A DNA stretch of 64,000 bases from Halogeometricum pallidum JCM 14848 (GTDB lineage Archaea; Halobacteriota; Halobacteria; Halobacteriales; Haloferacaceae). This document shows positions 1 through 64,000 of this stretch, one piece after another (the first letter of the stretch is position 1; every line of letters starts with the position of its first letter). Both the position numbers and the translations under genes were made by a program. The notes beneath the pieces were generated by a model, which worked only from the letters and a program-made list of their open reading frames with translations, was not told the origin of the DNA and did not search any database. The DNA is taken from contig NZ_AOIV01000045.1 of NCBI RefSeq assembly GCF_000337095.1, positions 62,001 through 126,000 on the forward strand, written 5' to 3'.

Positions 1-2
1 TC

Positions 3-377
3 GGCCGCGTCGGCTTCGTCCACGGCCACACGTGGCCGGCGCGCGAGGTGGTCGAGAGCGAGGCGGTCTGCGCGGCGCACGAACACCCCGCGGTGCGACT
101 CGAAGACAGCGTCGGCGGGGGCCGAAAAGAGCGTGCGTGGCTTCGCGGCCCGATGAACCCCGACCCGTTCGCGGCGCAGTTGGGACTGGAGGTGGCCGAC
201 CTCGACTGGAAATCGCCCGAACTCGTCGTCTTCCCGGCGTTCAACGACCGCTCCGGCGGGACGTGGGCGAACGTCGAGGGACAGGGCTTCCTCTCGCCGT
301 TCCTCCCGGCGGGCGTCTTCGACGCGGACGCCTACCTGCTCGACGGAACGCGACTCGGCCCGTACCGCTCCGTGTGA
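3..377 (+). CDS. SbcD-related archaeal metallophosphoesterase, C-terminal part
   Basis: Partial gene entering from the left edge; only the last 124 codons are present. The frame opens with a metal-binding segment (VGFVHGHTWP) followed by an AHEHPAV stretch, the histidine-rich second half of calcineurin-type phosphoesterase active sites. The arrangement matches the archaeal SbcD-related phosphoesterase family (TIGR00024 type). A downstream Lhr helicase is the usual neighbour of this family in haloarchaea, which supports the call and suggests a role in nucleic acid metabolism. The N-terminal metal ligands lie outside the window, so activity cannot be judged. The exact substrate is unknown. Confidence 0.75.
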   Translation, partial: GRVGFVHGHTWPAREVVESEAVCAAHEHPAVRLEDSVGGGRKERAWLRGPMNPDPFAAQLGLEVADLDWKSPELVVFPAFNDRSGGTWANVEGQGFLSPFLPAGVFDADAYLLDGTRLGPYRSV

Positions 378-405
378 CGGGCGGAGGCGGGCCGACGCCC
401 GACGG

Positions 406-888
406 TCAGTTCGCTCTCGACCGACCGCCTCGACCGGAGTCGTCCTCTCGTTCTCCCTCGGCTTCGGTCCGCAGTTCGGAGAGCATCGACAGGACGGTCG
501 AATACCCCTCCAGACGGCCCTTCTCGTACTCGCTCAGCGCCGCGTACGGGCGGTCGGGGTCGGCACCGTCCGCCTCCCGAACGACGGATTCGACGCGGGC
601 GAGCGTCCGGGAGTCCAACTCGCCCGCGTCGACGCCGCCGTAGTGCGCGTCGGGGCGAGGCGCCGACTCGGACGGGTCCATCTCGTACTCGCCGTCATCG
701 ACCCGGACGACGCCCTCTTCGACCAGTCGGTCGAGCACGTCCCGCGTCTGGGCCGGCGTCCCGTCCGCGAGGACGGCGACGTGCTCGGCGCTCCGAGGTT
801 CGTCCAAAATCTCGACCGCGGAGACGACACGTTCGCGCAGCGTGAACACGTGCGTCCACGAGCCAGGGGACCACCGTGACCGCTTCAT
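406..888 (-). CDS. Haloarchaeal helix-turn-helix domain protein
   Basis: 160 residues. Residues about 15-70 read as a winged HTH: TLRERVVSAVEILDEPRSAE, then a recognition-helix-like segment and a short wing (VRVDDGEYEMDP). The C-terminal half is helical and charged, ending in a basic tail. A CATAAG element about 24 bases upstream of the ATG fits a leaderless transcript starting at or near position 888. It is divergent from the Lhr helicase and converges on the phosphoesterase. Probably a DNA-binding regulator; no ligand or target can be inferred. The domain call rests on pattern only. Confidence 0.6.
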   Translation of the reverse strand: MKRSRWSPGSWTHVFTLRERVVSAVEILDEPRSAEHVAVLADGTPAQTRDVLDRLVEEGVVRVDDGEYEMDPSESAPRPDAHYGGVDAGELDSRTLARVESVVREADGADPDRPYAALSEYEKGRLEGYSTVLSMLSELRTEAEGEREDDSGRGGRSRAN

Positions 889-1132
889 ACGTTCCCGCTA
901 GGCGGAACCACTTATGACTGTGATGGCAGATTTGTTATATTTCATCTTTCAGCGGCCTACGAACAACGGTCTCGGCGGGTGAGTTCAACGAACCGGGGGA
1001 CCGCGCGTCCGGGGCGGGCGGGTCGCCGAACGACTGGCGGATGATGCGAGGGATGGCTTGGTCGGTCTTCCGACGAATCCGCCGACCCCCGTGAGCGGTG
1101 CGCTTAATCCGCTTGCACCGCTAGTGCTGTCG

Positions 1133-3979
1133 ATGCGAGACGCGACGGCCGCGCAGGGTATGGACGCGTTCACGACGCTCGGCGAGAGGGTCCGCGCGGC
1201 GCTCTCCGAACGGGGATTCACGACGCCCACGGAGCCGCAGCGACGGGCGATTCCGCCGATAGCCGCCGGGCGGAACGCCCTCGTCCTCGCCCCCACGGGA
1301 ACCGGGAAGACGGAGACGGCGATGCTGCCGGTGCTCGACGCGATAGTCGAGTCCGACCCCGAGGAGCGGGAGGGCATCTCGGCGCTGTACATCACGCCGC
1401 TGCGCGCCCTCAACCGCGACATGCGGGAGCGCCTCGACTGGTGGGGCGAGGAACTCGATATCGAGGTGGACGTCCGCCACGGCGACACCACGCAGTACCA
1501 GCGAGGAAAGCAGGCGAACGACCCGCCGGACGTGCTCGTGACGACGCCGGAGACGCTGCAGGCGATGCTGACGGGGAAGAAGCTCCGGAAGGCGCTGTCG
1601 GACGTGCGCCACGTCGTCGTCGACGAAGTGCATGAACTCGCCTCGGCCAAGCGCGGCGCGCAGTTGACTATCGGTTTAGAGCGCCTCCGCGCCCTCGCCG
1701 GCCCGTTCCAGCGGGTCGGCCTCTCGGCGACGGTCGGGTCCCCCGAGGAGGTGGGGAAGTTCCTCACCGGCGACCGGGCGTTCGAAATCGTGGAGGTCGA
1801 CGCCGGGAGCAAGGTGGAGTTCACCGTCGTCCACCCCGAGATAACCCGCGAGGACCGGGAGTTGGCCGGGCGGTTGGCCTCCGAGGACGAGATGGCCAGC
1901 CACGTCCGCCTCATACGCGACATCGTGCGCGACCACGAGTCCACGCTCGTCTTCGTCAACACCCGTCAGACGGCCGAAGCCCTCGGCTCGCGGTTCAAAG
2001 CGCTCGACGCGCCCGTGGAGGTTCACCACGGGTCGCTCTCGAAGGACGTGCGAATCGACGTTGAAGACCGGTTCAAAGCCGGCGAGTTGGACGGCCTCAT
2101 CTGCACCTCCTCGATGGAACTCGGCATCGACGTGGGGCGGGTGGACCACGTCGTCCAGTACGGCAGTCCCCGCGAGGTGGCCCGACTCCTCCAGCGAGTC
2201 GGCCGCGCGGGCCACCGCCGCGACCAGGTTTCGCGGGGGACCGTCGTCACCTCCTCGGCCGACGATACCCACGAGGCCCTCGCCATCGCGCGGAAGGCGG
2301 AGGCGGGGGAGGTCGAACCCGCGCGCATCCACCACGCCAGCCTCGACACGGTCGCGAACCAGATAGTCGGCGTCGTCATGGACTACGGCGAGGTGTCGGC
2401 CAGGGAGACGTACGACCTCGTCACCGCGGCGTACCCGTTCCGCGACTTGGCGGAGGAGACGTTCCGGGAGATAGTCCGCGAGTTGTCCGGAAATCACCTG
2501 CTGTGGGTCGACGAGGAGAAGGACGTGTTGGAGAAGTCGGGCGGGACGTGGCAGTACTTCTACGCCAACCTCTCGATGATACCCGACGAGGAGACGTACG
2601 ACGTCTACGACATGTCCTCCCGGCGGCAGATAGGGACGCTCGACGAGCGGTTCGTCGTCAACTTCGCCGAACCCGGCGCGTCGTTCATCCAGCGCGGCGA
2701 GATGTGGCGCATCAACGACATCGACGACGACGAGGCGGAGGTGAACGTCACGCCCATCGAGGACCCCGGCGGCGAGGTGCCGTCGTGGACCGGGTCGGAG
2801 ATTCCCGTCCCCGCGCACGTCGCCGGCGAGGTGGGGGAGATACGCGAAACCGCCGCCCGGCAGTTCGCGGCGGGCGGGGAGCGAGGCGCCGTCGCCCGCG
2901 ATTTCCTCGGCCGCTACCCCACCGACGAGCGGACGGTCTCGGAGTCGCTGAAGCCGACCGAGCGACAGGTCGAAGCCGGGTTGCCGGTGCCGACGGCGGA
3001 CCGGTTGGTCGTCGAGGGGCAGGGGCGGAAGGTGGTGCTCAACTCCCCGTACGGTCACCGGGTGAACGAGACGCTCGGGCGGATGCTGGCCGCCCTCGTC
3101 GGTCAGCGCACCGGGTCGTCGATAGGCATCGAGACGGACGCGTACCGGGTCAAATTCGAGGTGCCGCCGAACGCCTCCGTCCACGACTTCACCGGCGTGT
3201 TGGAGACGACCGACCCCGAACACGTCGAGGGCGTCCTCGAACTCGCCCTGAAGCACTCCGAGTCGCTCAAGTTCACCCTCGCGCAGGTGGCCGCGAAGTT
3301 CGGCGCGCTCAAGCGGTATCAGGGGAACAAACGCTTCGGCGGCGACCGACTGCTGGCGGCGCTCGAAGGCACTCCCGTCTACGACGAGGCGGTCAGGGAG
3401 GTGTTCCACGTCGACCTCGCGGTGCCGGAGACGGCCGACCTCCTGCGGCGGATTCAGGGTGGCGAGGTGGCCTTAGAGACGGCGCGGGAGCGCACGCCCA
3501 TCGGCATCGACGGTCGCTCCAGCGGCCGGGACCTCCTCGTCCCCGAGAACGCCGACGCGAGCGTCATCCAGGCGGTCAGAGAGCGCATCCAGAACGACCG
3601 GGTCATCCTCCTGTGTCTGCACTGCACCGACTGGAAGACGACGCGGAAGGTGCGCCGCGTCCGCGACCAACCCGAGTGCCCCGAGTGCGGCGCGACGCGC
3701 ATCGCCTGCCTGAACCCGTGGGACGAGGAGACGGTGAAGGCCGTCCGCGCGACCGACCCCGACGAGGAACAGGAGCGACTGAAGCGCCGCGCGTACAAGT
3801 CGGCCAGCCTGGTCCAGAGCCACGGTCGCAAGGCCGTCGTCGCTCTCGCCGCCCGCGGCGTCGGCCCGCAGACGGCCGCGCGCGTCATCGGGAAACTCCG
3901 CGAGGACGAGGACGACTTCTACCGCGACATCCTCGAACAGGAGCGACAGTACGCGCGGACGCAGTCGTTCTGGGACTGA
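1133..3979 (+). CDS. lhr: Lhr-type ATP-dependent DNA helicase
   Basis: About 948 residues. Superfamily 2 helicase motifs are complete: Walker A APTGTGKT at about 53-60, DEVH box at about 164-167, motif III SAT in GLSATVGS, motif V-like CTSSMELGIDVGRVDHVVQY and motif VI QRVGRAGHR. Near the C terminus two CxxC pairs (about C828/C831 and C849/C852) look like a zinc knuckle, common in archaeal Lhr proteins. Family role: 3'-5' DNA helicase acting in repair and on RNA:DNA hybrids. The ATG at 1133 sits about 27 bases after a TTAA element, favouring a leaderless start; ATG 1160 is the alternative. It lies 3' of the phosphoesterase, its usual partner. Confidence 0.92.
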   Translation: MRDATAAQGMDAFTTLGERVRAALSERGFTTPTEPQRRAIPPIAAGRNALVLAPTGTGKTETAMLPVLDAIVESDPEEREGISALYITPLRALNRDMRERLDWWGEELDIEVDVRHGDTTQYQRGKQANDPPDVLVTTPETLQAMLTGKKLRKALSDVRHVVVDEVHELASAKRGAQLTIGLERLRALAGPFQRVGLSATVGSPEEVGKFLTGDRAFEIVEVDAGSKVEFTVVHPEITREDRELAGRLASEDEMASHVRLIRDIVRDHESTLVFVNTRQTAEALGSRFKALDAPVEVHHGSLSKDVRIDVEDRFKAGELDGLICTSSMELGIDVGRVDHVVQYGSPREVARLLQRVGRAGHRRDQVSRGTVVTSSADDTHEALAIARKAEAGEVEPARIHHASLDTVANQIVGVVMDYGEVSARETYDLVTAAYPFRDLAEETFREIVRELSGNHLLWVDEEKDVLEKSGGTWQYFYANLSMIPDEETYDVYDMSSRRQIGTLDERFVVNFAEPGASFIQRGEMWRINDIDDDEAEVNVTPIEDPGGEVPSWTGSEIPVPAHVAGEVGEIRETAARQFAAGGERGAVARDFLGRYPTDERTVSESLKPTERQVEAGLPVPTADRLVVEGQGRKVVLNSPYGHRVNETLGRMLAALVGQRTGSSIGIETDAYRVKFEVPPNASVHDFTGVLETTDPEHVEGVLELALKHSESLKFTLAQVAAKFGALKRYQGNKRFGGDRLLAALEGTPVYDEAVREVFHVDLAVPETADLLRRIQGGEVALETARERTPIGIDGRSSGRDLLVPENADASVIQAVRERIQNDRVILLCLHCTDWKTTRKVRRVRDQPECPECGATRIACLNPWDEETVKAVRATDPDEEQERLKRRAYKSASLVQSHGRKAVVALAARGVGPQTAARVIGKLREDEDDFYRDILEQERQYARTQSFWD

Positions 3980-4055
3980 CGCCGTTCTCGACCGAAGCGC
4001 TGCCGCGTCGCGGACCCACGAGCGATTTATCCCCTCCCTCTCCGACGGCCCGACC

Positions 4056-4766
4056 ATGCCGGACGACGCCCTCGGCGCGGCGATGTGGGACTTTCTGCAC
4101 GAGGAGTACGACGGGTCGTGCGTCCACCGCGACCCCGAGACGGGGGAGACGTGGGATGCGAACATCCGGAAGTTCTACTTCGCGCCGTACGCCGCGTGGC
4201 CCGCCGAGGAACGAGCGTTCGTCGACGGACTGGCGACGCCGTTTTTGGACGTTGGCTGCGGAGCCGGCAACCACGCCCGAGTCGTCTCCCTGCACGGCCG
4301 CGTCGTCGCCTTCGACGCGAGTCCGATGGCCGTCCGAACCGCTCGCGCCCGCGGCGTCGACGCCGTCGTCGCCGACATGTTCCGCCCGCCCGTTCCCGAA
4401 GGCCGGTTCGAGACGGCGCTCGTGAACGGCACGCAGGCGACGTTAGCCCGGACGGATGCCGAACTCAGGGGATTTCTCGCCGAACTCGCTCGGGTCACGA
4501 CCGAGACGGGAACGGCGTGGGTCGACTCCTACGACCCCGAACGGGTCGACGAGTCGCACGGTCACCGCCCGGCCGGGGAGGACGGCGTCGGACGCCGTCG
4601 GTTCCGCGTGGAGTACCGCGGGCGCGACCTGGTCGGACCGCTCCTCGAGTTCCGGACGGTTTCGCCCGACAGGCTCCGGACCGTCTGCGCGGGGACGACG
4701 TGGTCCGTCGCGGAGACGGCGTACTCCGGGGAGTTCGGCTACTACAGGGCGAGACTGACGAAGTGA
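4056..4766 (+). CDS. Class I SAM-dependent methyltransferase
   Basis: 236 residues. A Rossmann-type SAM site is plain: motif I FLDVGCGAGNHARVV at about 66-80, an acidic residue closing strand beta2 (VVAFDASPMAV), and a motif near VADMFRPPVPEGRFETALV. The later half resembles small-molecule methyltransferases of the methyltransferase-11/25 type. Substrate cannot be inferred. It follows the helicase by 76 bases on the same strand and converges on the CDC48 gene with only 19 bases between stops. Confidence 0.75.
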   Translation: MPDDALGAAMWDFLHEEYDGSCVHRDPETGETWDANIRKFYFAPYAAWPAEERAFVDGLATPFLDVGCGAGNHARVVSLHGRVVAFDASPMAVRTARARGVDAVVADMFRPPVPEGRFETALVNGTQATLARTDAELRGFLAELARVTTETGTAWVDSYDPERVDESHGHRPAGEDGVGRRRFRVEYRGRDLVGPLLEFRTVSPDRLRTVCAGTTWSVAETAYSGEFGYYRARLTK

Positions 4767-4785
4767 GGCGTACTGCCGCTCTCGG

Positions 4786-6951
4786 CTACTCCTCGCTGGC
4801 GTCGAGGACGACGCCGAGGGCGGCGTCGAAGTGCGCCTGCGTGACGCGAATCTCGTCGGCGTGCTCGTTCGCCTCCTCGCCGTCGTAGGCCTCGGCCACC
4901 TCCTCGATGGCGCGCATCGTCGCCTCGCGGCAGACGGCTTGGATGTCGGCCCCGGAGAGGCCGTCCATGTGCGCGGCGAGTTCGTCCAAGTCAACGTCGT
5001 CGGCGAGCGGTTTCTCGCGGGTGTGGACGCCGAGGATGGCCCGCCGGGCGTCCACGTCGGGGTTCGGCACGAGGACGTGCGACTCCAGACGGCCGGGTCT
5101 GAGCAGGGCCGGGTCGAGGGCGTCCTTTCGATTCGTCGCCGAGAGGACGACCACGTTCGGGTTGTCGGCCAGTCGGTCCAACTCGGTCAAAAGCTGCGAG
5201 ACGACGCGTTCGCCGACGCCCGAGTCCGACCCCATCGAGTCGCGGTTGCCCGCGATGGCGTCTATCTCGTCGAAGAAAACGATAACCGGCGCGGCCTGCC
5301 GCGCGCGCTCGAACACCTCTCTGACCGACTTCTCGGACTCGCCAACGTACCGGTCAAGCAACTCAGGACCGGCGACGTGGATGAAGTTCACGCCGCTCTC
5401 GCCCGCGATGGCTCGCGCGAGGAGCGTCTTGCCCGTCCCCGGTGGACCGTGGAGGAGCACGCCCGACGGGGGCGTCGTGTTCGCCGCCTCGAACAGGGGC
5501 GCGTAGGTGAGCGGCCACGTCACGCTCCGTTCGAGGGTACGTTTCGCCTCCTCCAGCCCGCCGACGTCGTCGAACGTCGTCGTCGGCGCCTCGGCGACGT
5601 ACTCGCGCATCGCGGAGGGTTCGACGCTCGCCATCGCCGCCTCGAAGTCCTCGCGGGTCACCTCCAACTCGGAGAACTCGATTTTCTCGCCGCTCCCGCC
5701 GCGGCGGGCGCGGCGCAGGGCGGTCATCGCCGCCTCCTTCGTCAACGATTCGAGGTCGGCCCCGACGAAGCCGTGGGTCCGCGCGGCGAGGCGGTCGACG
5801 TCCACGCCCTCCGCGAGGGGCATCCGTCGGGTGTGGACCTCCAGAATCTCGCGTCGGCCCTGTTCGTTGGGGACGCCGATTTCGATTTCGCGGTCGAACC
5901 GGCCGCCGCGGCGGAGGGCGGGGTCCAGGGAATCCACGCGGTTGGTCGCGCCGATGACGATGACGTCGCCGCGGGCGGCGAGTCCGTCCATCAGGCTGAG
6001 CAGTTGGCCGACGACGCGGTTCTCCACGTCGCCGCCGTCGTCGCGCTTGCCCGCGATGGAGTCTATCTCGTCGAAGAAGACGATGGCCGGCGCGTTCTCC
6101 CTGGCCTCCTCGAACTTCTCTCTGAGCTTCTCCTCCGATTCGCCCTTGTACTTCGACATGATCTCCGGGCCGGAGACGGTGATGAACGTCGCGTCCACCT
6201 CGGTGGCGACGGCCTTGGCGATGAGCGTCTTCCCGGTGCCCGGCGGACCGTGCAGGAGCACGCCCTTCGGCGGGTCGACGCCGAGGTGGGCGAACACCTC
6301 CGGTTCCGACAGGGGGAGTTCGATCATCTCGCGGACGAGGTCCAACTCCTCGTCCAGTCCGCCGATGTCCTCGTAGGCGACGCCCGTCGGGCCGTCGCGC
6401 TCTTCGTCCTCGTCGCCGCCGGAGACGCTGGTGACGACGCGGCTCACGGTCCCCTGCTTCGAGAGCCTGAGTTTCGTCGAGGCGGTGACGCGGACCATCC
6501 CGTCGGGACTCGTCTCCTTGACGACGAACGGGTCCGAACTCAGCGTCTCGAAGCGAATCTGCCCGCCCGACTGGATGGGTCGGTCCTGCACCGCCCGCTT
6601 GATGAGTTCGACCGCCCGGTCGTCGTCGCTGAACGCCACGTCGTCGGGCATCGACAGCGTCACCGAGCGCGCGTCCTCGACGTCCACCTGCCTGACCCGC
6701 ACCGTCTCGCCTATCTTCGCGTCGGCGTTCGCGCGCGTGTCGGCGTCGACGAGGACGACGCCGTCCGGCGTGCCGCCGCCGGCGGGCCACACCTTCGCGA
6801 CCGTCTCGCGGCCGCCCTCGACGACGACGGTGTCGCCGCTGAGGACGCCGAGACGCTGGCGCGCGGACTCGGGGAGGCGGGCGATGCCGCGGCCGGCGTC
6901 TCGCTTCTCCGCGCCGCGAACGGTGAGTTCGAGGCCCTCGTCGTCTGGCAT
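4786..6951 (-). CDS. CDC48/VCP-like AAA+ ATPase
   Basis: 721 residues, the usual archaeal CDC48 length. The N domain (1-185) has the double-psi barrel start typical of the family (ELTVRGAEKRDAGRGIARL). D1 carries Walker A GPPGTGKT at 235-242 and Walker B VFFDEID at 291-297; D2 carries a second GPPGTGKT at about 502-509 and VFFDEID at 558-564. Both second-region-of-homology segments are present (ATNRVDSLDPALRR; ATNRKDALDPALLRPGR). Family role: hexameric unfoldase that extracts and remodels proteins, in archaea probably feeding the proteasome. The C terminus lacks a long extension. Haloarchaea carry several paralogues, so which one this is remains open. Confidence 0.93.
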   Translation of the reverse strand: MPDDEGLELTVRGAEKRDAGRGIARLPESARQRLGVLSGDTVVVEGGRETVAKVWPAGGGTPDGVVLVDADTRANADAKIGETVRVRQVDVEDARSVTLSMPDDVAFSDDDRAVELIKRAVQDRPIQSGGQIRFETLSSDPFVVKETSPDGMVRVTASTKLRLSKQGTVSRVVTSVSGGDEDEERDGPTGVAYEDIGGLDEELDLVREMIELPLSEPEVFAHLGVDPPKGVLLHGPPGTGKTLIAKAVATEVDATFITVSGPEIMSKYKGESEEKLREKFEEARENAPAIVFFDEIDSIAGKRDDGGDVENRVVGQLLSLMDGLAARGDVIVIGATNRVDSLDPALRRGGRFDREIEIGVPNEQGRREILEVHTRRMPLAEGVDVDRLAARTHGFVGADLESLTKEAAMTALRRARRGGSGEKIEFSELEVTREDFEAAMASVEPSAMREYVAEAPTTTFDDVGGLEEAKRTLERSVTWPLTYAPLFEAANTTPPSGVLLHGPPGTGKTLLARAIAGESGVNFIHVAGPELLDRYVGESEKSVREVFERARQAAPVIVFFDEIDAIAGNRDSMGSDSGVGERVVSQLLTELDRLADNPNVVVLSATNRKDALDPALLRPGRLESHVLVPNPDVDARRAILGVHTREKPLADDVDLDELAAHMDGLSGADIQAVCREATMRAIEEVAEAYDGEEANEHADEIRVTQAHFDAALGVVLDASEE

Positions 6952-7076
6952 ACCCCCGGCTTGGGGTGCCCCGGTCTTTACCCTTGCCCGACGGCTCTCG
7001 TCCCCCGCCCGTCCGCTCGTCCGTCCGCCTCCCGTCCGGCAGAAACGTTATGTTCCACGATAGCACATCACTTCGT

Positions 7077-7217
7077 ATGGTCTCCACGACGCAGAAGGAC
7101 GGAACGACGTGGTACCGCTGTGAGGAGTGCGAGATGCTGTTCGACGCGGAGTCCGAGGCGAAGACGCACGAGGAGAACTGCGACGGCGAGGACGACAGTC
7201 CGTCGTACCTGCAGTGA
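7077..7217 (+). CDS. Small zinc-finger protein (DUF7128-like)
   Basis: 46 residues starting MVSTTQKDGTTWYRCEECEM. It holds CxxC (CEEC) followed by HxxxxC (HEENC), a C2H2/C2HC-like zinc knuckle, and ends SPSYLQ. This matches a tiny haloarchaeal family I recall as DUF7128, conserved in size and C-terminal tail. The chosen start gives the family length; a longer upstream frame from 6966 runs into the promoter region. Such one-finger proteins in haloarchaea have been linked to growth and biofilm phenotypes in some cases, but no role can be assigned here. Confidence 0.75.
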   Translation: MVSTTQKDGTTWYRCEECEMLFDAESEAKTHEENCDGEDDSPSYLQ

Positions 7218-7228
7218 GGAGTCGGAAG

Positions 7229-7459
7229 CTATCGCTCTTCGAGCAGTCGCTCGGCGTGGTCGCGCGACTGTGCGCGCTTCCAGCGTACCTGCGAGGCCTC
7301 CCCGTAGGAGAGTTCCTCGCGGAGTTCGTCGGGGAGAAACCCCGCGGCGGCGCGGAGCACCGTTCCGTCGCCGTCCCCGAACTCGACGACGCCGTAGGCG
7401 TCCGGAGCCGACCCGACGGTCTTCCGTTCGAGCGGTTTCCATCGCTTTCCGAGCGCCAT
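7229..7459 (-). CDS. Conserved haloarchaeal small protein (DUF7508-like)
   Basis: 76 residues, MALGKRWKPLERKTVGSAPD onward. The pattern of an N-terminal ERKTVGSAPDAYGVVEFGD segment followed by charged helix (ELREELSYGEASQVRWKRAQ) matches a small family I recall as DUF7508 (name from memory); the first part resembles a GIY-YIG-like start without catalytic residues. Its ATG overlaps the stop of the upstream DUF5796-like gene by one base (TGATG), so the two are almost certainly co-translated. Function unknown. Confidence 0.7.
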   Translation of the reverse strand: MALGKRWKPLERKTVGSAPDAYGVVEFGDGDGTVLRAAAGFLPDELREELSYGEASQVRWKRAQSRDHAERLLEER

Positions 7460-7899
7460 CAGTCGCTTTCGGCGTCGTTCACGAACTCGTAGGAGGTCTC
7501 CGCCCAGTCGTCCTCCTCGAAGACGAACACGCGGCCGCGGGCCACCTCCGGGTCGGCCTCGATTTCGGTGCGCATGCTCTTGGTCCGGCGGACGCGGACG
7601 CCCGGGAACAGTTCCTCCTCCTCGTCTTCGTCCAGGACGACCCGGCCGACGCCGCTGGCTTCGAGGATGTCCTCGTGGGTCTTCAGGTCGTTCACGTACA
7701 TCATCACGCCCTCAGTCTCCGTCGGGTCGGTCACGAGGACGTGCGTCTCCCGGCCGGGCGCGGTGGTGAGCGTCCCGGTGACGGCCTCCGGCACGCCGCG
7801 GTAGAGGGTCGTCCGGCCGTCGAGGTACTCAACCTGCACGCCGTGGTCGAGCAGTTCGACGCCGAGCGTGCTCGGCGCCACGTCGTTTCGCGCGCTCAT
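7459..7899 (-). CDS. Conserved haloarchaeal protein (DUF5796-like)
   Basis: 146 residues, acidic. The segments GVELLDHGVQVEYLDGRTTL, HVLVTDPTETEGVMMYVND and FPGVRVRRTKSMRTEIEADP are mainly beta-strand and match a haloarchaeal family I recall as DUF5796. No catalytic motif is apparent. First gene of a two-gene unit with the 76-residue protein, overlapping by one base. It is divergent from the shikimate kinase gene 112 bases away, so the promoters share that gap. Function unknown. Confidence 0.72.
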   Translation of the reverse strand: MSARNDVAPSTLGVELLDHGVQVEYLDGRTTLYRGVPEAVTGTLTTAPGRETHVLVTDPTETEGVMMYVNDLKTHEDILEASGVGRVVLDEDEEEELFPGVRVRRTKSMRTEIEADPEVARGRVFVFEEDDWAETSYEFVNDAESD

Positions 7900-8011
7900 A
7901 CCTCGGCGTTGCGCGGGTACGGTGAAAAGGTGCGCGGTAGCGACGGTTCGACCGGCCGGCCAATACGGCGGAGACCGCTACACCTTTGCCTCCGCTCGAT
8001 TCCGTACAGGT

Positions 8012-8881
8012 ATGCACGGCCGCGCAGTCGCACTCGGAGCGGGGACGATTCTGAACGCCCTCTCGACGGGGTTCGGGTCGGCCTTCGCCATCGACGCGGA
8101 GACGAGCGCCACCGTCGAACTCGACGATTCGGGGACGGTCACCGGGTCCGTCGCGGAGGACGTCGACGCCGACACGCGCCTCATCGAGCGATGCGTCGAA
8201 CTCGCGGCCGAGCGATACGGCGACGGCGACGACGGCGAGTACGGCGGGACGGTCCGCACCGAGAGCGACGTGCCGATGGCCGCCGGTCTGAAGAGTTCCA
8301 GCGCCGCCGCGAACGCGACGGTGCTGGCGACGGCGGACGCCCTCGGCGCGGACCCCGACCGGACCGAGGCGTGTCGAATCGGCGTGCAAGCAGCCCGCGA
8401 CGCCGGCGTCACCGTCACCGGGGCGTTCGACGACGCCTCCGCGTCGATGCTCGGCGGCGCGACGGTGACGAACAACGACGCGGACGAACTGCTCTCGCGG
8501 GAACCCGTCGGGTGGGACGTGCTCGTCTGGACGCCCGACGAGCGCGCCTACAGCGCCGACGCCGACGCGGCGGCCTGCGCGAACGTCGCGCCGATGGCCG
8601 AACTCGTCGCGGAACTGGCGCTCGACGGCCGATACGCCGAGGCGATGACGGTCAACGGCCTCGCGTTCTCGGCGGCGCTCGGGTTCCCCGCCGACCCCGC
8701 CGTCGAGGCGATGCCGCACGCTGCGGGCGTCTCCCTCTCCGGCACCGGTCCGAGCGTCGTCGCGGTGGCCGACAGGGACGCCGACGGCGACCCCTTGGAG
8801 CGAGTCCGCGACCGGTGGGCCGAGCGGGAGGGAGAGACGTGGCTGACCACGACCCGAAACGACGGAGCACGCGTACGATGA
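8012..8881 (+). CDS. aroK: Archaeal shikimate kinase (GHMP family)
   Basis: 289 residues. This is the archaeal GHMP-type enzyme, unrelated to bacterial AroK. Evidence: the GHMP ATP-binding loop PMAAGLKSSSAAANATVLA at about 90-108, N-terminal GRAVALGAGTILNALSTGFG, and the C-terminal GVSLSGTGPSVVAV motif. It phosphorylates shikimate in the chorismate pathway. The TGA overlaps the ATG of chorismate mutase (ATGA), giving a two-gene operon for neighbouring pathway steps. aroA and aroC occur 20 kb downstream. ATG 8012 is chosen because it gives the family N terminus; a longer frame from 7868 would extend into the divergent promoter. Confidence 0.93.
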   Translation: MHGRAVALGAGTILNALSTGFGSAFAIDAETSATVELDDSGTVTGSVAEDVDADTRLIERCVELAAERYGDGDDGEYGGTVRTESDVPMAAGLKSSSAAANATVLATADALGADPDRTEACRIGVQAARDAGVTVTGAFDDASASMLGGATVTNNDADELLSREPVGWDVLVWTPDERAYSADADAAACANVAPMAELVAELALDGRYAEAMTVNGLAFSAALGFPADPAVEAMPHAAGVSLSGTGPSVVAVADRDADGDPLERVRDRWAEREGETWLTTTRNDGARVR

Positions 8882-9222
8882 CACGAGAGACAGACACAGA
8901 CAGAGACGCGGACGCACCACAGACCGACGACCAGCTAGCGAAGCGACCCGACGACATGACGCTCGACGAACTCCGCGGGGAGATAGCCGACATCGACCGC
9001 GAAATCGTCGAGCTCATCGCCCGACGGACGTACGTCGCCGATACGGTGGCGCAGGTAAAAGACGAGCGCGACCTGCCGACGACCGACGAGGGCCAGGAGG
9101 ACGTCGTGATGGACCGAGCCGGCGAGAACGCCGAGCGGTTCGACGTGGACTCGAACCTCGTGAAGGCTATCTTCCGGCTGCTCATCGAGTTGAACAAGGT
9201 GGAACAGCGGGAGAGCAGATAG
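8878..9222 (+). CDS. Chorismate mutase (AroQ type)
   Basis: 114 residues. The AroQ helical domain is at about 27-110: LDELRGEIADIDREIVELIA, then RRTYVADTVAQVKDERDLP. Catalytic-type residues include Arg in LRGEI, Lys in VAQVKDE and the downstream EDVVMDRA with its Glu, plus IELNKVEQRES. It converts chorismate to prephenate for Phe and Tyr synthesis, which fits the tyrA gene at 24 kb. The first 25 residues are a hydrophilic acidic extension lacking in many bacterial homologues. Start overlaps the aroK stop as ATGA, indicating translational coupling. Confidence 0.92.
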   Translation: MTRETDTDRDADAPQTDDQLAKRPDDMTLDELRGEIADIDREIVELIARRTYVADTVAQVKDERDLPTTDEGQEDVVMDRAGENAERFDVDSNLVKAIFRLLIELNKVEQRESR

Positions 9223-9261
9223 CCGAGCTTTAGCCGTTTCAGGCGTTCTACCGCCAGTCGA

Positions 9262-9636
9262 TCAGCTTCCTCCTCTTCCGGCGGTTGCTCCCTCGTTCCT
9301 CGCTGGATACGGGAGGACGCGGATCGATGTTTCGGGTTCCCCCCTCAGTCGAACGCCGCCAACGCTCGGGTCGGCGGCGGCCGTCCCGTCTCCATCGAAC
9401 GGACGCGCCCCGCTCCGACACTCCTCGTGGACGACTTCTGCCCAGTCGTACGCTTCCCGGGACTCCGCGTCGATCACCGCTTCGAGCCGTGCTGTCTCGA
9501 GATTGCGGCCGCAAATACCGCTGTAGTCGTCCGTGATATTGAGGCCGCATCGGTCGATATCCGGGCGGTCGTCGTAACGGAGTATCGTGCGGTTCTCACA
9601 TTCGAGTACCTGCGCGGTGAGTCCTGTCGGTGTGTC
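9262..9636 (-). pseudogene. Open frame without a start codon, possible gene remnant
   Basis: On the minus strand a 124-codon open frame reads like a real protein (CENRTILRYDDRPDIDRCGL, NLETARLEAVIDAESREAYD, WAEVVHEECRSGARPFDGDG) but has no ATG, and the only GTG is at 9477, after the best-looking part. Upstream it meets a TGA at 9637-9639 just after the methyltransferase end. Its last third degenerates into arginine-rich, low-information sequence. I do not recognise the family. Most likely the truncated 3' part of a lost gene; alternatively a short gene starting with GTG at 9477 (71 residues). This covers the otherwise empty stretch between chorismate mutase and the methyltransferase. Confidence 0.35.
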
Positions 9637-9695
9637 TCAGCCGTTCTTACGGCCGGCCCATTCCGCCTGCGTCGGACCGGGATGGTGCCTCGTCG

Positions 9696-10772
9696 TCAGG
9701 GCTGTGCTTCGAGGATGAGGTTGAACGGAGTCTCCGCGGCCCGTCGGAAACGACTGAATCCGCCCTCCGTCACTACCTCGCGCAGTCTGGTTTCGCCGGC
9801 CTGTGCACCCAGCGCCGGGTCGGCCCCTTGGTCGAGCGAGTTCGGCGTACAGAACATCGTCGAGAAGCCGTAAAACACCCGACCCACCGGATTGAGATTG
9901 TCCTCGACCCGGTCGTTGGCGAACGGTTCGACTAGCATCCACGTGCCGTCCTCGGCGAGCGTCTTCCGGACGTGCGCGGCGACGCCGATCGGATCGCCCA
10001 TGTCGTGGTAGCAGTCGAACATCGTCACCACGTCGTACTCGGACCCGTTGTACTCCTTCGCCGTCGCCACCTCGAATCTGATGCGGTCCGCGACGTCGGC
10101 CTCCTCGGCACGTTCGCGCGCGACGTCGATCGAGCGTTCGTGATAGTCGACGCCGACGAACGTCGAGTTCGGGTAGGCTTCGGCCATGATGATGGTCGAT
10201 GCGCCGTGGCCACAGCCGATGTCGGCGACGCGCCCACCCTGTTTCAGTTTCGCGTCCACACCGCCGAGCGCGGGGATCCACTCGTCTACCAGACTGGCGG
10301 CGTAGCTGGGTTTGTAGAACCGCTCCGTGGCAGAGAACAGCTCCGGGTGGTGTTCGTGCCATCCGACGCCCTCGCCGGTCCGGAAGGCCGTTTCGATATC
10401 GTCCTGTACGTCTGCGATGATGGTGTTGGTCCCCTGGAAGCCGCCGAGCATGAACGCCGGGCTGTCCTCATCAGCCAACACAAGCGTCTGTTCGGGAGAG
10501 AGGCTGTAGCGCTCTGTCTTCGGATCGTAGGTGATGTAGCCGCCGGCGGCCTGCGAGCGCAGCCATTCGCGGATGTAGCGTTCGTGCGTATCGGTTTGTT
10601 CAGCCAGTTCTTCGGCGTTCAGCGGCCCCGCGTCGGCCAGCGCCGTGTAGAGGCCCAGTCTGTCGCCGATCTCGGCCAGCGCGGTCTGGAACGTTCCTCC
10701 GAGGTCGTTTACAGCCGTTCCGACGAGTTCGTTCAGCCGTTCTTCGTCGACGGTGGATTCTTCGATAGACAT
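9696..10772 (-). CDS. Winged-helix plus class I SAM methyltransferase
   Basis: 358 residues. Residues about 25-100 are a winged-helix dimerisation-type domain (AEIGDRLGLYTALADAGPLN, AEELAEQTDTHERYIREWLR), as in O-methyltransferases and Rv2258c-like proteins. The SAM domain follows: motif I RVADIGCGHGASTIIMAEAY at about 185-204, then FVGVDYHERSIDVARE and VVTMFDCYHDMGDP. The small-molecule substrate is unknown. A TTTACA element 23-28 bases before the ATG suggests a leaderless transcript. About 100 bases upstream lies the palindromic site at 10872-10895, and further upstream on the same strand the HTH regulator. Confidence 0.82.
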   Translation of the reverse strand: MSIEESTVDEERLNELVGTAVNDLGGTFQTALAEIGDRLGLYTALADAGPLNAEELAEQTDTHERYIREWLRSQAAGGYITYDPKTERYSLSPEQTLVLADEDSPAFMLGGFQGTNTIIADVQDDIETAFRTGEGVGWHEHHPELFSATERFYKPSYAASLVDEWIPALGGVDAKLKQGGRVADIGCGHGASTIIMAEAYPNSTFVGVDYHERSIDVARERAEEADVADRIRFEVATAKEYNGSEYDVVTMFDCYHDMGDPIGVAAHVRKTLAEDGTWMLVEPFANDRVEDNLNPVGRVFYGFSTMFCTPNSLDQGADPALGAQAGETRLREVVTEGGFSRFRRAAETPFNLILEAQP

Positions 10773-10794
10773 GGTTCTTGTCTCGGTTCTGTGT

Positions 10795-10800
10795 GTAAAG
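10795..10800 (-). promoter_or_regulatory. Probable TATA box of the methyltransferase gene
   Basis: TTTACA on the minus strand, centred about 25 bases before the ATG at 10772, in the context GGCTTTACACAC. The spacing implies transcription starting at the start codon, as for many haloarchaeal genes. A second TTTACA-like element lies at 10862-10868, next to the palindromic operator, and is an alternative promoter with a longer leader. Confidence 0.4.
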
Positions 10801-10871
10801 CCGCTGATTTCGGTTCTGCGGTGACTTCTCCGCGAAAGGCCGTACGACCGAAGTGCGAATGTAAATTCCTA

Positions 10872-10895
10872 GTGAAACGATTTCACCAGGTGAAA
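10872..10895. promoter_or_regulatory. Composite palindromic operator with three half-sites
   Basis: Two overlapping inverted repeats share a central arm: GTGAAA-CGA-TTTCAC (10872-10886) and TTTCACC-A-GGTGAAA (10881-10895). The result is three alternating copies of GTGAAA/TTTCAC. It lies between the HTH regulator stop (10936) and the methyltransferase start (10772), next to a TATA-like element at 10862-10868. Best read as a binding site for a dimeric regulator, most simply the adjacent HTH protein. A hairpin role in the transcript end of the regulator gene is possible, but no T-run follows it. Confidence 0.55.
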
Positions 10896-10935
10896 GCGCG
10901 CGGCGGTCGCGGAAACGCCGGCCGAGGCAGACCCC

Positions 10936-11736
10936 TCAGGTGACGGCTATCCCGTCGTCGATACGTCGGGCCTCGTTTCGGTACCGCTCGTAGACTGACG
11001 TGGCCCACGCGAGCGCCGCCGGTGAATCGGTATCGACAACTGCCGTGAGCATGCCCGTATCGAGGTCGTGACAGCAGATGCCGACGCGATCGTCGTAGAT
11101 ACCGAGTCCGCACCAGTCGCTGTCGGGCAACGAGTCGTGTACGAAGGTGGTGCAGTTCCCGCAGGCGTCCGCTTCGGCGACCTTCTCGGGGTCCCATGCG
11201 ATGATCGTTTCGAGGACGCCGGGCGAATAGATGAACTCGAACTCCATTCCGTCGATGATGGCTCTGCACGCCGCCTCGAGATTGCTCGATTTCACGATTG
11301 TGGTCCCGAACCCCCGCATCGACTCGGCGTTCTCGATGAGTTGCGTGACGCGTTCGACGGGTTCGTACGGATACCCCGGACCCGGGTAGGAGACGGTGGC
11401 GTCGGCGAACATGTCGACGGTGAATCCGTCCATCTCGCACGGAAGCCAGGGAACGACGTCGCGTAATTTCCGCTCCGTCGCCATCGCCTCGCGGAGTTCC
11501 GTGAATCGCCCTGTGACGAATTCGCCCAGTCGCGTCAGCACGTAGGTTCGCCCGTCTCGGTCGATCCAGCGTCGATCTTCGAAGTCGGTGAGAATTCGTC
11601 CCATGGTCGGCGACGATGCACCCGTCGCGGCGCGCAGATCAGTGCGATCACAGGGACGTTCTGCCAGCGCGTTGAGCACCTCGACCCGGTGGTCCGAGCG
11701 TGCGAGAAACTCGATTTCATCGAGCGGTGTGTTCAT
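10936..11736 (-). CDS. HTH transcriptional regulator with FilR1-type (DUF1724-like) C domain
   Basis: 266 residues from MNTPLDEIEFLARSDHRVEV. The N-terminal winged HTH (about 5-75: EVLNALAERPCDRTDLRAAT, SSPTMGRILTDFEDRRWIDR) is ArsR/TrmB-like. The remainder (FTVDMFADATVSYPGPGYPY; YSPGVLETI; HDSLPDSDWCGLGIYDDRVG) matches the middle/C domain of haloarchaeal regulators related to methanogen FilR1. ATG 11736 is preferred over 11757 because it gives the family start and lies about 25 bases after a GTATGG element. Its own gene sits upstream of the methyltransferase on the same strand, so it probably controls that gene through the palindrome between them. Ligand unknown. Confidence 0.75.
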   Translation of the reverse strand: MNTPLDEIEFLARSDHRVEVLNALAERPCDRTDLRAATGASSPTMGRILTDFEDRRWIDRDGRTYVLTRLGEFVTGRFTELREAMATERKLRDVVPWLPCEMDGFTVDMFADATVSYPGPGYPYEPVERVTQLIENAESMRGFGTTIVKSSNLEAACRAIIDGMEFEFIYSPGVLETIIAWDPEKVAEADACGNCTTFVHDSLPDSDWCGLGIYDDRVGICCHDLDTGMLTAVVDTDSPAALAWATSVYERYRNEARRIDDGIAVT

Positions 11737-12112
11737 ATCTATGATACGAGATACCACACCATACGCTTACCGTGCGGTCACTGCGCTGTTCGTTCGCATA
11801 CGGAACTGAGTCCGGTCATCTATCCCCCGATCGTAGCGGCTTTCGGTCGATAAATTCCCAAACCCCGTCAGAATTCGGTGCGGACTTTGTCTACCTGGAC
11901 AAGGCCGAACAGCGAGAATCGGGGTAGCGGTCGACCGACGAGCGGTGCCGCGCGAACCGCGATGCGTCAACCGTACCTCGACGTTCGACTGACGTTCTCG
12001 CACTCGGCCGTTCGGTAGAGACAATCCGTTCCCGGGTCGCGAGGGCGCCACCACGAGGCGTTCCCCCGCGGAGGCCCCAAGCTACTTCGCTCCGTGCCAC
12101 CCCAACACATCC
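11737..12112. other. 376-base intergenic region
   Basis: Separates the divergent HTH regulator and the HAD gene. It contains the regulator promoter near 11760 and a short plus-strand frame ending at about 11926 (reading FGADFVYLDKAEQRESG before TAG) that could be a tail of a lost gene but has no convincing start. Nothing else is recognisable. Confidence 0.3.
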
Positions 12113-12796
12113 ATGTCTTTCGACCCTGACGCGGTGGAGACGATTGCGTTCGACTCGTACGGAACGGTCGTCGACGTCACGGCGGTCGAGGAACCGCTGT
12201 CCGAGTACACCGACCGCGCCGAGGACGTCTCGAAACTCTGGCGGGAGCGTTCGCTGCAGTACGCGATGGTGGGCAACGCCATCGAGGAGTACGACTCCTT
12301 TTACGCCATGAACCGCCACGCGTTTCGGTACGCCCTCGACGAGGTGGGCGTCGACCTCGACGAGGACGAACGCGAGGACGTCCTCTCGACGTACCACGAA
12401 CTGCCGGTGTTCGACGACGTGCGCGAGGGAATGGAGCGGTTGCACGAGGCGGGGTACGACCTCTACATCGTCTCGAACGGCAGCGAGGACATGCTCGAAT
12501 CGATGGTCGAGCACGGAGACCTGGGCGACTTTCTCACCGACACCGTCAGCGCCGACGAGGTGGAGCAGTTCAAACCGGACGCCGGCCTGTATCGCCACGC
12601 CGCCGAGAAAATCGGCGTGCCCATAGAGAACGTCGGGTTCGTGGCCGCGGGGTGGTGGGACGTGCCGGGTGCGATTCACGCCGGCATGCAGGGCGTCTGG
12701 ATCAACCGTCAGGACACGCTCTGGGGGCCGTACGAGACCGACCCCGACCTGACCATCGAGACGTTCGGCGACCTCGCCGACGAACTCGGCGTCTGA
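12113..12796 (+). CDS. Haloacid dehalogenase type II family hydrolase
   Basis: 227 residues. HAD motif I is AFDSYGTVVD with the nucleophile at about D14; motif II is the Ser/Asn in IVSNGS at about 118-123; motif III is the Lys in EQFKPDAGLY; motif IV lies in VGFVAAGWWDVPGAIHAGMQ. Spacing, the helical cap (LWRERSLQYAMVGNAIEEYD) and the final GVWINRQ resemble L-2-haloacid dehalogenases. In haloarchaea these are usually housekeeping phosphatases or dehalogenases of undetermined substrate. Single gene with its own leader. Confidence 0.82.
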   Translation: MSFDPDAVETIAFDSYGTVVDVTAVEEPLSEYTDRAEDVSKLWRERSLQYAMVGNAIEEYDSFYAMNRHAFRYALDEVGVDLDEDEREDVLSTYHELPVFDDVREGMERLHEAGYDLYIVSNGSEDMLESMVEHGDLGDFLTDTVSADEVEQFKPDAGLYRHAAEKIGVPIENVGFVAAGWWDVPGAIHAGMQGVWINRQDTLWGPYETDPDLTIETFGDLADELGV

Positions 12797-13015
12797 CTCG
12801 CCTCGTCGAGTTCGAACGCGTGCGGACGCCGAGGGAAAACGCCTCGAGAACACGGCCCCCGAGACTAACCGTCTGCCGCCTCTGACGCTCGACCGAGGGA
12901 GCCGAGATACCATGCTTCGAACGGCGATACCCCGCACGACAGCGACGACCGCCGAGCATCGCCCGACCACCGCTCCGAACGCGAGGCCGCCCGCCGGACG
13001 CGGGGGTGAGGTCCG

Positions 13016-14041
13016 GTGAGCGCGGACCTGAAACCCCTCGACGAACAGGTCGTCGTCCTCACCGGCGCGACGTCCGGTATCGGGTTGACGACGGCGCAAA
13101 TGGCGGCGGAGCGCGGTGTCCGTCTGGTCCTCGCCGCGCGGAGCGAGGACGCCCTGCGGGAACTGACCGACGAGATAGCGCGCGACGGCGGCGAGGCGAC
13201 GTACGTCGTCGCCGACGTCCGCGACAGGGACGATATCCGCGAGATAGCCGACCGCGCCGAGGAGGCGTACGGCGGATTCGACACGTGGGTGAACGCCGCC
13301 GGCGTCTCGGCCTACGGCAAACTGCGCGACGTGCCCGTCGAGGACATGCGGGGACTGTTCGAGACGAACGTCTGGGGGCTACTGTACGGGTCGCTCGAAG
13401 CGGCGGACCGCCTGGAGAACCGCGGCGGCGCGATAATCAACATCGGGAGCATCGTCTCCGAACGCGCGCTGGGACTGCAGGGCGCCTACTCGGCGTCGAA
13501 GCACGCCGTGAAGGCGTTCACCGACACGCTGCGCATGGAACTCGCGGACGACGGCGCGCCGATATCGGTGACGCTCGTGAAACCGAGCGCGATAGACACG
13601 CCGTACCCCGAGCACGCGAAGAACCACATGGACGAGGAGGCGACCCTCCCGCCGCCGCTGTACGCCCCGGAGCCGGTCGCGGAGGCGATTCTGCACGCCG
13701 CCGCGCACCCGCAACGCGACGTGACCGTCGGCTTCGGCGGGAAGGCGATGACGGTCCTCGGGCGCGTCGCCCCCGGCCTGATGGACACGCTGATGGAGAC
13801 GGTGGTCTTCCCCCTCCAGCGGAACGACCGCCCCCCGCGTCCGCAGGGGGAGAACGGCATCGACGGAGCGTCGGGCGAGTTGGAACGGCGAGGCGACTAC
13901 GAGGGGCACGTCAGCGACTCCAGCCTGTACACGCGGCTCGTACAGGGCCAGGGTCGAGCGAGGACCGGCGCGCTCCTCGCGGGTATCGGACTCCTCGCGG
14001 CGTACCTCTACGCGCGCCGTGCGGTCGGGGGCGAGCGCTGA
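13016..14041 (+). CDS. Short-chain dehydrogenase/reductase with C-terminal membrane anchor
   Basis: 341 residues, GTG start. NAD(P) binding GATSGIGLTTAQ at about 20-31; NNAG-equivalent VNAAGVS; catalytic Ser in NIGSIVSERA and YxxxK in YSASKHAVKAF. After about residue 240 a non-enzymatic tail leads to a hydrophobic helix (TGALLAGIGLLAAYLYARRA) and a charged end, so the protein is probably tethered to the membrane by its C terminus. Classical SDR of the DltE/YqjQ-like sort; substrate unknown. A 219-base gap with no recognised feature precedes it. Confidence 0.82.
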   Translation: MSADLKPLDEQVVVLTGATSGIGLTTAQMAAERGVRLVLAARSEDALRELTDEIARDGGEATYVVADVRDRDDIREIADRAEEAYGGFDTWVNAAGVSAYGKLRDVPVEDMRGLFETNVWGLLYGSLEAADRLENRGGAIINIGSIVSERALGLQGAYSASKHAVKAFTDTLRMELADDGAPISVTLVKPSAIDTPYPEHAKNHMDEEATLPPPLYAPEPVAEAILHAAAHPQRDVTVGFGGKAMTVLGRVAPGLMDTLMETVVFPLQRNDRPPRPQGENGIDGASGELERRGDYEGHVSDSSLYTRLVQGQGRARTGALLAGIGLLAAYLYARRAVGGER

Positions 14042-14111
14042 ACCGAACGCGCGCCTGCGGAGTTTCCCCACCGGGCGCGAGTTCATCCCCTCGAAGCGTC
14101 TCTCTCCTCTC

Positions 14112-15011
14112 ATGCCGACGATTCGCGCGAACGGGGTCGACACCTACTACGAACGTCGAGGCGACGGTCCGACGGTCGTGTTCGTCCACGCCTCGATGCT
14201 CGACCACGCCGTGTGGGACGAACAGGTCGAGGCCCTGTCGACGGACTACTCGACGGTGACGTACGACCTGCGCGGGCACGGCCGGACGGGTCGGTCCGCG
14301 GAGTCCGAGTACACGGTGGACCTCTACGTCGCGGACCTGCGCGCCCTCCTCCTCGAACTGGATATTCGAAATCCCGTCCTCTGCGGACTCTCGATGGGCG
14401 GCACGGTTGCGCTGACGTACGCGGCGACCTACCCCGACGACCTGGCCGGACTGGTGCTCGTCGACGCGTTCGCCCCGGAGTTTCGCTCCCGCGGCGAGTG
14501 GTTCCTGCGTCGCGTCGCGCTGAGCGCCCTGGTGCCGCCGGTTCGACTTCTCGGACTCGAACGCGTCGAACGGGCGAACGTCTGGCTGACCGCGCGGCTC
14601 TTCCCGGGCGCGGACGGCGACTACGAAAGCGTGGAACGCCTCCGCGAGGGGGGGCCGGGGATGGCCACCGAGGAGTTCGCGAAGGTGGTCCGGTCGATGG
14701 CGCGACCCCGGGACCCCCCGGTCGACCTCTCGACGGTGTCGGCGCCGACGCTCGTCCTCTACGGCGAACGCGACCTCCCGTTCGTCAGGCTCCACGCCGC
14801 GCGTTTCGCCGCCCACGTTCCGACCGTCGACGTGCGCGAGGTACCCGGCGCCGGCCACGCCTCGAACCTCGACGCCCCCGAGTACGTCACCGGCGCGATT
14901 CGCGACTTTCTCGAAGCGCACGCCGGGACGACGGACCGGAGCGCGGATTCGACCGACTCGAACGGGAACTCGGACGGCGCGAACGGAGGGAACGGCGGTT
15001 CGGCCGCGTAG
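14112..15011 (+). CDS. Alpha/beta-fold hydrolase
   Basis: 299 residues. The oxyanion region is VVFVHASMLDHAVWDEQVEA, the nucleophile elbow GLSMGG at about 95-100, the acid in YGERDLPF and the catalytic His in GAGHASNLDAPE. These are the complete triad of the alpha/beta hydrolase family (haloperoxidase or lactonase-like). The last 30 residues are a Ser/Asn/Gly-rich low-complexity tail (STDSNGNSDGANGGNGGSAA). It follows the SDR by 70 bases; a joint role is possible but unproven. Confidence 0.85.
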   Translation: MPTIRANGVDTYYERRGDGPTVVFVHASMLDHAVWDEQVEALSTDYSTVTYDLRGHGRTGRSAESEYTVDLYVADLRALLLELDIRNPVLCGLSMGGTVALTYAATYPDDLAGLVLVDAFAPEFRSRGEWFLRRVALSALVPPVRLLGLERVERANVWLTARLFPGADGDYESVERLREGGPGMATEEFAKVVRSMARPRDPPVDLSTVSAPTLVLYGERDLPFVRLHAARFAAHVPTVDVREVPGAGHASNLDAPEYVTGAIRDFLEAHAGTTDRSADSTDSNGNSDGANGGNGGSAA

Positions 15012-15211
15012 CGAACGGAATGCACCCCTCCGCACCGGCGGTCACCGCTCGGTCGCCGCCGAACTCTCCGACGGAGGGGGGCTCACCGCGACGGACGACG
15101 TCCTCCGACCGGCGGTCGGCAGCAGTTCGCGACGTCCGCTCCTCGGTCGGAGCGTCTCGCGTCGCGGGAGTCATGTTACCGTACTAAGGTGTCCGAGCGC
15201 CGAGTAGGGAC

Positions 15212-16231
15212 ATGGCTCTGTACGCACTCGACAACGTGGACGACGCGTTGGACGCGACTCGGGCGTTCCTCACGCCCGTCGACCGCACGACGTGGGTCAA
15301 ACTGGCGCTCGTCACGCTGTTCGTCAGCGGTCCCGGGGCGAACTTCGGCGGGTCCCAGTACACCGCCGGCGGGAACGGCGGCGGCCCCGGAACGGTCCCG
15401 CTGACCGACCTCGGCCCGCGGACGTGGCTGCTCGTGGCCGGCGTCGTCGGCGTCGTCGCACTACTCGCGTTCGCGTTCGCCTTCGTGGGGTCGGTGATGG
15501 AGTTCGTCTTCGTCGAATCGCTCCGGAACCGCACGGTGACCGTCCGCCGCTACTGGGGCCGCCGATGGCGTCAGGGCGCTCGACTCTTCGGATTCCGGTT
15601 GGTGCTGGCGCTGTTCACTCTCGGGGCCGTGCTCCTGTTCGCGGCGCCGTTCGTCCTCCCGCTTCTCGGCCTCGACGCGGGCGTCGCCTTGAACGGCGGT
15701 GCGTGGGTGGGACTGCTGTTCGTCCTCCTCCCGGTGTTCGTCGTCCTCGCCGTCGTCGTGTCGCTGGTCGACGGGTTCACCACCGCGTTCGTCGTCCCGA
15801 TAATGGTGCTCGAAGACTGCGGCGTCCTCGACGGCTGGCGGCGCCTCTGGCCCACGATACCGGCGCAGTGGACGCAGTACCTCGCCTACGTCGTCACGGG
15901 GTTCTTCCTCTCGCTCTTCGGCGGCCTCCTCGTCGCCGTCGTTACCGCGGTGCTGGCGTTCGCACTGCTCGTCCCCTTCGGCCTCCTGTTCGCCCTCGGC
16001 GCCGCGCTGTTCGCCTTCGTCGCCGAACCGCTCGGAATCGCGGTGCTCGTCGTCTTCGGCGTCCTCTACGCGCTCGCGGTCGTCGCCGTCGCCGCCCTCG
16101 CACAGGCGCCCGTTCAGACCTACCTGCGCTACTACGCGCTCCTCGTCCTCGGCGACGTGGCACCCGCCTTCGATCTGATTCCCGACCAGCGACGCGCCGT
16201 CCGCGGGGGGGACCCCGAACCCGTCGTCTGA
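15212..16231 (+). CDS. Multi-pass membrane protein (DUF7544-like)
   Basis: 339 residues with about six hydrophobic spans: at 72-95, 125-150, 160-185, 225-260, 262-285 and 285-310 approximately. The N-terminal ALYALDNVDDALDATRAFLT and the PVDRTTWVKLALVTLFV segment match a haloarchaeal membrane family I recall as DUF7544. A Gly-rich loop (GGSQYTAGGNGGGPG) follows the first span. No transport or enzymatic motif is visible. Monocistronic by spacing. Function unknown. Confidence 0.72.
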   Translation: MALYALDNVDDALDATRAFLTPVDRTTWVKLALVTLFVSGPGANFGGSQYTAGGNGGGPGTVPLTDLGPRTWLLVAGVVGVVALLAFAFAFVGSVMEFVFVESLRNRTVTVRRYWGRRWRQGARLFGFRLVLALFTLGAVLLFAAPFVLPLLGLDAGVALNGGAWVGLLFVLLPVFVVLAVVVSLVDGFTTAFVVPIMVLEDCGVLDGWRRLWPTIPAQWTQYLAYVVTGFFLSLFGGLLVAVVTAVLAFALLVPFGLLFALGAALFAFVAEPLGIAVLVVFGVLYALAVVAVAALAQAPVQTYLRYYALLVLGDVAPAFDLIPDQRRAVRGGDPEPVV

Positions 16232-16335
16232 GTTTCGTCGCGTCGCACCGCGCTATCCCGCCGTGTCGCTGCCGGCGTCCGCATCATCCGGCGACAAGCG
16301 GAAAACTGGTTTTAGAGTGATAATTCAATAAAAAA

Positions 16336-16346
16336 GGAATATTTAT
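16336..16346 (+). promoter_or_regulatory. Probable TATA box of the small membrane protein gene
   Basis: GGAATATTTAT, in an AT-rich island inside GC-rich sequence, centred about 28 bases before the ATG at 16371. This spacing fits a transcript beginning at or a few bases before the start codon. Confidence 0.45.
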
Positions 16347-16370
16347 GCGCTCGATCGCAGTAGGAGGCGC

Positions 16371-16544
16371 ATGCGTGGGAAACTCGCGGTCACCGTCGGC
16401 GTCCTCGTCGCCCTCGCCGGCGTCGCCTCGGTGGCGACGACCGGTGGCGAACTCTCCGAGGCGGTCATGTGGGGCGTCGCGGCCCTCGTCCCGGCCGGCA
16501 TCGTGGCGCTCGGCGCTCTCCCGTCGGGGTACTCTCGGGACTGA
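16371..16544 (+). CDS. Small two-helix membrane protein
   Basis: 57 residues, reading MRGKLAVTVGVLVALAGVAS at the start and ending PSGYSRD. Two hydrophobic segments (about 5-23 and 33-50) flank a short polar turn (TTGGELSEA), so it should be an integral membrane protein with a hairpin. AGGAGG lies three bases before the ATG and a TATA element about 28 bases before it. Codon usage is strongly GC3-biased like its neighbours. I do not recognise the family. The high GC3 and the good promoter argue that it is real. Confidence 0.55.
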   Translation: MRGKLAVTVGVLVALAGVASVATTGGELSEAVMWGVAALVPAGIVALGALPSGYSRD

Positions 16545-16776
16545 CGGGCGGTCGCCGCGACGGGTCGGCCGACCGACCACCCGTCGAGAACGCTTCCGAA
16601 CGCGCCCTCGGCCGACGTTCGTTCGAACGTTTATTTCACCATCGGTGGCCACAAGCGATTATTGATTATGGATACTCGGCCAACGTATGGCGTCCCAACT
16701 GACGGATAGTCGCGGGACCGCGAACAGGGTCACAGACCGGCCGAAACGCCCGCCTGATAGCGCTCCCCGCGGACCG

Positions 16777-16783
16777 GGAGGTG
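16777..16783 (+). promoter_or_regulatory. Strong Shine-Dalgarno site for the leader ORF
   Basis: GGAGGTG matches seven bases of the complement of the haloarchaeal 16S rRNA 3' end and sits seven bases before the ATG at 16791. Such strong sites are uncommon at haloarchaeal first genes, which are mostly leaderless. It therefore supports initiation at the 15-codon ORF rather than directly at the transporter gene. Confidence 0.5.
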
Positions 16784-16790
16784 GTAGCCG

Positions 16791-16838
16791 ATGAACCGTC
16801 GCCGCCGAGTGCGTCGCGCCGAACGGACCGGCCGATGA
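16791..16838 (+). CDS. Arginine-rich 15-residue leader ORF coupled to the ABC binding protein
   Basis: Encodes MNRRRRVRRAERTGR, eight arginines in fifteen residues. It has a strong ribosome site at ideal spacing, and its TGA overlaps the ATG of the binding-protein gene (ATGA), so ribosomes ending here could restart on the transporter. The long leader between the likely promoters (TTTATTTC near 16628 or TTATTGATTATGG near 16660) and the gene leaves room for such an element. This is my inference; the peptide may have no function and the ORF may be chance. Confidence 0.35.
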   Translation: MNRRRRVRRAERTGR

Positions 16839-18310
16839 GCGAAGAGCAGAGCGTCAGCCGACGCCGGTTCGTGAAGGCCGTCGGGGCCGGGAGCGCCGTC
16901 GCGGCGTCCAGCGTTTCCGGCTGTATCGCGCGGGCGCAGTCGGATCCGAACACGGTCCAAATCGCGGCCAACACGGACCTCAAGAACATCTCCGGACAGG
17001 TGGAAAAACAGCTGAAACGGGCCGGGATGCCCGACGAAATCTCGATAGAGATCATCGCCGGCACGGCCTCGACCGGCGCCCGTCAGCAGCAGTACAACCG
17101 GTGGCTGTCGGCGAACCTCGAACAGCCGTCGCTCCTGATGATGGACAGCGGGTGGACGATTCCGTTCATCGTCCGCGACCAACTGGCGAACCTCTCGGAG
17201 GTGATGCCCGACATCGCCGAGATGGTCAAATCGAACTACTTCCAGACGTTCACCCAGACGGCGACGAGCGAACAGGGGAATCTGCACGCGGTCCCGCTGT
17301 TCCCGACGACGGGGAACATGCTCTATCGGAAGGATTTGGTGAAAGAGGCGGGATACAGCCCCGAAAAGGAGGGGTGGGCGACGAACCCCCTCACCTGGAA
17401 GAAGTTCTCGAAGGTGACGAAAGACACCAAAAAGCAGACGGACACGAGACTGGGGTTCACCTTCCAGGGCAAATCCTACGCCGGCCTGTCCTGCTGTGAC
17501 TTCCGGGAGTTCACCGGCACCTGGGGCGGGTCGTACTTCGGTCCGAAGAAGAACCTGTTCGGTCCCGTCGGCAGGCGACCGGTCACGGTCGATTCGAAAC
17601 CCGTGGTCGACGCCACGCGAATGGTTCGGACGTTCATCGAGGCGGACGCCGACAACGCCCTGAAGTCGGTGACGGGCGGCATCTCCCCGCGGACGGTGCT
17701 GCAGTGGGAGGAGGAGTCCTCCCGGAAGCCGTTCGCCGCGGGCAACGCCGTCATGCACCGCAACTGGCCCTACGCCATCGCCATCAGCGGCGCCGAGGAC
17801 GCCTTCGGAAAGGACCTGGGCGTGATGCCCATCCCGTACGCCGTCAAGCCCGAGGAGGCGAAGTTCGACGGCTACGGCGGGTCCGTCTCGTCGCTCGGCG
17901 GATGGCACATGGCGCTGAATCCGAGCGCGAAGCAACCCGAGGCCGCCAAGGAGGTGCTCCGGGCGATGACCAAGGAGAAGTTCCAACTGTTCCTCTTCGA
18001 GACGCTCGGCTACCTCCCGCCGCGCCGGTCGCTGTTCGAGTCCCAACGGGCCAAGCAGGTCCCGGTGATGGGGCGGTACTTGGAGACGCTGAAGTACACC
18101 ATCGCACACTCCATCCCCCGCCCGGTCACCGTCGCGTGGCCCCCCGAGTCGTCGAAGATAGCACAGCAGGCGAACGCGAGTTTCAGCGGTCTCAAAGCAC
18201 CACAACGAGCGATGAACCAGCTAGCACGACAGATCGAGGAGATAGAGCAGGCCTCCAAACGAGAAGAACAGTCGCAAAACAGCGGCCGAATTGCGACCGG
18301 AGGACGGTGA
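16835..18310 (+). CDS. Carbohydrate-type ABC transporter substrate-binding lipoprotein
   Basis: 491 residues. The N terminus is a Tat signal with lipobox: SRRRFVKAVGAGSAVAASSV then SGC, so it is exported folded and lipid-anchored at about Cys28. The mature part is a family 1 (MalE-like) binding protein: YNRWLSANLEQPSLLMMDSG, NLHAVPLFPTTGNMLYRKDL, AAGNAVMHRNWPYAIA and GGWHMALNPSAKQPEAAKEV are all typical of sugar-binding proteins. First gene of a four-gene importer operon with two permeases and an ATPase. Start 16835 gives a correct signal peptide; a GTG at 16781 in frame would add 18 residues and is disfavoured. Exact sugar unknown. Confidence 0.9.
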   Translation: MSEEQSVSRRRFVKAVGAGSAVAASSVSGCIARAQSDPNTVQIAANTDLKNISGQVEKQLKRAGMPDEISIEIIAGTASTGARQQQYNRWLSANLEQPSLLMMDSGWTIPFIVRDQLANLSEVMPDIAEMVKSNYFQTFTQTATSEQGNLHAVPLFPTTGNMLYRKDLVKEAGYSPEKEGWATNPLTWKKFSKVTKDTKKQTDTRLGFTFQGKSYAGLSCCDFREFTGTWGGSYFGPKKNLFGPVGRRPVTVDSKPVVDATRMVRTFIEADADNALKSVTGGISPRTVLQWEEESSRKPFAAGNAVMHRNWPYAIAISGAEDAFGKDLGVMPIPYAVKPEEAKFDGYGGSVSSLGGWHMALNPSAKQPEAAKEVLRAMTKEKFQLFLFETLGYLPPRRSLFESQRAKQVPVMGRYLETLKYTIAHSIPRPVTVAWPPESSKIAQQANASFSGLKAPQRAMNQLARQIEEIEQASKREEQSQNSGRIATGGR

Positions 18311-18316
18311 CTCTCG

Positions 18317-19312
18317 ATGTCGGCCGAAACCGGCGGGTCGCAGTCGCAATCGAGGAGCGATTCCTCGGGGATGTTCGCCAGCGGTCAGCGCTGGGTGGAG
18401 AACCTCAGCGACACGCAGTTCGCCTACCTGCTGCTCGCGCCGTCGCTGCTGCTGTTCGCCGTCATCGCCTTCTGGCCGCTGGCGCGGACGTTCCAGATGT
18501 CGCTGTACGCCAACTCGCTGTACGGCGCCGACCGACTGGGCGAGTTCGTCGGGTTCTCGAACTACGTGAGGCTCCTGACGGGCGACCTGAACTCCTCGCT
18601 CCCCCGGCCGTTTCTCGACCTGAGCCAACCGTTCACGAGCGCCGTCACCGTCACGCTCATCTTCACCGTGGTGAGCGTCGTCTTCGAGACGATAATCGGC
18701 TTCGGGCAGGCGATCATCCTGAACCAGGACTTCCGCGGTCGGCGCTGGGTCCGCGTCGCCATCATCCTCCCGTGGGCCGTGCCCATCGTCATCCAAGGGA
18801 TGATCTTCTACCTGCTGTTCCAGCCGACGGTCGGGTTCCTCGTCGAACCGCTCCACCAGTTGGGGCTTTTCTCGACGACGCCGCAGGCCAACAGCATGGA
18901 CTCGCTCATCATCGTCATCGTCGCCGACGTGTGGAAGACGTCGGCGTTCATGGCGCTCATCATCCTCGCCGGTCTCCAGAGCGTCAACCGCTCGCTGTAC
19001 GACGTGGCGAAAGTGTCGGGCGCCTCGAAGTTCGAGGCGTTCAAGACGGTGACGCTGCCGCTGGTGCTCCCGTCGGTGCTGGTCGCGATGCTGTTCCGCA
19101 CCATCGGCGCGATGCGCGTCTACGGTCTCATCACAACGGTGTCCTCGTGCAACACGGTGCCGTCGCTGTCGTGTCTGGTGGTCCAGACGTTCAGCACGAG
19201 TCGGTACGCCGCCGCCGCCGCCGTCGCGTTCGTCACCGCGGCGCTCATCGGACTGGTCGTGATGGTGTACATCGTCAAATTCGCCGACGTGCAGGGCTCG
19301 GGGGGGATCTGA
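18317..19312 (+). CDS. Sugar ABC transporter permease, MalF/UgpA type
   Basis: 331 residues, six or so transmembrane helices starting with AYLLLAPSLLLFAVIAFWPL. The EAA loop reads DVAKVSGASKFEAFKTVTLP near residue 235, the site that contacts the ATPase. The N-terminal 25 residues are hydrophilic. It lies six bases after the binding protein and one base before the second permease, so the operon is tightly packed. It forms the membrane channel together with the next gene. Confidence 0.92.
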   Translation: MSAETGGSQSQSRSDSSGMFASGQRWVENLSDTQFAYLLLAPSLLLFAVIAFWPLARTFQMSLYANSLYGADRLGEFVGFSNYVRLLTGDLNSSLPRPFLDLSQPFTSAVTVTLIFTVVSVVFETIIGFGQAIILNQDFRGRRWVRVAIILPWAVPIVIQGMIFYLLFQPTVGFLVEPLHQLGLFSTTPQANSMDSLIIVIVADVWKTSAFMALIILAGLQSVNRSLYDVAKVSGASKFEAFKTVTLPLVLPSVLVAMLFRTIGAMRVYGLITTVSSCNTVPSLSCLVVQTFSTSRYAAAAAVAFVTAALIGLVVMVYIVKFADVQGSGGI

Positions 19313-19313
19313 G

Positions 19314-20240
19314 ATGAGCAACAGCGAAGGGAACGCGCTTCAGCGGTGGGCCAGCCGGTCCATCTCGAACCCCGAGCGGACGTACAAGGCGCTGTTCTAC
19401 GTCCTCACCGGGGTGTTCCTGTTCACCACGCTGTTCCCGTTCTACTGGCTGTTGGTGCTGGCGCTGACGCCGAGCGGAAACATGATAGACGTGGGGCTGC
19501 TGCCGAACGGGTTCAACCCGGAGGCGTTCGTGACGGTGTTCACGCGCGTGCCGTTCCACCTCTACATCCTCAACAGCCTCATCATCGGCGTCGTCACGAC
19601 GGCCATCGTGTTGGTGCTGGCGAGTTTCGCGGGCTACGCGTTCGGGCGCTTCGAGTTCCCCGGCCGCAGACCGCTCATGCTCGTCTTCCTCGCCATCTCG
19701 TACTTCCCGCCGGCGGCGTTCCTGCTGCCGCTGTTCCGCCTGTTCACGGCGAACATCACGTTCTTCACCCTTCCCGGGGTCGGAACGGTGAACAGTCCGA
19801 TGCTGTTCAACGGACCGGGAGCGATGATGCTGCCGTACACGGCGCTGTTCATGCCGCTGGCAATCTTCATCCTGACGACGTTCTACAGCCAGATTCCGGA
19901 CGGATTAGAGGACGCCGCACGCGTCGAGGGCAACACCCGCTTCGGCGCGCTGTTCAAAGTCATCATGCCCCTCTCGGCCCCCGGCGTGGCCACCGCGGGC
20001 GTGCTGACGTTCATCTCGGTGTACAACGAGTTCTTCTTCGCGTTCCTGATGACCGACGGGCGGGTCCAGAACTGGGCGACCATCGTCTGGGGCCTCCTCA
20101 GCTATCAGGGGCGCTACGCCACGTCGTACAACCTCATGGCGGCGGCGAGCATCCTCGGGGTCATCCCCATCGCGATTCTCGTCGTCGTCGCACAGGAGAA
20201 AATTGTCAGCGGTCTGACCTCGGGTGCGCTCAAGGAGTAA
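19314..20240 (+). CDS. Sugar ABC transporter permease, MalG/UgpE type
   Basis: 308 residues with six predicted helices (first: FYVLTGVFLFTTLFPFYWLL). The EAA loop is DAARVEGNTRFGALFKVIMP, followed by LSAPGVATAGVLTFISVYNE, the MalG-type C-terminal signature. It is one base behind the MalF-type partner and four bases ahead of the ATPase gene. The two permeases plus a dimer of the ATPase should make a CUT1-type importer. Confidence 0.92.
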   Translation: MSNSEGNALQRWASRSISNPERTYKALFYVLTGVFLFTTLFPFYWLLVLALTPSGNMIDVGLLPNGFNPEAFVTVFTRVPFHLYILNSLIIGVVTTAIVLVLASFAGYAFGRFEFPGRRPLMLVFLAISYFPPAAFLLPLFRLFTANITFFTLPGVGTVNSPMLFNGPGAMMLPYTALFMPLAIFILTTFYSQIPDGLEDAARVEGNTRFGALFKVIMPLSAPGVATAGVLTFISVYNEFFFAFLMTDGRVQNWATIVWGLLSYQGRYATSYNLMAAASILGVIPIAILVVVAQEKIVSGLTSGALKE

Positions 20241-20244
20241 CACA

Positions 20245-21588
20245 ATGGGAGACGTAACTTACGAAGACATCACGAAGAAGTACGATGACGTAACGGCCGT
20301 CGACAACCTCAACCTCGAAATCAAGGACGGCGAGTTCGTCACGCTCGTCGGCCCCTCGGGGTGCGGCAAATCCACGTCGCTGGAGATGGCGGCGGGACTC
20401 ACCGAACCCACCTCGGGGAACCTGTACATCAACAACGAGGAGGTGTCGGACCTGCCGCCGAAAGACCGCGACATCGCGATGGTGTTTCAGAACATCGCGC
20501 TGTTCCCGCACATGGACGTCTACGACAACATCTCGTACGGCCTCCGCCTGCGGGACTTCGAGAAAGAGGAGATAGACCGTCGGGTCGAGGAGGCGGCCGA
20601 ACTCGTCCAGATGAGCGGCATGCTCGACCGGATGCCCGACGAGATGTCCGGCGGGCAGCGACAGCGAGTCGCCATCGCCCGCGCCATCGTTCGAGACCCG
20701 GAGGTGTTCCTGATGGACGAACCCCTCGCCAACCTCGACGCGAAACTCCGCGTCCACATGCGGACGAAACTGCAGGAACTCCACAAACAACTGGACGCGA
20801 CCATCATCTACGTCACGCACAACCAGGAGGAGGCGATGACGATGTCGAGTCGCATCGCGGTGATGAACCACGGGGAACTCCAGCAGTTCGACGCCCCCCT
20901 GACGTGCTACTACCGCCCGACGAACGAGTTCGTCGCGGGCTTCATCGGGTCGCCGTCGATGAACTTCATCGACGGGCGCGTGACCGACGAGGGCGTCGAG
21001 ACGGACGAGTTCTCACTCGACGTCGACGACGGCGTCCTCGGCGACGTCGAGACGGGCAAGCGCGTCACCGTCGGCGTCCGCCCCGAGGATATCTACCTCG
21101 CGGAGGGGGCAGACATCGAGGACGACCAGGGACCGGTCGGCGCCGCCGACGCCGCCGACATGGACGGTCAGCCGTCGGCGCCCATCGACGTGACGACGAC
21201 GGTGCTCGAACCCGTCGGCGACGACATCTACGTCTACGCGGAGTTCGGCGACGGGACCGGGGAGTCGTCCGTCGACGACGGCGGGATATCCGGCCCCGCC
21301 ACCGATGACGAGGGGGCGGCGGACGAGGGCGGCCCGATGGGCGAGTCGACGTTGCTGATGAGCATGCCGCCGATTCCGGACATGGACACCGACGCGGCCG
21401 AGGGACAGCGAACGCAGGTCGTCCTCGACCGCACCATGGTCCACCTGTTCGACGGCGAGACGGGCGACGCCATCGTCCACGGCCTGACGACGGAGTCCGG
21501 CGCGGGCCAAAGCCGACGGAACCGGGGCGAACCGGTCGAACGGACCGGACAGAGCGGTCCGAGCGCCTCCGAGAGCAACGCTCGCTGA
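20245..21588 (+). CDS. Sugar ABC transporter ATP-binding protein, MalK/UgpC type
   Basis: 447 residues. Walker A GPSGCGKST at about 37-45, Q-loop in VFQNIALFPHMDV, signature MSGGQRQRVAIARA, Walker B VFLMDEPLANLD and switch His in VTHNQEEAM. The C-terminal regulatory OB-type domain (VGVRPEDIYLAEGADIED onward) is interrupted by a long acidic and glycine-rich insertion (about 345-385), making it longer than the usual 370 residues. A hydrophilic tail follows. Last gene of the importer operon. Homologous to the XacJ/XacK and TsgD ATPases of Haloferax; the sugar cannot be named. Confidence 0.93.
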   Translation: MGDVTYEDITKKYDDVTAVDNLNLEIKDGEFVTLVGPSGCGKSTSLEMAAGLTEPTSGNLYINNEEVSDLPPKDRDIAMVFQNIALFPHMDVYDNISYGLRLRDFEKEEIDRRVEEAAELVQMSGMLDRMPDEMSGGQRQRVAIARAIVRDPEVFLMDEPLANLDAKLRVHMRTKLQELHKQLDATIIYVTHNQEEAMTMSSRIAVMNHGELQQFDAPLTCYYRPTNEFVAGFIGSPSMNFIDGRVTDEGVETDEFSLDVDDGVLGDVETGKRVTVGVRPEDIYLAEGADIEDDQGPVGAADAADMDGQPSAPIDVTTTVLEPVGDDIYVYAEFGDGTGESSVDDGGISGPATDDEGAADEGGPMGESTLLMSMPPIPDMDTDAAEGQRTQVVLDRTMVHLFDGETGDAIVHGLTTESGAGQSRRNRGEPVERTGQSGPSASESNAR

Positions 21589-21637
21589 GGTTCGGGCTGT
21601 CGCCGGTAGTCGGGCGGGGGAGGAATCCTCCCCCGAC

Positions 21638-22441
21638 TCAGGCCTGATACGACTCCGCCAGCGAGTCCAGCGCGTCGTGATGTCTCGTCGTGTGCGGCGC
21701 GGTCAGCGGCGATACCGACACCCGCCCCTCGACGACGGCGCGGCGGTCGGTGCCCTCGGGGTCGGGCAGGTCGCCGCCGCGCATCATCTCCCAGACGCCG
21801 TCGTGGAGCGTGATACGCTCGTTCTCCTCGTTCCTTTTCGCGGTCATCTCGTACAGCGTCGACGGCGTCGTCACTTCGAGGGACGCGGGTTCGTCCTCGT
21901 CGTCGGTCGCCATCGGCGCGTTCACGTTCAGGTACTCCGCCTCCTCGAAGACGCCCGCCTCGGGGGCGCGGTCGACGAGGTACGTCGCCGCCGCCGTCGC
22001 GTGCCGGTAATCCGCGGGGTCCTCCGCCGTCTCGTTCCACGGCGTGTCGCCGGAGGGCGGGACGTACATCGAGACGGCGATGGCCGGCACGTCGAAGAAC
22101 GCCGCCTCGACGGCGGCGCTGACGGTGCCCGAACGGCCGAGGACGTACGCGCCGAGGTTCGCCCCCTTGTTGCACCCGGCGACGACCATGTCCACGTCGG
22201 GACAGAGCGCCTCCAACCCGACGACGGTGCAGTCCGCGGGCGTCCCGTGCACGACGTAGCCGAGTTCGTGTTCGGCCACGTCCACGTCCGCCGATAACTG
22301 CCGGCCGACGGCGCTCTGGTCGTCCGCGGGCGCGACGGCCGTCACGTCGGCGACGGCGTCCAAGGCGTCGTACAGCGCGCGAAACCCGGTGCTGTCGACG
22401 CCGTCGTCGTTCGTCAAGAGGAGAGAGAGCGACTCGCTCAT
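21638..22441 (-). CDS. surE: 5'/3'-nucleotidase SurE
   Basis: 267 residues. The N terminus MSESLSLLLTNDDGVDSTGF carries the DD metal site; further family motifs are APADDQSAVGRQ, VHGTPADCTVVGLEAL and VVAGCNKGANLG (metal Asn). SurE removes phosphate from nucleoside monophosphates. It converges on the ABC ATPase gene with about 50 bases between. Single gene. The family call is secure. Confidence 0.93.
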   Translation of the reverse strand: MSESLSLLLTNDDGVDSTGFRALYDALDAVADVTAVAPADDQSAVGRQLSADVDVAEHELGYVVHGTPADCTVVGLEALCPDVDMVVAGCNKGANLGAYVLGRSGTVSAAVEAAFFDVPAIAVSMYVPPSGDTPWNETAEDPADYRHATAAATYLVDRAPEAGVFEEAEYLNVNAPMATDDEDEPASLEVTTPSTLYEMTAKRNEENERITLHDGVWEMMRGGDLPDPEGTDRRAVVEGRVSVSPLTAPHTTRHHDALDSLAESYQA

Positions 22442-22500
22442 GCGCGTCCGTTCGGCGGACCACGCAAATGTCTACCGCTCGCCGCGGTCCCGAGCGACGT

Positions 22501-23940
22501 TCAGGCGACCCGGTCGACCACCGTCTCCGCGTCGACGACGAGGTTGTACGCCCCCTCGTCGCCGTTCCAGAGACAGAGGGCGTTCTCGAAGGCGAGCACG
22601 TCGCCGTAGCCCGCGCGGGCGACCGCCTCGTTCAGGGCGTCCCGTTTGGTCAGGACGGCGTAGTGCTCGACGGCCTCGCTGCCGTCGCCGACCTTGAACA
22701 GCGGATTCGACCCCTCGCCCGCCGAGAGGTCGCCGCTGAGTTTCACCGCGAGGAGGTCGATGCGGTTCGTGACGTGCTGCTCCATCTCGGCCATCTTGGC
22801 GTATCGGTCCCCGTCGGCGGTCACGTCGACGCGCCGCCGTCCGTCGCGGCGGAGCACCGTCGAGGAGAACTGCACCGTCTCGTTCGCGAACGTGCCGTCG
22901 CCGGGCGTCCGCCCCTCCGTCGCCTCGCCCGCCTCGTCCAGTCGCCGCTGGAACGCCGGCGCGGAGACGTCCGCGCCCACGTCGAAGGACCACCCGCGGT
23001 CGGAGGGAACGTGTCCGGGCCACAGGCGGAGCGTCGGCGCGTAGACGGTCGCGCCGCCGTCGGCGGGTGCGAGGGCGCGTTCCACCTCGCGGAGGTGCGT
23101 GCTCGTGTTGAGGTCCGCCGGCGCGAGGCCGACGAACGACCCGTCCTCGGCGACGAAATCGAGATAGCGCCCCGCGACGGCGACGGCGTCGTCGAGTTCC
23201 GAGAGCACGTTGGCGAACAGCACGAGGTCGAACCCCTCGCCCTCGGGGAGCACCGAAGACGGGTCGAACGCCTCGGCCGTCTCGCGGTGGACCCGGGTTC
23301 CGAAGTTCGACCGCGTCCCGTCCAGCAGACGTTCGAGGACGTCGGCCGAGGCGGACGGTTCGACGGCGTGGTACTCGACGAGGGAGTCCTCGGGGAGGTA
23401 CTCGTGCAGACCGAGTGCGGGGCCGCCGGTGCCCGCGCCCACGTCGAGGACGCGGAGCGTCCGCGGGAGGAGTCCGTTCTCCGCGAGGTCGTCGAGGACG
23501 TAGCCGACCGCCGCGTAGTAGTCGGGCAGGTGGTAGATGCCGTAGCCGAGGGCGGCGTCGTCGTCGTACTCGACGTCGTTCTGGTAGTAGTAGTCCTCCT
23601 TGAGGCGGCGAATCTCCTCGCGCAGTCGGTCGCCGGACTCGCCGCGGTGCCAGTTCGCCCCGTGGCGTTCCGCGAGGAGGTCCTCGAACCGAAAGGCGTG
23701 CGCCTCGGGGAACTCGGTCGGCGCCCAGTCCCGGTAGGGGACCGGGTCGTCGTCGACGGGGACGAACGTCCCGTCGTCGCGTTCGACCAAGCCGAGGTCG
23801 AACGCCTCCTTCCGCAACGCCTCGCGGACGACGGCGGGGTGGGGCGTCCCTTCGATGTACTCGCAGATCTCCTCGGGGTCGACGGGCCGGACGTTTCGCA
23901 GGTACTTCGCGTTCGACCGTACGGCGTCTCTGTCTATCAT
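22501..23940 (-). CDS. Rsm22-like methyltransferase family protein
   Basis: 479 residues. A SAM site sits mid-protein: LRVLDVGAGTGGPALGLHEY at about 163-182, preceded by YGIYHLPDYYAAVGYVLDDL, the segment that precedes motif I in Rsm22-type ribosomal small-subunit methyltransferases. Later VLFANVLSEL matches the post-motif region. The N-terminal 150 residues are helical and charged; the C terminus (VKLSGDLSAGEGSNPLFKVG) may bind RNA. I see no cysteine cluster like that of mitochondrial members. ATG overlaps the TGA of tyrA (ATGA), so it is the second gene of that operon. The rRNA role is family inference only. Confidence 0.55.
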   Translation of the reverse strand: MIDRDAVRSNAKYLRNVRPVDPEEICEYIEGTPHPAVVREALRKEAFDLGLVERDDGTFVPVDDDPVPYRDWAPTEFPEAHAFRFEDLLAERHGANWHRGESGDRLREEIRRLKEDYYYQNDVEYDDDAALGYGIYHLPDYYAAVGYVLDDLAENGLLPRTLRVLDVGAGTGGPALGLHEYLPEDSLVEYHAVEPSASADVLERLLDGTRSNFGTRVHRETAEAFDPSSVLPEGEGFDLVLFANVLSELDDAVAVAGRYLDFVAEDGSFVGLAPADLNTSTHLREVERALAPADGGATVYAPTLRLWPGHVPSDRGWSFDVGADVSAPAFQRRLDEAGEATEGRTPGDGTFANETVQFSSTVLRRDGRRRVDVTADGDRYAKMAEMEQHVTNRIDLLAVKLSGDLSAGEGSNPLFKVGDGSEAVEHYAVLTKRDALNEAVARAGYGDVLAFENALCLWNGDEGAYNLVVDAETVVDRVA

Positions 23941-24734
23941 GGTGGTTCGTTCTCCTCCGCCCCGTCGCCGCCCGCGTTCGCGTCTGCGTTCGCATCCGCA
24001 TTCGCGTTCGCCTCCCGGTACAGTCGCTCGAACGTCTCGCCGTCCGCCGCGGCGAGTTCGGCGGCGGCGTCGGCGACGCGGTCCGCGCCGGAGAACGACT
24101 CCTGAATCTCGCGGTAGACCCGGGGATTGCCGCCGGTCACCGTCCTCGAGAGGGCCGAGAGGGCCTCCGAGACGGGGGTGGCGAACTCCTCGCGCACGTC
24201 CTCGGCCGCCAGCGCGTAGGCGAGGACGGCGGCGTGCGCCCCCGCCTGTACGGTCTCCATCGCCTCGTCGTGTTCAGCGGGCGTCGTCTCGAAGACGCGG
24301 TTGCCGGCCGCCGCGAGGGCGTCGCAGACGCGGTCCGTGACGGGGCCGGGGGCGTCGCGGACGGCGGCGACGTTCCCCGGGGCGTTCGCCGCGGCGAACA
24401 GGGGGTGGAGACTCAACCGCTCCGCCTCTGCGGCCGCCTCGCGCATCGCCGCGACGGACGGGGCCATCACCCCCGTCACGTCGAACACCGCGCGGTCGGC
24501 GCGCGGCGCGTGGTCGGCGACGGCGTCGGCGGCGGCCGAGATAGGAACCGCGAGGCAGACCGCGTCGAACGTCTCCGATGCGTCGAGCGCGACCGCTCGG
24601 GCGTCGGCGGTCGTCGCCGCGGCGGCGCGCGCGGCCTCGGGGTCGCGGTCCGCGTACGCCACGTCGAACTCGGAAGCGAGCGTCGCGCCCGCCCACCGAC
24701 CCATCTCGCCCGCGCCGACGACCAGTACCTCCAT
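23937..24734 (-). CDS. tyrA: Prephenate dehydrogenase
   Basis: 265 residues. NAD-binding VVGAGEMGRWAGATLASEF at about 5-23, then YADRDPEAARAAAATT. The family signatures CLAVPISAAADAVADHAPR, VFDVTGVMAPSVAAM and SLHPLFAAANAPGNVAAV are present, including the His of the catalytic LHPLF. It converts prephenate toward 4-hydroxyphenylpyruvate for tyrosine synthesis. It is downstream in the pathway of the chorismate mutase at 8.9 kb. The C-terminal 20 residues carry an Ala-Asn/Ala-Asp repeat encoded by 12-base tandem copies. Its stop overlaps the start of the Rsm22-like gene. Confidence 0.9.
   Translation of the reverse strand: MEVLVVGAGEMGRWAGATLASEFDVAYADRDPEAARAAAATTADARAVALDASETFDAVCLAVPISAAADAVADHAPRADRAVFDVTGVMAPSVAAMREAAAEAERLSLHPLFAAANAPGNVAAVRDAPGPVTDRVCDALAAAGNRVFETTPAEHDEAMETVQAGAHAAVLAYALAAEDVREEFATPVSEALSALSRTVTGGNPRVYREIQESFSGADRVADAAAELAAADGETFERLYREANANADANADANAGGDGAEENEPP
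23974..24009 (-). repeat. Three imperfect 12-base tandem repeats in the tyrA tail
   Basis: Plus-strand units GCGTTCGCGTCT, GCGTTCGCATCC and GCATTCGCGTTC. On the coding strand they give the alternating ANADANAD-type tail of TyrA. The copies differ at third positions and one first position, so they are not a fresh slippage product, but unit number may vary between strains. Confidence 0.55.
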
Positions 24735-24924
24735 CGCCGCCGACTACGCGCCGGGGGCGTCAAAAGGGGTTCGGTGACGGGGCGCGCCCGCCGCGCCGTT
24801 CCGCTCTCGCCGCCCCGAGACCGGCCGTCGCCGCGGGCCGACATCGAGTCGGCGCCGCCGAATCACGAACGTCCCGTCCGCGTCCGTGAGGAAACGTGAA
24901 GTACTCGGCCGCGGTAGGGGCGCT

Positions 24925-25770
24925 ATGGCCGAGAGTAAACTCGACGGACGTGTAGCGTTTATCACGGGAACGAGTCGCGGCATCGGCAAGGCGTTGGCCC
25001 TCGAACTCGCCGACAAGGGGGTAAAAGTCGTCTCGACCGGAAAGACCGTCGAGGCGAGGGACGAACTGCCGGGGACGATAACGCAGACGACCGAGGAGAT
25101 ACGCGAACGCGGCGGCGAGTCCATCTGGAAGCAACTGGACGTGCGCGACGAGGAGTCCGTCGAGGCGGCGATAGCCGACACCGTCGAGGAGTTCGGCGGT
25201 ATCGACTTCCTCGTCAACAACGCGGGCGCCATCCACATGGCGCCGTTCGAGGAGACGCCGCCGAGGCGGTTCGACCTCCTGACGGGCGTGAACGTGCGCG
25301 GGACGTACGTCACGACGCAAACGGCGCTGCCGCACCTGCGGGAGAGCGACCACGCCCACGTTATCGCGTTCTCGCCGCCGGTGACGAACCCCGCGCGGCC
25401 GGGGATGGCCGCCTACGCCGTCTCGAAGTACGGGATGACCGTCGTGATGCAGTCGCTCGCGGGGGAACTGTCGGGAGACGGCGTCGGCGTCAACAGTCTG
25501 TGGCCCGTCGCCGCCATCGAGTCCGAGGCGACGCGGCACTTCGGCATGGGGTCGCCCGAGGACTGGCGGACGCCGCAGATCGTCTGCGACGCCGTCACCG
25601 AGATTCTGCGCCGCGACCCGGCCGACTGCACGGGCAACTCGTTCTACGACGAGGAGATACTCCGGGAGGCGGGCGTGGAGGACTTCGACCGGTACAACGT
25701 CGTGGAGGGTTCCTCCCCCGGCCCGATGTCCGCGCACCTGTTCGACCCCGACTACGAACAGCCTAACTGA
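24925..25770 (+). CDS. SDR family oxidoreductase (HSDL2-like)
   Basis: 281 residues. Cofactor loop GTSRGIGKALALELADKGVK at about 15-34, NNAG motif LVNNAGAIHM, catalytic YAVSKYGM with the Ser replaced by SPP (VIAFSPPVTNPARP). That SPP site and the WPVAAIESEATRH segment are typical of the HSDL2/SDR subgroup rather than classical fatty acid reductases. Substrate unknown. ATG 24925 gives the family N terminus; the upstream in-frame ATG at 24886 adds an unlikely basic stretch. Confidence 0.82.
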   Translation: MAESKLDGRVAFITGTSRGIGKALALELADKGVKVVSTGKTVEARDELPGTITQTTEEIRERGGESIWKQLDVRDEESVEAAIADTVEEFGGIDFLVNNAGAIHMAPFEETPPRRFDLLTGVNVRGTYVTTQTALPHLRESDHAHVIAFSPPVTNPARPGMAAYAVSKYGMTVVMQSLAGELSGDGVGVNSLWPVAAIESEATRHFGMGSPEDWRTPQIVCDAVTEILRRDPADCTGNSFYDEEILREAGVEDFDRYNVVEGSSPGPMSAHLFDPDYEQPN

Positions 25771-26010
25771 CGCGCGCGGCGTCCTCGAATATCATCTTTG
25801 ATTCTCGGAGCCGTACCATTATATGGGGCCGTCGATACGTGACTGCCACGGAGCGCCGGGCGCGTCCGTGAGACGCGGCTACGAACAGAATTCTCAGAAA
25901 CGTTACACGGTTTATTTATCCCCGAGTGTATCGGCTCCCTGGGGATTCTAACGGTTACTCGGCGTCTAACGACCGTCTGACTAGTTCTTTAGTTTTGATA
26001 ATTGCGTAGG

Positions 26011-26016
26011 TTTATA
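26011..26016 (+). promoter_or_regulatory. TATA box of the thioredoxin-fold-like gene
   Basis: TTTATA within AGGTTTATAGTGG. A start of transcription about 26 bases on would fall at 26039-26041, directly before ATG 26042, so it decides that start over ATG 26030. The preceding region (25771-26010, about 240 bases) is AT-richer than its surroundings and holds no recognisable gene. Confidence 0.45.
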
Positions 26017-26041
26017 GTGGATTAGACAGATGTTCTCACCG

Positions 26042-26554
26042 ATGAAATTCCCCTCGGTTCCCGGGCGGACCAGTGACGGTCGCCGAGTCCACCTCCCCGT
26101 CGACTTCGAGGGGGAACAGACGCTCGTCGTTCTCAGTTTCCACACGCGACAGCAGACGCTGGTCGACTCCTGGCGCGGGTTCGCCAACCAACTCCGCGAG
26201 GAGTACGACCACTTCGACTACTACGAACTGTTCATCACGGGCGGCCGGAGCGGGATGCTCCCGCCGTCGGTGATGGGCGGTCTCTCGCCGGAGAACGCGC
26301 GTCGAAAACTGGCCGACAACACGGTGTTCGTTCCCGTCGACAAACAGGCCTTCCAGCGCCGACTCGGCATCCTCGGCGAACAGACCATCTACGCCTTCCT
26401 CGTCGAGGACGGCGAGGTGGTCAGACAGGCGGCGGGCGTCCTCAACTCAACGACGGCCGAAGCCCTCGAATCGCTCCTCTCGGAGTACGAGAGCGCACAG
26501 AGTCAGTGGTCGCAGGCGACCGGAGAAGCCGCCGAAGAGTCCTCCGGCGGCTAA
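26042..26554 (+). CDS. Thioredoxin-fold-like protein without the redox cysteines
   Basis: 170 residues from MKFPSVPGRTSDGRRVHLPV. The order (VPGRTSDGRRVHLPVDFEGE, TLVVLSFHTRQQTLVDSW, DHFDYYELFITGG, LGILGEQTIYAFLVEDGEVV) follows the AhpC/TSA or ATP10-like thioredoxin fold: a strand ending in a loop where the CxxC would lie, then a strand pair near the end. No cysteine occurs anywhere in the protein, so a thiol redox role is excluded. The last 25 residues are Ser/Glu-rich. Function unknown; fold assignment is my inference. Confidence 0.55.
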   Translation: MKFPSVPGRTSDGRRVHLPVDFEGEQTLVVLSFHTRQQTLVDSWRGFANQLREEYDHFDYYELFITGGRSGMLPPSVMGGLSPENARRKLADNTVFVPVDKQAFQRRLGILGEQTIYAFLVEDGEVVRQAAGVLNSTTAEALESLLSEYESAQSQWSQATGEAAEESSGG

Positions 26555-26590
26555 GTTCCCTCCCTTTTCTTGCCCGCTGTCCGCCCCCGC

Positions 26591-27763
26591 TCAGACGGTT
26601 AACTCGACCGGATAGGACGTGAGGTTCTCGTACCCGTCTTCTGTCACCACCGCGATGTCCTCGATGCGGACGCCGCCGACCGACGGGTCGTACAGACCGG
26701 GTTCGACGGTGATGACGTGACCGGGCTTCAGTTCCCCGCCGGTGGGCGCCAGGCGCGGCAGTTCGTGCACGTCGAGGCCGACGCCGTGGCCCGTCGAGTG
26801 GATGAACCCCGTCTCGGCCGTCGGGTTCGCCCGGAGGGTGTCGTGACCGGCCCCCTCGTAGATGTCGCAGACGGCGTCGTGCACTTCCTCGCCGGTGACG
26901 CCGGGTTCGACGGCGTCGAGGGCGGCCGCTAACGCCTCGTGGGTCAGGTCGAACCACTCGCGAATCTCCGCGGAGGGTTCACCCTTCAGAAACGTCCGCG
27001 TCATGTCGGCGTGGTAGCCGGTCGACTTCGACCGCGGGAAGATGTCGATGATTATCGCCTCGTCGGCGCGGAGCGGTCCGCTGCCCTGGTCGTGCGGGTC
27101 GGCGGCGTCGGCGCCGCAGGCGACGATGGTGTCGTCCAGTCCGCACCCGTGTCGGAGCAGCGTCACCTCTATCTCCTCTTTGACGCGTTCGCTCGTCAGC
27201 GGTTCGCCGTCGTGGACGAGGATACCGTCCTCGACGTCCGCGGCGGCGATGAGGTCCTCGGCGGCGCGCATCGACGCCTCGTTGGCCTCCTGGGCCGCGC
27301 GGACGTGCGCTATCTCCTCGTCGGTCTTCGCGGCGCGAATCTCCGTCACCCGGTCGCTGTGGTCGGGCGTCACGGACACGTCCCGGTCGCGGAGTCCGTC
27401 GGCGGGGCCGAGGGGGAACCGCTCGGGGGTCAGCACCGACGAGGTACCGTAGTCGTCGAGGAACGACGCGTGGACGCGCGCCTTCGCCTCGGCGGGGCCG
27501 TACTCGGCGGCCAAGTCGCGGTAGTCGTACTCGGCGACGCGGCGCACCTCGTCGGCGCGGCTCTGTTTTTTCGCCCGACCGTACTCCAGCGCGGAGACGA
27601 GAAGCACCGTCTCTTCGGGGGTGTACAGCGTCACGAACGGGTCGTGCGCCTCGAACCCCGAGAGGTACTTCTGCGTCGAGTTGTGGCTCGTGTCGTCGAC
27701 GAGATAGCCGTCGGCGTCCTCCTCGTCGAGGAGGGCGTCGAGCGACGAGAGGTCCGGATCCAT
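26591..27763 (-). CDS. M24 family metallopeptidase (Xaa-Pro aminopeptidase-like)
   Basis: 390 residues from [20 protein letters not shown]. The creatinase N domain is about 1-150. The pita-bread catalytic domain shows the metal ligands: Asp in IIIDIFPRS, Asp/His in YHADMTRTF, His in [12 protein letters not shown], Glu in ITVEPGLY and Glu in GVRIEDIAV. The [17 protein letters not shown] ending is typical. Likely cleaves X-Pro bonds. The ATG at 27763 gives the normal N terminus; the frame stays open upstream into the divergent aroA promoter. Divergent from aroA with a 142-base gap. Confidence 0.88.
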
Positions 27764-27905
27764 GGCCCCGGCTTCGACGTGGCGGCTCATAAGCGCACGC
27801 GTCCCGGAACGGCGCGGGAGGGTCGGACCGCCGAGCGCGACCGACCGGAGCGGAATCCTCGCCGCCTCCGGTACCCTCATACGGACCCCCGCGCCATCGG
27901 AGAGC

Positions 27906-29207
27906 ATGGACGTCACCATCTCGCCGTCTCGCGTCGAGGGACGCGCGCGCGCCCCACCGTCGAAGAGTTACACCCACCGCGCCATCCTCGCCGCGGGCTA
28001 CGGCGGGGACGCGACGGTCCGGACCCCCCTCGTCAGCGCCGACACGCGGGCGACGATGCGGTTCGTGGACGCCTCCGGCGGCGAGACGACGCTGGCTGAG
28101 GACGAATCGTCGCTGACCGTCTCGGGGTTCGACGGCCGACCCGAGACGCCCGAGGACGTGGTGAACTGCGAGAACTCGGGGACGACGATGCGCCTCGTGA
28201 CCGCCTGCGCCGCCCTCGGCGACGGTCTGACGGTCCTCACGGGCGACGACTCACTCCGCTCGCGCCCGCAGGGTCCGCTTCTCGACGCCGTCGAGTCGCT
28301 CGACGCCCGCGGCGAGTCCACCCGCGGGAACGGGCAGGCGCCCCTCGTCCTCGGCGGCGGAATGACCGGCGGGAGCGTCTCCATCCCCGGCGACGTCTCC
28401 TCGCAGTACATCTCCGCGCTCCTGATGGCCGGCGCCGTCACCGAGGAGGGAATCGACGTCGAACTGGAGACGGAGCTCAAATCGGCGCCGTACGTCGACA
28501 TCACGCTCGAACTGTTGGAGGAGTACGGCGTCGACGCCGAGCAAACCGACGAGGGGTTCTCCGTCGCCGGCGGGCAGTCCTACGACCCCGAAGGCGGGGA
28601 GTACGAGGTGCCCGGCGACTTCTCCTCCATCTCCTATCTCCTCGCGGCGGGCGCGACGGCCGGCGCCGAGGGCGAGTCCGTCGTCGTCGAGGGCGCCCGA
28701 CCCAGCGCGCAGGGCGACGCCGCCATCATCGACATCGTCCGCGAGATGGGTTCGGACGTCGAGTGGGACCGCGATGCGGGCGAACTGACCGTTTCGCGCG
28801 CCGACCTCTCGGGGACGACGGTGGACGTGGGCGACACGCCGGACCTCCTGCCGACCATCGCCGTCCTCGGCGCCGTCGCCGACGGCGACACCGTCATCGA
28901 GAACTGCGAGCACGTCCGCTACAAGGAGACCGACCGCGTGAGCGCGATGGCCGAGGAGTTGGAGAAGATGGGCGCCTCGGTCACCGAGGAGACCGACCGG
29001 CTGACGGTCCACGGCGGCGAGACGGACCTGACGGGCGCGACGGTGGACGGCAGGCACGACCACCGCATCGTGATGTCGCTGGCGCTGGCCGGACTCGTCG
29101 CCGACGGCGAGACGACGGTGACCGGCGCCGAACACGTCGACGTGTCGTTCCCGAACTTCTTCGAGACGCTGGAGTCGCTGGGGACGTCGGTCCGGCGCGA
29201 CGAGTAG
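27906..29207 (+). CDS. aroA: 3-phosphoshikimate 1-carboxyvinyltransferase (EPSP synthase)
   Basis: 433 residues. Signature segments: [17 protein letters not shown] (Lys/Ser binding of shikimate-3-phosphate), [45 protein letters not shown] and [20 protein letters not shown], the last two being the PEP-binding side. It makes EPSP for AroC, whose gene follows 590 bases later with a DUF6653-like gene on the other strand between. Start 27906 gives the family N terminus ([12 protein letters not shown]). Confidence 0.95.
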
Positions 29208-29210
29208 GCG

Positions 29211-29702
29211 CTACTCGGCGCTCGATTCCGCACTCGACGCCGCCGGCCCGGTGGGTCCCTCGCCGGTCACGCCCGTCTCCCGAACGACGGCGTCGACCCA
29301 CCGGAGCTTGAACTCCATCGCACAGAGCGTTCCGAGGACCGTCCCGAAGCGGTCGCGGCGCACGGCCGAGACGAGGGCGTAGAGCGTCGCGACGGCGTTG
29401 CACAGGTTGAGTACGTTCGGGTAGTCCGTCCCCATCGTTCCGTTACCTTCGCTCAGCCACTCGCGTTCGGCGAGGACGATTCGGCTGAGGTACGAGTCCG
29501 TCCGCTCCGGCGCCGGGAACACCACCGGGTTGACGAGCGTGAACGCGAGCGTCGCGAGGAGGAGGCGCCGGTCGCGGCGGTAGACGGCGGTCATCAGGGC
29601 GGGGAGCGCGAGGAAGCGCGTGCCGGCGCTCCACGGGTTCGCGTGACGCGCCCAGAACGTCTCTTCGAGGCGTTCGCGGAGCGTCGGGTCTGAGTCGGTC
29701 AT
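29211..29702 (-). CDS. Conserved membrane-associated haloarchaeal protein (DUF6653-like)
   Basis: 163 residues from MTDSDPTLRERLEETFWARH. The motif FWARHANPWSAGTRFLALPA followed by a hydrophobic span and YRRDRRLLLATLAFTLVNPV is the hallmark of a family I recall as DUF6653. Two or three hydrophobic segments (about 28-45, 48-65, 100-118) suggest an integral membrane protein. Ends with a Ser/Glu tail. It sits opposite to and between aroA and aroC; its stop is three bases from the aroA stop. Function unknown. Confidence 0.75.
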   Translation of the reverse strand: MTDSDPTLRERLEETFWARHANPWSAGTRFLALPALMTAVYRRDRRLLLATLAFTLVNPVVFPAPERTDSYLSRIVLAEREWLSEGNGTMGTDYPNVLNLCNAVATLYALVSAVRRDRFGTVLGTLCAMEFKLRWVDAVVRETGVTGEGPTGPAASSAESSAE

Positions 29703-29796
29703 GGGATCGATAAGCGGGGAAACGACGTAGCTCTCCCGTCGCCCCGTTTGCGCCTTTCTGCAACCTCTAAATGCCCGCGTCACAGAGCGACGGGTA

Positions 29797-30948
29797 ATGA
29801 ACGGCAACCGTTTCGGCCGACTCTTCCAGGTGACGACCTACGGCGAGAGCCACGGTGACGCGATGGGCGTCACCGTCTCGGGGTGCCCGGCCGGCCTCGA
29901 ACTCGACGAGGACGACGTGCAGGCGGAACTCGACCGACGGAAACCGGGCCAGTCGATGATAACCACCTCCCGGGGCGAACCCGACGCCGTCGCCATCAAC
30001 TCGGGGACGCAGGACGGCTACACGACGGGCACGCCCATCGGGATGGTCATCGAGAACAAGGACGCCCGTTCGGGCAAGTACGAACCGTACGTGACGGCGC
30101 CGCGGCCCTCTCACGGCGACTTCACCTACTCCGCGAAGTTCGGTACGCGCAACTGGGGCGGCGGCGGCCGGTCCTCCGCGCGCGAGACGGTGAACTGGGT
30201 GGCCGCCGGCGCGGTGGCCAAGAAGGTTCTCGAAGCGGAGGGCGTCGAGGTCAAAGCCCACGTGAACCAGATCGGCGACGTGGAGGCGCCGCCGGTGACG
30301 TTCGAGGACATGGTCGAACACGCCGAGGAGAACGAGGTGCGCTGTGCGCACCCCGAGACGGCCGAGAAGATGCTCGAGAAGATAGAGCGGTACCAGGAGG
30401 AGGGCGACTCCATCGGGGGGTCGATCTACTTCGAGACGCGCGGGGTCCCGCGCGGCCTCGGCGCGCCGCGGTTCGACTCGTTCCCGGCGCGACTCGGGCA
30501 GGCGATGATGGCAATCCCGGCGACGACGGGGTTCGAGTTCGGCCTCGGCCGCGAGGCGCGCGAGTGGACCGGCAAGGACCGAAACGAGGACTGGGAGTTC
30601 GACGAGGAGGGCGACCCGACGCCGGTCGGCAACAAACACGGCGGCATCCAGGGCGGCATCACCACCGGTCAGCCGATATTCGGCGAGGTGACGTGGCACG
30701 CGCCCACCTCGATTCCGAAAGCGCAGACGACGGTCGACTGGGAGACGGGCGAGGAGAAGGACATTCAGGTCGTCGGCCGACACGACCCGGTGCTCCCGCC
30801 GCGGGCCGTCCCCGTCGTCGAGGCGATGCTGTATCTCACCATCGTCGACTTCATGCTCCTCGGCGGACGCGTCAACCCCGACCGGATGGACGGGAAGGCG
30901 GGCGAGTACGACACCGATTACCACCCCCGTAGTCCGGGGAACGAGTAA
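29797..30948 (+). CDS. aroC: Chorismate synthase
   Basis: 383 residues. All three chorismate synthase signatures are present: GESHGDAMGVTVSGCPAGLE near the start, the central ARETVNWVAAGAVAKK with the GGGRSSAR motif before it, and RHDPVLPPRAVPVVEAM near the end. It converts EPSP to chorismate using reduced FMN, without a fused flavin reductase. With aroA, aroK and the chorismate mutase in this window, several pathway steps are close but not in one operon. Confidence 0.95.
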   Translation: MNGNRFGRLFQVTTYGESHGDAMGVTVSGCPAGLELDEDDVQAELDRRKPGQSMITTSRGEPDAVAINSGTQDGYTTGTPIGMVIENKDARSGKYEPYVTAPRPSHGDFTYSAKFGTRNWGGGGRSSARETVNWVAAGAVAKKVLEAEGVEVKAHVNQIGDVEAPPVTFEDMVEHAEENEVRCAHPETAEKMLEKIERYQEEGDSIGGSIYFETRGVPRGLGAPRFDSFPARLGQAMMAIPATTGFEFGLGREAREWTGKDRNEDWEFDEEGDPTPVGNKHGGIQGGITTGQPIFGEVTWHAPTSIPKAQTTVDWETGEEKDIQVVGRHDPVLPPRAVPVVEAMLYLTIVDFMLLGGRVNPDRMDGKAGEYDTDYHPRSPGNE

Positions 30949-31122
30949 CGCCGTTCCGGGGAACCGACGGGGAGGCGATTCTTGCCTCGCCCCGACGGGA
31001 AAACTGGTCGTGTGTCCACAAATGGACGACTTCCGCGGAGTGTACTATGAATATTAGGTCTATCATCATCTTTCCTTGTTAACTCATAGCAAAGGCTTTA
31101 ATCTCCTCCTCACGAAAATATG

Positions 31123-31128
31123 TATTAA
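31123..31128 (+). promoter_or_regulatory. Probable TATA box of korA
   Basis: TATTAA in ATGTATTAATGG, about 30 bases before the korA ATG. A second AT-rich element (GGCTTTAATC) lies near 31099. Immediately downstream, at 31130-31143, is a perfect inverted repeat GGCCC-TCGC-GGGCC covering the region up to the start site, which may be an operator or an RNA hairpin. Confidence 0.4.
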
Positions 31129-31155
31129 TGGCCCTCGCGGGCCTGAGTGGAAGAT

Positions 31156-33054
31156 ATGACTGACGATGAACTTATCTGGCGAATCGCAGGCGGTTCTGGG
31201 GACGGTATCGCCTCGACGAGCCAAAACTTCGCGAAGGCCCTGATGCGTTCGGGGCTTCACGTATTCACACACCGTCACTACCCGTCGCGGATTCGCGGCG
31301 GCCACACGTACACGGAGATTCGCGCCTCCGCCGACCCCGTCAAGTCCCGCGGGGACGGCTACAACTTCCTGCTCGCGCTGGGCGACTCGTTCGCCCGGAA
31401 CCCGCAGGAGAACGCGTACTACGGTAACGAGGAGGTCAAGCCGCTGTCGGAGAACCTCGACGAACTTCGCGAAGGCGGGGTCATCGTCTACGACTCCGGG
31501 CTGCTCGACACCAGCGAGATAGAGGACTTCGACGAACGCGTCGAGGAGAACAACTGGCACGTCTACGACATCGACCTGCGCACGATGGCTCGCGAGCACG
31601 GGCGCGAGGTCATGCGCAACACGGCCGGCGTCGGCGTCACGTGCGCCATCGCCGGCATCGACACCGAGTGGATCGAGGACCTCATGCGCGATGCGATGCC
31701 CGAGAAGATCCTCGACCCCAACCTCGAAATCCTCGAAGCGGCCCACGAGATGGTCCGAGAGGAGTACGACGTCGACGCCCCCGACATCTCGGTGCCCGAG
31801 GGCGAACACGACGAGGAGCAGGTGCTCCTGTCGGGGTCCGACGCCATCGCCTACGGCGCCCTCGACGAGGGCTGCCGGTTCATCGCGGGCTATCCGATGA
31901 CCCCGTGGACCGAGGTGTTCACCATCATGTCCCAGAACCTGCCCGAGGTCGGCGGTATCTCCGAGCAGGTCGAGGACGAAATCGCGGCGGCGGCGCTGGC
32001 CATCGGCGCCTCCCACGCCGGCACGAAGGCGATGTCCGGATCCTCCGGCGGCGGCTTCGCGCTGATGTCCGAACCGCTCGGCCTCGCCGAGATGACCGAG
32101 ACGCCGGTCGTCCTCGTCGAAGCCATGCGCGCCGGTCCCTCGACGGGTATGCCGACCAAGCCCGAACAGGGCGACCTCGAACACGTCCTGTACACCTCGC
32201 AGGGCGACTCTCACCGCGTCGTCTTCGCGCCCTCGGACGCCGCCGAGGCGTACCGCCAGACGCGCAAGGCGTTCCAGATCGCCTACGAGTACCAGATCCC
32301 GTCCATCGTCCTCTACGACCAGAAGAACGGCGGGGAACTCCGGAACGTCCCGGCCAGCGTCTTCGACGAGGAACCGAACGGCGACATCGGCTCGGTCATC
32401 TCCGAGGAGGACCTCGCGGACGCGCCGCACGACCCCTCCGGGAAGTACAACCGCTTCCAGTACGAGGGCGAGAACGGCGTCAGTCAGCGGTCCATCCCCG
32501 GTCAGAAGGGCGGTCGCTACCTCGCGACCGGCAACGAGCACATGCCCGCCGGTCACATCGCCGAGGACCCGGACAACCGCGTCTACCAGGTGAACCGTCG
32601 CATGGAGAAACTCGAGGCCATCCGCGCGGAACTCGACGAGGGCGACGTGCCGAACAACACGCACTACGGCCCCGACGAGGCCGAGTACGGCATCATGACG
32701 TTCGGCTCCCAGCAGGGGACCGTCGAGGAGGCCGTCGACCGACTCAACGACGACGGCCACTCCGTGAAGGCCTTCGGCGTCTCCGAGATGGCGCCGTACC
32801 CGGTCGAGCAGGTGTCGGAGTTCCTCGAGAGCGTCGACGAGTGTCTCGTCGTCGAGATGAACGCCTCGGCGCAGTTCCGCGGCCTCACGCAGAAGGAAAT
32901 CGGCAAGTACGGCGAGAAGCTCTCGAGTCTCCTCAAGTACAACGGTAACCCGTTCGAACCCGACGAGATCACCGAGGGCTTCGTCAAGAGCATCGTCGAA
33001 GGTGAGGAACTGCCCACCCACGAGACCAAATTCGTCCCCGCAGCGAGTGATTAA
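31156..33054 (+). CDS. korA: 2-oxoacid:ferredoxin oxidoreductase, alpha (fused gamma-alpha) subunit
   Basis: 632 residues. The N-terminal gamma domain (about 1-190) reads WRIAGGSGDGIASTSQNFAK and HYPSRIRGGHTYTEIR; the alpha pyrimidine-binding domain starts at about 215 (LLSGSDAIAYGALDEGCRFI, GYPMTPWTEVF) with the conserved PTKPEQGDLEHVLY. Together with KorB it oxidises a 2-oxo acid (2-oxoglutarate or pyruvate) to acyl-CoA and reduces ferredoxin; haloarchaea use these in place of NAD-linked dehydrogenase complexes. Substrate between the two cannot be decided here. ATG 31156 fits the promoter and the family start. korB follows after three bases. Confidence 0.9.
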   Translation: MTDDELIWRIAGGSGDGIASTSQNFAKALMRSGLHVFTHRHYPSRIRGGHTYTEIRASADPVKSRGDGYNFLLALGDSFARNPQENAYYGNEEVKPLSENLDELREGGVIVYDSGLLDTSEIEDFDERVEENNWHVYDIDLRTMAREHGREVMRNTAGVGVTCAIAGIDTEWIEDLMRDAMPEKILDPNLEILEAAHEMVREEYDVDAPDISVPEGEHDEEQVLLSGSDAIAYGALDEGCRFIAGYPMTPWTEVFTIMSQNLPEVGGISEQVEDEIAAAALAIGASHAGTKAMSGSSGGGFALMSEPLGLAEMTETPVVLVEAMRAGPSTGMPTKPEQGDLEHVLYTSQGDSHRVVFAPSDAAEAYRQTRKAFQIAYEYQIPSIVLYDQKNGGELRNVPASVFDEEPNGDIGSVISEEDLADAPHDPSGKYNRFQYEGENGVSQRSIPGQKGGRYLATGNEHMPAGHIAEDPDNRVYQVNRRMEKLEAIRAELDEGDVPNNTHYGPDEAEYGIMTFGSQQGTVEEAVDRLNDDGHSVKAFGVSEMAPYPVEQVSEFLESVDECLVVEMNASAQFRGLTQKEIGKYGEKLSSLLKYNGNPFEPDEITEGFVKSIVEGEELPTHETKFVPAASD

Positions 33055-33057
33055 CTA

Positions 33058-33996
33058 ATGAGCGCATTCAACGCAATCGGCGAGAACGTCGAACGAGACC
33101 GCAACGAGTACACGCCCGGACTCGAACCCCAGCCCACGTGGTGTCCCGGCTGTGGCGACTTCGGGGTCCTCAAGGCCCTGAAGGGCGCCGCGGCGGAACT
33201 CGGGCTGTCGCCCGAGGAGATGCTCGTCGTCACGGGCATCGGCTGCTCGGGTAAGCTGAACAGCTACTTCGATTCCTACGGCTTCCACACCATCCACGGT
33301 CGCTCGCTCCCCATCGCGCGCGCCGCGAAACTCGCGAACCCCGGCCTGACGGTCGTCGCCGCCGGCGGCGACGGCGACGGCTACGGTATCGGCGGAAACC
33401 ACTTCATGCACTCCGCCCGCGAGAACCACGACATGACCTACATCGTGTTCAACAACGAGATCTTCGGCCTGACGAAGGGCCAGACCTCGCCCACGTCGCC
33501 GATGGGTCACAAATCGAAGACCCAGCCTCACGGCTCGGCCAAACAGCCGCTTCGGCCGCTGTCGATGTCCCTCAACGCGGGCGCGTCGTACGTCGCCCGC
33601 ACCGCCGCCGTCAACCCGAACCAGGCGAAGGACATCATCGTCGAGGCCATCGAGCACGACGGGTTCAGCCACATCGACTTCCTGACCCAGTGTCCGACCT
33701 GGAACAAGGACGCAAAGCAGTACGTTCCCTACATCGACATCAACGACTCGGAGGACTACGACATCGACGTCTCCGACCGCAAGTCCGCCTCCGACCTGAT
33801 GTACGAGACTGAGAACGCCCTCAACGAGGGTACCGTCCTCACCGGTCGGTACTACCACGACGAGGACCGCCCGTCCTACCAGCAGGAGAAGCAGAACATC
33901 GGCGAGATGCCCGAGGAACCCCTCGCGGAGCGCTACTTCGACGAGGACTACGAGTGGGAGCGCTCGTACGACATGTTCCTCGACAAGCACAAGTAA
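33058..33996 (+). CDS. korB: 2-oxoacid:ferredoxin oxidoreductase, beta subunit
   Basis: 312 residues. The start holds a cysteine cluster PTWCPGCGDFGVLKALKGA and a further Cys in GIGCSGKLNSY, which ligate the Fe-S cluster; the TPP-binding motif is GGDGDGYGIGGNHFMHSAR ending in VFNNEIFGLTKGQTSPTSP. It supplies the TPP and Fe-S centres that work with KorA. No separate delta ferredoxin gene is nearby, as usual in haloarchaea where [2Fe-2S] ferredoxin is the acceptor. Tail is acidic and aromatic-rich. Confidence 0.93.
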   Translation: MSAFNAIGENVERDRNEYTPGLEPQPTWCPGCGDFGVLKALKGAAAELGLSPEEMLVVTGIGCSGKLNSYFDSYGFHTIHGRSLPIARAAKLANPGLTVVAAGGDGDGYGIGGNHFMHSARENHDMTYIVFNNEIFGLTKGQTSPTSPMGHKSKTQPHGSAKQPLRPLSMSLNAGASYVARTAAVNPNQAKDIIVEAIEHDGFSHIDFLTQCPTWNKDAKQYVPYIDINDSEDYDIDVSDRKSASDLMYETENALNEGTVLTGRYYHDEDRPSYQQEKQNIGEMPEEPLAERYFDEDYEWERSYDMFLDKHK

Positions 33997-34060
33997 CGCC
34001 CACGAGGCGCCGTTTTCGGCGTCCGAATCCGCCGCCGATTCTGTTTTCCGATTCGGAAGA

Positions 34061-34068
34061 TATTTTTT
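34061..34068 (+). promoter_or_regulatory. TATA box of the Lrp-type regulator
   Basis: TATTTTTT, centred about 26 bases before ATG 34091, so the transcript is probably leaderless. It lies in the 94-base gap after korB, so the regulator has its own promoter. Confidence 0.5.
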
Positions 34069-34090
34069 CAGCGAAGCAAAACAGTTAGCT

Positions 34091-34519
34091 ATGGAAGCAA
34101 CCTCCACGGAGGGACGCATCCTCGCCGTCCTCGAACAGGACGCGCAGGCGTCCTACGCGGAAATCGCCGAACGAGCGGACGTCTCGAAACCGACGGTCCG
34201 CAAGTACATCCAGAAACTGGAGTCCGACGGCGTCATCGTCGGCTACTCCGCCGACGTGGACCCGAAGAAACTCTCCGGGCAGTCCATCGCGTTCGTCGGC
34301 ATCGACATCGCCTCCGAGCGGTACGTCGAGGCGACGCGCGCCCTGAAGGAGTTAGAGGACGTGGAGTCGCTGTACTCCTCCTCGGGCGACCACATGCTGA
34401 TGGCCGAGGTTCGCGCCGCCGACGGCGACGCCCTCGGGGACGTCATCGCCGAACAGATACTCTCCATCGACGGCGTCACCGCCGCGCACCCGTCGTTCCT
34501 CCAAGAACGGCTGAAGTGA
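34091..34519 (+). CDS. Lrp/AsnC family transcriptional regulator
   Basis: 142 residues. N-terminal HTH (about 5-50): TEGRILAVLEQDAQASYAEI, AERADVSKPTVRKYIQKLES. C-terminal RAM ligand domain: SIAFVGIDIASERYVEATRA, LYSSSGDHMLMAEVRAAD, ISIDGVTAAHPSF-like end. Standard length. Such regulators bind amino acids as effectors. Position directly after korAB suggests it may regulate central or amino acid metabolism, including korAB; that is inference. Confidence 0.88.
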   Translation: MEATSTEGRILAVLEQDAQASYAEIAERADVSKPTVRKYIQKLESDGVIVGYSADVDPKKLSGQSIAFVGIDIASERYVEATRALKELEDVESLYSSSGDHMLMAEVRAADGDALGDVIAEQILSIDGVTAAHPSFLQERLK

Positions 34520-34677
34520 GATAGTCGCGTCCCGCGGAACCGACCGTCCTCACCGTCCCTCCGTTTCCTCCCGCGCCGACGAACGTCGGCGTCCCTCTCG
34601 CTCTCGCCGTCGACGCTCCGGGTTCACTTTCGCTCCGCTTTGCGAACACTAACGAGTCCGGAGGACCGAACGCCGGT

Positions 34678-35970
34678 ATGGCGGGCGAGACGCTACCCGG
34701 CGTGACGCGCGAGGAACGCACCGACGCGCGCGTCGTCCTCCACGTCGACATGGACTGCTTTTACGCCTCCTGCGAACGCCTGCGCGAACCCGCCCTCCGC
34801 GGGGAACCCCTCGTCGTCGGCATGGGCTACGAGGACGGCGAGTCGTTCGGCGCCGTCGCCACCGCGAGTTACGAGGCGCGCGAGTTCGGCATCGAGAGCG
34901 CCCAACCCATCTCGCAGGCTCTCGAACGCCTCCCGCCGATTACGGAGTCGGACGAGGAACCCGGCGGGCACTACCGCCCCGTCGACATCGAGTTCTACGA
35001 GTCCGTCGCCGAGGAGGTGCGCGAGATTCTGCACGAGTGCGCCGACGTGGTGCGCGAGGTGAGCATCGACGAGGCGTATCTCGACGTGACCGACAGCACC
35101 GCGTGGCGGACCGTCGGCGGCGACGGGGAACGGGAGCGAACGCTCGCGGAGGGCGTCGGCCGCCACCTCAAACAGCGCATCGCCCGCGAGGTGGGCGTCC
35201 CGGCCAGCGTCGGCGTCGCGCCCAACATGTCGGCCGCGAAGGTCGCCTCCGATCACGACAAACCCGACGGACTGGTCGTCGTCCCGCCCGGGTCGGTCCG
35301 CGACTTTCTCGCACCTCTCTCCGTCACGGAGGTTCACGGCGTCGGTCCCGTGACGGCGCGGAAGATGGGCGAGATGGAGATTCGGACGGCGGGCGACCTC
35401 GCGGCCGCGGACCCCGACCGATTGGAGGAGCGGTTCGGGTCGCGCGGGCGCGAACTCCACGACCGGGCGCGCGGCGTCGACGACCGGGAGGTGACGCCGA
35501 CGGGGCGACCCAAGAGCCTCTCGCGGGAGTCGGCGTTCGCCGAGGCGACGGCCGACTCGGCGGAGAAGGCCGACGTCGTCACCGGCCTCGCGGCCGACGT
35601 GGCCGACCGCGCGCGGAGTCGCGGCGCGATGTACCGCACCATCGGCATCAAGGTGGTCCGCCCGCCGTACGACGTGAACACGCGCGCGCGGTCGCTCTCC
35701 GGCCCCGTCGACGACCCCGAACTCGTGCGAGAGGTCGCGCTCGACCTCCTGACGGAGTTCGACGGCGACGCCGCACGAAAGGTGGGCGTCCGCGTCTCCA
35801 ACCTCTCGTTCGCCGACGCCGACCAGTCCCGACTCGACGGCTGGGAGGGGTCGGCCGCGGCGGTGTCGACCGACGGGGCCGGCGAGGGGTCGGCGGGCGC
35901 GGAGGGCGACGGCGGGCGGGAGGTCGGCGACGCGACGGACGGGCAGGTCTCTCTCGGCGAGTTCGACTGA
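34678..35970 (+). CDS. dinB: DNA polymerase IV (Y family)
   Basis: 430 residues. Catalytic carboxylates: HVDMDCFYASCERLREPALR at about 24-43 and VREVSIDEAYLDVTD at about 124-138. HhH-type thumb VHGVGPVTARKMGEMEIRTA and little-finger domain SLSRESAFAEATADS follow. It copies past damaged template bases. The last 50 residues are Gly/Ala/Glu-rich (GEGSAGAEGDGGREVGD) and finish with QVSLGEFD, which resembles a PCNA-interaction motif (QxxLxxF). That short peptide is the probable clamp contact. Confidence 0.93.
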   Translation: MAGETLPGVTREERTDARVVLHVDMDCFYASCERLREPALRGEPLVVGMGYEDGESFGAVATASYEAREFGIESAQPISQALERLPPITESDEEPGGHYRPVDIEFYESVAEEVREILHECADVVREVSIDEAYLDVTDSTAWRTVGGDGERERTLAEGVGRHLKQRIAREVGVPASVGVAPNMSAAKVASDHDKPDGLVVVPPGSVRDFLAPLSVTEVHGVGPVTARKMGEMEIRTAGDLAAADPDRLEERFGSRGRELHDRARGVDDREVTPTGRPKSLSRESAFAEATADSAEKADVVTGLAADVADRARSRGAMYRTIGIKVVRPPYDVNTRARSLSGPVDDPELVREVALDLLTEFDGDAARKVGVRVSNLSFADADQSRLDGWEGSAAAVSTDGAGEGSAGAEGDGGREVGDATDGQVSLGEFD

Positions 35971-36060
35971 GCCTCTCTTCCGGCCGTTCACCGCGTCGCG
36001 TCCGACGCGCGACGGACGCGAGGGGAGGAACTATGAGGACGCGCGCGGACGAACCGGTAG

Positions 36061-37896
36061 ATGAGCGAGGAAACCGAGACTATCACCGTCGCGGACGTGC
36101 GCGACGGCGTGGGGGGAGACGCGAGCGCGGACCCGGGGTCGCCGGTGGAACTGCCGGTGGTCGACATCCTGACCGGCCGGGGGTTCATCACCGGCAAGTC
36201 GGGGTCCGGAAAGTCCAACACCGCGTCGGTGGTCATCGAGAAACTGCTGTCGAACAACTTCCCGGTGCTCATCGTCGACACCGACGGGGAGTACTACGGA
36301 TTAAAAGAGCAGTTCGAACTCCTGCACGCGGGCGCCGACGACGAGTGCGACATCCAGGTCAGCCCCGAACACGCGGAGAAACTCGCGCACCTCGCCTTAG
36401 AGCAGAACGTTCCCATCATCCTCGACGTCTCCGGCTACCTCGACGACGGAGACGCGCAGAAACTGCTCACCGAAGTGGCGAAGAACCTCTTCGCCAAGGA
36501 GAAGAAGCTGAAAAAGCCGTTCTTGATGCTCGTCGAGGAGTGTCACGAGTACATCCCCGAGGGGGGCGGGATGGACGAGGCGGGCAAGATGCTCATCAAA
36601 ATCGGCAAGCGGGGCCGGAAACACGGCCTCGGCATTGTGGGCATCTCCCAGCGACCCGCCGACGTGAAGAAGGACTTCATCACCCAGTGCGACTGGCTCT
36701 GCTGGCACCGCCTGACGTGGAACAACGACACGAAGGTCGTCGGCAGGATTCTGGGATCGGAATACGCCGACGCCATCGAAGACATGGCCAACGGGGAGGC
36801 GTTCCTCGCCACCGACTGGTCCGAGTCGATTCGGAGGGTGCAGTTCAGAAAAAAGAACACGTTCGACGCCGGCGCGACGCCCGGCCTCGACGACTTCGAG
36901 CGCCCCGACCTGAAGTCCGTCGACGGCACCCTCGTCTCGGAGTTGGAGGACATCTCCGACGAGAAGGCGCGCCGCGAGTCCGAGATAGCCGACCTGCGAC
37001 AGCAGTTAGAGCGCAAGGAGGCGCGGATACGCGACTTAGAGCGCGAACTGGAGGAGGCCCGTGACCTCTCGCGCATGGCCGACCAGTTCGCGCAGGCGAT
37101 GTTCCGGAAGTCGGAGTCGCCGTACCGCGGCGGACAGGGGCGGAACCTCGGGCGACCCGAGGAGGAGCAGTCGGCCCTGGCCGAGTACGACGCCGCGGAG
37201 GCGGCGACGCCGGACGGCGCGGCGGCGAACGGCGAAGCGGCGGACGCGCCGAGGGCGGACACGTCGGGAGCGGTCAAGGAGACGGAGAGAGAAAAGACGG
37301 ACGAGACGGACGCCGACGGACGGGACGACGCCTCCGAGGAAGAAGAGGCGGTCGCGTCGGCCGCCGGAGACGCCTACCCCGGCCTTGACGCGGACGCGTT
37401 CGCCGATGTCGGCGTCGACAACGTCGATATCGGCGCCGACACGGGAACCGAGGAGTCCTCGGTCGCCCCCGAACGCGCCCACAGCGACGTCGGCGGCCTC
37501 ACCGGCCGCGAGGACGTGGTCGAACGACTGACGGACGTCGTCGCCGGTCTGCCCGAGGCGTCCCGTCGCATGCTCGCCTTCTACCGCGGGACGGACGCCT
37601 GCGACCCGGTGGACGCGCACGTCGGGGCCGGCGAAGTCGGCGACAAGCAACTCGCCTACAGCCGTAACGGTCCGCTCCGGCGCGCCGGGTTCATCGAGCA
37701 CGTCGGTCGCGGGCGCTACGCCTACGTCATCCCCGAACTCGTCCGCGAGACGTTCGCGGACAGACTCGACGAAGCAGAGCTCTCGGCGGTCGTCTCGGCC
37801 GTCGAGTCGGCGTTCGTGCCGACGACGGACGCGGATGCCGAAGGAGACAGAAAGGGCGGGCGGGTCGACGGGGACGAGGCGGAAGCCGACGACTGA
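36061..37896 (+). CDS. HerA/DUF87-type ATPase with coiled coil and C-terminal domain
   Basis: 611 residues. Walker A TGKSGSGKSN at about 44-53 and Walker B FLMLVEECHEYIPEGGG, followed by an arginine-finger-type region GIVGISQRPADVKKDF, place it in the HerA/VirB4-like translocase group. Residues about 300-345 are a heptad coiled coil (ADLRQQLERKEARIRDLERE). A low-complexity linker (370-470) leads to a folded C domain (475-595) with a winged-helix look (EASRRMLAFYRGTDACDPVD; GPLRRAGFIEHVGRGRYAY). No NurA nuclease gene is next to it. DNA or plasmid partitioning is possible; role unknown. T-rich sequence after the stop (TTTTTT at 37910-37915) may terminate it. Confidence 0.78.
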   Translation: MSEETETITVADVRDGVGGDASADPGSPVELPVVDILTGRGFITGKSGSGKSNTASVVIEKLLSNNFPVLIVDTDGEYYGLKEQFELLHAGADDECDIQVSPEHAEKLAHLALEQNVPIILDVSGYLDDGDAQKLLTEVAKNLFAKEKKLKKPFLMLVEECHEYIPEGGGMDEAGKMLIKIGKRGRKHGLGIVGISQRPADVKKDFITQCDWLCWHRLTWNNDTKVVGRILGSEYADAIEDMANGEAFLATDWSESIRRVQFRKKNTFDAGATPGLDDFERPDLKSVDGTLVSELEDISDEKARRESEIADLRQQLERKEARIRDLERELEEARDLSRMADQFAQAMFRKSESPYRGGQGRNLGRPEEEQSALAEYDAAEAATPDGAAANGEAADAPRADTSGAVKETEREKTDETDADGRDDASEEEEAVASAAGDAYPGLDADAFADVGVDNVDIGADTGTEESSVAPERAHSDVGGLTGREDVVERLTDVVAGLPEASRRMLAFYRGTDACDPVDAHVGAGEVGDKQLAYSRNGPLRRAGFIEHVGRGRYAYVIPELVRETFADRLDEAELSAVVSAVESAFVPTTDADAEGDRKGGRVDGDEAEADD

Positions 37897-37909
37897 GCGC
37901 TCTCGCGCG

Positions 37910-37915
37910 TTTTTT
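37910..37915 (+). terminator. T-rich terminator candidate after the HerA-type ATPase
   Basis: A run of six T after CGCGCG, 14 bases behind the stop codon and just ahead of the convergent tpiA end. Archaeal termination needs only a T-run on the non-template strand, so this is plausible. Confidence 0.35.
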
Positions 37916-37919
37916 CTCT

Positions 37920-38564
37920 CTACAGCGGTTCGACGAGGTCTTCCAGCGCCGCACGGGGGTCGTCGGCCTTGGCGACACCCGAGGCGAGAAGGATGCCCGT
38001 CGCGCCCAGGTCGCCGGCGGCCGCCACGTCGTCGCCGGTGGAGATGCCGGCGCCGCAGAACACCTCGACGTCCTCGTCGACGTTCGCGGCCGCCTCGACG
38101 GCGTCGCGGACGATGTCGGGGTCGGCCGAGGCCACGGAGTCGTCGCCGCCGATGAGTTCCGGCGGTTCGACGGCGACCGAGTCGGGGCCGAGAGCCGCGA
38201 CGGCGCCTATCTGCGCCGGGTTGTTCGCGCAGACGCACGTCTCCAGTCCGGCGCGCTCGGCGGCCCGGACGGAGCCGTCGATGTCGGCGAGTTTCATGCG
38301 CTTCTCGGAGTGGTTGACGAGCGTTCCCGCGGCGCCCGCCTCCGAGACGGACTCGGCCAGCGTGCTGCCGGTGTGGCTGCCGTAGTCGTTCGGGTCGACG
38401 TGCTGGGCCCACGTCTCGACGCCGGTGTCGGCGACGCGGCGCAGGTCCGCCGCCTGCGGCGAGACGGCGATGCGGACGTCGGAGTCCTCGGCCACGTCGC
38501 GGGCCGCGGTCGCTACTTCGATGGGGTCGCACGGGTACGCCTTGAGGTTGACGAGGATGAACAC
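37920..38564 (-). CDS. tpiA: Triosephosphate isomerase
   Basis: 214 residues, the short archaeal form, GTG start. Substrate Lys in VNLKAYP, catalytic His in [11 protein letters not shown], catalytic Glu in [10 protein letters not shown], and the phosphate loop GAGISTGDD. Interconverts glyceraldehyde-3-phosphate and dihydroxyacetone phosphate. Converges on the ATPase gene; no operon partners. Confidence 0.95.
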
Positions 38565-38642
38565 GAGTGGGAGTTAACGGTGGGATGCAAAATAGGTTCA
38601 GCATCCCGCTCTCTTTTGAGGGCGGAGCGCGAGGGGTCCCGC

Positions 38643-39098
38643 ATGGACGACCCGGACGGATCGGGGCCGGTCGCCGGCGACCCCGCGACGGTGGCCGAGA
38701 CCCTCCAACGGCACCTCGAAGACGAGTCGGACACCGAACGCGTCGGCGCGCTCCAGCCCGTAGTCGAGGCCGTCGCCGGGTGGCGCGACGCCGACTCGGT
38801 CGCCCCCGACGACTGGCTGGCGGCGCTGAAGGCGACGCCGGACGTGCTCTATCTGCGCACCGACGAGGGCGTCCTCCGCCACCGGCCGACGGTGACCGGC
38901 GACCGAGTCGACCCGGAGCCGTTCCGATTCGCCGCCGACCCCGAGAGAAGCGAGGGCGAGGGCGGCGCCGCCTCCGGGCGCGCGGAACCGCTCTCGCACG
39001 CCGAGGCGTCGTCGCTGCTGGAGGGAGCGGCGGTGACCATCGGTATCGTCGCGGACCTGTCGCTCGACGTTCGCGCGCGCTTTCTCACCGAAGAGTGA
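38643..39098 (+). CDS. Uncharacterised haloarchaeal protein
   Basis: 151 residues from MDDPDGSGPVAGDPATVAET. Acidic, helical N-terminal half (LQRHLEDESDTERVGALQPV) followed by DDWLAALKATPDVLYLRTDE and a strand pair, then a Glu/Gly-rich linker (SEGEGGAASGR) and a C-terminal helix plus ALSLDVRARF-like end. I do not recognise the family and see no motif. Divergent from tpiA. GC3 bias and acidity match real genes. Confidence 0.5.
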   Translation: MDDPDGSGPVAGDPATVAETLQRHLEDESDTERVGALQPVVEAVAGWRDADSVAPDDWLAALKATPDVLYLRTDEGVLRHRPTVTGDRVDPEPFRFAADPERSEGEGGAASGRAEPLSHAEASSLLEGAAVTIGIVADLSLDVRARFLTEE

Positions 39099-39110
39099 AG
39101 AGCGAGAGCG

Positions 39111-39644
39111 TCAGTCCTTCCGCTTGACCACGTCGCCGAGCGTGGTCGTCGTCGAGGACCCGCCGGACCACTCGTTCTCCTCGTCGTCGCCGCCCTCGAC
39201 GAGCGAGATTTCGAGCTTCCGTTCCAGTTTCTTCCGAACCTTGTCCGGCGGGAGGATGTCGCCGCGTTCGAGCTTGCGGATGAGGCTCGCCTTCTCGTTG
39301 AGCGCGCTCGCGAGGTCTTCTTGGCTCATGCCGCGTTCCTCGCGGGCGTCGCGGATGCGGTCGTCGTAGTCGCCCGCTATCTCGTCCATGTCGTCGAACA
39401 TGTCGCGCCGGCGCTGGGAGGAGCCACCGCCGCCGCCCGAGGACCCGGAGCCCGACGAGTCGGACGACGAGGACGACCCCGACGAACTCGACGTGGAGTA
39501 CTTCGTCGAGCCCGATGAACTCGACTCGGTGCGGACTTCGGTTCCGAACTGCGAACAGTCGTCACAGAGTTCGAGTTCGGCCCCTTCGACTTTGACCGTC
39601 GTGAGCGACGGTCGCTCCTTGCCGCACATTTCGCACTGGGGCAT
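39111..39644 (-). CDS. MBF1-like multiprotein bridging factor (TIGR00270 type)
   Basis: 177 residues. N-terminal zinc ribbon MPQCEMCGKERPSL and ELCDDCSQF (two CxxC pairs), then a long Ser/Gly linker (residues about 40-78), then a Cro/C1-type HTH at about 92-140: IRDAREERGMSQEDLASALN, EKASLIRKLERGDILPPDKV. This matches the archaeal TIGR00270/MBF1 family, a general transcription or ribosome-linked factor. The linker is unusually long and almost pure serine/glycine. Confidence 0.9.
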   Translation of the reverse strand: MPQCEMCGKERPSLTTVKVEGAELELCDDCSQFGTEVRTESSSSGSTKYSTSSSSGSSSSSDSSGSGSSGGGGGSSQRRRDMFDDMDEIAGDYDDRIRDAREERGMSQEDLASALNEKASLIRKLERGDILPPDKVRKKLERKLEISLVEGGDDEENEWSGGSSTTTTLGDVVKRKD

Positions 39645-39764
39645 GGTGCGTGATAGTCGGAGGCGGCTTATAAAACGTGCGACGACGGCGATTCGTTGGG
39701 GCCGACGAGGCGGGCGTCGGCGAAACGGGAGCGACAGGGGCGGACGCGCGCCGAACCCGGTCGG

Positions 39765-40367
39765 TCAGGAGAGATCCGACCACGCGCCCCAGAACCGCTG
39801 GAGCGCGGTGAAGTGGCCGATGACCGCGAAGAACACCAGGAGCCACCCGACCGGGGTGAGTCCGAACACCGGCCGGGGGACGGCGGCGGCGACGAACGCG
39901 ACGAGGCCGATGAGCGCCAGACGGTCCGCGCGGCCGACGAGGCCGCCGTACTGGCGTCCGAGGCCGACCGCCTGTATCTGCGTTCCCAGGTAGGAGGTCA
40001 TCAGCACGCCCGTGACCGCGGCGAGGCCGAGGGCGTAGGAGTCGATACCGGCGGCGAGGCCGACGAGCATGGCGATGTCCGCGTAGCGGTCGAGCACGTG
40101 GTCCAACAGGTCGCCGCCGTCCGAGGAGACGCCCTGGGCGCGGGCGAGGGCGCCATCCACGAGGTCGAGCCACCCGTTCAGGAAGACGAAGACGCCGCCG
40201 AGGGCGTACCAGAGGGGAGTCCCGAGGTAGAACGCAACGCCGGCGGCGACGGCAAACGCGAAGGCGACGACGCTCACGCCGTCGGGCGAGAAGCCGAGTC
40301 GGTCGGCCGCGCCGACGAACGGGTCGAGCAGGCGGTCCGCGACGGAGCGGTAGCGGTCGAGCGTCAT
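39765..40367 (-). CDS. CDP-alcohol phosphatidyltransferase
   Basis: 200 residues with about five membrane helices. The CDP-OH-P signature D-x2-DG-x2-AR-x8-G-x3-D-x3-D is fully present in WLDLVDGALARAQGVSSD followed by GGDLLDHVLDRYAD. Archaeal members make archaetidyl lipids (glycerol, serine or inositol head groups); which one here is open. Third gene of an operon with the adenylate kinase (10-base gap) and hisC. Confidence 0.85.
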   Translation of the reverse strand: MTLDRYRSVADRLLDPFVGAADRLGFSPDGVSVVAFAFAVAAGVAFYLGTPLWYALGGVFVFLNGWLDLVDGALARAQGVSSDGGDLLDHVLDRYADIAMLVGLAAGIDSYALGLAAVTGVLMTSYLGTQIQAVGLGRQYGGLVGRADRLALIGLVAFVAAAVPRPVFGLTPVGWLLVFFAVIGHFTALQRFWGAWSDLS

Positions 40368-40377
40368 CGGGTCGCCC

Positions 40378-40893
40378 TCATAGGTAGTCGATGAAGTTCA
40401 CGGTCCCGGCGCGGGGGTCCGTCTCGCCCTCGACGGCCGCCACCACGTCGTCGGCGACGGCGTCGGGCGAGCGGTCGGTCGTGTCTATCTCGTACACCGC
40501 CTCCGTCCCGAAGCGGTCGACGGCCTCCGAGAGGACGACGTCCAGCGCCTCGCTCTCCGCGTTTTCGCGGGCCTTCGCCTCCGACTCGCCCCGGTCGCGG
40601 AGTCGCCGCTCCAGTTCCTCCGGGTGACAGCGCAGGACGACGGCGACGTCGGCGTCGAGCAGGTGCGAGAGGTGCGACTCGACGATGCCGTCCCACTCGC
40701 CGAGCCACTCAGTTATCGCCTCGACGTCGGCGACGAGCGAGTCGCGTTCGGCGTCGCGTTCGGTGTACAGTCGCTCGTCGCGTATCTCGTCGTTCAGGTG
40801 GACCACGTCGAGGCCGGTCCGTTCGGCGACGAGTTCGGAGACGGTGGTCTTGCCCGTGCCGGGCGTGCCGGTGAGGACGATTCGGCGCGTCAC
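40378..40893 (-). CDS. Fap7-like archaeal adenylate kinase
   Basis: 171 residues, GTG start. P-loop VLTGTPGTGKTTVSELVAER at about 6-25, then DVVHLNDEIRDERLYTERDA and GIVESHLSHLLDADVAVVLR, RCHPEELERRLRDRGES. This is the pattern of the NMP-kinase-like Fap7/hCINAP family, implicated in 40S-type ribosomal subunit maturation as well as AMP kinase activity. Its GTG overlaps the TGA of hisC (GTGA) so it should be translationally coupled to it. C terminus FIDYL. Confidence 0.85.
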   Translation of the reverse strand: MTRRIVLTGTPGTGKTTVSELVAERTGLDVVHLNDEIRDERLYTERDAERDSLVADVEAITEWLGEWDGIVESHLSHLLDADVAVVLRCHPEELERRLRDRGESEAKARENAESEALDVVLSEAVDRFGTEAVYEIDTTDRSPDAVADDVVAAVEGETDPRAGTVNFIDYL

Positions 40894-41987
40894 GCTTCGG
40901 GGACCCCCGCGTCCGCGTCGGCGATGACCTCGTTCAGCACCTCGACGGCGCGCCTCGTCTCCTCGCGCGTGCCGCAGGAGACGCGGATGCACTCGGGGAG
41001 GCCGAAACTGCTCGTGTCGCGGACGATGACGCCGCGACGCTGGGCCGCCTCGGCGACGGCGGACGCGTCGCCCACCGACGCGAGGACGAAGTTGGCCCCG
41101 GAGGGCCACGTCTCCGCGTCGAGTTCGTCGCGGTAGTACTGACGGGCCCACTTCGCCGTCTCCACCGACTTCTCGACGTGCGCCTCGTCGCCGAGGGCGG
41201 CGAGGGCGGCCCGGCAGGCCACCTCGCTCGCCGCGAACGGCGTGTTGACGCGGGCGTAGGCATCGGCCCACGACTCGGGCACGGCGGCGTAGCCGATGCG
41301 GAGGCCCGCGAGGCCGAACGCCTTCGAGAACGTGCGCGTGACGGCGAGGTTGTCGTGCTCGGAGAGCAGGTCGATAGAAGACGGTTTCTCGCTGTACTCG
41401 CCGTACGCCTCGTCGACGACGACGAGCGTGTCGTCCGCCACGGATTCGAGCAGGTCGACGATATCGTCCCGCCCCATCTCCGACCCCGTCGGGTTGTGCG
41501 GCGTCGTGACGTAGACGATGCGCTCGCCGTCGTAGGCGTCGAGGACGACGTCGGCCGTCTGCGCGAAGTCGTCGGCCTTCGACAGTCCGTACTCGGCCAC
41601 CTCGCCGTGGTGGTAGCGCGCGGACATCGGGTAGTAGGCGAAGCCCGGATTCGGCGTGAGTACGCGGTCGCCCGGTTCGAGGAACGCCCGCGAGAGGTAA
41701 TCGAGGGCGCCGTCGGCGCCGGCGCTGACCCACACCTGTTCTGAGGCGAGATTCCAGCGGTCCGCGAGGGCGTCCGTGAGGTCCGTGTGCGCGGACTTCG
41801 GGTAGACGTGCACCTCCGGGGCGGCGCCCTCGATGGCGGCCACCGCGTCGGGACTCGGCCCGTGCGGGTTCTCGTTCGAGGATAGCTTCGTCAACTCGTC
41901 GGGGTCCATCCCGAGTTCGCGGGCCACCTCCTCGGCGCCGCGTCCGGGTACGTACGCTTGGTGCGCGGAGAGGTCCCTCGGTCGCAT
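40890..41987 (-). CDS. hisC: Histidinol-phosphate aminotransferase
   Basis: 365 residues. Type I PLP aminotransferase: substrate/PLP segments KLSSNENPHGPSPDAVAAI, VWVSAGADGALDYLSRA, TPHNPTGSEM, VVVDEAYGEY, and the Schiff-base Lys in TRTFSKAFGLAGLRIGY; C-terminal Arg in IRVSCGTREET. The order and length fit HisC, acting in histidine synthesis; some archaeal members also transaminate aromatic oxo acids, relevant to the tyrA and chorismate mutase genes here. First gene of the hisC-adenylate kinase-CDP alcohol operon. Confidence 0.92.
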   Translation of the reverse strand: MRPRDLSAHQAYVPGRGAEEVARELGMDPDELTKLSSNENPHGPSPDAVAAIEGAAPEVHVYPKSAHTDLTDALADRWNLASEQVWVSAGADGALDYLSRAFLEPGDRVLTPNPGFAYYPMSARYHHGEVAEYGLSKADDFAQTADVVLDAYDGERIVYVTTPHNPTGSEMGRDDIVDLLESVADDTLVVVDEAYGEYSEKPSSIDLLSEHDNLAVTRTFSKAFGLAGLRIGYAAVPESWADAYARVNTPFAASEVACRAALAALGDEAHVEKSVETAKWARQYYRDELDAETWPSGANFVLASVGDASAVAEAAQRRGVIVRDTSSFGLPECIRVSCGTREETRRAVEVLNEVIADADAGVPEA

Positions 41988-42151
41988 GGTCGAACGATGC
42001 CGCCGCCGGTTCTTAAGGGTGCTTACACCGGCCGAGCGTCATCGCCTGAGGTCGACGAGACCGACGGGAACGAAACGATGTCTCCACAGAAACGGCCTTC
42101 GGCGAAAACGACGAAAGATGCACTTTTGATGATACAGTGTCACGAACGAGC

Positions 42152-42571
42152 ATGGAATCGGGGCACGAAGCCGAAGGCTGGGACCCAGAGCGGCTTCGAC
42201 GACGGTTACAAGCGATGGACGACTACGAATTCGAACATCTCGTTGCCGACTTGTGGGAACTTCAGGGCTGGGACGCCGACGTGGAGCAGCAGTCCGCTGA
42301 CGCAGGTGTCGACGTGCGTGCGACGCAGTCGTCTCCGTATCGGAGGAAGGTACTGATTCAGGCGAAGCGATACAGCGACGATAACCCGGTTACTGGACCG
42401 AACGTCCAGCAGTATGCTGCGTTGAAACAACAGGAACCGGACACCGACGAGTCGATAATCGTCACCACCGGTCGTTTCACCGGCTCTGCCGAAGACCGGG
42501 CGAAGGACCTCAACGTGAAACTCATCGACGGGAAGGGACTGGTGGATTTAATCGGCGGTCTCGGTGCCTAG
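42152..42571 (+). CDS. Mrr-type restriction endonuclease domain protein
   Basis: 139 residues. Almost the whole protein is an Mrr-catalytic PD-(D/E)xK domain: MDDYEFEHLVADLWELQGWD, then active-site Asp in QQSADAGVDVRATQSS and QAK in KVLIQAKRYSDDNPVTG, finishing with IIVTTGRFTGSAEDRAKDLN and VKLIDGKGLVDLI. No methylated-DNA-binding domain and no methyltransferase partner are visible. ATG 42152 lies about 26 bases after a TTTTGAT element; GTG 42137 is the alternative. First gene of a three-gene accessory cassette. Function probably defence or DNA cleavage, target unknown. Confidence 0.82.
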   Translation: MESGHEAEGWDPERLRRRLQAMDDYEFEHLVADLWELQGWDADVEQQSADAGVDVRATQSSPYRRKVLIQAKRYSDDNPVTGPNVQQYAALKQQEPDTDESIIVTTGRFTGSAEDRAKDLNVKLIDGKGLVDLIGGLGA

Positions 42572-42655
42572 GGCGTTGTCGAAGAGTACATCGGCCGACC
42601 ACAAAGAACCGAGGAGCGGGACCAAACGGACCGCCGGAGTCAGAAGGGTCATCAG

Positions 42656-43348
42656 ATGAACGATTCTCCTACTCTGCACCGTCTCACGGCCGAAGAACGG
42701 ACCGAAATCGAGGATGCTCTCGGAAAGGACTTCGACGACTGCATACGGGACGAACAGTATCTGGCGACGCGGGCGATGGAGCGCGCCCGTACGGTTGTCG
42801 AACTGAATCCGCACGACGCAAAGGAGTTGGGCGTCTTCGAGGACGTGGACCTCTACGGCTTCGAGCGAGAGTTTGATGAGCGGAAAACCCAGCTCGTCTT
42901 CCTGAAAGAGGACATCCACACGAACGACGACGGCGAGGTGTACGTTGCGGACCTCACCGACTACATCAAGCCGAGCGCTATCGAGGGCGGAGAGTCGACC
43001 GGCGTCGTCGGAGTCATCAAGCGCGGTGTGAGGGACGGTGCGTGGCTCTCGGAGGAAGGGAGAGAGTACTGGGAGACCCACCAACAACTTCGGCGGTTCA
43101 AGAAAAAAGGAAAGAACGTCCTCTCGTCGGTGCTCGACTCGAACGACGAACCGTCGGCTGTCGATTCGAGTGCCTCCTCTCCATCAGCGAGGGAAGAACA
43201 ACTGACCATCGAAGAGGAGTCGAGACAGACGAACGACTCGGTGTCGTCGGTAGGAAACACCGACCGACCCGATTCAGAGAGTGAAACGGTTGCTCCGACC
43301 GACGTTCGGAGTGAAAACGAACCGACAGGCGGAAGAGCGCGGTTCTGA
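42656..43348 (+). CDS. Uncharacterised acidic protein of the Mrr cassette
   Basis: 230 residues from MNDSPTLHRLTAEERTEIED. The first 150 residues look folded (GKDFDDCIRDEQYLATRAME; REFDERKTQLVFLKEDIHTN; YWETHQQLRRFKKKGKNVLS); the rest is Ser/Glu/Thr-rich and probably disordered. No recognised domain. It follows the nuclease by 84 bases and overlaps the next gene by 68 bases. Codon use is visibly less GC3-extreme than in core genes, as for the neighbours in this cassette. Function unknown. Confidence 0.55.
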   Translation: MNDSPTLHRLTAEERTEIEDALGKDFDDCIRDEQYLATRAMERARTVVELNPHDAKELGVFEDVDLYGFEREFDERKTQLVFLKEDIHTNDDGEVYVADLTDYIKPSAIEGGESTGVVGVIKRGVRDGAWLSEEGREYWETHQQLRRFKKKGKNVLSSVLDSNDEPSAVDSSASSPSAREEQLTIEEESRQTNDSVSSVGNTDRPDSESETVAPTDVRSENEPTGGRARF

Positions 43349-43682
43349 ATCCGTCAGGCAGTCCGTGGCCGGGACGGAACCCTCAACTTTGGACCTGTCT
43401 CGGTCCAAGTGGTTCTACGGCATCGCAGTAGCGACAGGTAGTTGGGGACTCGTTTGGTTACTAGCGATACTCAACGTCGCGACTGCCCTCGCCGGTCTGC
43501 TGGTACTGGTCTCTTGGCCACTCCTTCCGACGTCAATACTGATGGACTCTCGAAAAACGGGAAAGTTCGAGTCTTCGAGAGGGAAGTCGTTGGTCTACGT
43601 TCTCTCGTCGGCGGTCCCACTCCTCGCCGTCGTCCCCGGCGCGGTGTATCTGTATCGGCGAGAGCACTCGTGGAAACGCTAA
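43281..43682 (+). CDS. Small multi-pass membrane protein of the Mrr cassette
   Basis: 133 residues. After a 40-residue charged N terminus come about three hydrophobic helices: [40 protein letters not shown] and [20 protein letters not shown], with a Lys/Arg loop between ([14 protein letters not shown]) and YRREHSWKR at the end. The first 23 codons overlap the previous gene in another frame; a later start could avoid part of the overlap, but the helices are well separated from it. Possibly the membrane partner of the acidic protein. Confidence 0.6.
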
Positions 43683-43735
43683 CTCGACTAAAATCATCGC
43701 GGAGACGGCCAAAAAACCTCGTTCTGGCTCCTATC

Positions 43736-44467
43736 TCACGGAACGCGCACGTCGTGTTCGAGGACGCCGACGCCCTCCACTTCGACTTCGACGCTGTCGC
43801 CGTCGGAGAGGGCGCCCACGCCCGCGGGCGTGCCCGTCGATATCACGTCGCCGGGTTCCAGCGTCACGTACGCCGTTATCTCCTCGATGAGTTCGGGCAC
43901 CGAGAATATCATGTGCTCGATGGTCGAGGACTGCTTCGTCTCGCCGTTCACGCGGAGTTCGATGGCGGCGTCGTCGGGCACCTCGTCGACGGTGGCGAGG
44001 GTCGGACCGAGTGGCGCGGAGTTGTCGAACGCCTTCCCGCGCACCCAGTTTTGCTCTTCGTTCTGGTCGTCCCGATTCGAGATGTCGTTCATGCAGGTGT
44101 AGCCGGCGACGTAGTCCATCGCATCCTCGGCGTCGACGTCGCGGGCCTGCGCGCCGATGACGACGGCGAGTTCGGCCTCCCAGTCGATGCGGTCTTTCCC
44201 CTCGGGTACGGTCACCGTGTCCCCGTGGGCGGCCAGCGCGTTCGGCGGTTTGAGAAAGAGGAGCGGTCGGTCCGGAAGGTCGTTGTCCATCTCGTCGGCG
44301 TGTTCGGCGTAGTTGCGGCCGATGCAGACCAGTTTCGTCGGTTCGCACGGCGGGAGCACGTCGACTTCGTCGAGCGAGTACGTTCGGTCGGCGAAGGAGA
44401 CGCCGTCGTCGTGCCACTGGCCGTCGCGGACCGAACCCGCCGGGTCGCGGAAGCGTACGCGGTGCAT
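43736..44467 (-). CDS. Fumarylacetoacetate hydrolase family protein
   Basis: 243 residues. FAH fold: [25 protein letters not shown], then metal-site carboxylates in [20 protein letters not shown] and [15 protein letters not shown], and [19 protein letters not shown] plus [13 protein letters not shown]. Members hydrolyse acylpyruvates or act as oxaloacetate decarboxylase/tautomerase. Substrate unknown. Its stop faces the cassette membrane protein with 52 bases between. Confidence 0.88.
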
Positions 44468-44539
44468 GGACGCCGTGTCACTCCGCGGCGGTTTCGTTCT
44501 TTCCTTCGCGGAAAATCGCCCGGTTTCCCCTCCGCTCGA

Positions 44540-45220
44540 TTACTGCGTGTTCGGGGCCGGCCGCGGGAGTTTGGGGATGAGCCACGAGAGGAACGCGTCG
44601 GGACTCCGCGACTGCACCCACACCGTGCCGCTGCCGCCGAACTCGCAGACGAGGCCCTCGCCGCTGGTCAGCGTCGACCGGAGGCCGCCCACGCGTCGAA
44701 CGGTGAACTCGGCGGTGTCCTCGAAGGCGACGACGTGGCCCGTGTCGACGACGAACGACTCCCGGTCGTCGAGCGATATCTCCTCGATGGCGCCGTAACT
44801 CGACAGGAACAGCGGACCGCTCCCCGTCACCTTCAGGAGAAAGAGGCCCTCGCCGCCGAAGAACGTCCGCGCGCCGCCGAACTCCGTGTCCACATCGAGG
44901 CCCGCGTCGCCCGCGAGGTACGACCCCGACTGCACGTACAGCGTCTCCCCCGTCAACTCGACGTGGGAAATGTCGCCCGGCAGCGGCGGGGCGAACTGGA
45001 CGTCCCCCGGCGCCGTCGCGCGAAAGGTGTTCTGAAAGAAGCTCTCGCCGCCGAACGCGCGCCTGATGGACTTCAGAAACCCGCCCGTCGCATTCGTCTC
45101 CATCTCGATGGCCGTGTCGTGGCTCACCATCGCGCCCGACTCGGCGCGGAGGGACTCGCTCTCCGCCAGCGAGACGGTCAGCAGCGCGAACGACGGTCCG
45201 GCGGATATCTCGTGTTCCAT
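44540..45220 (-). CDS. AIM24-like protein (TIGR00266 type)
   Basis: 226 residues. Mostly beta-strand with repeated glycine turns: [98 protein letters not shown]. This is the AIM24/TIGR00266 family, a beta-sandwich protein of unclear function. Start at ATG 45220 (MEHEISAG) matches the family; an in-frame ATG 21 bases upstream is the alternative. Divergent from the metal-dependent hydrolase. Confidence 0.85.
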
Positions 45221-45367
45221 ACCGAACGGAGCACGTGTCATCTCAAGAAACTATTTTCGGTCGGTAGGAATGTCCTCGACTGCCGACTATCTCTATCCGA
45301 CGAAACGAGCAGACCTGTCTCCGGACTGTTGGATTTATGCGCCCGAGGGCACAAGTGGCACACGATT

Positions 45368-46090
45368 ATGACGATGGAACTCACCTGGCACGGCCACTCC
45401 ACCTGGCACGTCGACGTCGACGGCACGACGTTCCTCATCGACCCGTTCTTCGACAACCCGTTCACGGACCTCTCGCCGTCCGACGTGGAGGACCCCGACT
45501 ACCTCCTGTTGACGCACAGCCACGCCGACCACATCTCCGACGCCGGCGCGTTCACGGACGCGACGGTGGTCGGCGTCCCCGAACTCACGGGGTACATGGA
45601 GGACGAGGAGGGCTTCACCGACAGCATCGGCATGAACATGGGCGGCACCGTCGAGTGCGACGACGCGTTCGTCACGATGCACCGCGCCGACCACACGAAC
45701 GGCCTCAACACGAGTTACGAGAACGACTTCGGGGTGCCCGTCGGCTTCCTCCTCAGCGACAAGAAGCCGACACAGGAGTCCGACGCCGACGCGACGACGT
45801 TCTATCACGCCGGCGACACGGGGCTGATGTCCGAGATGAAAGACGTCATCGGTCCGTATCTCGAACCCGACGCGGCCGCACTCCCCTGCGGCGACCACTT
45901 CACGATGGGGCCGGTGCAGGCCGCCATCGCCGTCGACTGGTTGGACGTCGACCACGCGTTCCCGATGCACTACGACACCTTCCCGCCCGTCGAAATCGAC
46001 GTCGACGACTTCGAGCGAGAGGTGAAGGCGACCGGTTCGGACGCCGAGGTGCACGTCCTCGACGGCGACGAGACGTTCACGCTGGAGTAA
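45368..46090 (+). CDS. Metallo-beta-lactamase-fold metal-dependent hydrolase (UPF0173-like)
   Basis: 240 residues. Metal motif [15 protein letters not shown] (HxHxDH) at about 43-56, an early [31 protein letters not shown]-type and YHAGDTGLM with its Asp, and a final His in [11 protein letters not shown]. This is the UPF0173-like metallo-beta-lactamase group; substrate unknown. ATG 45368 or 45374 both possible; a TTTAT element at 45334-45338 favours the first and an almost leaderless transcript. Confidence 0.88.
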
Positions 46091-46233
46091 TTGCCGGCCG
46101 CAACCCCGATTTTCCGAACGAGCCGTCGCGAACTCGGAGCCGAGTCACTACCTCTCTCTTGAAATTATATAAACCCGATAAGTATACGTGAACTGAAATC
46201 AAACCGTACGAGAACGAAGGGGGAAAGCGACGG

Positions 46234-47904
46234 GTGAAACTACAGACCAAGCTGGCCGTCGTACTCGTCGCGGTCACGCTCATCTTGAGCGCCGCCACCT
46301 ACGGCGGGTTAGAGCTGTACAAACAGGAGGAGCTCCAGCGCAGCGAGTCGGCCGTCGAAGAGTCGGCGACGCTCGGCGCGTCCCAACTCGCCTCCTCGCT
46401 CGACGAACGCGCCGACTACCTCGGCTACGTCGCCTCCCAGCCCGAGGTGGCGAACTTCTCGGACAATTCGGCGGTGATAGACGGCATCGTCGACAACAGC
46501 CGCTTCTCGGCGGTACAGGTCATCGACGCGAACGGGACCGTCCTCGCGTTCGGCGGGCAGATAGACGAAGCGGTCCGCGAGTCGACGCTCGGGTCCGACG
46601 TGAGCGACGAGGAGTACTTCACCGCCGCCCGCTACCGCGGGTCGTCCGTTTCCACCCCCGAGTACGTCTCCTCGCACGACCAGTATCTCGTCGTCGTCAG
46701 CGCGCCGGTACTGCGCGAGGGACGCGTCGTCGGCGTGCTGGCCGCCTCGATGTACGTCTCACCGGACACGTTTCTCGAACCGGTCGTGCCGCTGGTGCGC
46801 CACGACCAGCGCGTCACCGTCAGCGTCGGCGATGCGGTGCTGTACGAGAGCCGGGGGCCGTTCGAGCGCGCGATGACGGGACGGGCCGCCGTGGTGCCGT
46901 ACGGGTGGACGGTCACCGTCGAACGCGACCGGGCGACCCTCGACGCGCGGATTCGGACGCTCGGCGCCGCGCAGGGCGTGGGCCTGCTGTCGGTGCTGCT
47001 GTTGGTCGGACTGCTGTGGTGGACCGAACACCGCACGACGCTCCGACAGACGCGACAGTTGCTCGACGGCTTCGAGGCGCTTCGGGTGGGCGAGTACGAC
47101 CGCACGCTCGACCTGCGGTCGGCCGAGGAGTGGGCGCGGATCAGCGACGGGTTCAACGCGCTCTCGACCGGACTCGACGAGCGCGAGACGGCACTCAGAG
47201 AGCGCGAGCAGCGACTCGGCGTCCTGAACCGCGTCCTCCGGCACAACGTCAGAAACGAGATGAACGTCGTCCTCGGCTACGCCGACGTCGTCGCCTCGCG
47301 AGCGGAGGACCCGGAGACGGCGCGGGCGGCCGAGACGATACTTCGGCGGGGAGAACGGCTCGTCGCCGTCAGCGAGAAGGCGCGCGTGTTCGACCGACGC
47401 CTCGACGAGACCGACCCCGCGACGCTCGACCTCGTGACGGTCGTGGAGGACGCCCTCGCGGACGTCGCGGCGGATCACCCCGAGGCCGAACTGACGCCGA
47501 CGACGCCCGACTCCCTCGCCGTCCGCGTCGTTCCCGGTATCGGGGACGCGGTTCGGAACGTCGTCGAGAACGCGTGCGTCCACCACGAGGGGACCCCGTC
47601 GGTCGCCGTCGTCGTCGGCGCCGACGGCGACGAGGCGACGGTCGCCGTCGCGGACGACGGGCCCGGAATCCCCGAGCACGAGCGGTCGGTGCTCGCCGAG
47701 GGCGAGGAGACGGCCCTCGACCACGGCAGCGGTATCGGCCTGTGGGTGACGAAGTGGCTCGTCGGCCGTTCCGGCGGGTCCGTCGCGTTCGAGGAGAACG
47801 ACCCTCGCGGGAGCGTCGTCACGCTCAGACTGCCACTCGCGGACGAGATGGAGGCCGTGGAGGACGGCGAGGCGAGCGGCGGGGACGGGTCGAAGCCGCG
47901 GTAG
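46234..47904 (+). CDS. Membrane sensor histidine kinase
   Basis: 556 residues, GTG start. TM1 about 7-26, an extracellular Cache-like sensor 30-240 (YLGYVASQPEVANFSDNSAV; YLVVVSAPVLREGRVVGVLA), TM2 about 247-265, HAMP-like linker, then the phospho-acceptor His337 in RVLRHNVRNEMNVVLGYADV. ATPase: N box NVVENACVHH, G1 VADDGPGIPEHE, G2 GSGIGLWVTKWL. Typical haloarchaeal kinase. No receiver gene is adjacent; the HalX response regulator at 59 kb is a candidate partner only by proximity. Ligand unknown. Confidence 0.9.
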   Translation: MKLQTKLAVVLVAVTLILSAATYGGLELYKQEELQRSESAVEESATLGASQLASSLDERADYLGYVASQPEVANFSDNSAVIDGIVDNSRFSAVQVIDANGTVLAFGGQIDEAVRESTLGSDVSDEEYFTAARYRGSSVSTPEYVSSHDQYLVVVSAPVLREGRVVGVLAASMYVSPDTFLEPVVPLVRHDQRVTVSVGDAVLYESRGPFERAMTGRAAVVPYGWTVTVERDRATLDARIRTLGAAQGVGLLSVLLLVGLLWWTEHRTTLRQTRQLLDGFEALRVGEYDRTLDLRSAEEWARISDGFNALSTGLDERETALREREQRLGVLNRVLRHNVRNEMNVVLGYADVVASRAEDPETARAAETILRRGERLVAVSEKARVFDRRLDETDPATLDLVTVVEDALADVAADHPEAELTPTTPDSLAVRVVPGIGDAVRNVVENACVHHEGTPSVAVVVGADGDEATVAVADDGPGIPEHERSVLAEGEETALDHGSGIGLWVTKWLVGRSGGSVAFEENDPRGSVVTLRLPLADEMEAVEDGEASGGDGSKPR

Positions 47905-48295
47905 TCGCCACCCGAGAGCAGTCGGAGAACGGTAGCCGGGAGCGCGTCTCTTTCGCCAGGCTCGAATCGTGAAACCGGAACGACCGAGTCATCGACCAGG
48001 TGAGTCTAGTACTCGAAAACGCACCCCTCGAACCGGACGTACGCGACGCCGACCGAAGCGCACATCAGACCGAGAAGGGCGAAGCGGGCGTTGCCGAGAC
48101 CAACCGTCGAGAAGGGAGGCGATGGTCGTCGTCCCGATAGCTCGCCGCCGCCGTGTCGCTACTCTACCGAATGCGGGACACGCGGTAGCGTCGTCAAGCG
48201 TCGAACGCGCGCCCCGTACATCGGCCGTTTCGGACGACGAACGGCGCAACAGTATCGTTCTCGACCGAGAGAGAGAGAGAAGCGAGCGCGCCGGC
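47905..48295. other. 391-base gap without a recognised gene
   Basis: Lies between the convergent sensor kinase and PGF-pre-PGF genes. Open frames here are arginine-rich shadows without domain-like sequence or promoter. A short GA-dinucleotide run near 48269-48281 is the only repeat-like feature. Nothing functional seen. Confidence 0.4.
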
Positions 48296-49759
48296 TCAGC
48301 GGCGGCGGACCCGCGCCACGATGGCGACGAGTATCACGAGGACGAGCGCCGTCGGATGGAATAGGGGACTGGCGACGTCGGTTCCGGTCACCGTTGGCGC
48401 GGGTTCGGTGCCCGGTTCGGTCGTTTCCGCTTCGGTCGCCGACGTTCCCGCGACGGGTTGGCGGACGACGACGGACCCGGCGACGACGTCGTTCACCCGG
48501 ACCTCGTACTCGCCGGCGTCGGCGACGGTGTGGTCGAACAGCGTCTGTCGCTGTCCCCCGGCCGCGATGGTGAGCGAGCGCTCCTCGACGGCCGTTCCGT
48601 CGAGGATGAGTTGGGCGACGAACTCCCCGTCGGCGCCCCCGTCGTTGCCGATAGTGACGTGAACTTGGACGTTGTCGCCGGCGGCTATCTCCTCGACGGC
48701 CACGTCGACCGTCTCGACGCTGAACCGCGCACGCTTCGCGCCGGCGGCGAACTCGGAGAGGCCGGGCGACTGCGCGCGGAAGCGGACCGTCTCGTGCGTC
48801 TCGTCGACGACTTCGGTCGGGAGTTCGGTCCACGAACCGTTCTCGTATCGGTAGAGCGCCACGTTCTCGGGGGCGACGCTTCCGTTTTCGAGGCGCGCCT
48901 TCGACACTTCGAACCCGATGCCGACGGTGCCGTTCAGTTCGGCGTTCGAGATGGAGTGCTCGACGCGGACGTGCGAGAGCGTCTCCGCCCCGTCGTCGGT
49001 CTGGAACTCGGGCGAGCCTTCGATGCGCTCGGCCGTGGTGAGGTTCATCGTGAACGACCCGTTCCGCGTCGGCGTCAGGTCGATGTTCGAGATGGCCACG
49101 TCCGAGGCGTTCGAGCGGTTCAGGAGGGCGTTCCGGCGCGCATCGAGGTTAATACGCACGCGCTGGCCCTTCCGAACCTCGTCGACGGACGCGTTCACGA
49201 GAGTCTCGCCGCGGCCCTTCGACTTTCCGCGGGCCGTGAGGTTCACCGCCGCGGGGACGGCCGCGAGCGGGTCGCGACCGGTCGCGTTGGCGGAACTGTT
49301 CCCGGCGCCGTCGCCCGGATGGGTCGCGTTCGTCGGGCGCCCGGATGCGGTTCCGTTCCGACCGGAGGCGCCGTCGCTGCCTCCGTGAGCGCCAGCGCCG
49401 TCCTCTGCGGTCTCGCCTCTGTCGGCCGCTCCGGGTCCGCTCCTCGACGTGTCGTCGGACTTCGACGACCCCGAACCGGCGTCGCCTCGGTCGTCATCCC
49501 TCCGCTCGTTCGACAGGCCGTTCCCCCACGGTGGCGGCGCGCCGACGATGCCCGCCGGTCCGGTTAGCGACGCCGTCCGAACGGCGGATTCGACGGCCGC
49601 CGACCCACCGCCGACGAGTCGGCAGTCCGCCGCGCCCGCGGTCGGACACGCCGCTGCGCTCGCAGATATGATACCGTGAGATATCGCCATCGCCAGGACG
49701 AGGACGACGACGACACCCCCGTGGATCGATATCCCGTCCCTGCTGGATTTCCCCTTCAT
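48296..49759 (-). CDS. Secreted PGF-pre-PGF domain surface protein, C-terminally membrane anchored
   Basis: 487 residues. N-terminal signal-like segment (GVVVVLVLAMAISHGIISAS), then a long Gly/Asp/Ser-rich region with many NxS/T sites, then the PGF-pre-PGF domain at about 190-350 (GIGFEVSKARLENGSVAPEN; YRYENGSWTELPTEVVD; RFRAQSPGLSEFAAGAK), then a CARDB-type Ig domain (VDVAVEEIAAGDNVQVHVTI). The tail has a Thr/Glu-rich stalk, one hydrophobic helix and RVRRR. A PGF tripeptide before the helix is absent, so the archaeosortase signal seems missing. Function probably cell surface. Confidence 0.82.
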   Translation of the reverse strand: MKGKSSRDGISIHGGVVVVLVLAMAISHGIISASAAACPTAGAADCRLVGGGSAAVESAVRTASLTGPAGIVGAPPPWGNGLSNERRDDDRGDAGSGSSKSDDTSRSGPGAADRGETAEDGAGAHGGSDGASGRNGTASGRPTNATHPGDGAGNSSANATGRDPLAAVPAAVNLTARGKSKGRGETLVNASVDEVRKGQRVRINLDARRNALLNRSNASDVAISNIDLTPTRNGSFTMNLTTAERIEGSPEFQTDDGAETLSHVRVEHSISNAELNGTVGIGFEVSKARLENGSVAPENVALYRYENGSWTELPTEVVDETHETVRFRAQSPGLSEFAAGAKRARFSVETVDVAVEEIAAGDNVQVHVTIGNDGGADGEFVAQLILDGTAVEERSLTIAAGGQRQTLFDHTVADAGEYEVRVNDVVAGSVVVRQPVAGTSATEAETTEPGTEPAPTVTGTDVASPLFHPTALVLVILVAIVARVRRR

Positions 49760-49905
49760 ATTCTAACTCGAGAAACTACGCCTAAAGGATATATACCTAT
49801 GGAAGATGAATATCGAAACTGATACTCGGAATATGTCGAGGGCTGCCACGCCGCACACCCGCTTGAGCAACATTTAGGGACGAGGCGTCCCGACCGTAGA
49901 GACGC

Positions 49906-50304
49906 ATGAGCGATATCGAAACTTCTACCGTTAGCGAAGAGGGCTTCGCCTCGACGAGTCAGGTCGGCGACTTCGAACTCACCATCGACGCCACGGGCGA
50001 GGAGGGTCCCGACCCGAACCAGGTACTCGTCGCGGACTACGCGTCGTGCTTCCTGCCGGCCTTCCGCGTCGGCGCCAACAAGACGGGTCACGAGGACCTC
50101 GGGAAGGTCCAGATCGACGCCGACGCCGACATCGACGACGACGACGACCTGGAAGCCATCCGCTTTTCGGTCCACGTGGAAGAGGACGTCGACGACGACG
50201 ACCTCGAGGAGATCGTCTCCCGCGCCGAGGACATCTGTCACGTCCACTCGGCGCTCCGCGAGGGACTGCACGCCGAGATCGAAGCCCACGGCGACGCCTT
50301 CTAA
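49906..50304 (+). CDS. OsmC family protein
   Basis: 132 residues. OsmC/Ohr fold with the two expected cysteines: C48 in YASCFLPAFRVGANKTG and C111 in EDICHVHSALREGLHAEI. These form the peroxidatic pair of organic-hydroperoxide reductases. An acidic stretch (DADADIDDDDD) is the halophilic adaptation. Short single gene with its own promoter region; likely oxidative stress defence. Confidence 0.88.
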   Translation: MSDIETSTVSEEGFASTSQVGDFELTIDATGEEGPDPNQVLVADYASCFLPAFRVGANKTGHEDLGKVQIDADADIDDDDDLEAIRFSVHVEEDVDDDDLEEIVSRAEDICHVHSALREGLHAEIEAHGDAF

Positions 50305-50404
50305 CCGCCGCGCGCGCCTCCGACCCGCTCTTCTTTACGGCCGTCACTCCGCGGAGCGACGGCGTTAGGAACTGGAGACGCCCCGGCCGTCCGGGGCGGG
50401 AGGA

Positions 50405-50575
50405 TCAGCGTCGGTGATACGCTCGGTAACTCATGGCCTGTCCCTCCACGATGACGACCTCCCGTTCTTCGGGGTCGTCGATAGGGCTCTCTTCCACCTC
50501 GTCGCGCGAGACGTACGGTCCGTGTAGTTCTCCGTCGTCGTCGAAGACGTACGGGCTGTTCGGCTGACCTTCCAT
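50405..50575 (-). CDS. Small acidic haloarchaeal protein
   Basis: 56 residues, starting MEGQPNSPYVFDDDGELHGP and ending EGQAMSYRAYHRR. The centre is charged (SRDEVEESPIDDPEEREVVI). The sequence has strong GC3 bias, and a TATA-like element (CCGATATAAG on the plus strand, about 28 bases upstream of the ATG) fits a leaderless start. It resembles short conserved haloarchaeal proteins, but I cannot name a family. Missed by length-limited gene calls. Confidence 0.55.
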   Translation of the reverse strand: MEGQPNSPYVFDDDGELHGPYVSRDEVEESPIDDPEEREVVIVEGQAMSYRAYHRR

Positions 50576-50772
50576 GCTACTCTATACCGCACTATCCGAT
50601 ATAAGTCTTTGTCAGACATTCACAATCGGGGAAACGTAGCACACGCTGCGTGTCCGACCGCGGTCGCCGGAAAACGGGGACGAACCACCATTCCGGTCGG
50701 ACGGCCTCCGGCCGTCGTCGCGCCGGTCGGTGTGTCGGGCCTTCGGTCCATCCACCCTTCGATCGTCCCACC

Positions 50773-51363
50773 TCAGTCGTCGGCGGTGGCGACCTCCCGG
50801 TCGGTCACCTCGGTTCCGAGGAGGTCGAAGAACTCCGCCAACCACTCCGGGTGGTCGGGCCACGCCTGCGCGGTGACGAGGTTGCCGTCGACGGTCACCT
50901 CGTCGGTCCACGCGCATCCGGCCGCCTCGACTTCGGCGCGGACGGCGGGGTACGCCGTCATCTCGTAGTCGTCGAGGACGCCCGCCGCGGCGAGAATCTG
51001 AGGCCCGTGGCAGAGCGACGCCACCGGCTTGTCCTCCTCGAAGAAATGTCGGACGATATCGAGCACCGCCTCGTACGTCCGGAGATACTCGGGCGCCCGG
51101 CCGCCGGGGACGACGAGGGCGTCGTACGCCGCGGGGTCTACGTCGTCGAACGTCGCCGTCACCTCGAAGTCGTGGCCGCGTTCCTCCAAGTAGGTCTGGT
51201 CGCCCCGGAAGTCGTGGATAGCCGTCTTCACCGTCTCGCCGGCCTCTTTCTCCGGACAGACGGCGTCCACCTCGTGGCCGACGGCCTGAAGCGCCTGAAA
51301 CGGTACCATCGTCTCGTAGTCCTCGACGAAGTCGCCGACGAGCATGAGAATTTTCTTGCCCAT
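50773..51363 (-). CDS. DJ-1/PfpI family protein
   Basis: 196 residues. Nucleophilic Cys in [19 protein letters not shown] at about 114-132, conserved Glu in [17 protein letters not shown] near 15, and the [15 protein letters not shown] segment. The family includes deglycases and stress-linked glyoxalase-like enzymes; in archaea PfpI was first described as a protease but activity varies. Divergent from nothing obvious; single gene. Confidence 0.9.
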
Positions 51364-51481
51364 TGGTGTCTCTCACCAAGGGATACGGTCGGTGCAGGCT
51401 TAACGGTTCGTCCCCGTCGAGACTCCGTCCGTTGAACGTTTCCTCGATCCGCCGACTCCGATGCCCGGCCGGGGCGTGCGG

Positions 51482-52276
51482 CTACTCCGCCAGTTCGTCC
51501 AGCAGACCGCCGATTTCGCCCAGCGAATCGAGGACGTAATCGGGCGTCACCGACGATTCCGCGAGGGTGGCGTCGTCCGTCACGCCCGTCTTCACCAGCA
51601 CCGTCGTCATGCCGGCGCGTTCGCCGAGAGCGATGTCCGTGTTCAGTCTGTCGCCGACGACGAGAACGGACGCCGCGGGGACGCCGAGGCGTTCGAGCGC
51701 CATCTCGCGCGCCGTCTCCGAGGGCTTACCCAGCACCGCGTCGGGTTCGCGTTCGGCGACGCCCGCGATGGCGTTGATGACCGCTCCCGACCCCGGCACG
51801 TCCCGTCCGACGGCGGGGATAACCACGTCCGGATCGGTGCCGACGAAGCCGACGGACTCATCGGAGAGCGTCCAGAGCGCCTGACACATCGCGTCGTAGT
51901 CGAACTCGTGGTCGACGGACGCGACCAGCGCGTCGGGGGAGTCGTCGGCGCCGACCACCGAGAGGCCGGCGTCGGTGAGGATGTCCACCAACCCCGACTC
52001 GCCGACGACGAACAGGTCGTCGTCGGGTCGTTCCTCGCGGAGGTACCGGGCCGTCACCGACCCGGCGGTTATCACCTCCTCGGGCGATACTTCGAGGCCG
52101 ACGCCGGCGAACCGGTCGACGTACGCCCCGGGCGGTTTCGTCGGGTTGTTCGAGACGAACACGCGTTTCACGCCGGCGGCCGCGAGCGCATCCAGTCCGT
52201 CTCCCGCGCCCGGAATCAGTTCGTCCCCGCGCACCACCGTGCCGTCCACGTCGAGGACGACGCCTCGGAAGTTCAT
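51482..52276 (-). CDS. HAD-IIA family phosphatase (NagD-like)
   Basis: 264 residues from MNFRGVVLDVDGTVVRGDEL. Motif I LDVDGT at about 8-13 (nucleophile D9), motif II Ser in VSNNPTKPPGAY, motif III Lys in LGKPSETAREMALERLG, motif IV VVGDRLNTDIALGERAG. The GAGDGLDALAAAGV N-terminal stretch and cap size match NagD/4-nitrophenylphosphatase-type enzymes. Substrate unknown. ATG 52276 preferred over 52285 by family start. Confidence 0.88.
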   Translation of the reverse strand: MNFRGVVLDVDGTVVRGDELIPGAGDGLDALAAAGVKRVFVSNNPTKPPGAYVDRFAGVGLEVSPEEVITAGSVTARYLREERPDDDLFVVGESGLVDILTDAGLSVVGADDSPDALVASVDHEFDYDAMCQALWTLSDESVGFVGTDPDVVIPAVGRDVPGSGAVINAIAGVAEREPDAVLGKPSETAREMALERLGVPAASVLVVGDRLNTDIALGERAGMTTVLVKTGVTDDATLAESSVTPDYVLDSLGEIGGLLDELAE

Positions 52277-52392
52277 CGCTCTCACTTGGGCGGCGTCCGG
52301 GTTTAATCGATGGGGGAGCGCTCCCCTTGCTGCGAACTACGATATCCGTGTGCCTCGGTAACAATTATGTGGGATGGGGTTGACTATTAATT

Positions 52393-52671
52393 ATGAACGT
52401 ACTCGTGGTGCGAGCGGAAGATGGGGCGTCGACGGGGCCGTACACGCCCGGGGCGCGGAGCCACTACGCGTTCGGCGCGGTCGGACTCGCGGTTGCGGTG
52501 CTCTCGGTGTTCCTCACCTACTCCGTGCTGGTCGGCGTCGCGAGCCTCGTTCCGCTGCTCTCGACGACGGTGGTCACGTTCGTCGGCATCCTGACGTGGG
52601 TAGTAGTCTGGATAACGCTCGACGTGGCGCACGACAGGTACGTCCGCCGGAGGCGCGCGAGCGCGAAGTGA
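52393..52671 (+). CDS. Small two-helix membrane protein
   Basis: 92 residues. After a hydrophilic N terminus come two hydrophobic stretches, HYAFGAVGLAVAVLSVFLTY and STTVVTFVGILTWVVVWITL, then a basic tail HDRYVRRRRASAK. No domain recognised. Faces away from the NagD-like gene; located 85 bases before GTP cyclohydrolase III. The basic tail suggests the C terminus is cytoplasmic. Confidence 0.6.
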   Translation: MNVLVVRAEDGASTGPYTPGARSHYAFGAVGLAVAVLSVFLTYSVLVGVASLVPLLSTTVVTFVGILTWVVVWITLDVAHDRYVRRRRASAK

Positions 52672-52756
52672 ACGAGTCCGCGTCGGGAACGTCGAATAGC
52701 GGCGCGTCCGCGCGCATAACCAAAGAACGATATGCTCGAACTTCCTGTCTCCGAAC

Positions 52757-53539
52757 GTGACGAACACGCAGCTCTCGCTCGTTCAAATAGACAACTACGG
52801 TCCGTGGACCGTCACCCCGGAGCCGCGCCGAGAGATGGACCTCCAGACGCTTCAGTCGCGGCTGTTCGCGGACCTCGCGCAGTTCGTCGGGAGCCGGAAC
52901 GGCTACGTCTTTTTCACCCGCTTCGACAACATGGTAGCCGTCACGAACGGCCTCGACGACGCGGACCACGAACTGCTGCAGGACTCCATCGGCAACCGCT
53001 ATCCGGTGACGATAAGCCTCGGCGTCGGCGTCGACCCCTCGCCCATCGAGGCGCTCGAATCGGGCACCGCCGGCCTCCAGACCGCCGGTAGCGCACAGGA
53101 CGGCGACCGGCGCGAGGTGCTCTCGGGAAGCACCCTCTCGGACGCCGAACGGGCGGGCGAGGACGTTCAGATCGCCCACTTCGACGTGAACGACGCGACG
53201 GGCAAGTACACCGACCGGCTCAACGAGTTCGACTCGTTCATCCAGATCGAGCAGGGCTACGCGACGCTGATGCGCTACCTCCGCGAGGAGGACGACGCGC
53301 TCTCCTTTTTCGTCGGCGGCGACAACATCATCTCGGTCTGTCCGGCCATGACCGAGGGAGACTACCGCGACGCGATTCGCCACGTCTCCGAGGAGGCCGG
53401 CGTCGAACTCAAAGTCGGCGTCGGCACCGGCGCCACCGCGCACGACGCCGGGTTCGCGGCGAAGCACGCCCTCGAAGTCTGCCGCGAGGACGGGACCGAC
53501 GTGGAGTTCGACCGCCCCCACGCCGAACTGGCCGACTGA
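52757..53539 (+). CDS. gch3: GTP cyclohydrolase III
   Basis: 260 residues, GTG start. Recognised by the archaeal family signature: LSLVQIDNYGPWTVTPEPRR at the start, RNGYVFFTRFDNMVAVTNGL, PVTISLGVGVDPSPIEALES, FFVGGDNIISVCPA and ELKVGVGTGATAHDAGFAAK. It resembles a nucleotide cyclase fold and opens GTP to a formylamino pyrimidine, the first step toward riboflavin and F420 in archaea. Monocistronic. Confidence 0.92.
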   Translation: MTNTQLSLVQIDNYGPWTVTPEPRREMDLQTLQSRLFADLAQFVGSRNGYVFFTRFDNMVAVTNGLDDADHELLQDSIGNRYPVTISLGVGVDPSPIEALESGTAGLQTAGSAQDGDRREVLSGSTLSDAERAGEDVQIAHFDVNDATGKYTDRLNEFDSFIQIEQGYATLMRYLREEDDALSFFVGGDNIISVCPAMTEGDYRDAIRHVSEEAGVELKVGVGTGATAHDAGFAAKHALEVCREDGTDVEFDRPHAELAD

Positions 53540-53634
53540 CCCGACCGCGAGGCAGAAATCCCGTCTGTTCGGCTCGGTCCAGTTCGGCTCGGTTCGACGG
53601 CAGAGGGACATTCCCGTTTCTCCGAGGACCGTAT

Positions 53635-53934
53635 CTACGCCGCCCCCTCGAACGGCTCTGCATCGAGTCGCGAGACGGAGACGTCGCCGCTGCTCCCGAC
53701 GAACACCGCGCAGTCGCAGGCTTGGAAGCTGACCGTCGCGCCCGGGGCCGCCCCGAGCGTCGCGACCGCTTCGAGGTCGACCTCCTTCGACAGCGACGGG
53801 AGGTCGATCGGGTCCCGACCGAGCGTCGCGGCCACCCGTTCGACGAGCGTCACGACGAGGTTTTCCTCGTCAGTACGCCGGTCGAGTTCGCCGATGGCCC
53901 CTCCGTGTGCGTCTACGGCTCCGATTTCTGCCAT
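53635..53934 (-). CDS. HalOD1 output domain protein
   Basis: 99 residues from MAEIGAVDAHGGAIGELDRR. The core LVVTLVERVAATLGRDPIDL, PSLSKEVDLEAVATLGAAP and VSFQACDCAVFVGSSGDVSV follows the haloarchaeal output domain 1 pattern: helix, DP-LPPL, acidic helix, two strands. These small proteins are thought to act in signal output. ATG 53934 gives the domain length; an ATG at 54030 in frame would add a doubtful extension. The 95 bases up to the tRNA hold its promoter. Confidence 0.7.
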   Translation of the reverse strand: MAEIGAVDAHGGAIGELDRRTDEENLVVTLVERVAATLGRDPIDLPSLSKEVDLEAVATLGAAPGATVSFQACDCAVFVGSSGDVSVSRLDAEPFEGAA

Positions 53935-54129
53935 TGCAGCCTCTATGCGACGGCGACCTATGACCTCACTAGTGGATTCTCGCTCGGTGGGAGTTCCGCC
54001 TGCGAACTTCGCACGAGTGCTGACAAGCACATATCGTCGACCGGATTCACCGAGCGCTCGACCTCGATCTAGTGAGTACGGAAGGAGAGGTGGAGAGCGG
54101 ACGCTCAGAGGAGTGAGTTAAGATAGTAG

Positions 54130-54307
54130 TGGGGTCGGAGGGATTTGAACCCCCGATCGACTGATATCTCCGGTGTGCGCCTCGGAACTCCAGAGGGTCG
54201 TCAACGCGACCGATGATCAGTCGGTCGCTCGGTATATCAGTCTGGAGTTTCGTCCCGGGCGCGTCGCCTCTGGAGTCAGTCGCCATGCCGGGCTTGGCCA
54301 CGACCCC
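54130..54307 (-). tRNA. tRNA-Trp (anticodon CCA) with a 104-base intron
   Basis: Minus strand, 5' end at 54307. The 5' exon (54270-54307) gives acceptor GGGGTCG, D arm GCCA...TGGC, stem ACTGA and loop CTCCAG with anticodon CCA. The 3' exon (54130-54165) gives A, stem TCAGT, then CGATC, T arm with TTCAAAT and acceptor CGACCCC plus discriminator A. Both acceptor strands and the ACTGA/TCAGT stem pair perfectly. The intron is 54166-54269, size close to that known in Haloferax tRNA-Trp. CCA is not encoded. The splice positions may be off by one base either side of the bulge-helix-bulge. Confidence 0.9.
54166..54269 (-). ncRNA. Intron of tRNA-Trp, probable box C/D guide RNA
   Basis: Haloarchaeal tRNA-Trp introns are known to act as box C/D guides for 2'-O-methylation of C34 and U39 of their own tRNA. 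Here the intron contains CTGA-type and TGA(C/T)-type box candidates (ACTGATATACC, GACTGATCATC, GTTGACGAC) and CTCTGGAGTT, complementary to the anticodon region CTCCAGAG, followed by CCGA, a one-base variant of box D. Exact box assignment is my inference. Confidence 0.6.
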
Positions 54308-54364
54308 GCTGTCTGCGTCTCCTCGTATGGCGATTCCACGTAAAGGAATTTCGATTGGCTCCCG

Positions 54365-54589
54365 TCAGTCGCGGTCGGTCTCGGCCCACTCGCAGTCCTG
54401 ACATTTGTAGGCCGTCACGAACTCCGTCACGCTCGGCATGTAGCCCACCGAGATGACGTTGCCGCCGCACTCGGGACACTCCCTGTCGGCGTCTTCGATG
54501 GACTCCGCCTCCAGGGGTTTCTCCCCTTCGACGAGTTCTGCGAGTCGCTCCGGCGTCACCATCCGTCCTTCGACGACGCGGTTGCTCAT
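54365..54589 (-). CDS. Small zinc-ribbon protein (DUF5795-like)
   Basis: 74 residues. Two CxxC pairs, CPECGG at about 38-43 and CQDCEW at about 63-68, form a zinc ribbon. The N-terminal SNRVVEGRMVTPERLAELVE GEKPLE-type helix matches a haloarchaeal family I recall as DUF5795. Gene ends 57 bases before the tRNA-Trp 5' end on the same strand. Function unknown. Confidence 0.75.
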   Translation of the reverse strand: MSNRVVEGRMVTPERLAELVEGEKPLEAESIEDADRECPECGGNVISVGYMPSVTEFVTAYKCQDCEWAETDRD

Positions 54590-54688
54590 ACCGGGCGGAC
54601 GAACGGGACCGTGGTAAGTCCTCCGCGTTGCGGGGGCTGTCGGGGACGGAACGAACGGGAAGAAACGGAGAGTGGCGATCCGGCGGGC

Positions 54689-55624
54689 TCAGAGCCACGG
54701 GGCGCGCGAATCGCTGTCGCTGGGGTAGCCGTAGCCGGCGTCCGACGCGGTGTCGCCGCCGGAGTCATCACGGGTCGACTTCGAGCGGTCGCCCCCGTCG
54801 GCGACGGTGGCGGCGGCGGTGGCGGCGGGCGCGTCCTCCGCGGCGGACGGGTCGTCGTCGGTGGCCGCCTCCTCGGCCGACTCGCCGGCCGAGCGGTCGT
54901 AGGCGAACAGCGCCGTCACGGCGAGGACGCCCAGCGCGATGGGACGCTGCGTCGGGAGCACCCCGAGCACGTCCAGCGCCAGCATCCCGAGCGCGACGGA
55001 ACTGCCGAAGCGGAAGCGGTCGATGTCGACCGCGCCGCGCAGACGCGGCGCGAGCAGCGCGACGGCGAGCGCGAAGGCGACGCCCGTTCCGGCCGCCGCG
55101 ACGGCGTGCGAGACGGTCGTCAGCATCTCCCCGCCGAGGTTCAGTATCAGCTTCGGGTTCGAGGGGTCGAAGCTCGCGACCAGTCCGAGGCCGATGATGA
55201 CGCTCGGGGACGGAAGCTTCTCGCCGACCTCCGAGGAGGCCGTCTTCGCCGCGACGGCGAGGATGACAAGCCCGGCGAAGCGGTGGAACACGTCGAAGTT
55301 CAACACCGTCTGCAGCGTCCTCGCGAACATCGCTTCCAGTCCGGCGACCGGAAGGAGAACGGCGCCGAGGAGGAGTATCGACGTCACCTGCTCGCGGCGG
55401 GTTCCCTCCATCTCGGCGAGAATGACCGCGACGGTGGCCGACCCGCCGAAGATGAGCAGTCCGGTCTGGAGGATGCCGATGGGCCCGCTCATCGCGCCCG
55501 CGATGACGAGCGCGGGGAAGATACCGTCGACGAGGGGCAGCGCCATGACCGTCGCGAGGAGGCGCGTCGCTCCCCCCACCTGCTGCTCTAAGCGAAGCGC
55601 GACGGGGTGTTGTGAGACGCTCAT
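54689..55624 (-). CDS. Multi-pass membrane protein (DUF5794-like)
   Basis: 311 residues with about seven hydrophobic spans in residues 15-245, then a long Ala/Asp/Ser-rich hydrophilic tail (245-311). The N-terminal SVSQHPVALRLEQQVGGATR and the VASFDPSNPKLILNLGGEML segment fit a haloarchaeal membrane family I recall as DUF5794. No transporter motif is visible. Its start lies 6 bases from the stop of the small gene upstream, so they may be one unit. Function unknown. Confidence 0.75.
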   Translation of the reverse strand: MSVSQHPVALRLEQQVGGATRLLATVMALPLVDGIFPALVIAGAMSGPIGILQTGLLIFGGSATVAVILAEMEGTRREQVTSILLLGAVLLPVAGLEAMFARTLQTVLNFDVFHRFAGLVILAVAAKTASSEVGEKLPSPSVIIGLGLVASFDPSNPKLILNLGGEMLTTVSHAVAAAGTGVAFALAVALLAPRLRGAVDIDRFRFGSSVALGMLALDVLGVLPTQRPIALGVLAVTALFAYDRSAGESAEEAATDDDPSAAEDAPAATAAATVADGGDRSKSTRDDSGGDTASDAGYGYPSDSDSRAPWL

Positions 55625-55630
55625 CCAGCG

Positions 55631-55843
55631 CTAGCGGCCGTCACCATCGGCCAAGCGGTGATACGAACGCAAGCCAGTCGACCCGTCGTCGGTGGCCGCG
55701 AGTCCTCCGAGCGCCGCGAGAGTCGGGAGAGTCGGTTTCCCGAACGCGAATGTCCGCCACATCGCTGTAAAGCCGAAGAAAATGCCGGAATCGAAGCTCG
55801 TCTGGCCGGCGATGCGCGATGCAGCGGGACACTCGGAGTCCAT
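55631..55843 (-). CDS. Possible small protein upstream of the DUF5794-like gene
   Basis: 70 residues, MDSECPAASRIAGQTSFDSG onward, with a mildly hydrophobic centre (IFFGFTAMWRTFAFGKPTLP TLAALGG region). No domain recognised. In its favour: an AT-rich TTTAGTA element about 25 bases before the ATG allows a leaderless transcript, and the stop is six bases before the next gene on the same strand. Against it: codon bias is weaker than in neighbours. Could instead be leader sequence of the DUF5794-like gene. Confidence 0.4.
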   Translation of the reverse strand: MDSECPAASRIAGQTSFDSGIFFGFTAMWRTFAFGKPTLPTLAALGGLAATDDGSTGLRSYHRLADGDGR

Positions 55844-56172
55844 ATCTGTAAACAGCCGTACTAAACTATTAAAATTTGTGTGAGACTCCGCGGCACGGGA
55901 ATCAATATCTCTCTGAAGGCTACTTGAAGAAGGCTACGTTTCTTCGCTGATAGAGATTTTCACCGACCATTTATCGGCACTGCGTGGTGGTTCGGGTGAT
56001 TCTTGCGAGATGCGGCTCCCGCCGCCGTCGCTCGGTTTCCGGTGGACGCGACGAGTTCTTCGCGGAGCGACAGATATGCTCGGACGTGGATATCTGGCTC
56101 ACTGGAATGCCACTGAACTGCACGGCCGTGTTGTCTCGCAACTCTTTTGTCGCAGGAGTCTGGACGATTTAC
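55844..56172. other. 329-base divergent promoter region before guaB
   Basis: Between the small minus-strand gene and guaB. An AT-rich block (55862-55880) serves the minus side. CTCTTTTGTC at 56143-56152 is about 25 bases before the guaB ATG and may be its TATA element. The open plus frame upstream of guaB (from 55984) is basic and cysteine-bearing and does not look coding. Confidence 0.35.
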
Positions 56173-57672
56173 ATGGCGAACGACGTTCCGGACCGAGAAT
56201 CCTTCTCCGAGAAACTGCGCGTTCCAGAGGCACTGACGTTCGACGACGTACTGCTCCGCCCGATGGAGAGCCGGGTCGAACCCGACGAAGCGGACGTGTC
56301 GACGGCCGTCTCGAAGAACGTCGAACTGAATCTCCCCGTGCTCTCTGCGGCGATGGACACCGTTACCGAGAGCGGCATGGCCATCGGGATGGCTCGCGAG
56401 GGAGGTCTCGGCGTCCTCCACCAGAACATGGACGTCGAGACGATGATCACAGAGATAGAGCGCGTAAAGCGCGCCGACGAACTCGTCATCCGCCGCGAGA
56501 ACGTCGTGACGGCCCGTCCCTCTCAGACGATCAGCGAGGTGGACCTGATGATGGAGCGTCAGGGCGTCTCCGGCGCTCCCGTCGTCGACGACGACGACGA
56601 GGTCCTCGGCATCATCTCCGGCACCGACATCCGCCCGTACCTCGAAGTCGGCGAGTCCGACGCCGTCCGCGAGGCGATGACCGACGAGGTCATCACGGCC
56701 GCCCGCGACGTGACCGCCCGCGACGCCTTGGAACTCATGTACGACCACAAGATAGAGCGGGTCCCCGTCGTCGACGAGGGGGGCCACCTCGTCGGTCTGG
56801 TGACGATGCAGAGCATCCTCCAGCGTCGCGAACACGAGAACGCCGCGCGCGACGACGACGGCCGCCTCGTCTGCGGCGTCGCCGTCGGCCCGTTCGAGTC
56901 CGACCGCGCGACGGCGGCCGACGAGGCCGGCGCCGACGTGCTGTTTATCGACTGCGCGCACGCGCACAACCTCAACGTCCTCGACAGCGCCCGCGAGATA
57001 AAGCAGTCCGTCGAGGCTGACGTCGTCGTCGGCAACGTCGGCACTCGCGAGGCCGCCGAGGCGGCCGTCGACTTCGCCGACGGTCTCAAAGTCGGCATCG
57101 GTCCCGGCTCCATCTGTACGACCCGCGTCGTCTCCGGCGCCGGAATGCCGCAGATAACCGCCGTCGCCGAAGTCGCCGACGTGGCCGCCCCCGAGGGCGT
57201 GCCGGTCATCGCCGACGGAGGTATCCGCTACTCCGGCGACGCCATCAAAGCCATCGCCGCCGGCGCCGACGCCGTCATGCTCGGTTCGTACTTCGCCGGA
57301 ACCGAGGAGGCGCCCGGTCGCGTCATCACGATGAACGGCAAGAAGTACAAACAGTACCGCGGCATGGGCTCCGTCGGCGCGATGAAATCCGGCGGCGGCG
57401 ACCGCTACCTCAAGGACGCCGACGAGGACGAGGAGTTCGTCCCCGAGGGCGTCGAGGCGGCGACGCCGTACAAGGGTACGCTCGCCTCCGAACTCCACCA
57501 ACTCGTCGGCGGGATGCGCTCGGGCATGGGCTACGTCGGCGCCGAGACGCTCCCCGGGTTCAAAGAGCGCGCCGAGTTCGTCCGCGTCTCCAGCGCCGGA
57601 CAGACCGAAGGCCACCCCCACGACGTGATGATCACCGACGAGGCGCCCAACTACAGCCCGCAGAACGAGTAG
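56173..57672 (+). CDS. guaB: IMP dehydrogenase
   Basis: 499 residues, full length. N-terminal [20 protein letters not shown], two CBS domains at about 95-215 ([40 protein letters not shown]), catalytic Cys loop [20 protein letters not shown], and flap region [20 protein letters not shown]. It oxidises IMP to XMP in GTP synthesis. ATG 56173 gives the family start. Single gene. Confidence 0.95.
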
Positions 57673-57873
57673 ATTCTCTCGCCCGAACCGGCTGCTCTTC
57701 CCCGCCTTCCTCCGCCCGCCGACCACACCGGCGGTGTCCCCGTCTCGAAACGGACCGTTCGAGGCTCGACGCCGTGGTTCACCTCTTCCCGCGTTCACGC
57801 TGACTGTGTTACATCTCCTGTAGTGGTCCTCCGGAACAATGATGATTAATGCGGTTCAATCACGACGGAGTGC

Positions 57874-58950
57874 ATGAACTCCACGGAGTTGCGTGACGCC
57901 CTCGAGGACGCGGGGCTCTCGCAGTACCAAGCGGAGGCGTACAACACCCTCCTGCAGTTAGGCACCGCCAGCGCCACGGAGTTGGCCGACGCCTGCGCGG
58001 TCCCCACCGCGCGCATCTACGACGTGCTCAGAGACTTAGAAGCGAAGGGGTACATCGAGACGTACGAGCAGGACAGCCTGCACGCGCGGGCGTGCGACCC
58101 GGAGACCGTCCTCGACGACTTCCGCGACCGCGCGACGATGCTGGAGACGGCGGCCGACGAGATAGAGGACCGCTGGGAAGAACCCGAAGTCGACCGGCAC
58201 ATGCTGAGCATCGTCAAGCGGTTCGACACGGTGCTCCAACGCGCCGCGTCGTTCATCCGCGACGCGGAGAACGAGGTGCAGTTGTCGGCGACGCCCGAAC
58301 AGTACGAGAAGCTCCGGCCCGCACTCCGGGAGGCGTACGAGAACGACGCCATCGTGAAGGTGTCGCTGCACACCGACCCCGACGCCGACCCCTCGGCGTT
58401 CGACGTCGCCGACTTCGAGGGCGTCGTCACCGAGGCCCGCCACCGAACGCTGCCGACGCCGTTCGTCCTCCTCGTCGACCGGACCGGGACCTGCTTTGCG
58501 CCCCACGCGAACTCGCTGAACCAGTACGGGGTGTTGGTCAACGACTACACGCTCACGTACGTCTTCCACTGGTACTTTCAGACCTGTCTGTGGGAGGTGT
58601 GGGACGTCGTCTACGCCGAGGGGGACGACGACCCGCCGTTCGTCTTCGCCGACATCCGTCGGTGTGTCCGCACCATCGAACCCTCCTTCTCCGCGGGGGC
58701 GACCGTCCGCGCGTCGGTGACGGGGTTCGACACTGCGACCGGCGCGGCCGTCGAGCTCTCGGGAGACATCGTCGAACTCCACTACTCGGGCGCGGCGGAG
58801 ACAGACGGGACGCCCGCCCTCTCGCAGTTGGCCGGGCAGGTGTGTTTCACCCTCCGAACCGACGAGGGGTCCTACAGCGTCGGCGGTTGGGGGGCCGTCC
58901 TCGAAGAGGTGGAAGCGACGCGCGTGACTATCACCGGCGTGGTGGAGTGA
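57874..58950 (+). CDS. TrmB-family transcriptional regulator
   Basis: 358 residues. N-terminal HTH AGLSQYQAEAYNTLLQLGTA and CAVPTARIYDVLRDLEAKGY, a short coiled linker (MLETAADEIEDRWEEPEVDR), then a TrmB effector domain: a phospholipase D-like part (IRDAENEVQLSATPEQYEKL; LPTPFVLLVDRTGTCFAPHA) and a C-terminal beta domain. TrmB regulators sense sugars; Halobacterium TrmB controls glycolysis and gluconeogenesis. Whether this is that orthologue or a local paralogue is undecided. No sugar genes adjoin it; a DNA site search would be needed. Single gene. Confidence 0.88.
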   Translation: MNSTELRDALEDAGLSQYQAEAYNTLLQLGTASATELADACAVPTARIYDVLRDLEAKGYIETYEQDSLHARACDPETVLDDFRDRATMLETAADEIEDRWEEPEVDRHMLSIVKRFDTVLQRAASFIRDAENEVQLSATPEQYEKLRPALREAYENDAIVKVSLHTDPDADPSAFDVADFEGVVTEARHRTLPTPFVLLVDRTGTCFAPHANSLNQYGVLVNDYTLTYVFHWYFQTCLWEVWDVVYAEGDDDPPFVFADIRRCVRTIEPSFSAGATVRASVTGFDTATGAAVELSGDIVELHYSGAAETDGTPALSQLAGQVCFTLRTDEGSYSVGGWGAVLEEVEATRVTITGVVE

Positions 58951-58993
58951 GCTGTTTGCGCTCGCGTATCATTCCGTGCGAAATAGGCCGAAA

Positions 58994-59002
58994 CATATAA
59001 AT
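58994..59002 (+). promoter_or_regulatory. Probable TATA box upstream of the leader ORF and response regulator
   Basis: ATATAAATC in an AT-rich patch 41 bases before the leader-ORF ATG at 59035 and about 145 before the response regulator. If used, the transcript starts near 59025 and the first AUG met is that of the 37-codon ORF. Confidence 0.4.
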
Positions 59003-59034
59003 CTAAGTAGTTGCGAACTTCTGACTGAATATCC

Positions 59035-59148
59035 ATGTGGACCGGAACCAATACGTTCACGTCAGACGGAATAAGGGGTATCTTGATATGCCCACGCGAT
59101 TCATTCGATGACGTGCGTGTTCCGGGAACACCACGGACATACAAATGA
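59035..59148 (+). CDS. 37-residue upstream ORF coupled to the HalX response regulator
   Basis: Reads MWTGTNTFTSDGIRGILICP then RDSFDDVRVPGTPRTYK and ends at a TGA that overlaps the ATG of the response regulator (ATGA). It is the first AUG after the likely promoter. Codon choice is less GC3-biased than in neighbouring genes. May be a translated leader that couples or throttles regulator synthesis, or a chance open frame in an unusually long 5' leader. No known family. Confidence 0.35.
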   Translation: MWTGTNTFTSDGIRGILICPRDSFDDVRVPGTPRTYK

Positions 59149-59747
59149 GTGCTGACCAGCCGCTCGTGCTCATCGTAGAAGATGAGCCGGACCTCGCCGA
59201 CCTGTACGCAACGTGGCTCAGAGAGAACTGCCGTGTCCGCGTCGCCTACGGCGGTCACGAGGCGCTCGACCAACTCGACGATGACGTCGACGTCGTCCTC
59301 CTCGACCGCCGCATGCCGGACCTCTCCGGGGACGAAGCCCTCACCGAGATACGGAGCCGCGGCTTCGAGTGCCGCGTCGCTATGGTGACGGCCGTCGAAC
59401 CGGACTTCGACATCGTCGCCATGGGATTCGACGACTATCTCGTCAAACCCGTCTCGAAAGAGGCGCTCGAAGAGACGGTCGACAACCTTCTCCTCAGGAA
59501 TTCCTACAACGACGGCGTGCAGGAACTGTTCTCGCTCGCCTCGAAGAAGGCGCTCCTCGAATCGGAGAAGGAGGCGGCCGCTTTGGAGGAGAACGACGAG
59601 TACCGCGAACTCGACGCGCGCCTCTCTGAACTCCGCGCGAACCTCGACGAGACGCTCCGCCAGTTCGACGAGGAACGCGACATCGCCGCCGTCTACCGCG
59701 ATCTCGGTGATACCTCCGCGTTCGAGGACCTCGAAAGCGAGAACTGA
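59145..59747 (+). CDS. Response regulator with HalX domain
   Basis: 200 residues. Receiver: acidic pocket VEDEPDLADL at about 11-20, phospho-acceptor D54 in VVLLDRRMPDLSGDEALTEI, conserved Thr in AMVTAVEP and Lys in YLVKPVSKEALE. HalX output domain, about 125-195: QELFSLASKKALLESEKEAA, NDEYRELDARLSELRANLDE, TLRQFDEERDIAAVYRDLGD. This is the haloarchaeal receiver-HalX type, partner of membrane kinases. No kinase is adjacent. Start overlaps the leader ORF stop. Confidence 0.88.
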   Translation: MSADQPLVLIVEDEPDLADLYATWLRENCRVRVAYGGHEALDQLDDDVDVVLLDRRMPDLSGDEALTEIRSRGFECRVAMVTAVEPDFDIVAMGFDDYLVKPVSKEALEETVDNLLLRNSYNDGVQELFSLASKKALLESEKEAAALEENDEYRELDARLSELRANLDETLRQFDEERDIAAVYRDLGDTSAFEDLESEN

Positions 59748-59920
59748 CGAACTCCCGGTCGGCACTCTCCTCGCAGCATCTTACTCCGAGTGACGACGTT
59801 CTCCCGGCGAGAACGGTCGTACGACGATTATATTCTCTCTGACTACGTCTCCGTATTTCTTTATAAAAATGCCCGACTAAATTGATTTAATTTAGTATCA
59901 GATGTTCTCGAAAATATTCA

Positions 59921-59926
59921 TTTATG
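59921..59926 (+). promoter_or_regulatory. TATA box of the small peptide gene
   Basis: TTTATG, centred 26 bases before ATG 59950, so the transcript should be leaderless. This spacing decides ATG 59950 over the in-frame ATG 59902, which lies before the box. Confidence 0.5.
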
Positions 59927-59949
59927 GCCGGGTCTATGCACTATACGTC

Positions 59950-60093
59950 ATGTCCGAAGATGACGCGAACGCTGTCGCACAGTACCTGACCGAACACCCG
60001 CGCATGATGGGCGTCCTGTTTACGGCGCTGCTGTTGCTGTCGCAGGCGGGCTCCGTTGCGGCGGGGAACCATGTCGCGATTAACGGCCCGTAA
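59950..60093 (+). CDS. 47-residue single-helix peptide (DUF7503-like)
   Basis: Reads MSEDDANAVAQYLTEHPRMM GVLF onward; the hydrophobic segment MGVLFTALLLLSQAGSVAAG is followed by NHVAINGP at the C terminus. The pattern YLxEHPRMMGxLF...LLLSQAGxxAAG with a terminal GP matches a tiny haloarchaeal family I recall as DUF7503. One transmembrane or signal-like helix is predicted. Its stop directly abuts the stop of the CHAT protease gene on the other strand with no base between. In context it is a candidate substrate, effector or membrane partner of that protease; function unproven. Confidence 0.75.
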   Translation: MSEDDANAVAQYLTEHPRMMGVLFTALLLLSQAGSVAAGNHVAINGP

Positions 60094-62259
60094 CTACAGC
60101 TGACTCAGCTCGAGATTGTTACTCCAGTAAAAGGTGCCATTTTCGAAGACCGGAATCACTTCTGCGGCGAGAAAATCCCGTAGCTCGTCGTGACTGACGG
60201 TGAACGTATCTGCAACGCCCGACGAGAGATAGTACGAAGAATCGCCCGTAATCATGGGTTTGACTATTGTCCCGAGTTCGTAGCCGGCTGCAGTATAGGT
60301 GTGATAACGGAGACTGACTTCGCTCTCGCTCTTCGATTCGATATCGATGGAATTCGGGATCGCCCCTTGAACTTGTGCGATGGGGTGTCCTCCATCTCCG
60401 ACGACCAGATAATCGCTATCTGGAACGTTCGTCTCACTGGCTATCTCTAAGGCTGTCCGAATCGGGAACCCCCTATTAAGCAACCGCGCGAGCATCGATC
60501 CGACTTCGACGGCGCTGCAGTTGATCACGTCGTCGAGCGTCACGATGCCCGCGATGGCGCCCGCGTCGATGAGGTGCATCCCCTGCTCGTACGACCGGCA
60601 GGCGTTGAGCAGGAACGCGTCCATCCCGACGTCGGTCAGCGACGAGGCGTCCAGCGTCCCGTCTGCACACTGGAAGCCGTCGCCGTCGATGTGGCCGATG
60701 TAATGGAAGAAATCGGTCTCACTGGCGAGCGCGTCGCGGAGTTCCGCCCGCGTCAACTCGTACTGCACCTGCACGTCGAACGGGAGCGAGTCGCGCGAGC
60801 CGTACACCGTCTCCACGTCCTCCCGTTCGTCGGCCATCTTGGGGTCGTTGCAGACGACGGTGATTCCGATGTCGCCCTCCGTCGGCGACCGATACAGCCG
60901 GTTGCGGTACGCCTGCAGGGAGGCCTTACTCGCGCCGATGGGAGTCCCTTCCCCGACCCACGCCTGCTCGAGCGAATCGGTCTCCTCGGGCTGGACGTAC
61001 GTCCGTTCCGGGAGCGGGGTCGTTCCAGCCGCACTTCGAGTGAAGTCCTCGCCAGAGGCGACTCCGTCGACGCCGGCCGACGAGGACCGCAGGAAATCGC
61101 CGACCGCCGCTGCTTGCGTCTCCGAACTCGCGGCCGGTTTCGCCCGGGGAGTCCGGACGATGGCGAGGTCGTTCGCCACGAACGGCAGGAGTTCGACGTT
61201 GTCCGGCGTCGGCGTCACGTGCGTCGTGAGCTTCCACTCCGGGACGTGGTCGGCGACGGCGTCGTAGGGCACCCGCAGGTAGGCGGCGACCCGTTCGGCC
61301 AGCGACCGGTGGTATAAGTCGGCGAAGTCGAGGTCGAGCCGCTCCTCGACCGCCCGACGCTCGTGAAGGTCGACCTGGTAGTACCCCTCCGTGCGGGTGA
61401 GACAGTCGAGGAAGAACGTCTGTTTGAGGGCGCGTTCGACGGCCCGTTCGTAGCCCGCTGCCGTGTCGAGGTCGTAGGTGAAGCCGTCCTCCGTCCGGAG
61501 TCGCGGCGTCTCGCCCTCTACGACGGTGGCGCCGAGGTAGTACGCCAGCGGCGCGGCGACGTACACGTGTCGGTACGTCGCCGGGAGTTCCAACGTGACC
61601 CCCGTCTCGGGCGCGGTCATAGTCGGCGGCGCGCGGAACGTCTCCCCCCGTTCGATGAGAGGCGGGTGCCCCCGAAGCGTCGGGTACGACCGCTCGGGCG
61701 AAGTCGTCTTCAGCGCCGACCCGAGCAGCGACACCGCCCGCATCATCGACCGCGGGTCGTCCGGGGTCGTGATGGTCGCCGCGGGGCGTTTGTGGTGCGA
61801 GCGCGCGCCGACGAGCACCTCCGCCTCCTCGCCGAACGAAAGCGTCGTTCGCTCGGCGTCCGAGCGAATCGTCAGCGGCGCGGTGACGCGGACGTACGTC
61901 TTGACGGGCGCGAACAGTTCCAGGCTGTACGTCGCGCGCGGGAACGACTCCGAGGCGTAGTGTTCGGTCTGACCCAGCATCTGCCCCTCGTCGTCGCGGA
62001 CGCAGACCGAGACGACGGACTGGAGGTCGAGGCTGTCGGTGCGGAAGCGAACGGCGGCGTCGGCCGGAAACCAGAACGAGTCCGGGTCGGCCGGTTCGGG
62101 GTCGAGCACCGAGGGCGTCGACAGCGCGAACTGGTGACGCTCTATCGGGTCGGTGACGAGAATCCCGTCGCCGCCGGGGACCGGTTCGAGCGAGAGTTCG
62201 AGGTGCGTCTCGGGGGTCGTGAGCGACCAACTCTCAGGATTCTCGAACCGTTCCATCAT
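60094..62259 (-). CDS. CHAT-domain caspase-fold protease
   Basis: 721 residues. The C-terminal CHAT domain (about 430-625) holds the caspase dyad: His523 in FFHYIGHIDGDGFQCADG and Cys554 in AFLLNACRSYEQGMHLIDAG, followed by GAIAGIVTLDDVINCSAVEV and the LLNRGFPIRTALEIAS helix typical of the fold. The first 420 residues are a haloarchaeal beta-rich extension (HLELSLEPVPGGDGILVTDP; YSLELFAPVKTYVRVTAPLT; DLHERRAVEERLDLDFADLY) of unknown role, not TPR repeats. Family knowledge: CHAT proteases act in stress or cell-death type cascades, some cleaving gasdermin-like substrates. It follows the DUF7504-like gene by 67 bases; likely one operon. Confidence 0.88.
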   Translation of the reverse strand: MMERFENPESWSLTTPETHLELSLEPVPGGDGILVTDPIERHQFALSTPSVLDPEPADPDSFWFPADAAVRFRTDSLDLQSVVSVCVRDDEGQMLGQTEHYASESFPRATYSLELFAPVKTYVRVTAPLTIRSDAERTTLSFGEEAEVLVGARSHHKRPAATITTPDDPRSMMRAVSLLGSALKTTSPERSYPTLRGHPPLIERGETFRAPPTMTAPETGVTLELPATYRHVYVAAPLAYYLGATVVEGETPRLRTEDGFTYDLDTAAGYERAVERALKQTFFLDCLTRTEGYYQVDLHERRAVEERLDLDFADLYHRSLAERVAAYLRVPYDAVADHVPEWKLTTHVTPTPDNVELLPFVANDLAIVRTPRAKPAASSETQAAAVGDFLRSSSAGVDGVASGEDFTRSAAGTTPLPERTYVQPEETDSLEQAWVGEGTPIGASKASLQAYRNRLYRSPTEGDIGITVVCNDPKMADEREDVETVYGSRDSLPFDVQVQYELTRAELRDALASETDFFHYIGHIDGDGFQCADGTLDASSLTDVGMDAFLLNACRSYEQGMHLIDAGAIAGIVTLDDVINCSAVEVGSMLARLLNRGFPIRTALEIASETNVPDSDYLVVGDGGHPIAQVQGAIPNSIDIESKSESEVSLRYHTYTAAGYELGTIVKPMITGDSSYYLSSGVADTFTVSHDELRDFLAAEVIPVFENGTFYWSNNLELSQL

Positions 62260-62326
62260 CTCCTCCGTCGTCGTTTGCGAGCAAAAGCGTGTTGGTCGGT
62301 CGCACTCGACGCGCTGACTCCGCGGG

Positions 62327-63109
62327 TCATTCCAGCGTGAGCCAATCCGACGAGAGGTTGCGGTCGCGGAAGTGCCAGCGCTGTCGCAACTGGGTTCCGT
62401 CGAGACAGAGTTCGACCGTCGCGTCGAACAGCGGTTCGAGCACGCGAACCGCCTCGTCGTCGCGCTCGCGCGGGAGCCAGAAGTGCGCCATCCCGTCGAC
62501 GGCGCGGACGTGGTTCGCGAGGATGTGTGCGAACCGGAATCCGGTCTCGAGGTCGTACTCGGCGAGGATGACCGGCAGGCAGTCGAACGCGACCCGGAGT
62601 TCCGCCGGGGTCAGTCCCCCGGCGATGGCGTCGAACTGCTCGACGGTCTTCGTCACTTCCGCGCCCAACTCGGTCACGTCCCCATCGACGCAGTGGGCGA
62701 CGGGGTCGCCTCCGGCATCGGTGTCGGCATCCGACTCCGACTCCCGGTTCGAGTTCGTCGCCGTCTCCGGTTCCGCCGGTGAGACGGTCGAAGTCTGTCC
62801 GCTCGACGCGGCCGCGGACCCCCGGGACGGGGCGGCAAACCGAACGATACGGGTCCACTCGGGGGTCCGGCGCTCGACCCCATCCAGCCGCGAATCCCGC
62901 TCGTCGTCGGTGGCGTTCGTCACGAGGAGACGACGCCTGGGCGCCGCGTCGCCGTCGCCGAGCATCCGCACGGACACCTGTCGGTAGACGTCTGCGGGCA
63001 CCGAACCGACGATCAGAAGCGCGCTTCCGCGCTGTTTCAGACCGTCGAGCGCAGCGGCGAGCCCCGGCGCGTCTCCGGGCGCGCCACCGGCCCCACCTCC
63101 CTGATCCAT
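62327..63109 (-). CDS. DUF7504-like partner protein of the CHAT protease
   Basis: 260 residues. Starts MDQGGGAGGAPGDAPGLAAA, then LDGLKQRGSALLIVGSVPAD and RRRLLVTNATDDERDSRLDG, a P-loop-like KaiC/RecA-related strand pattern without a complete Walker A. A Ser/Glu/Asp-rich linker (about 105-140) follows, then a helical and beta end (TPAELRVAFDCLPVILAEYD; HILANHVRAVDGMAHFWLPR; RQRWHFRDRNLSSDWLTLE). It matches a haloarchaeal family I recall as DUF7504. A TATTATTTG element upstream of the ATG (63134-63145) is its likely promoter. Upstream gene of the CHAT operon. Confidence 0.7.
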   Translation of the reverse strand: MDQGGGAGGAPGDAPGLAAALDGLKQRGSALLIVGSVPADVYRQVSVRMLGDGDAAPRRRLLVTNATDDERDSRLDGVERRTPEWTRIVRFAAPSRGSAAASSGQTSTVSPAEPETATNSNRESESDADTDAGGDPVAHCVDGDVTELGAEVTKTVEQFDAIAGGLTPAELRVAFDCLPVILAEYDLETGFRFAHILANHVRAVDGMAHFWLPRERDDEAVRVLEPLFDATVELCLDGTQLRQRWHFRDRNLSSDWLTLE

Positions 63110-63216
63110 TCGTCTTTACTCACGCAACCATCCCAAATAATACTTTGTGTATTTGATGAGTTTCTGCACGCGAGTGTCTATCCGTGCGTGTCACCCGCAC
63201 GGAGCGGGAACCCCGG

Positions 63217-63690
63217 TTAGGCGGTGAGGACGGTTACAGGACCCTCGAACTCGAGGATGACCCGCTGGGTCGCGTCGCCGAACAGGGCTTTCCCGGTCGG
63301 GGACCGCTGTCGTCCGGCGAAGAAGACGTGGTCGCAGTCGTACGCCTCGGCGGCGTCGAGAACTCCGTCGGCTTTGTCGCCGACCGAACTGGTGACCTCG
63401 TACTCGACGTCGAACGACGCGAGAACTTCCTCGCCGAGATCGCGCGCGAACTCCGCCGCGCCCGCCCGGGCCTCGCCGGGCGTGTACTTGCCCGAGGCGT
63501 TCGAGAGCGACTCCATCGCCTTTCGGCGGGCGCTGTACTCCTCGTCGGTGGTCGCGTGGACGAGGACCAGTTCGGCGTCGACGCCCTCTGCGAGACTTCC
63601 CGCCTCGCGGAGCAGGTCCTTCGATGCGTCGGTCGGTTCGACGACGGCGAGTGCTCGTTTCACGTTCACCCCGTCCACGTCGAGGATCAT
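63217..63690 (-). CDS. Universal stress protein A family
   Basis: 157 residues from MILDVDGVNVKRALAVVEPT. The USP fold ends with the ATP-binding loop FFAGRQRSPTGKALFGDATQ plus RVILEFEGPVTVLTA, the G-2x-G-9x-G(S/T) pattern. An in-frame GTG at 63720 would start inside the promoter (TATA core at about 63730), leaving no room for transcription, so ATG 63690 is chosen. Divergent from the permease; both flank the regulatory palindromes. Often induced by stress or transport-linked signals. Confidence 0.88.
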   Translation of the reverse strand: MILDVDGVNVKRALAVVEPTDASKDLLREAGSLAEGVDAELVLVHATTDEEYSARRKAMESLSNASGKYTPGEARAGAAEFARDLGEEVLASFDVEYEVTSSVGDKADGVLDAAEAYDCDHVFFAGRQRSPTGKALFGDATQRVILEFEGPVTVLTA

Positions 63691-63720
63691 AAACGCGGGG
63701 CCGGTTTCGACGACCCCCAC

Positions 63721-63744
63721 TTTCGATAATTAAAAATATCGAAA
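63721..63744. promoter_or_regulatory. Perfect 8+8 inverted repeat over the USP promoter
   Basis: TTTCGATA (63721-63728), spacer ATTAAAAA (63729-63736), TATCGAAA (63737-63744). On the minus strand the spacer and arms contain the TATA core about 40 bases before ATG 63690. A dimeric regulator bound here would cover the promoter directly. AT-rich, unlike the surrounding sequence. Confidence 0.55.
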
Positions 63745-63790
63745 TGATATAAAATATTCCTCAGTATCTATTGGTACATATTTTGTAATG

Positions 63791-63802
63791 GAAAATATTT
63801 TC
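63791..63802. promoter_or_regulatory. Perfect 12-base palindrome before the GntP-type permease
   Basis: GAAAATATTTTC, 32 bases upstream of the ATG at 63835, so its TATTTT core may double as the TATA element of the permease gene. A related AAAATATTCC copy lies at 63757-63766 between the two palindromes. Confidence 0.45.
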
Positions 63803-63834
63803 AACGGACGTGGGTGACATCTATCGGAACTCAC

Positions 63835-64000
63835 ATGGCAATCGAATTCGCACACAGCCCGCTTCTGGCGTTCATCGTCGGGCTCATCGTGGTCGTGTTG
63901 TTACTCGTCGTCTGGGACCTTCCGGCGTTCGTCGGCCTGACCATCGCCGCGTTCACGGTCGGACTCGTCAACGCCGCCTTCGTGCCCGACTTCTCGCTGG
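63835..64000 (+). CDS. GntP family permease, N-terminal part (truncated by the window)
   Basis: Fifty-five codons are visible, from MAIEFAHSPLLAFIVGLIVV through LLLVVWDLPAFVGLTIAAFT and VGLVNAAFVPDFSL. The first two membrane helices and the DLPAFVGL loop match the start of gluconate permease-type (GntP) transporters, which take up sugar acids such as gluconate by proton symport. The rest of the gene is outside the window. The divergent stress protein shares its regulatory region. Confidence 0.7.
   Translation, partial: MAIEFAHSPLLAFIVGLIVVVLLLVVWDLPAFVGLTIAAFTVGLVNAAFVPDFSL

Follow-up and report, generated by a model that had tools for sequence, protein, structure and literature searches.

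We analysed a 64,000-nt stretch of the Halogeometricum pallidum JCM 14848 genome (the window), in which an ABC importer operon on the forward strand is preceded by two consecutive short open reading frames (ORFs). The operon begins with a CUT1-type solute-binding protein gene with a Tat lipoprotein-like signal (16835..18310; Pfam SBP_bac_8/SBP_bac_1). Its stop is followed after 6 nt by permease 1 (18317..19312; BPD_transp_1), after a further 1 nt by permease 2 (19314..20240; BPD_transp_1) and 4 nt later by a MalK/UgpC-like ATPase (20245..21588; ABC_tran, OB_MalK). The nearest solved relative of the binding protein is the trehalose/maltose-binding protein 1eu8, and the best NCBIfam match of the ATPase is UgpC, below threshold; the cargo looks to be a sugar. 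From 5' to 3', the chain runs from a predicted promoter through ORF1, an RTGA joint, ORF2 and an ATGA joint to the binding protein, the permeases and the ATPase.

Directly before the binding-protein gene lies ORF2 (16791..16838, forward strand), which spans 15 codons from its ATG at 16791 to a TGA at 16836-16838 and encodes MNRRRRVRRAERTGR, with arginine at 8 of 15 residues. A Shine-Dalgarno (SD) motif, GGAGGTG (16777..16783), matches the anti-SD over 7 nt and is separated from this ATG by a 7-nt spacer; a 4-nt ATGA (16835..16838) joins the ORF2 stop to the binding-protein ATG at 16835. The 16S 3' end, GGCTGGATCACCTCCT, was found in the sister genomes G003 and G004 but not in those of the window's own species (G000) or of G001, whose assemblies may lack it. 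A sequence-only reading of this stretch had described the arginine-rich ORF, the seven-base SD seven bases before its ATG and the overlap with the binding-protein gene, all of which we could reproduce. That description was incomplete, as the ORF2 ATG is itself overlapped by the TGA of an upstream 35-codon frame, ORF1 (16687..16794, forward strand; MASQLTDSRGTANRVTDRPKRPPDSAPRGPGGGSR), creating two consecutive ATGA joints, the first at 16791..16794. The SD thus falls within the 3' end of ORF1.

Translation of ORF1 is predicted to be leaderless. A TTAT (TATA-type) box (16659..16662) starts 28 nt 5' of its ATG, at the same distance in all four species compared below, and fits the TTWT motif of haloarchaeal promoters; in Haloferax volcanii, 72% of protein-coding transcripts are leaderless (PMC4983044). 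A second box, TTTATTT (16630..16636, within an AT-rich segment at 16626-16640), lies 57 nt upstream of ORF1 as a candidate alternative promoter element or regulator site, and is complete in three of the four species and partial in the fourth. Transcription directed by this box could start ~30 nt upstream of ORF1, rather than within the 0-5 nt that characterise leaderless coupled small ORFs, and give it a short leader, under which the relay proposed below would still hold. Between the start codons of ORF1 and the binding-protein gene the T content is only 10.5%, and we rejected a leaderless promoter just before the binding-protein gene, as the window has no AT-rich box at promoter distance from its ATG. 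The operon therefore probably has its leaderless start at ORF1, judging from these sequence features, and the SD inside ORF1 can serve reinitiation on ORF2. The earlier suggestion that an SD-led leader ORF replaces the leaderless start looks like a misreading of this arrangement.

Conservation of the two joints within Halogeometricum

Five members of the genus were examined, four of which carry the orthologous operon; the only counterpart in the fifth is a more distantly related paralogue. Identity to the window's binding protein is 88, 87 and 74% in the three other orthologues, and their leader DNA has identities of 76, 63 and 56% to the window's. In all four operons the double chain is kept, with both joints forming a 4-nt stop/start overlap (RTGA) as in termination-reinitiation pairs. 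Taking the species in the order G000, G004, G003 and G001, ORF1 has 35, 36, 36 and 36 codons and is open throughout, and ORF2 has 15, 23, 20 and 20 codons, its stop lying in each species within the ATGA that opens the next gene. Start-to-start distances are 104, 107, 107 and 107 nt across the first joint and 44, 68, 59 and 59 nt across the second, and change only by threes. The first joint reads ATGA, GTGA, ATGA and GTGA, and the second is ATGA in every species. Only the window's species has a strong SD at the first joint; the relatives have weaker GGTG-type versions, and none of the four species has an SD at the second. Thus, coupling to the importer, for which loss of the mini-ORF among related operons had been set in advance as the refuting outcome, is supported by retention of both the mini-ORF and its ATGA in four of four operons. 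The arginine run, which was to be compared in the same way, fared differently, its positions drifting between species. A DNA search of 20 genomes for copies of the leader returned the sister operons only, plus two short weak matches (~45 bp).

Such an arrangement might have been inherited without function, given that the GC-rich DNA (~70% G+C) is poor in stops and its frames are fairly open; a double chain that is not conserved does exist in Halorussus salinisoli. We simulated neutral drift from one ancestor at the observed divergence for each of the three relatives. When only substitutions were allowed, 15.3, 4.6 and 2.5% of runs ended with the double chain intact; adding random-length indels lowered these shares to 3.4, 1.1 and 0.6%. 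It is therefore unlikely that drift alone kept both joints in four species. Multiplying the rates gives 1.7e-4 (substitutions) and 2.4e-6 (with indels), values that make the result look stronger than it is: the sample is small, four species of one genus with common ancestry, and since the relatives have branches in common, the three rates cannot be treated as independent. As a control set we used 50 window genes and the syntenic stretches of the three relatives. In the window's genome, short ORFs of 12 codons or more are joined by RTGA to 7 of the 50 genes, and a double chain precedes only one, the binding-protein gene. Chance inheritance would also leave this gene uncoupled, lacking both an SD and a promoter box close by, and we regard it as very unlikely.

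Two other short ORFs in the window are joined to regulatory genes. One (57839-57877; MMINAVQSRRSA) shares an ATGA with the start, at 57874, of a gene for a TrmB-like regulator and is kept in G003 and G004. The other, a 37-codon ORF (59035-59148), is ATGA-joined to a response-regulator-like gene at 59145, and its length is the same in G003 and G004.

Peptide drift and alternative readings of the leader

To ask what the genus retains, we compared geometry and peptide. Across the six species pairs, ORF1 substitutions at codon positions 1/2/3 number 10/8/13, 9/12/18, 15/15/18, 13/14/18, 12/21/20 and 15/18/22; there is no strong third-position excess and therefore little peptide constraint. In ORF2, arginine makes up 53, 43, 30 and 35% of residues in the four species, compared with an average of 13.5% for mini-ORFs of 12-25 codons, and the arginine positions do not align. 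A share of 8/15 is reached by ~1% of mini-ORFs of 12-25 codons. Among all stop-free 15-codon stretches in the six frames of the window, 3.2% have the same count, and composition therefore explains part of the arginine richness. The linkage is accordingly conserved more than the peptide in the four species, which is the pattern that marks leaderless coupled small ORFs. From these comparisons, selection seems to act on translation and coupling rather than on an arginine sensor, and the ORF1 and ORF2 peptides are probably by-products.

An alternative start for the binding protein was also considered. An in-frame GTG (16781 in the window) lies within the GGTG core in each of the four species, and the N-terminal extension that it would add is open in all of them; ORF1 and ORF2 would then be chance frames, and the core would be kept as a start codon. 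However, the protein is conserved from the ATG onwards but not before it, and the extension would lengthen the Tat n-region to ~25-33 residues. This reading also leaves the kept RTGA joints and the ORF1 frame unexplained, and we consider it very improbable.

The sequence-only reading had suggested that the leader could couple or attenuate synthesis of the importer, for example through ribosomes stalling on arginine codons. Under this alternative, stalling on ORF2 when charged arginyl-tRNA is low would alter expression of the operon, much as in the polycysteine attenuators of mycobacteria. The elevated arginine share in all four species is in its favour, as is the use of some less common arginine codons (CGT, CGA). 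Amino-acid attenuators have conserved codons that match the function of their operon, whereas here the arginine positions drift, the importer is of a sugar type and arginine-rich frames are common in the DNA of the window. Nor does the leader contain the alternative RNA structures or terminator of an attenuator: its fold is no better than that of shuffled sequences (z-score 0.29), its alignment gives no covariation gain and it lacks a U-run, the longest T run being 1. We rejected an RNA-structure reading on these grounds, and arginine-responsive stalling appears very improbable. A functional small protein made from ORF1 or ORF2, with the coupling incidental, is highly improbable: the frames are kept in four species, but ORF1 has no strong third-position excess, the sequences and the ORF2 length drift, and the peptides are basic and arginine-rich, in contrast to the low isoelectric points reported for Haloferax upstream ORFs (uORFs; PMC4983044).

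A proposed two-step relay

Having weighed these alternatives, we propose that the leader is a two-step termination-reinitiation relay that feeds the importer operon, a reading that we hold to be probable from the sequence and its comparison. The TTAT box would direct RNA polymerase to start at 16687 or no more than a few bases away, and a ribosome would initiate on the leaderless ORF1 ATG. It would terminate at the ATGA at 16791-16794 and reinitiate on ORF2, aided by the GGAGGTG inside ORF1, and 15 codons later would terminate at the ATGA at 16835-16838 and reinitiate on the binding-protein gene. From there, the closely spaced genes would carry it through the permeases and the ATPase. ORF1 would be the sole ribosome entry into the importer mRNA, and each handover would set or throttle the yield.

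Work on Haloferax volcanii provides precedents for such handovers. The ATGA pairs tested in that species are strictly coupled, and SD motifs there do not start translation de novo (PMC6728339); removal of the SD lowered reinitiation by ~80% in two and ~50% in three of seven pairs (PMC6728339). These results account for an SD in the leader: Haloferax SDs aid reinitiation at ATGA overlaps rather than de novo starts, and this one lies in ORF1, where it can serve the first handover. The second joint can do without one because such coupling does not require an SD. Coupling does require overlaps or very short distances, falling to about zero at a spacing of 22-23 nt (PMC10666635). These pairs share with the leader a 4-nt RTGA overlap and a haloarchaeal host (PMC6728339, PMC10666635). 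An SD in the upstream ORF, common but not essential in such pairs, is seen in the leader at the first joint and not at the second. Their partners are ordinary genes, whereas here two serial mini-ORFs lead into an operon. A 2025 review has suggested that short ORFs may 'deliver' the ribosome to a coupled gene (PMC12548453).

Other known systems resemble the leader in part. Mycobacterial leaderless small ORFs likewise lie at the 5' end and have an RTGA joint to an annotated gene, and their linkage was described as more strongly selected than the peptide (PMC4633059); the present case is archaeal, has a relay of two ORFs rather than one, and has a leaderless start that is predicted rather than mapped. 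The mycobacterial polycysteine attenuators (Canestrari 2020, cited in PMC9094748) are likewise leaderless ORFs rich in one residue before an operon. Their cysteine codons go with cysteine-responsive regulation, whereas here arginine is unmatched to the sugar-type cargo and its positions are not conserved. Sixteen candidate uORFs of 15-31 residues were reported in long 5'-UTRs upstream of Haloferax volcanii genes, one of them before the ABC transport protein dppA15 (PMC4983044, Table 2); as far as the consulted portion of that report extends, it describes low isoelectric points and no tandem RTGA chaining. Our search of the literature, which was incomplete, turned up no account of an archaeal relay in tandem.

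If the relay is real, the ribosome entry of a haloarchaeal importer operon would be a mini-ORF of a kind often missed by gene finders, and a reporter fused directly at the binding-protein ATG would give almost no signal. The leader would also be a natural test case for serial termination-reinitiation in an archaeal setting, in which SDs seem inactive de novo, and would allow one to ask whether handovers act as a dial of gene expression.

Other genera and parallel cases

To place the arrangement among haloarchaea, we collected 80 homologues from named haloarchaeal records of other genera. An all-A/T hexamer lies 25-33 nt before an in-frame binding-protein ATG in 50 of the 80, compared with 8-11 at control offsets, and a direct leaderless start of the binding protein is therefore probably the usual state. 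None of the homologues outside the genus has a conserved double chain, and in the nearest outgroup (G030) a 24-codon ORF overlaps the binding-protein start by 14 nt rather than through an RTGA joint. The relay was probably derived in this clade, as far as these comparisons indicate. The Halorussus salinisoli homologue (L048:7805-7968) has a double chain of its own, with frames of 35 and 19 codons, the second starting at a GTG preceded by AAGGAGG. The closest relative that we found (L136, 74%) lacks one, illustrating that such chains can also appear without being kept.

A parallel was found in Halorubrum, at trmB-like genes near sugar ABC operons, and differs from the importer case in both gene and genus. 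Nine of ten such genes have an RTGA-joined ATG uORF of 15-50 codons (minus strand; L096, L102, L103, L106, L107, L108, L109, L112 and L114), located ~3.5 kb from the right end of the locus (~1.1 kb in L096); the tenth, in Halorubrum aidingense (L100), has no such uORF. A TTTTAT-type box lies ~28 nt upstream of these uORFs, and their peptides differ greatly and are often arginine-rich. In the haloarchaeal DNA surveyed, RTGA joints were more frequent at TATA-preceded short ORFs (14/29 versus 113/628, p=0.0003, with orthologues not collapsed), but counting per gene family gave 6/13 versus 48/150 (p=0.36), and a general excess is not established. A broader proposal, which we offer only tentatively and regard as doubtful, is that haloarchaea repeatedly use leaderless mini-ORFs free of sequence constraint, single or serial, to deliver ribosomes in place of a 5'-UTR. 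Sugar-uptake operons and TrmB-type regulators would have their output set in this way, with the number of handovers over RTGA joints serving as an evolvable translational throttle.

A further arginine-rich frame was seen in Halapricum hydrolyticum (L091, minus strand, position 14269), where a 31-codon ORF with a TATA-like box (MPWRKPSRNTRSRLPRTAPDSRLRRSRPPGR) is RTGA-joined to an apparent FtsZ/tubulin-family gene.
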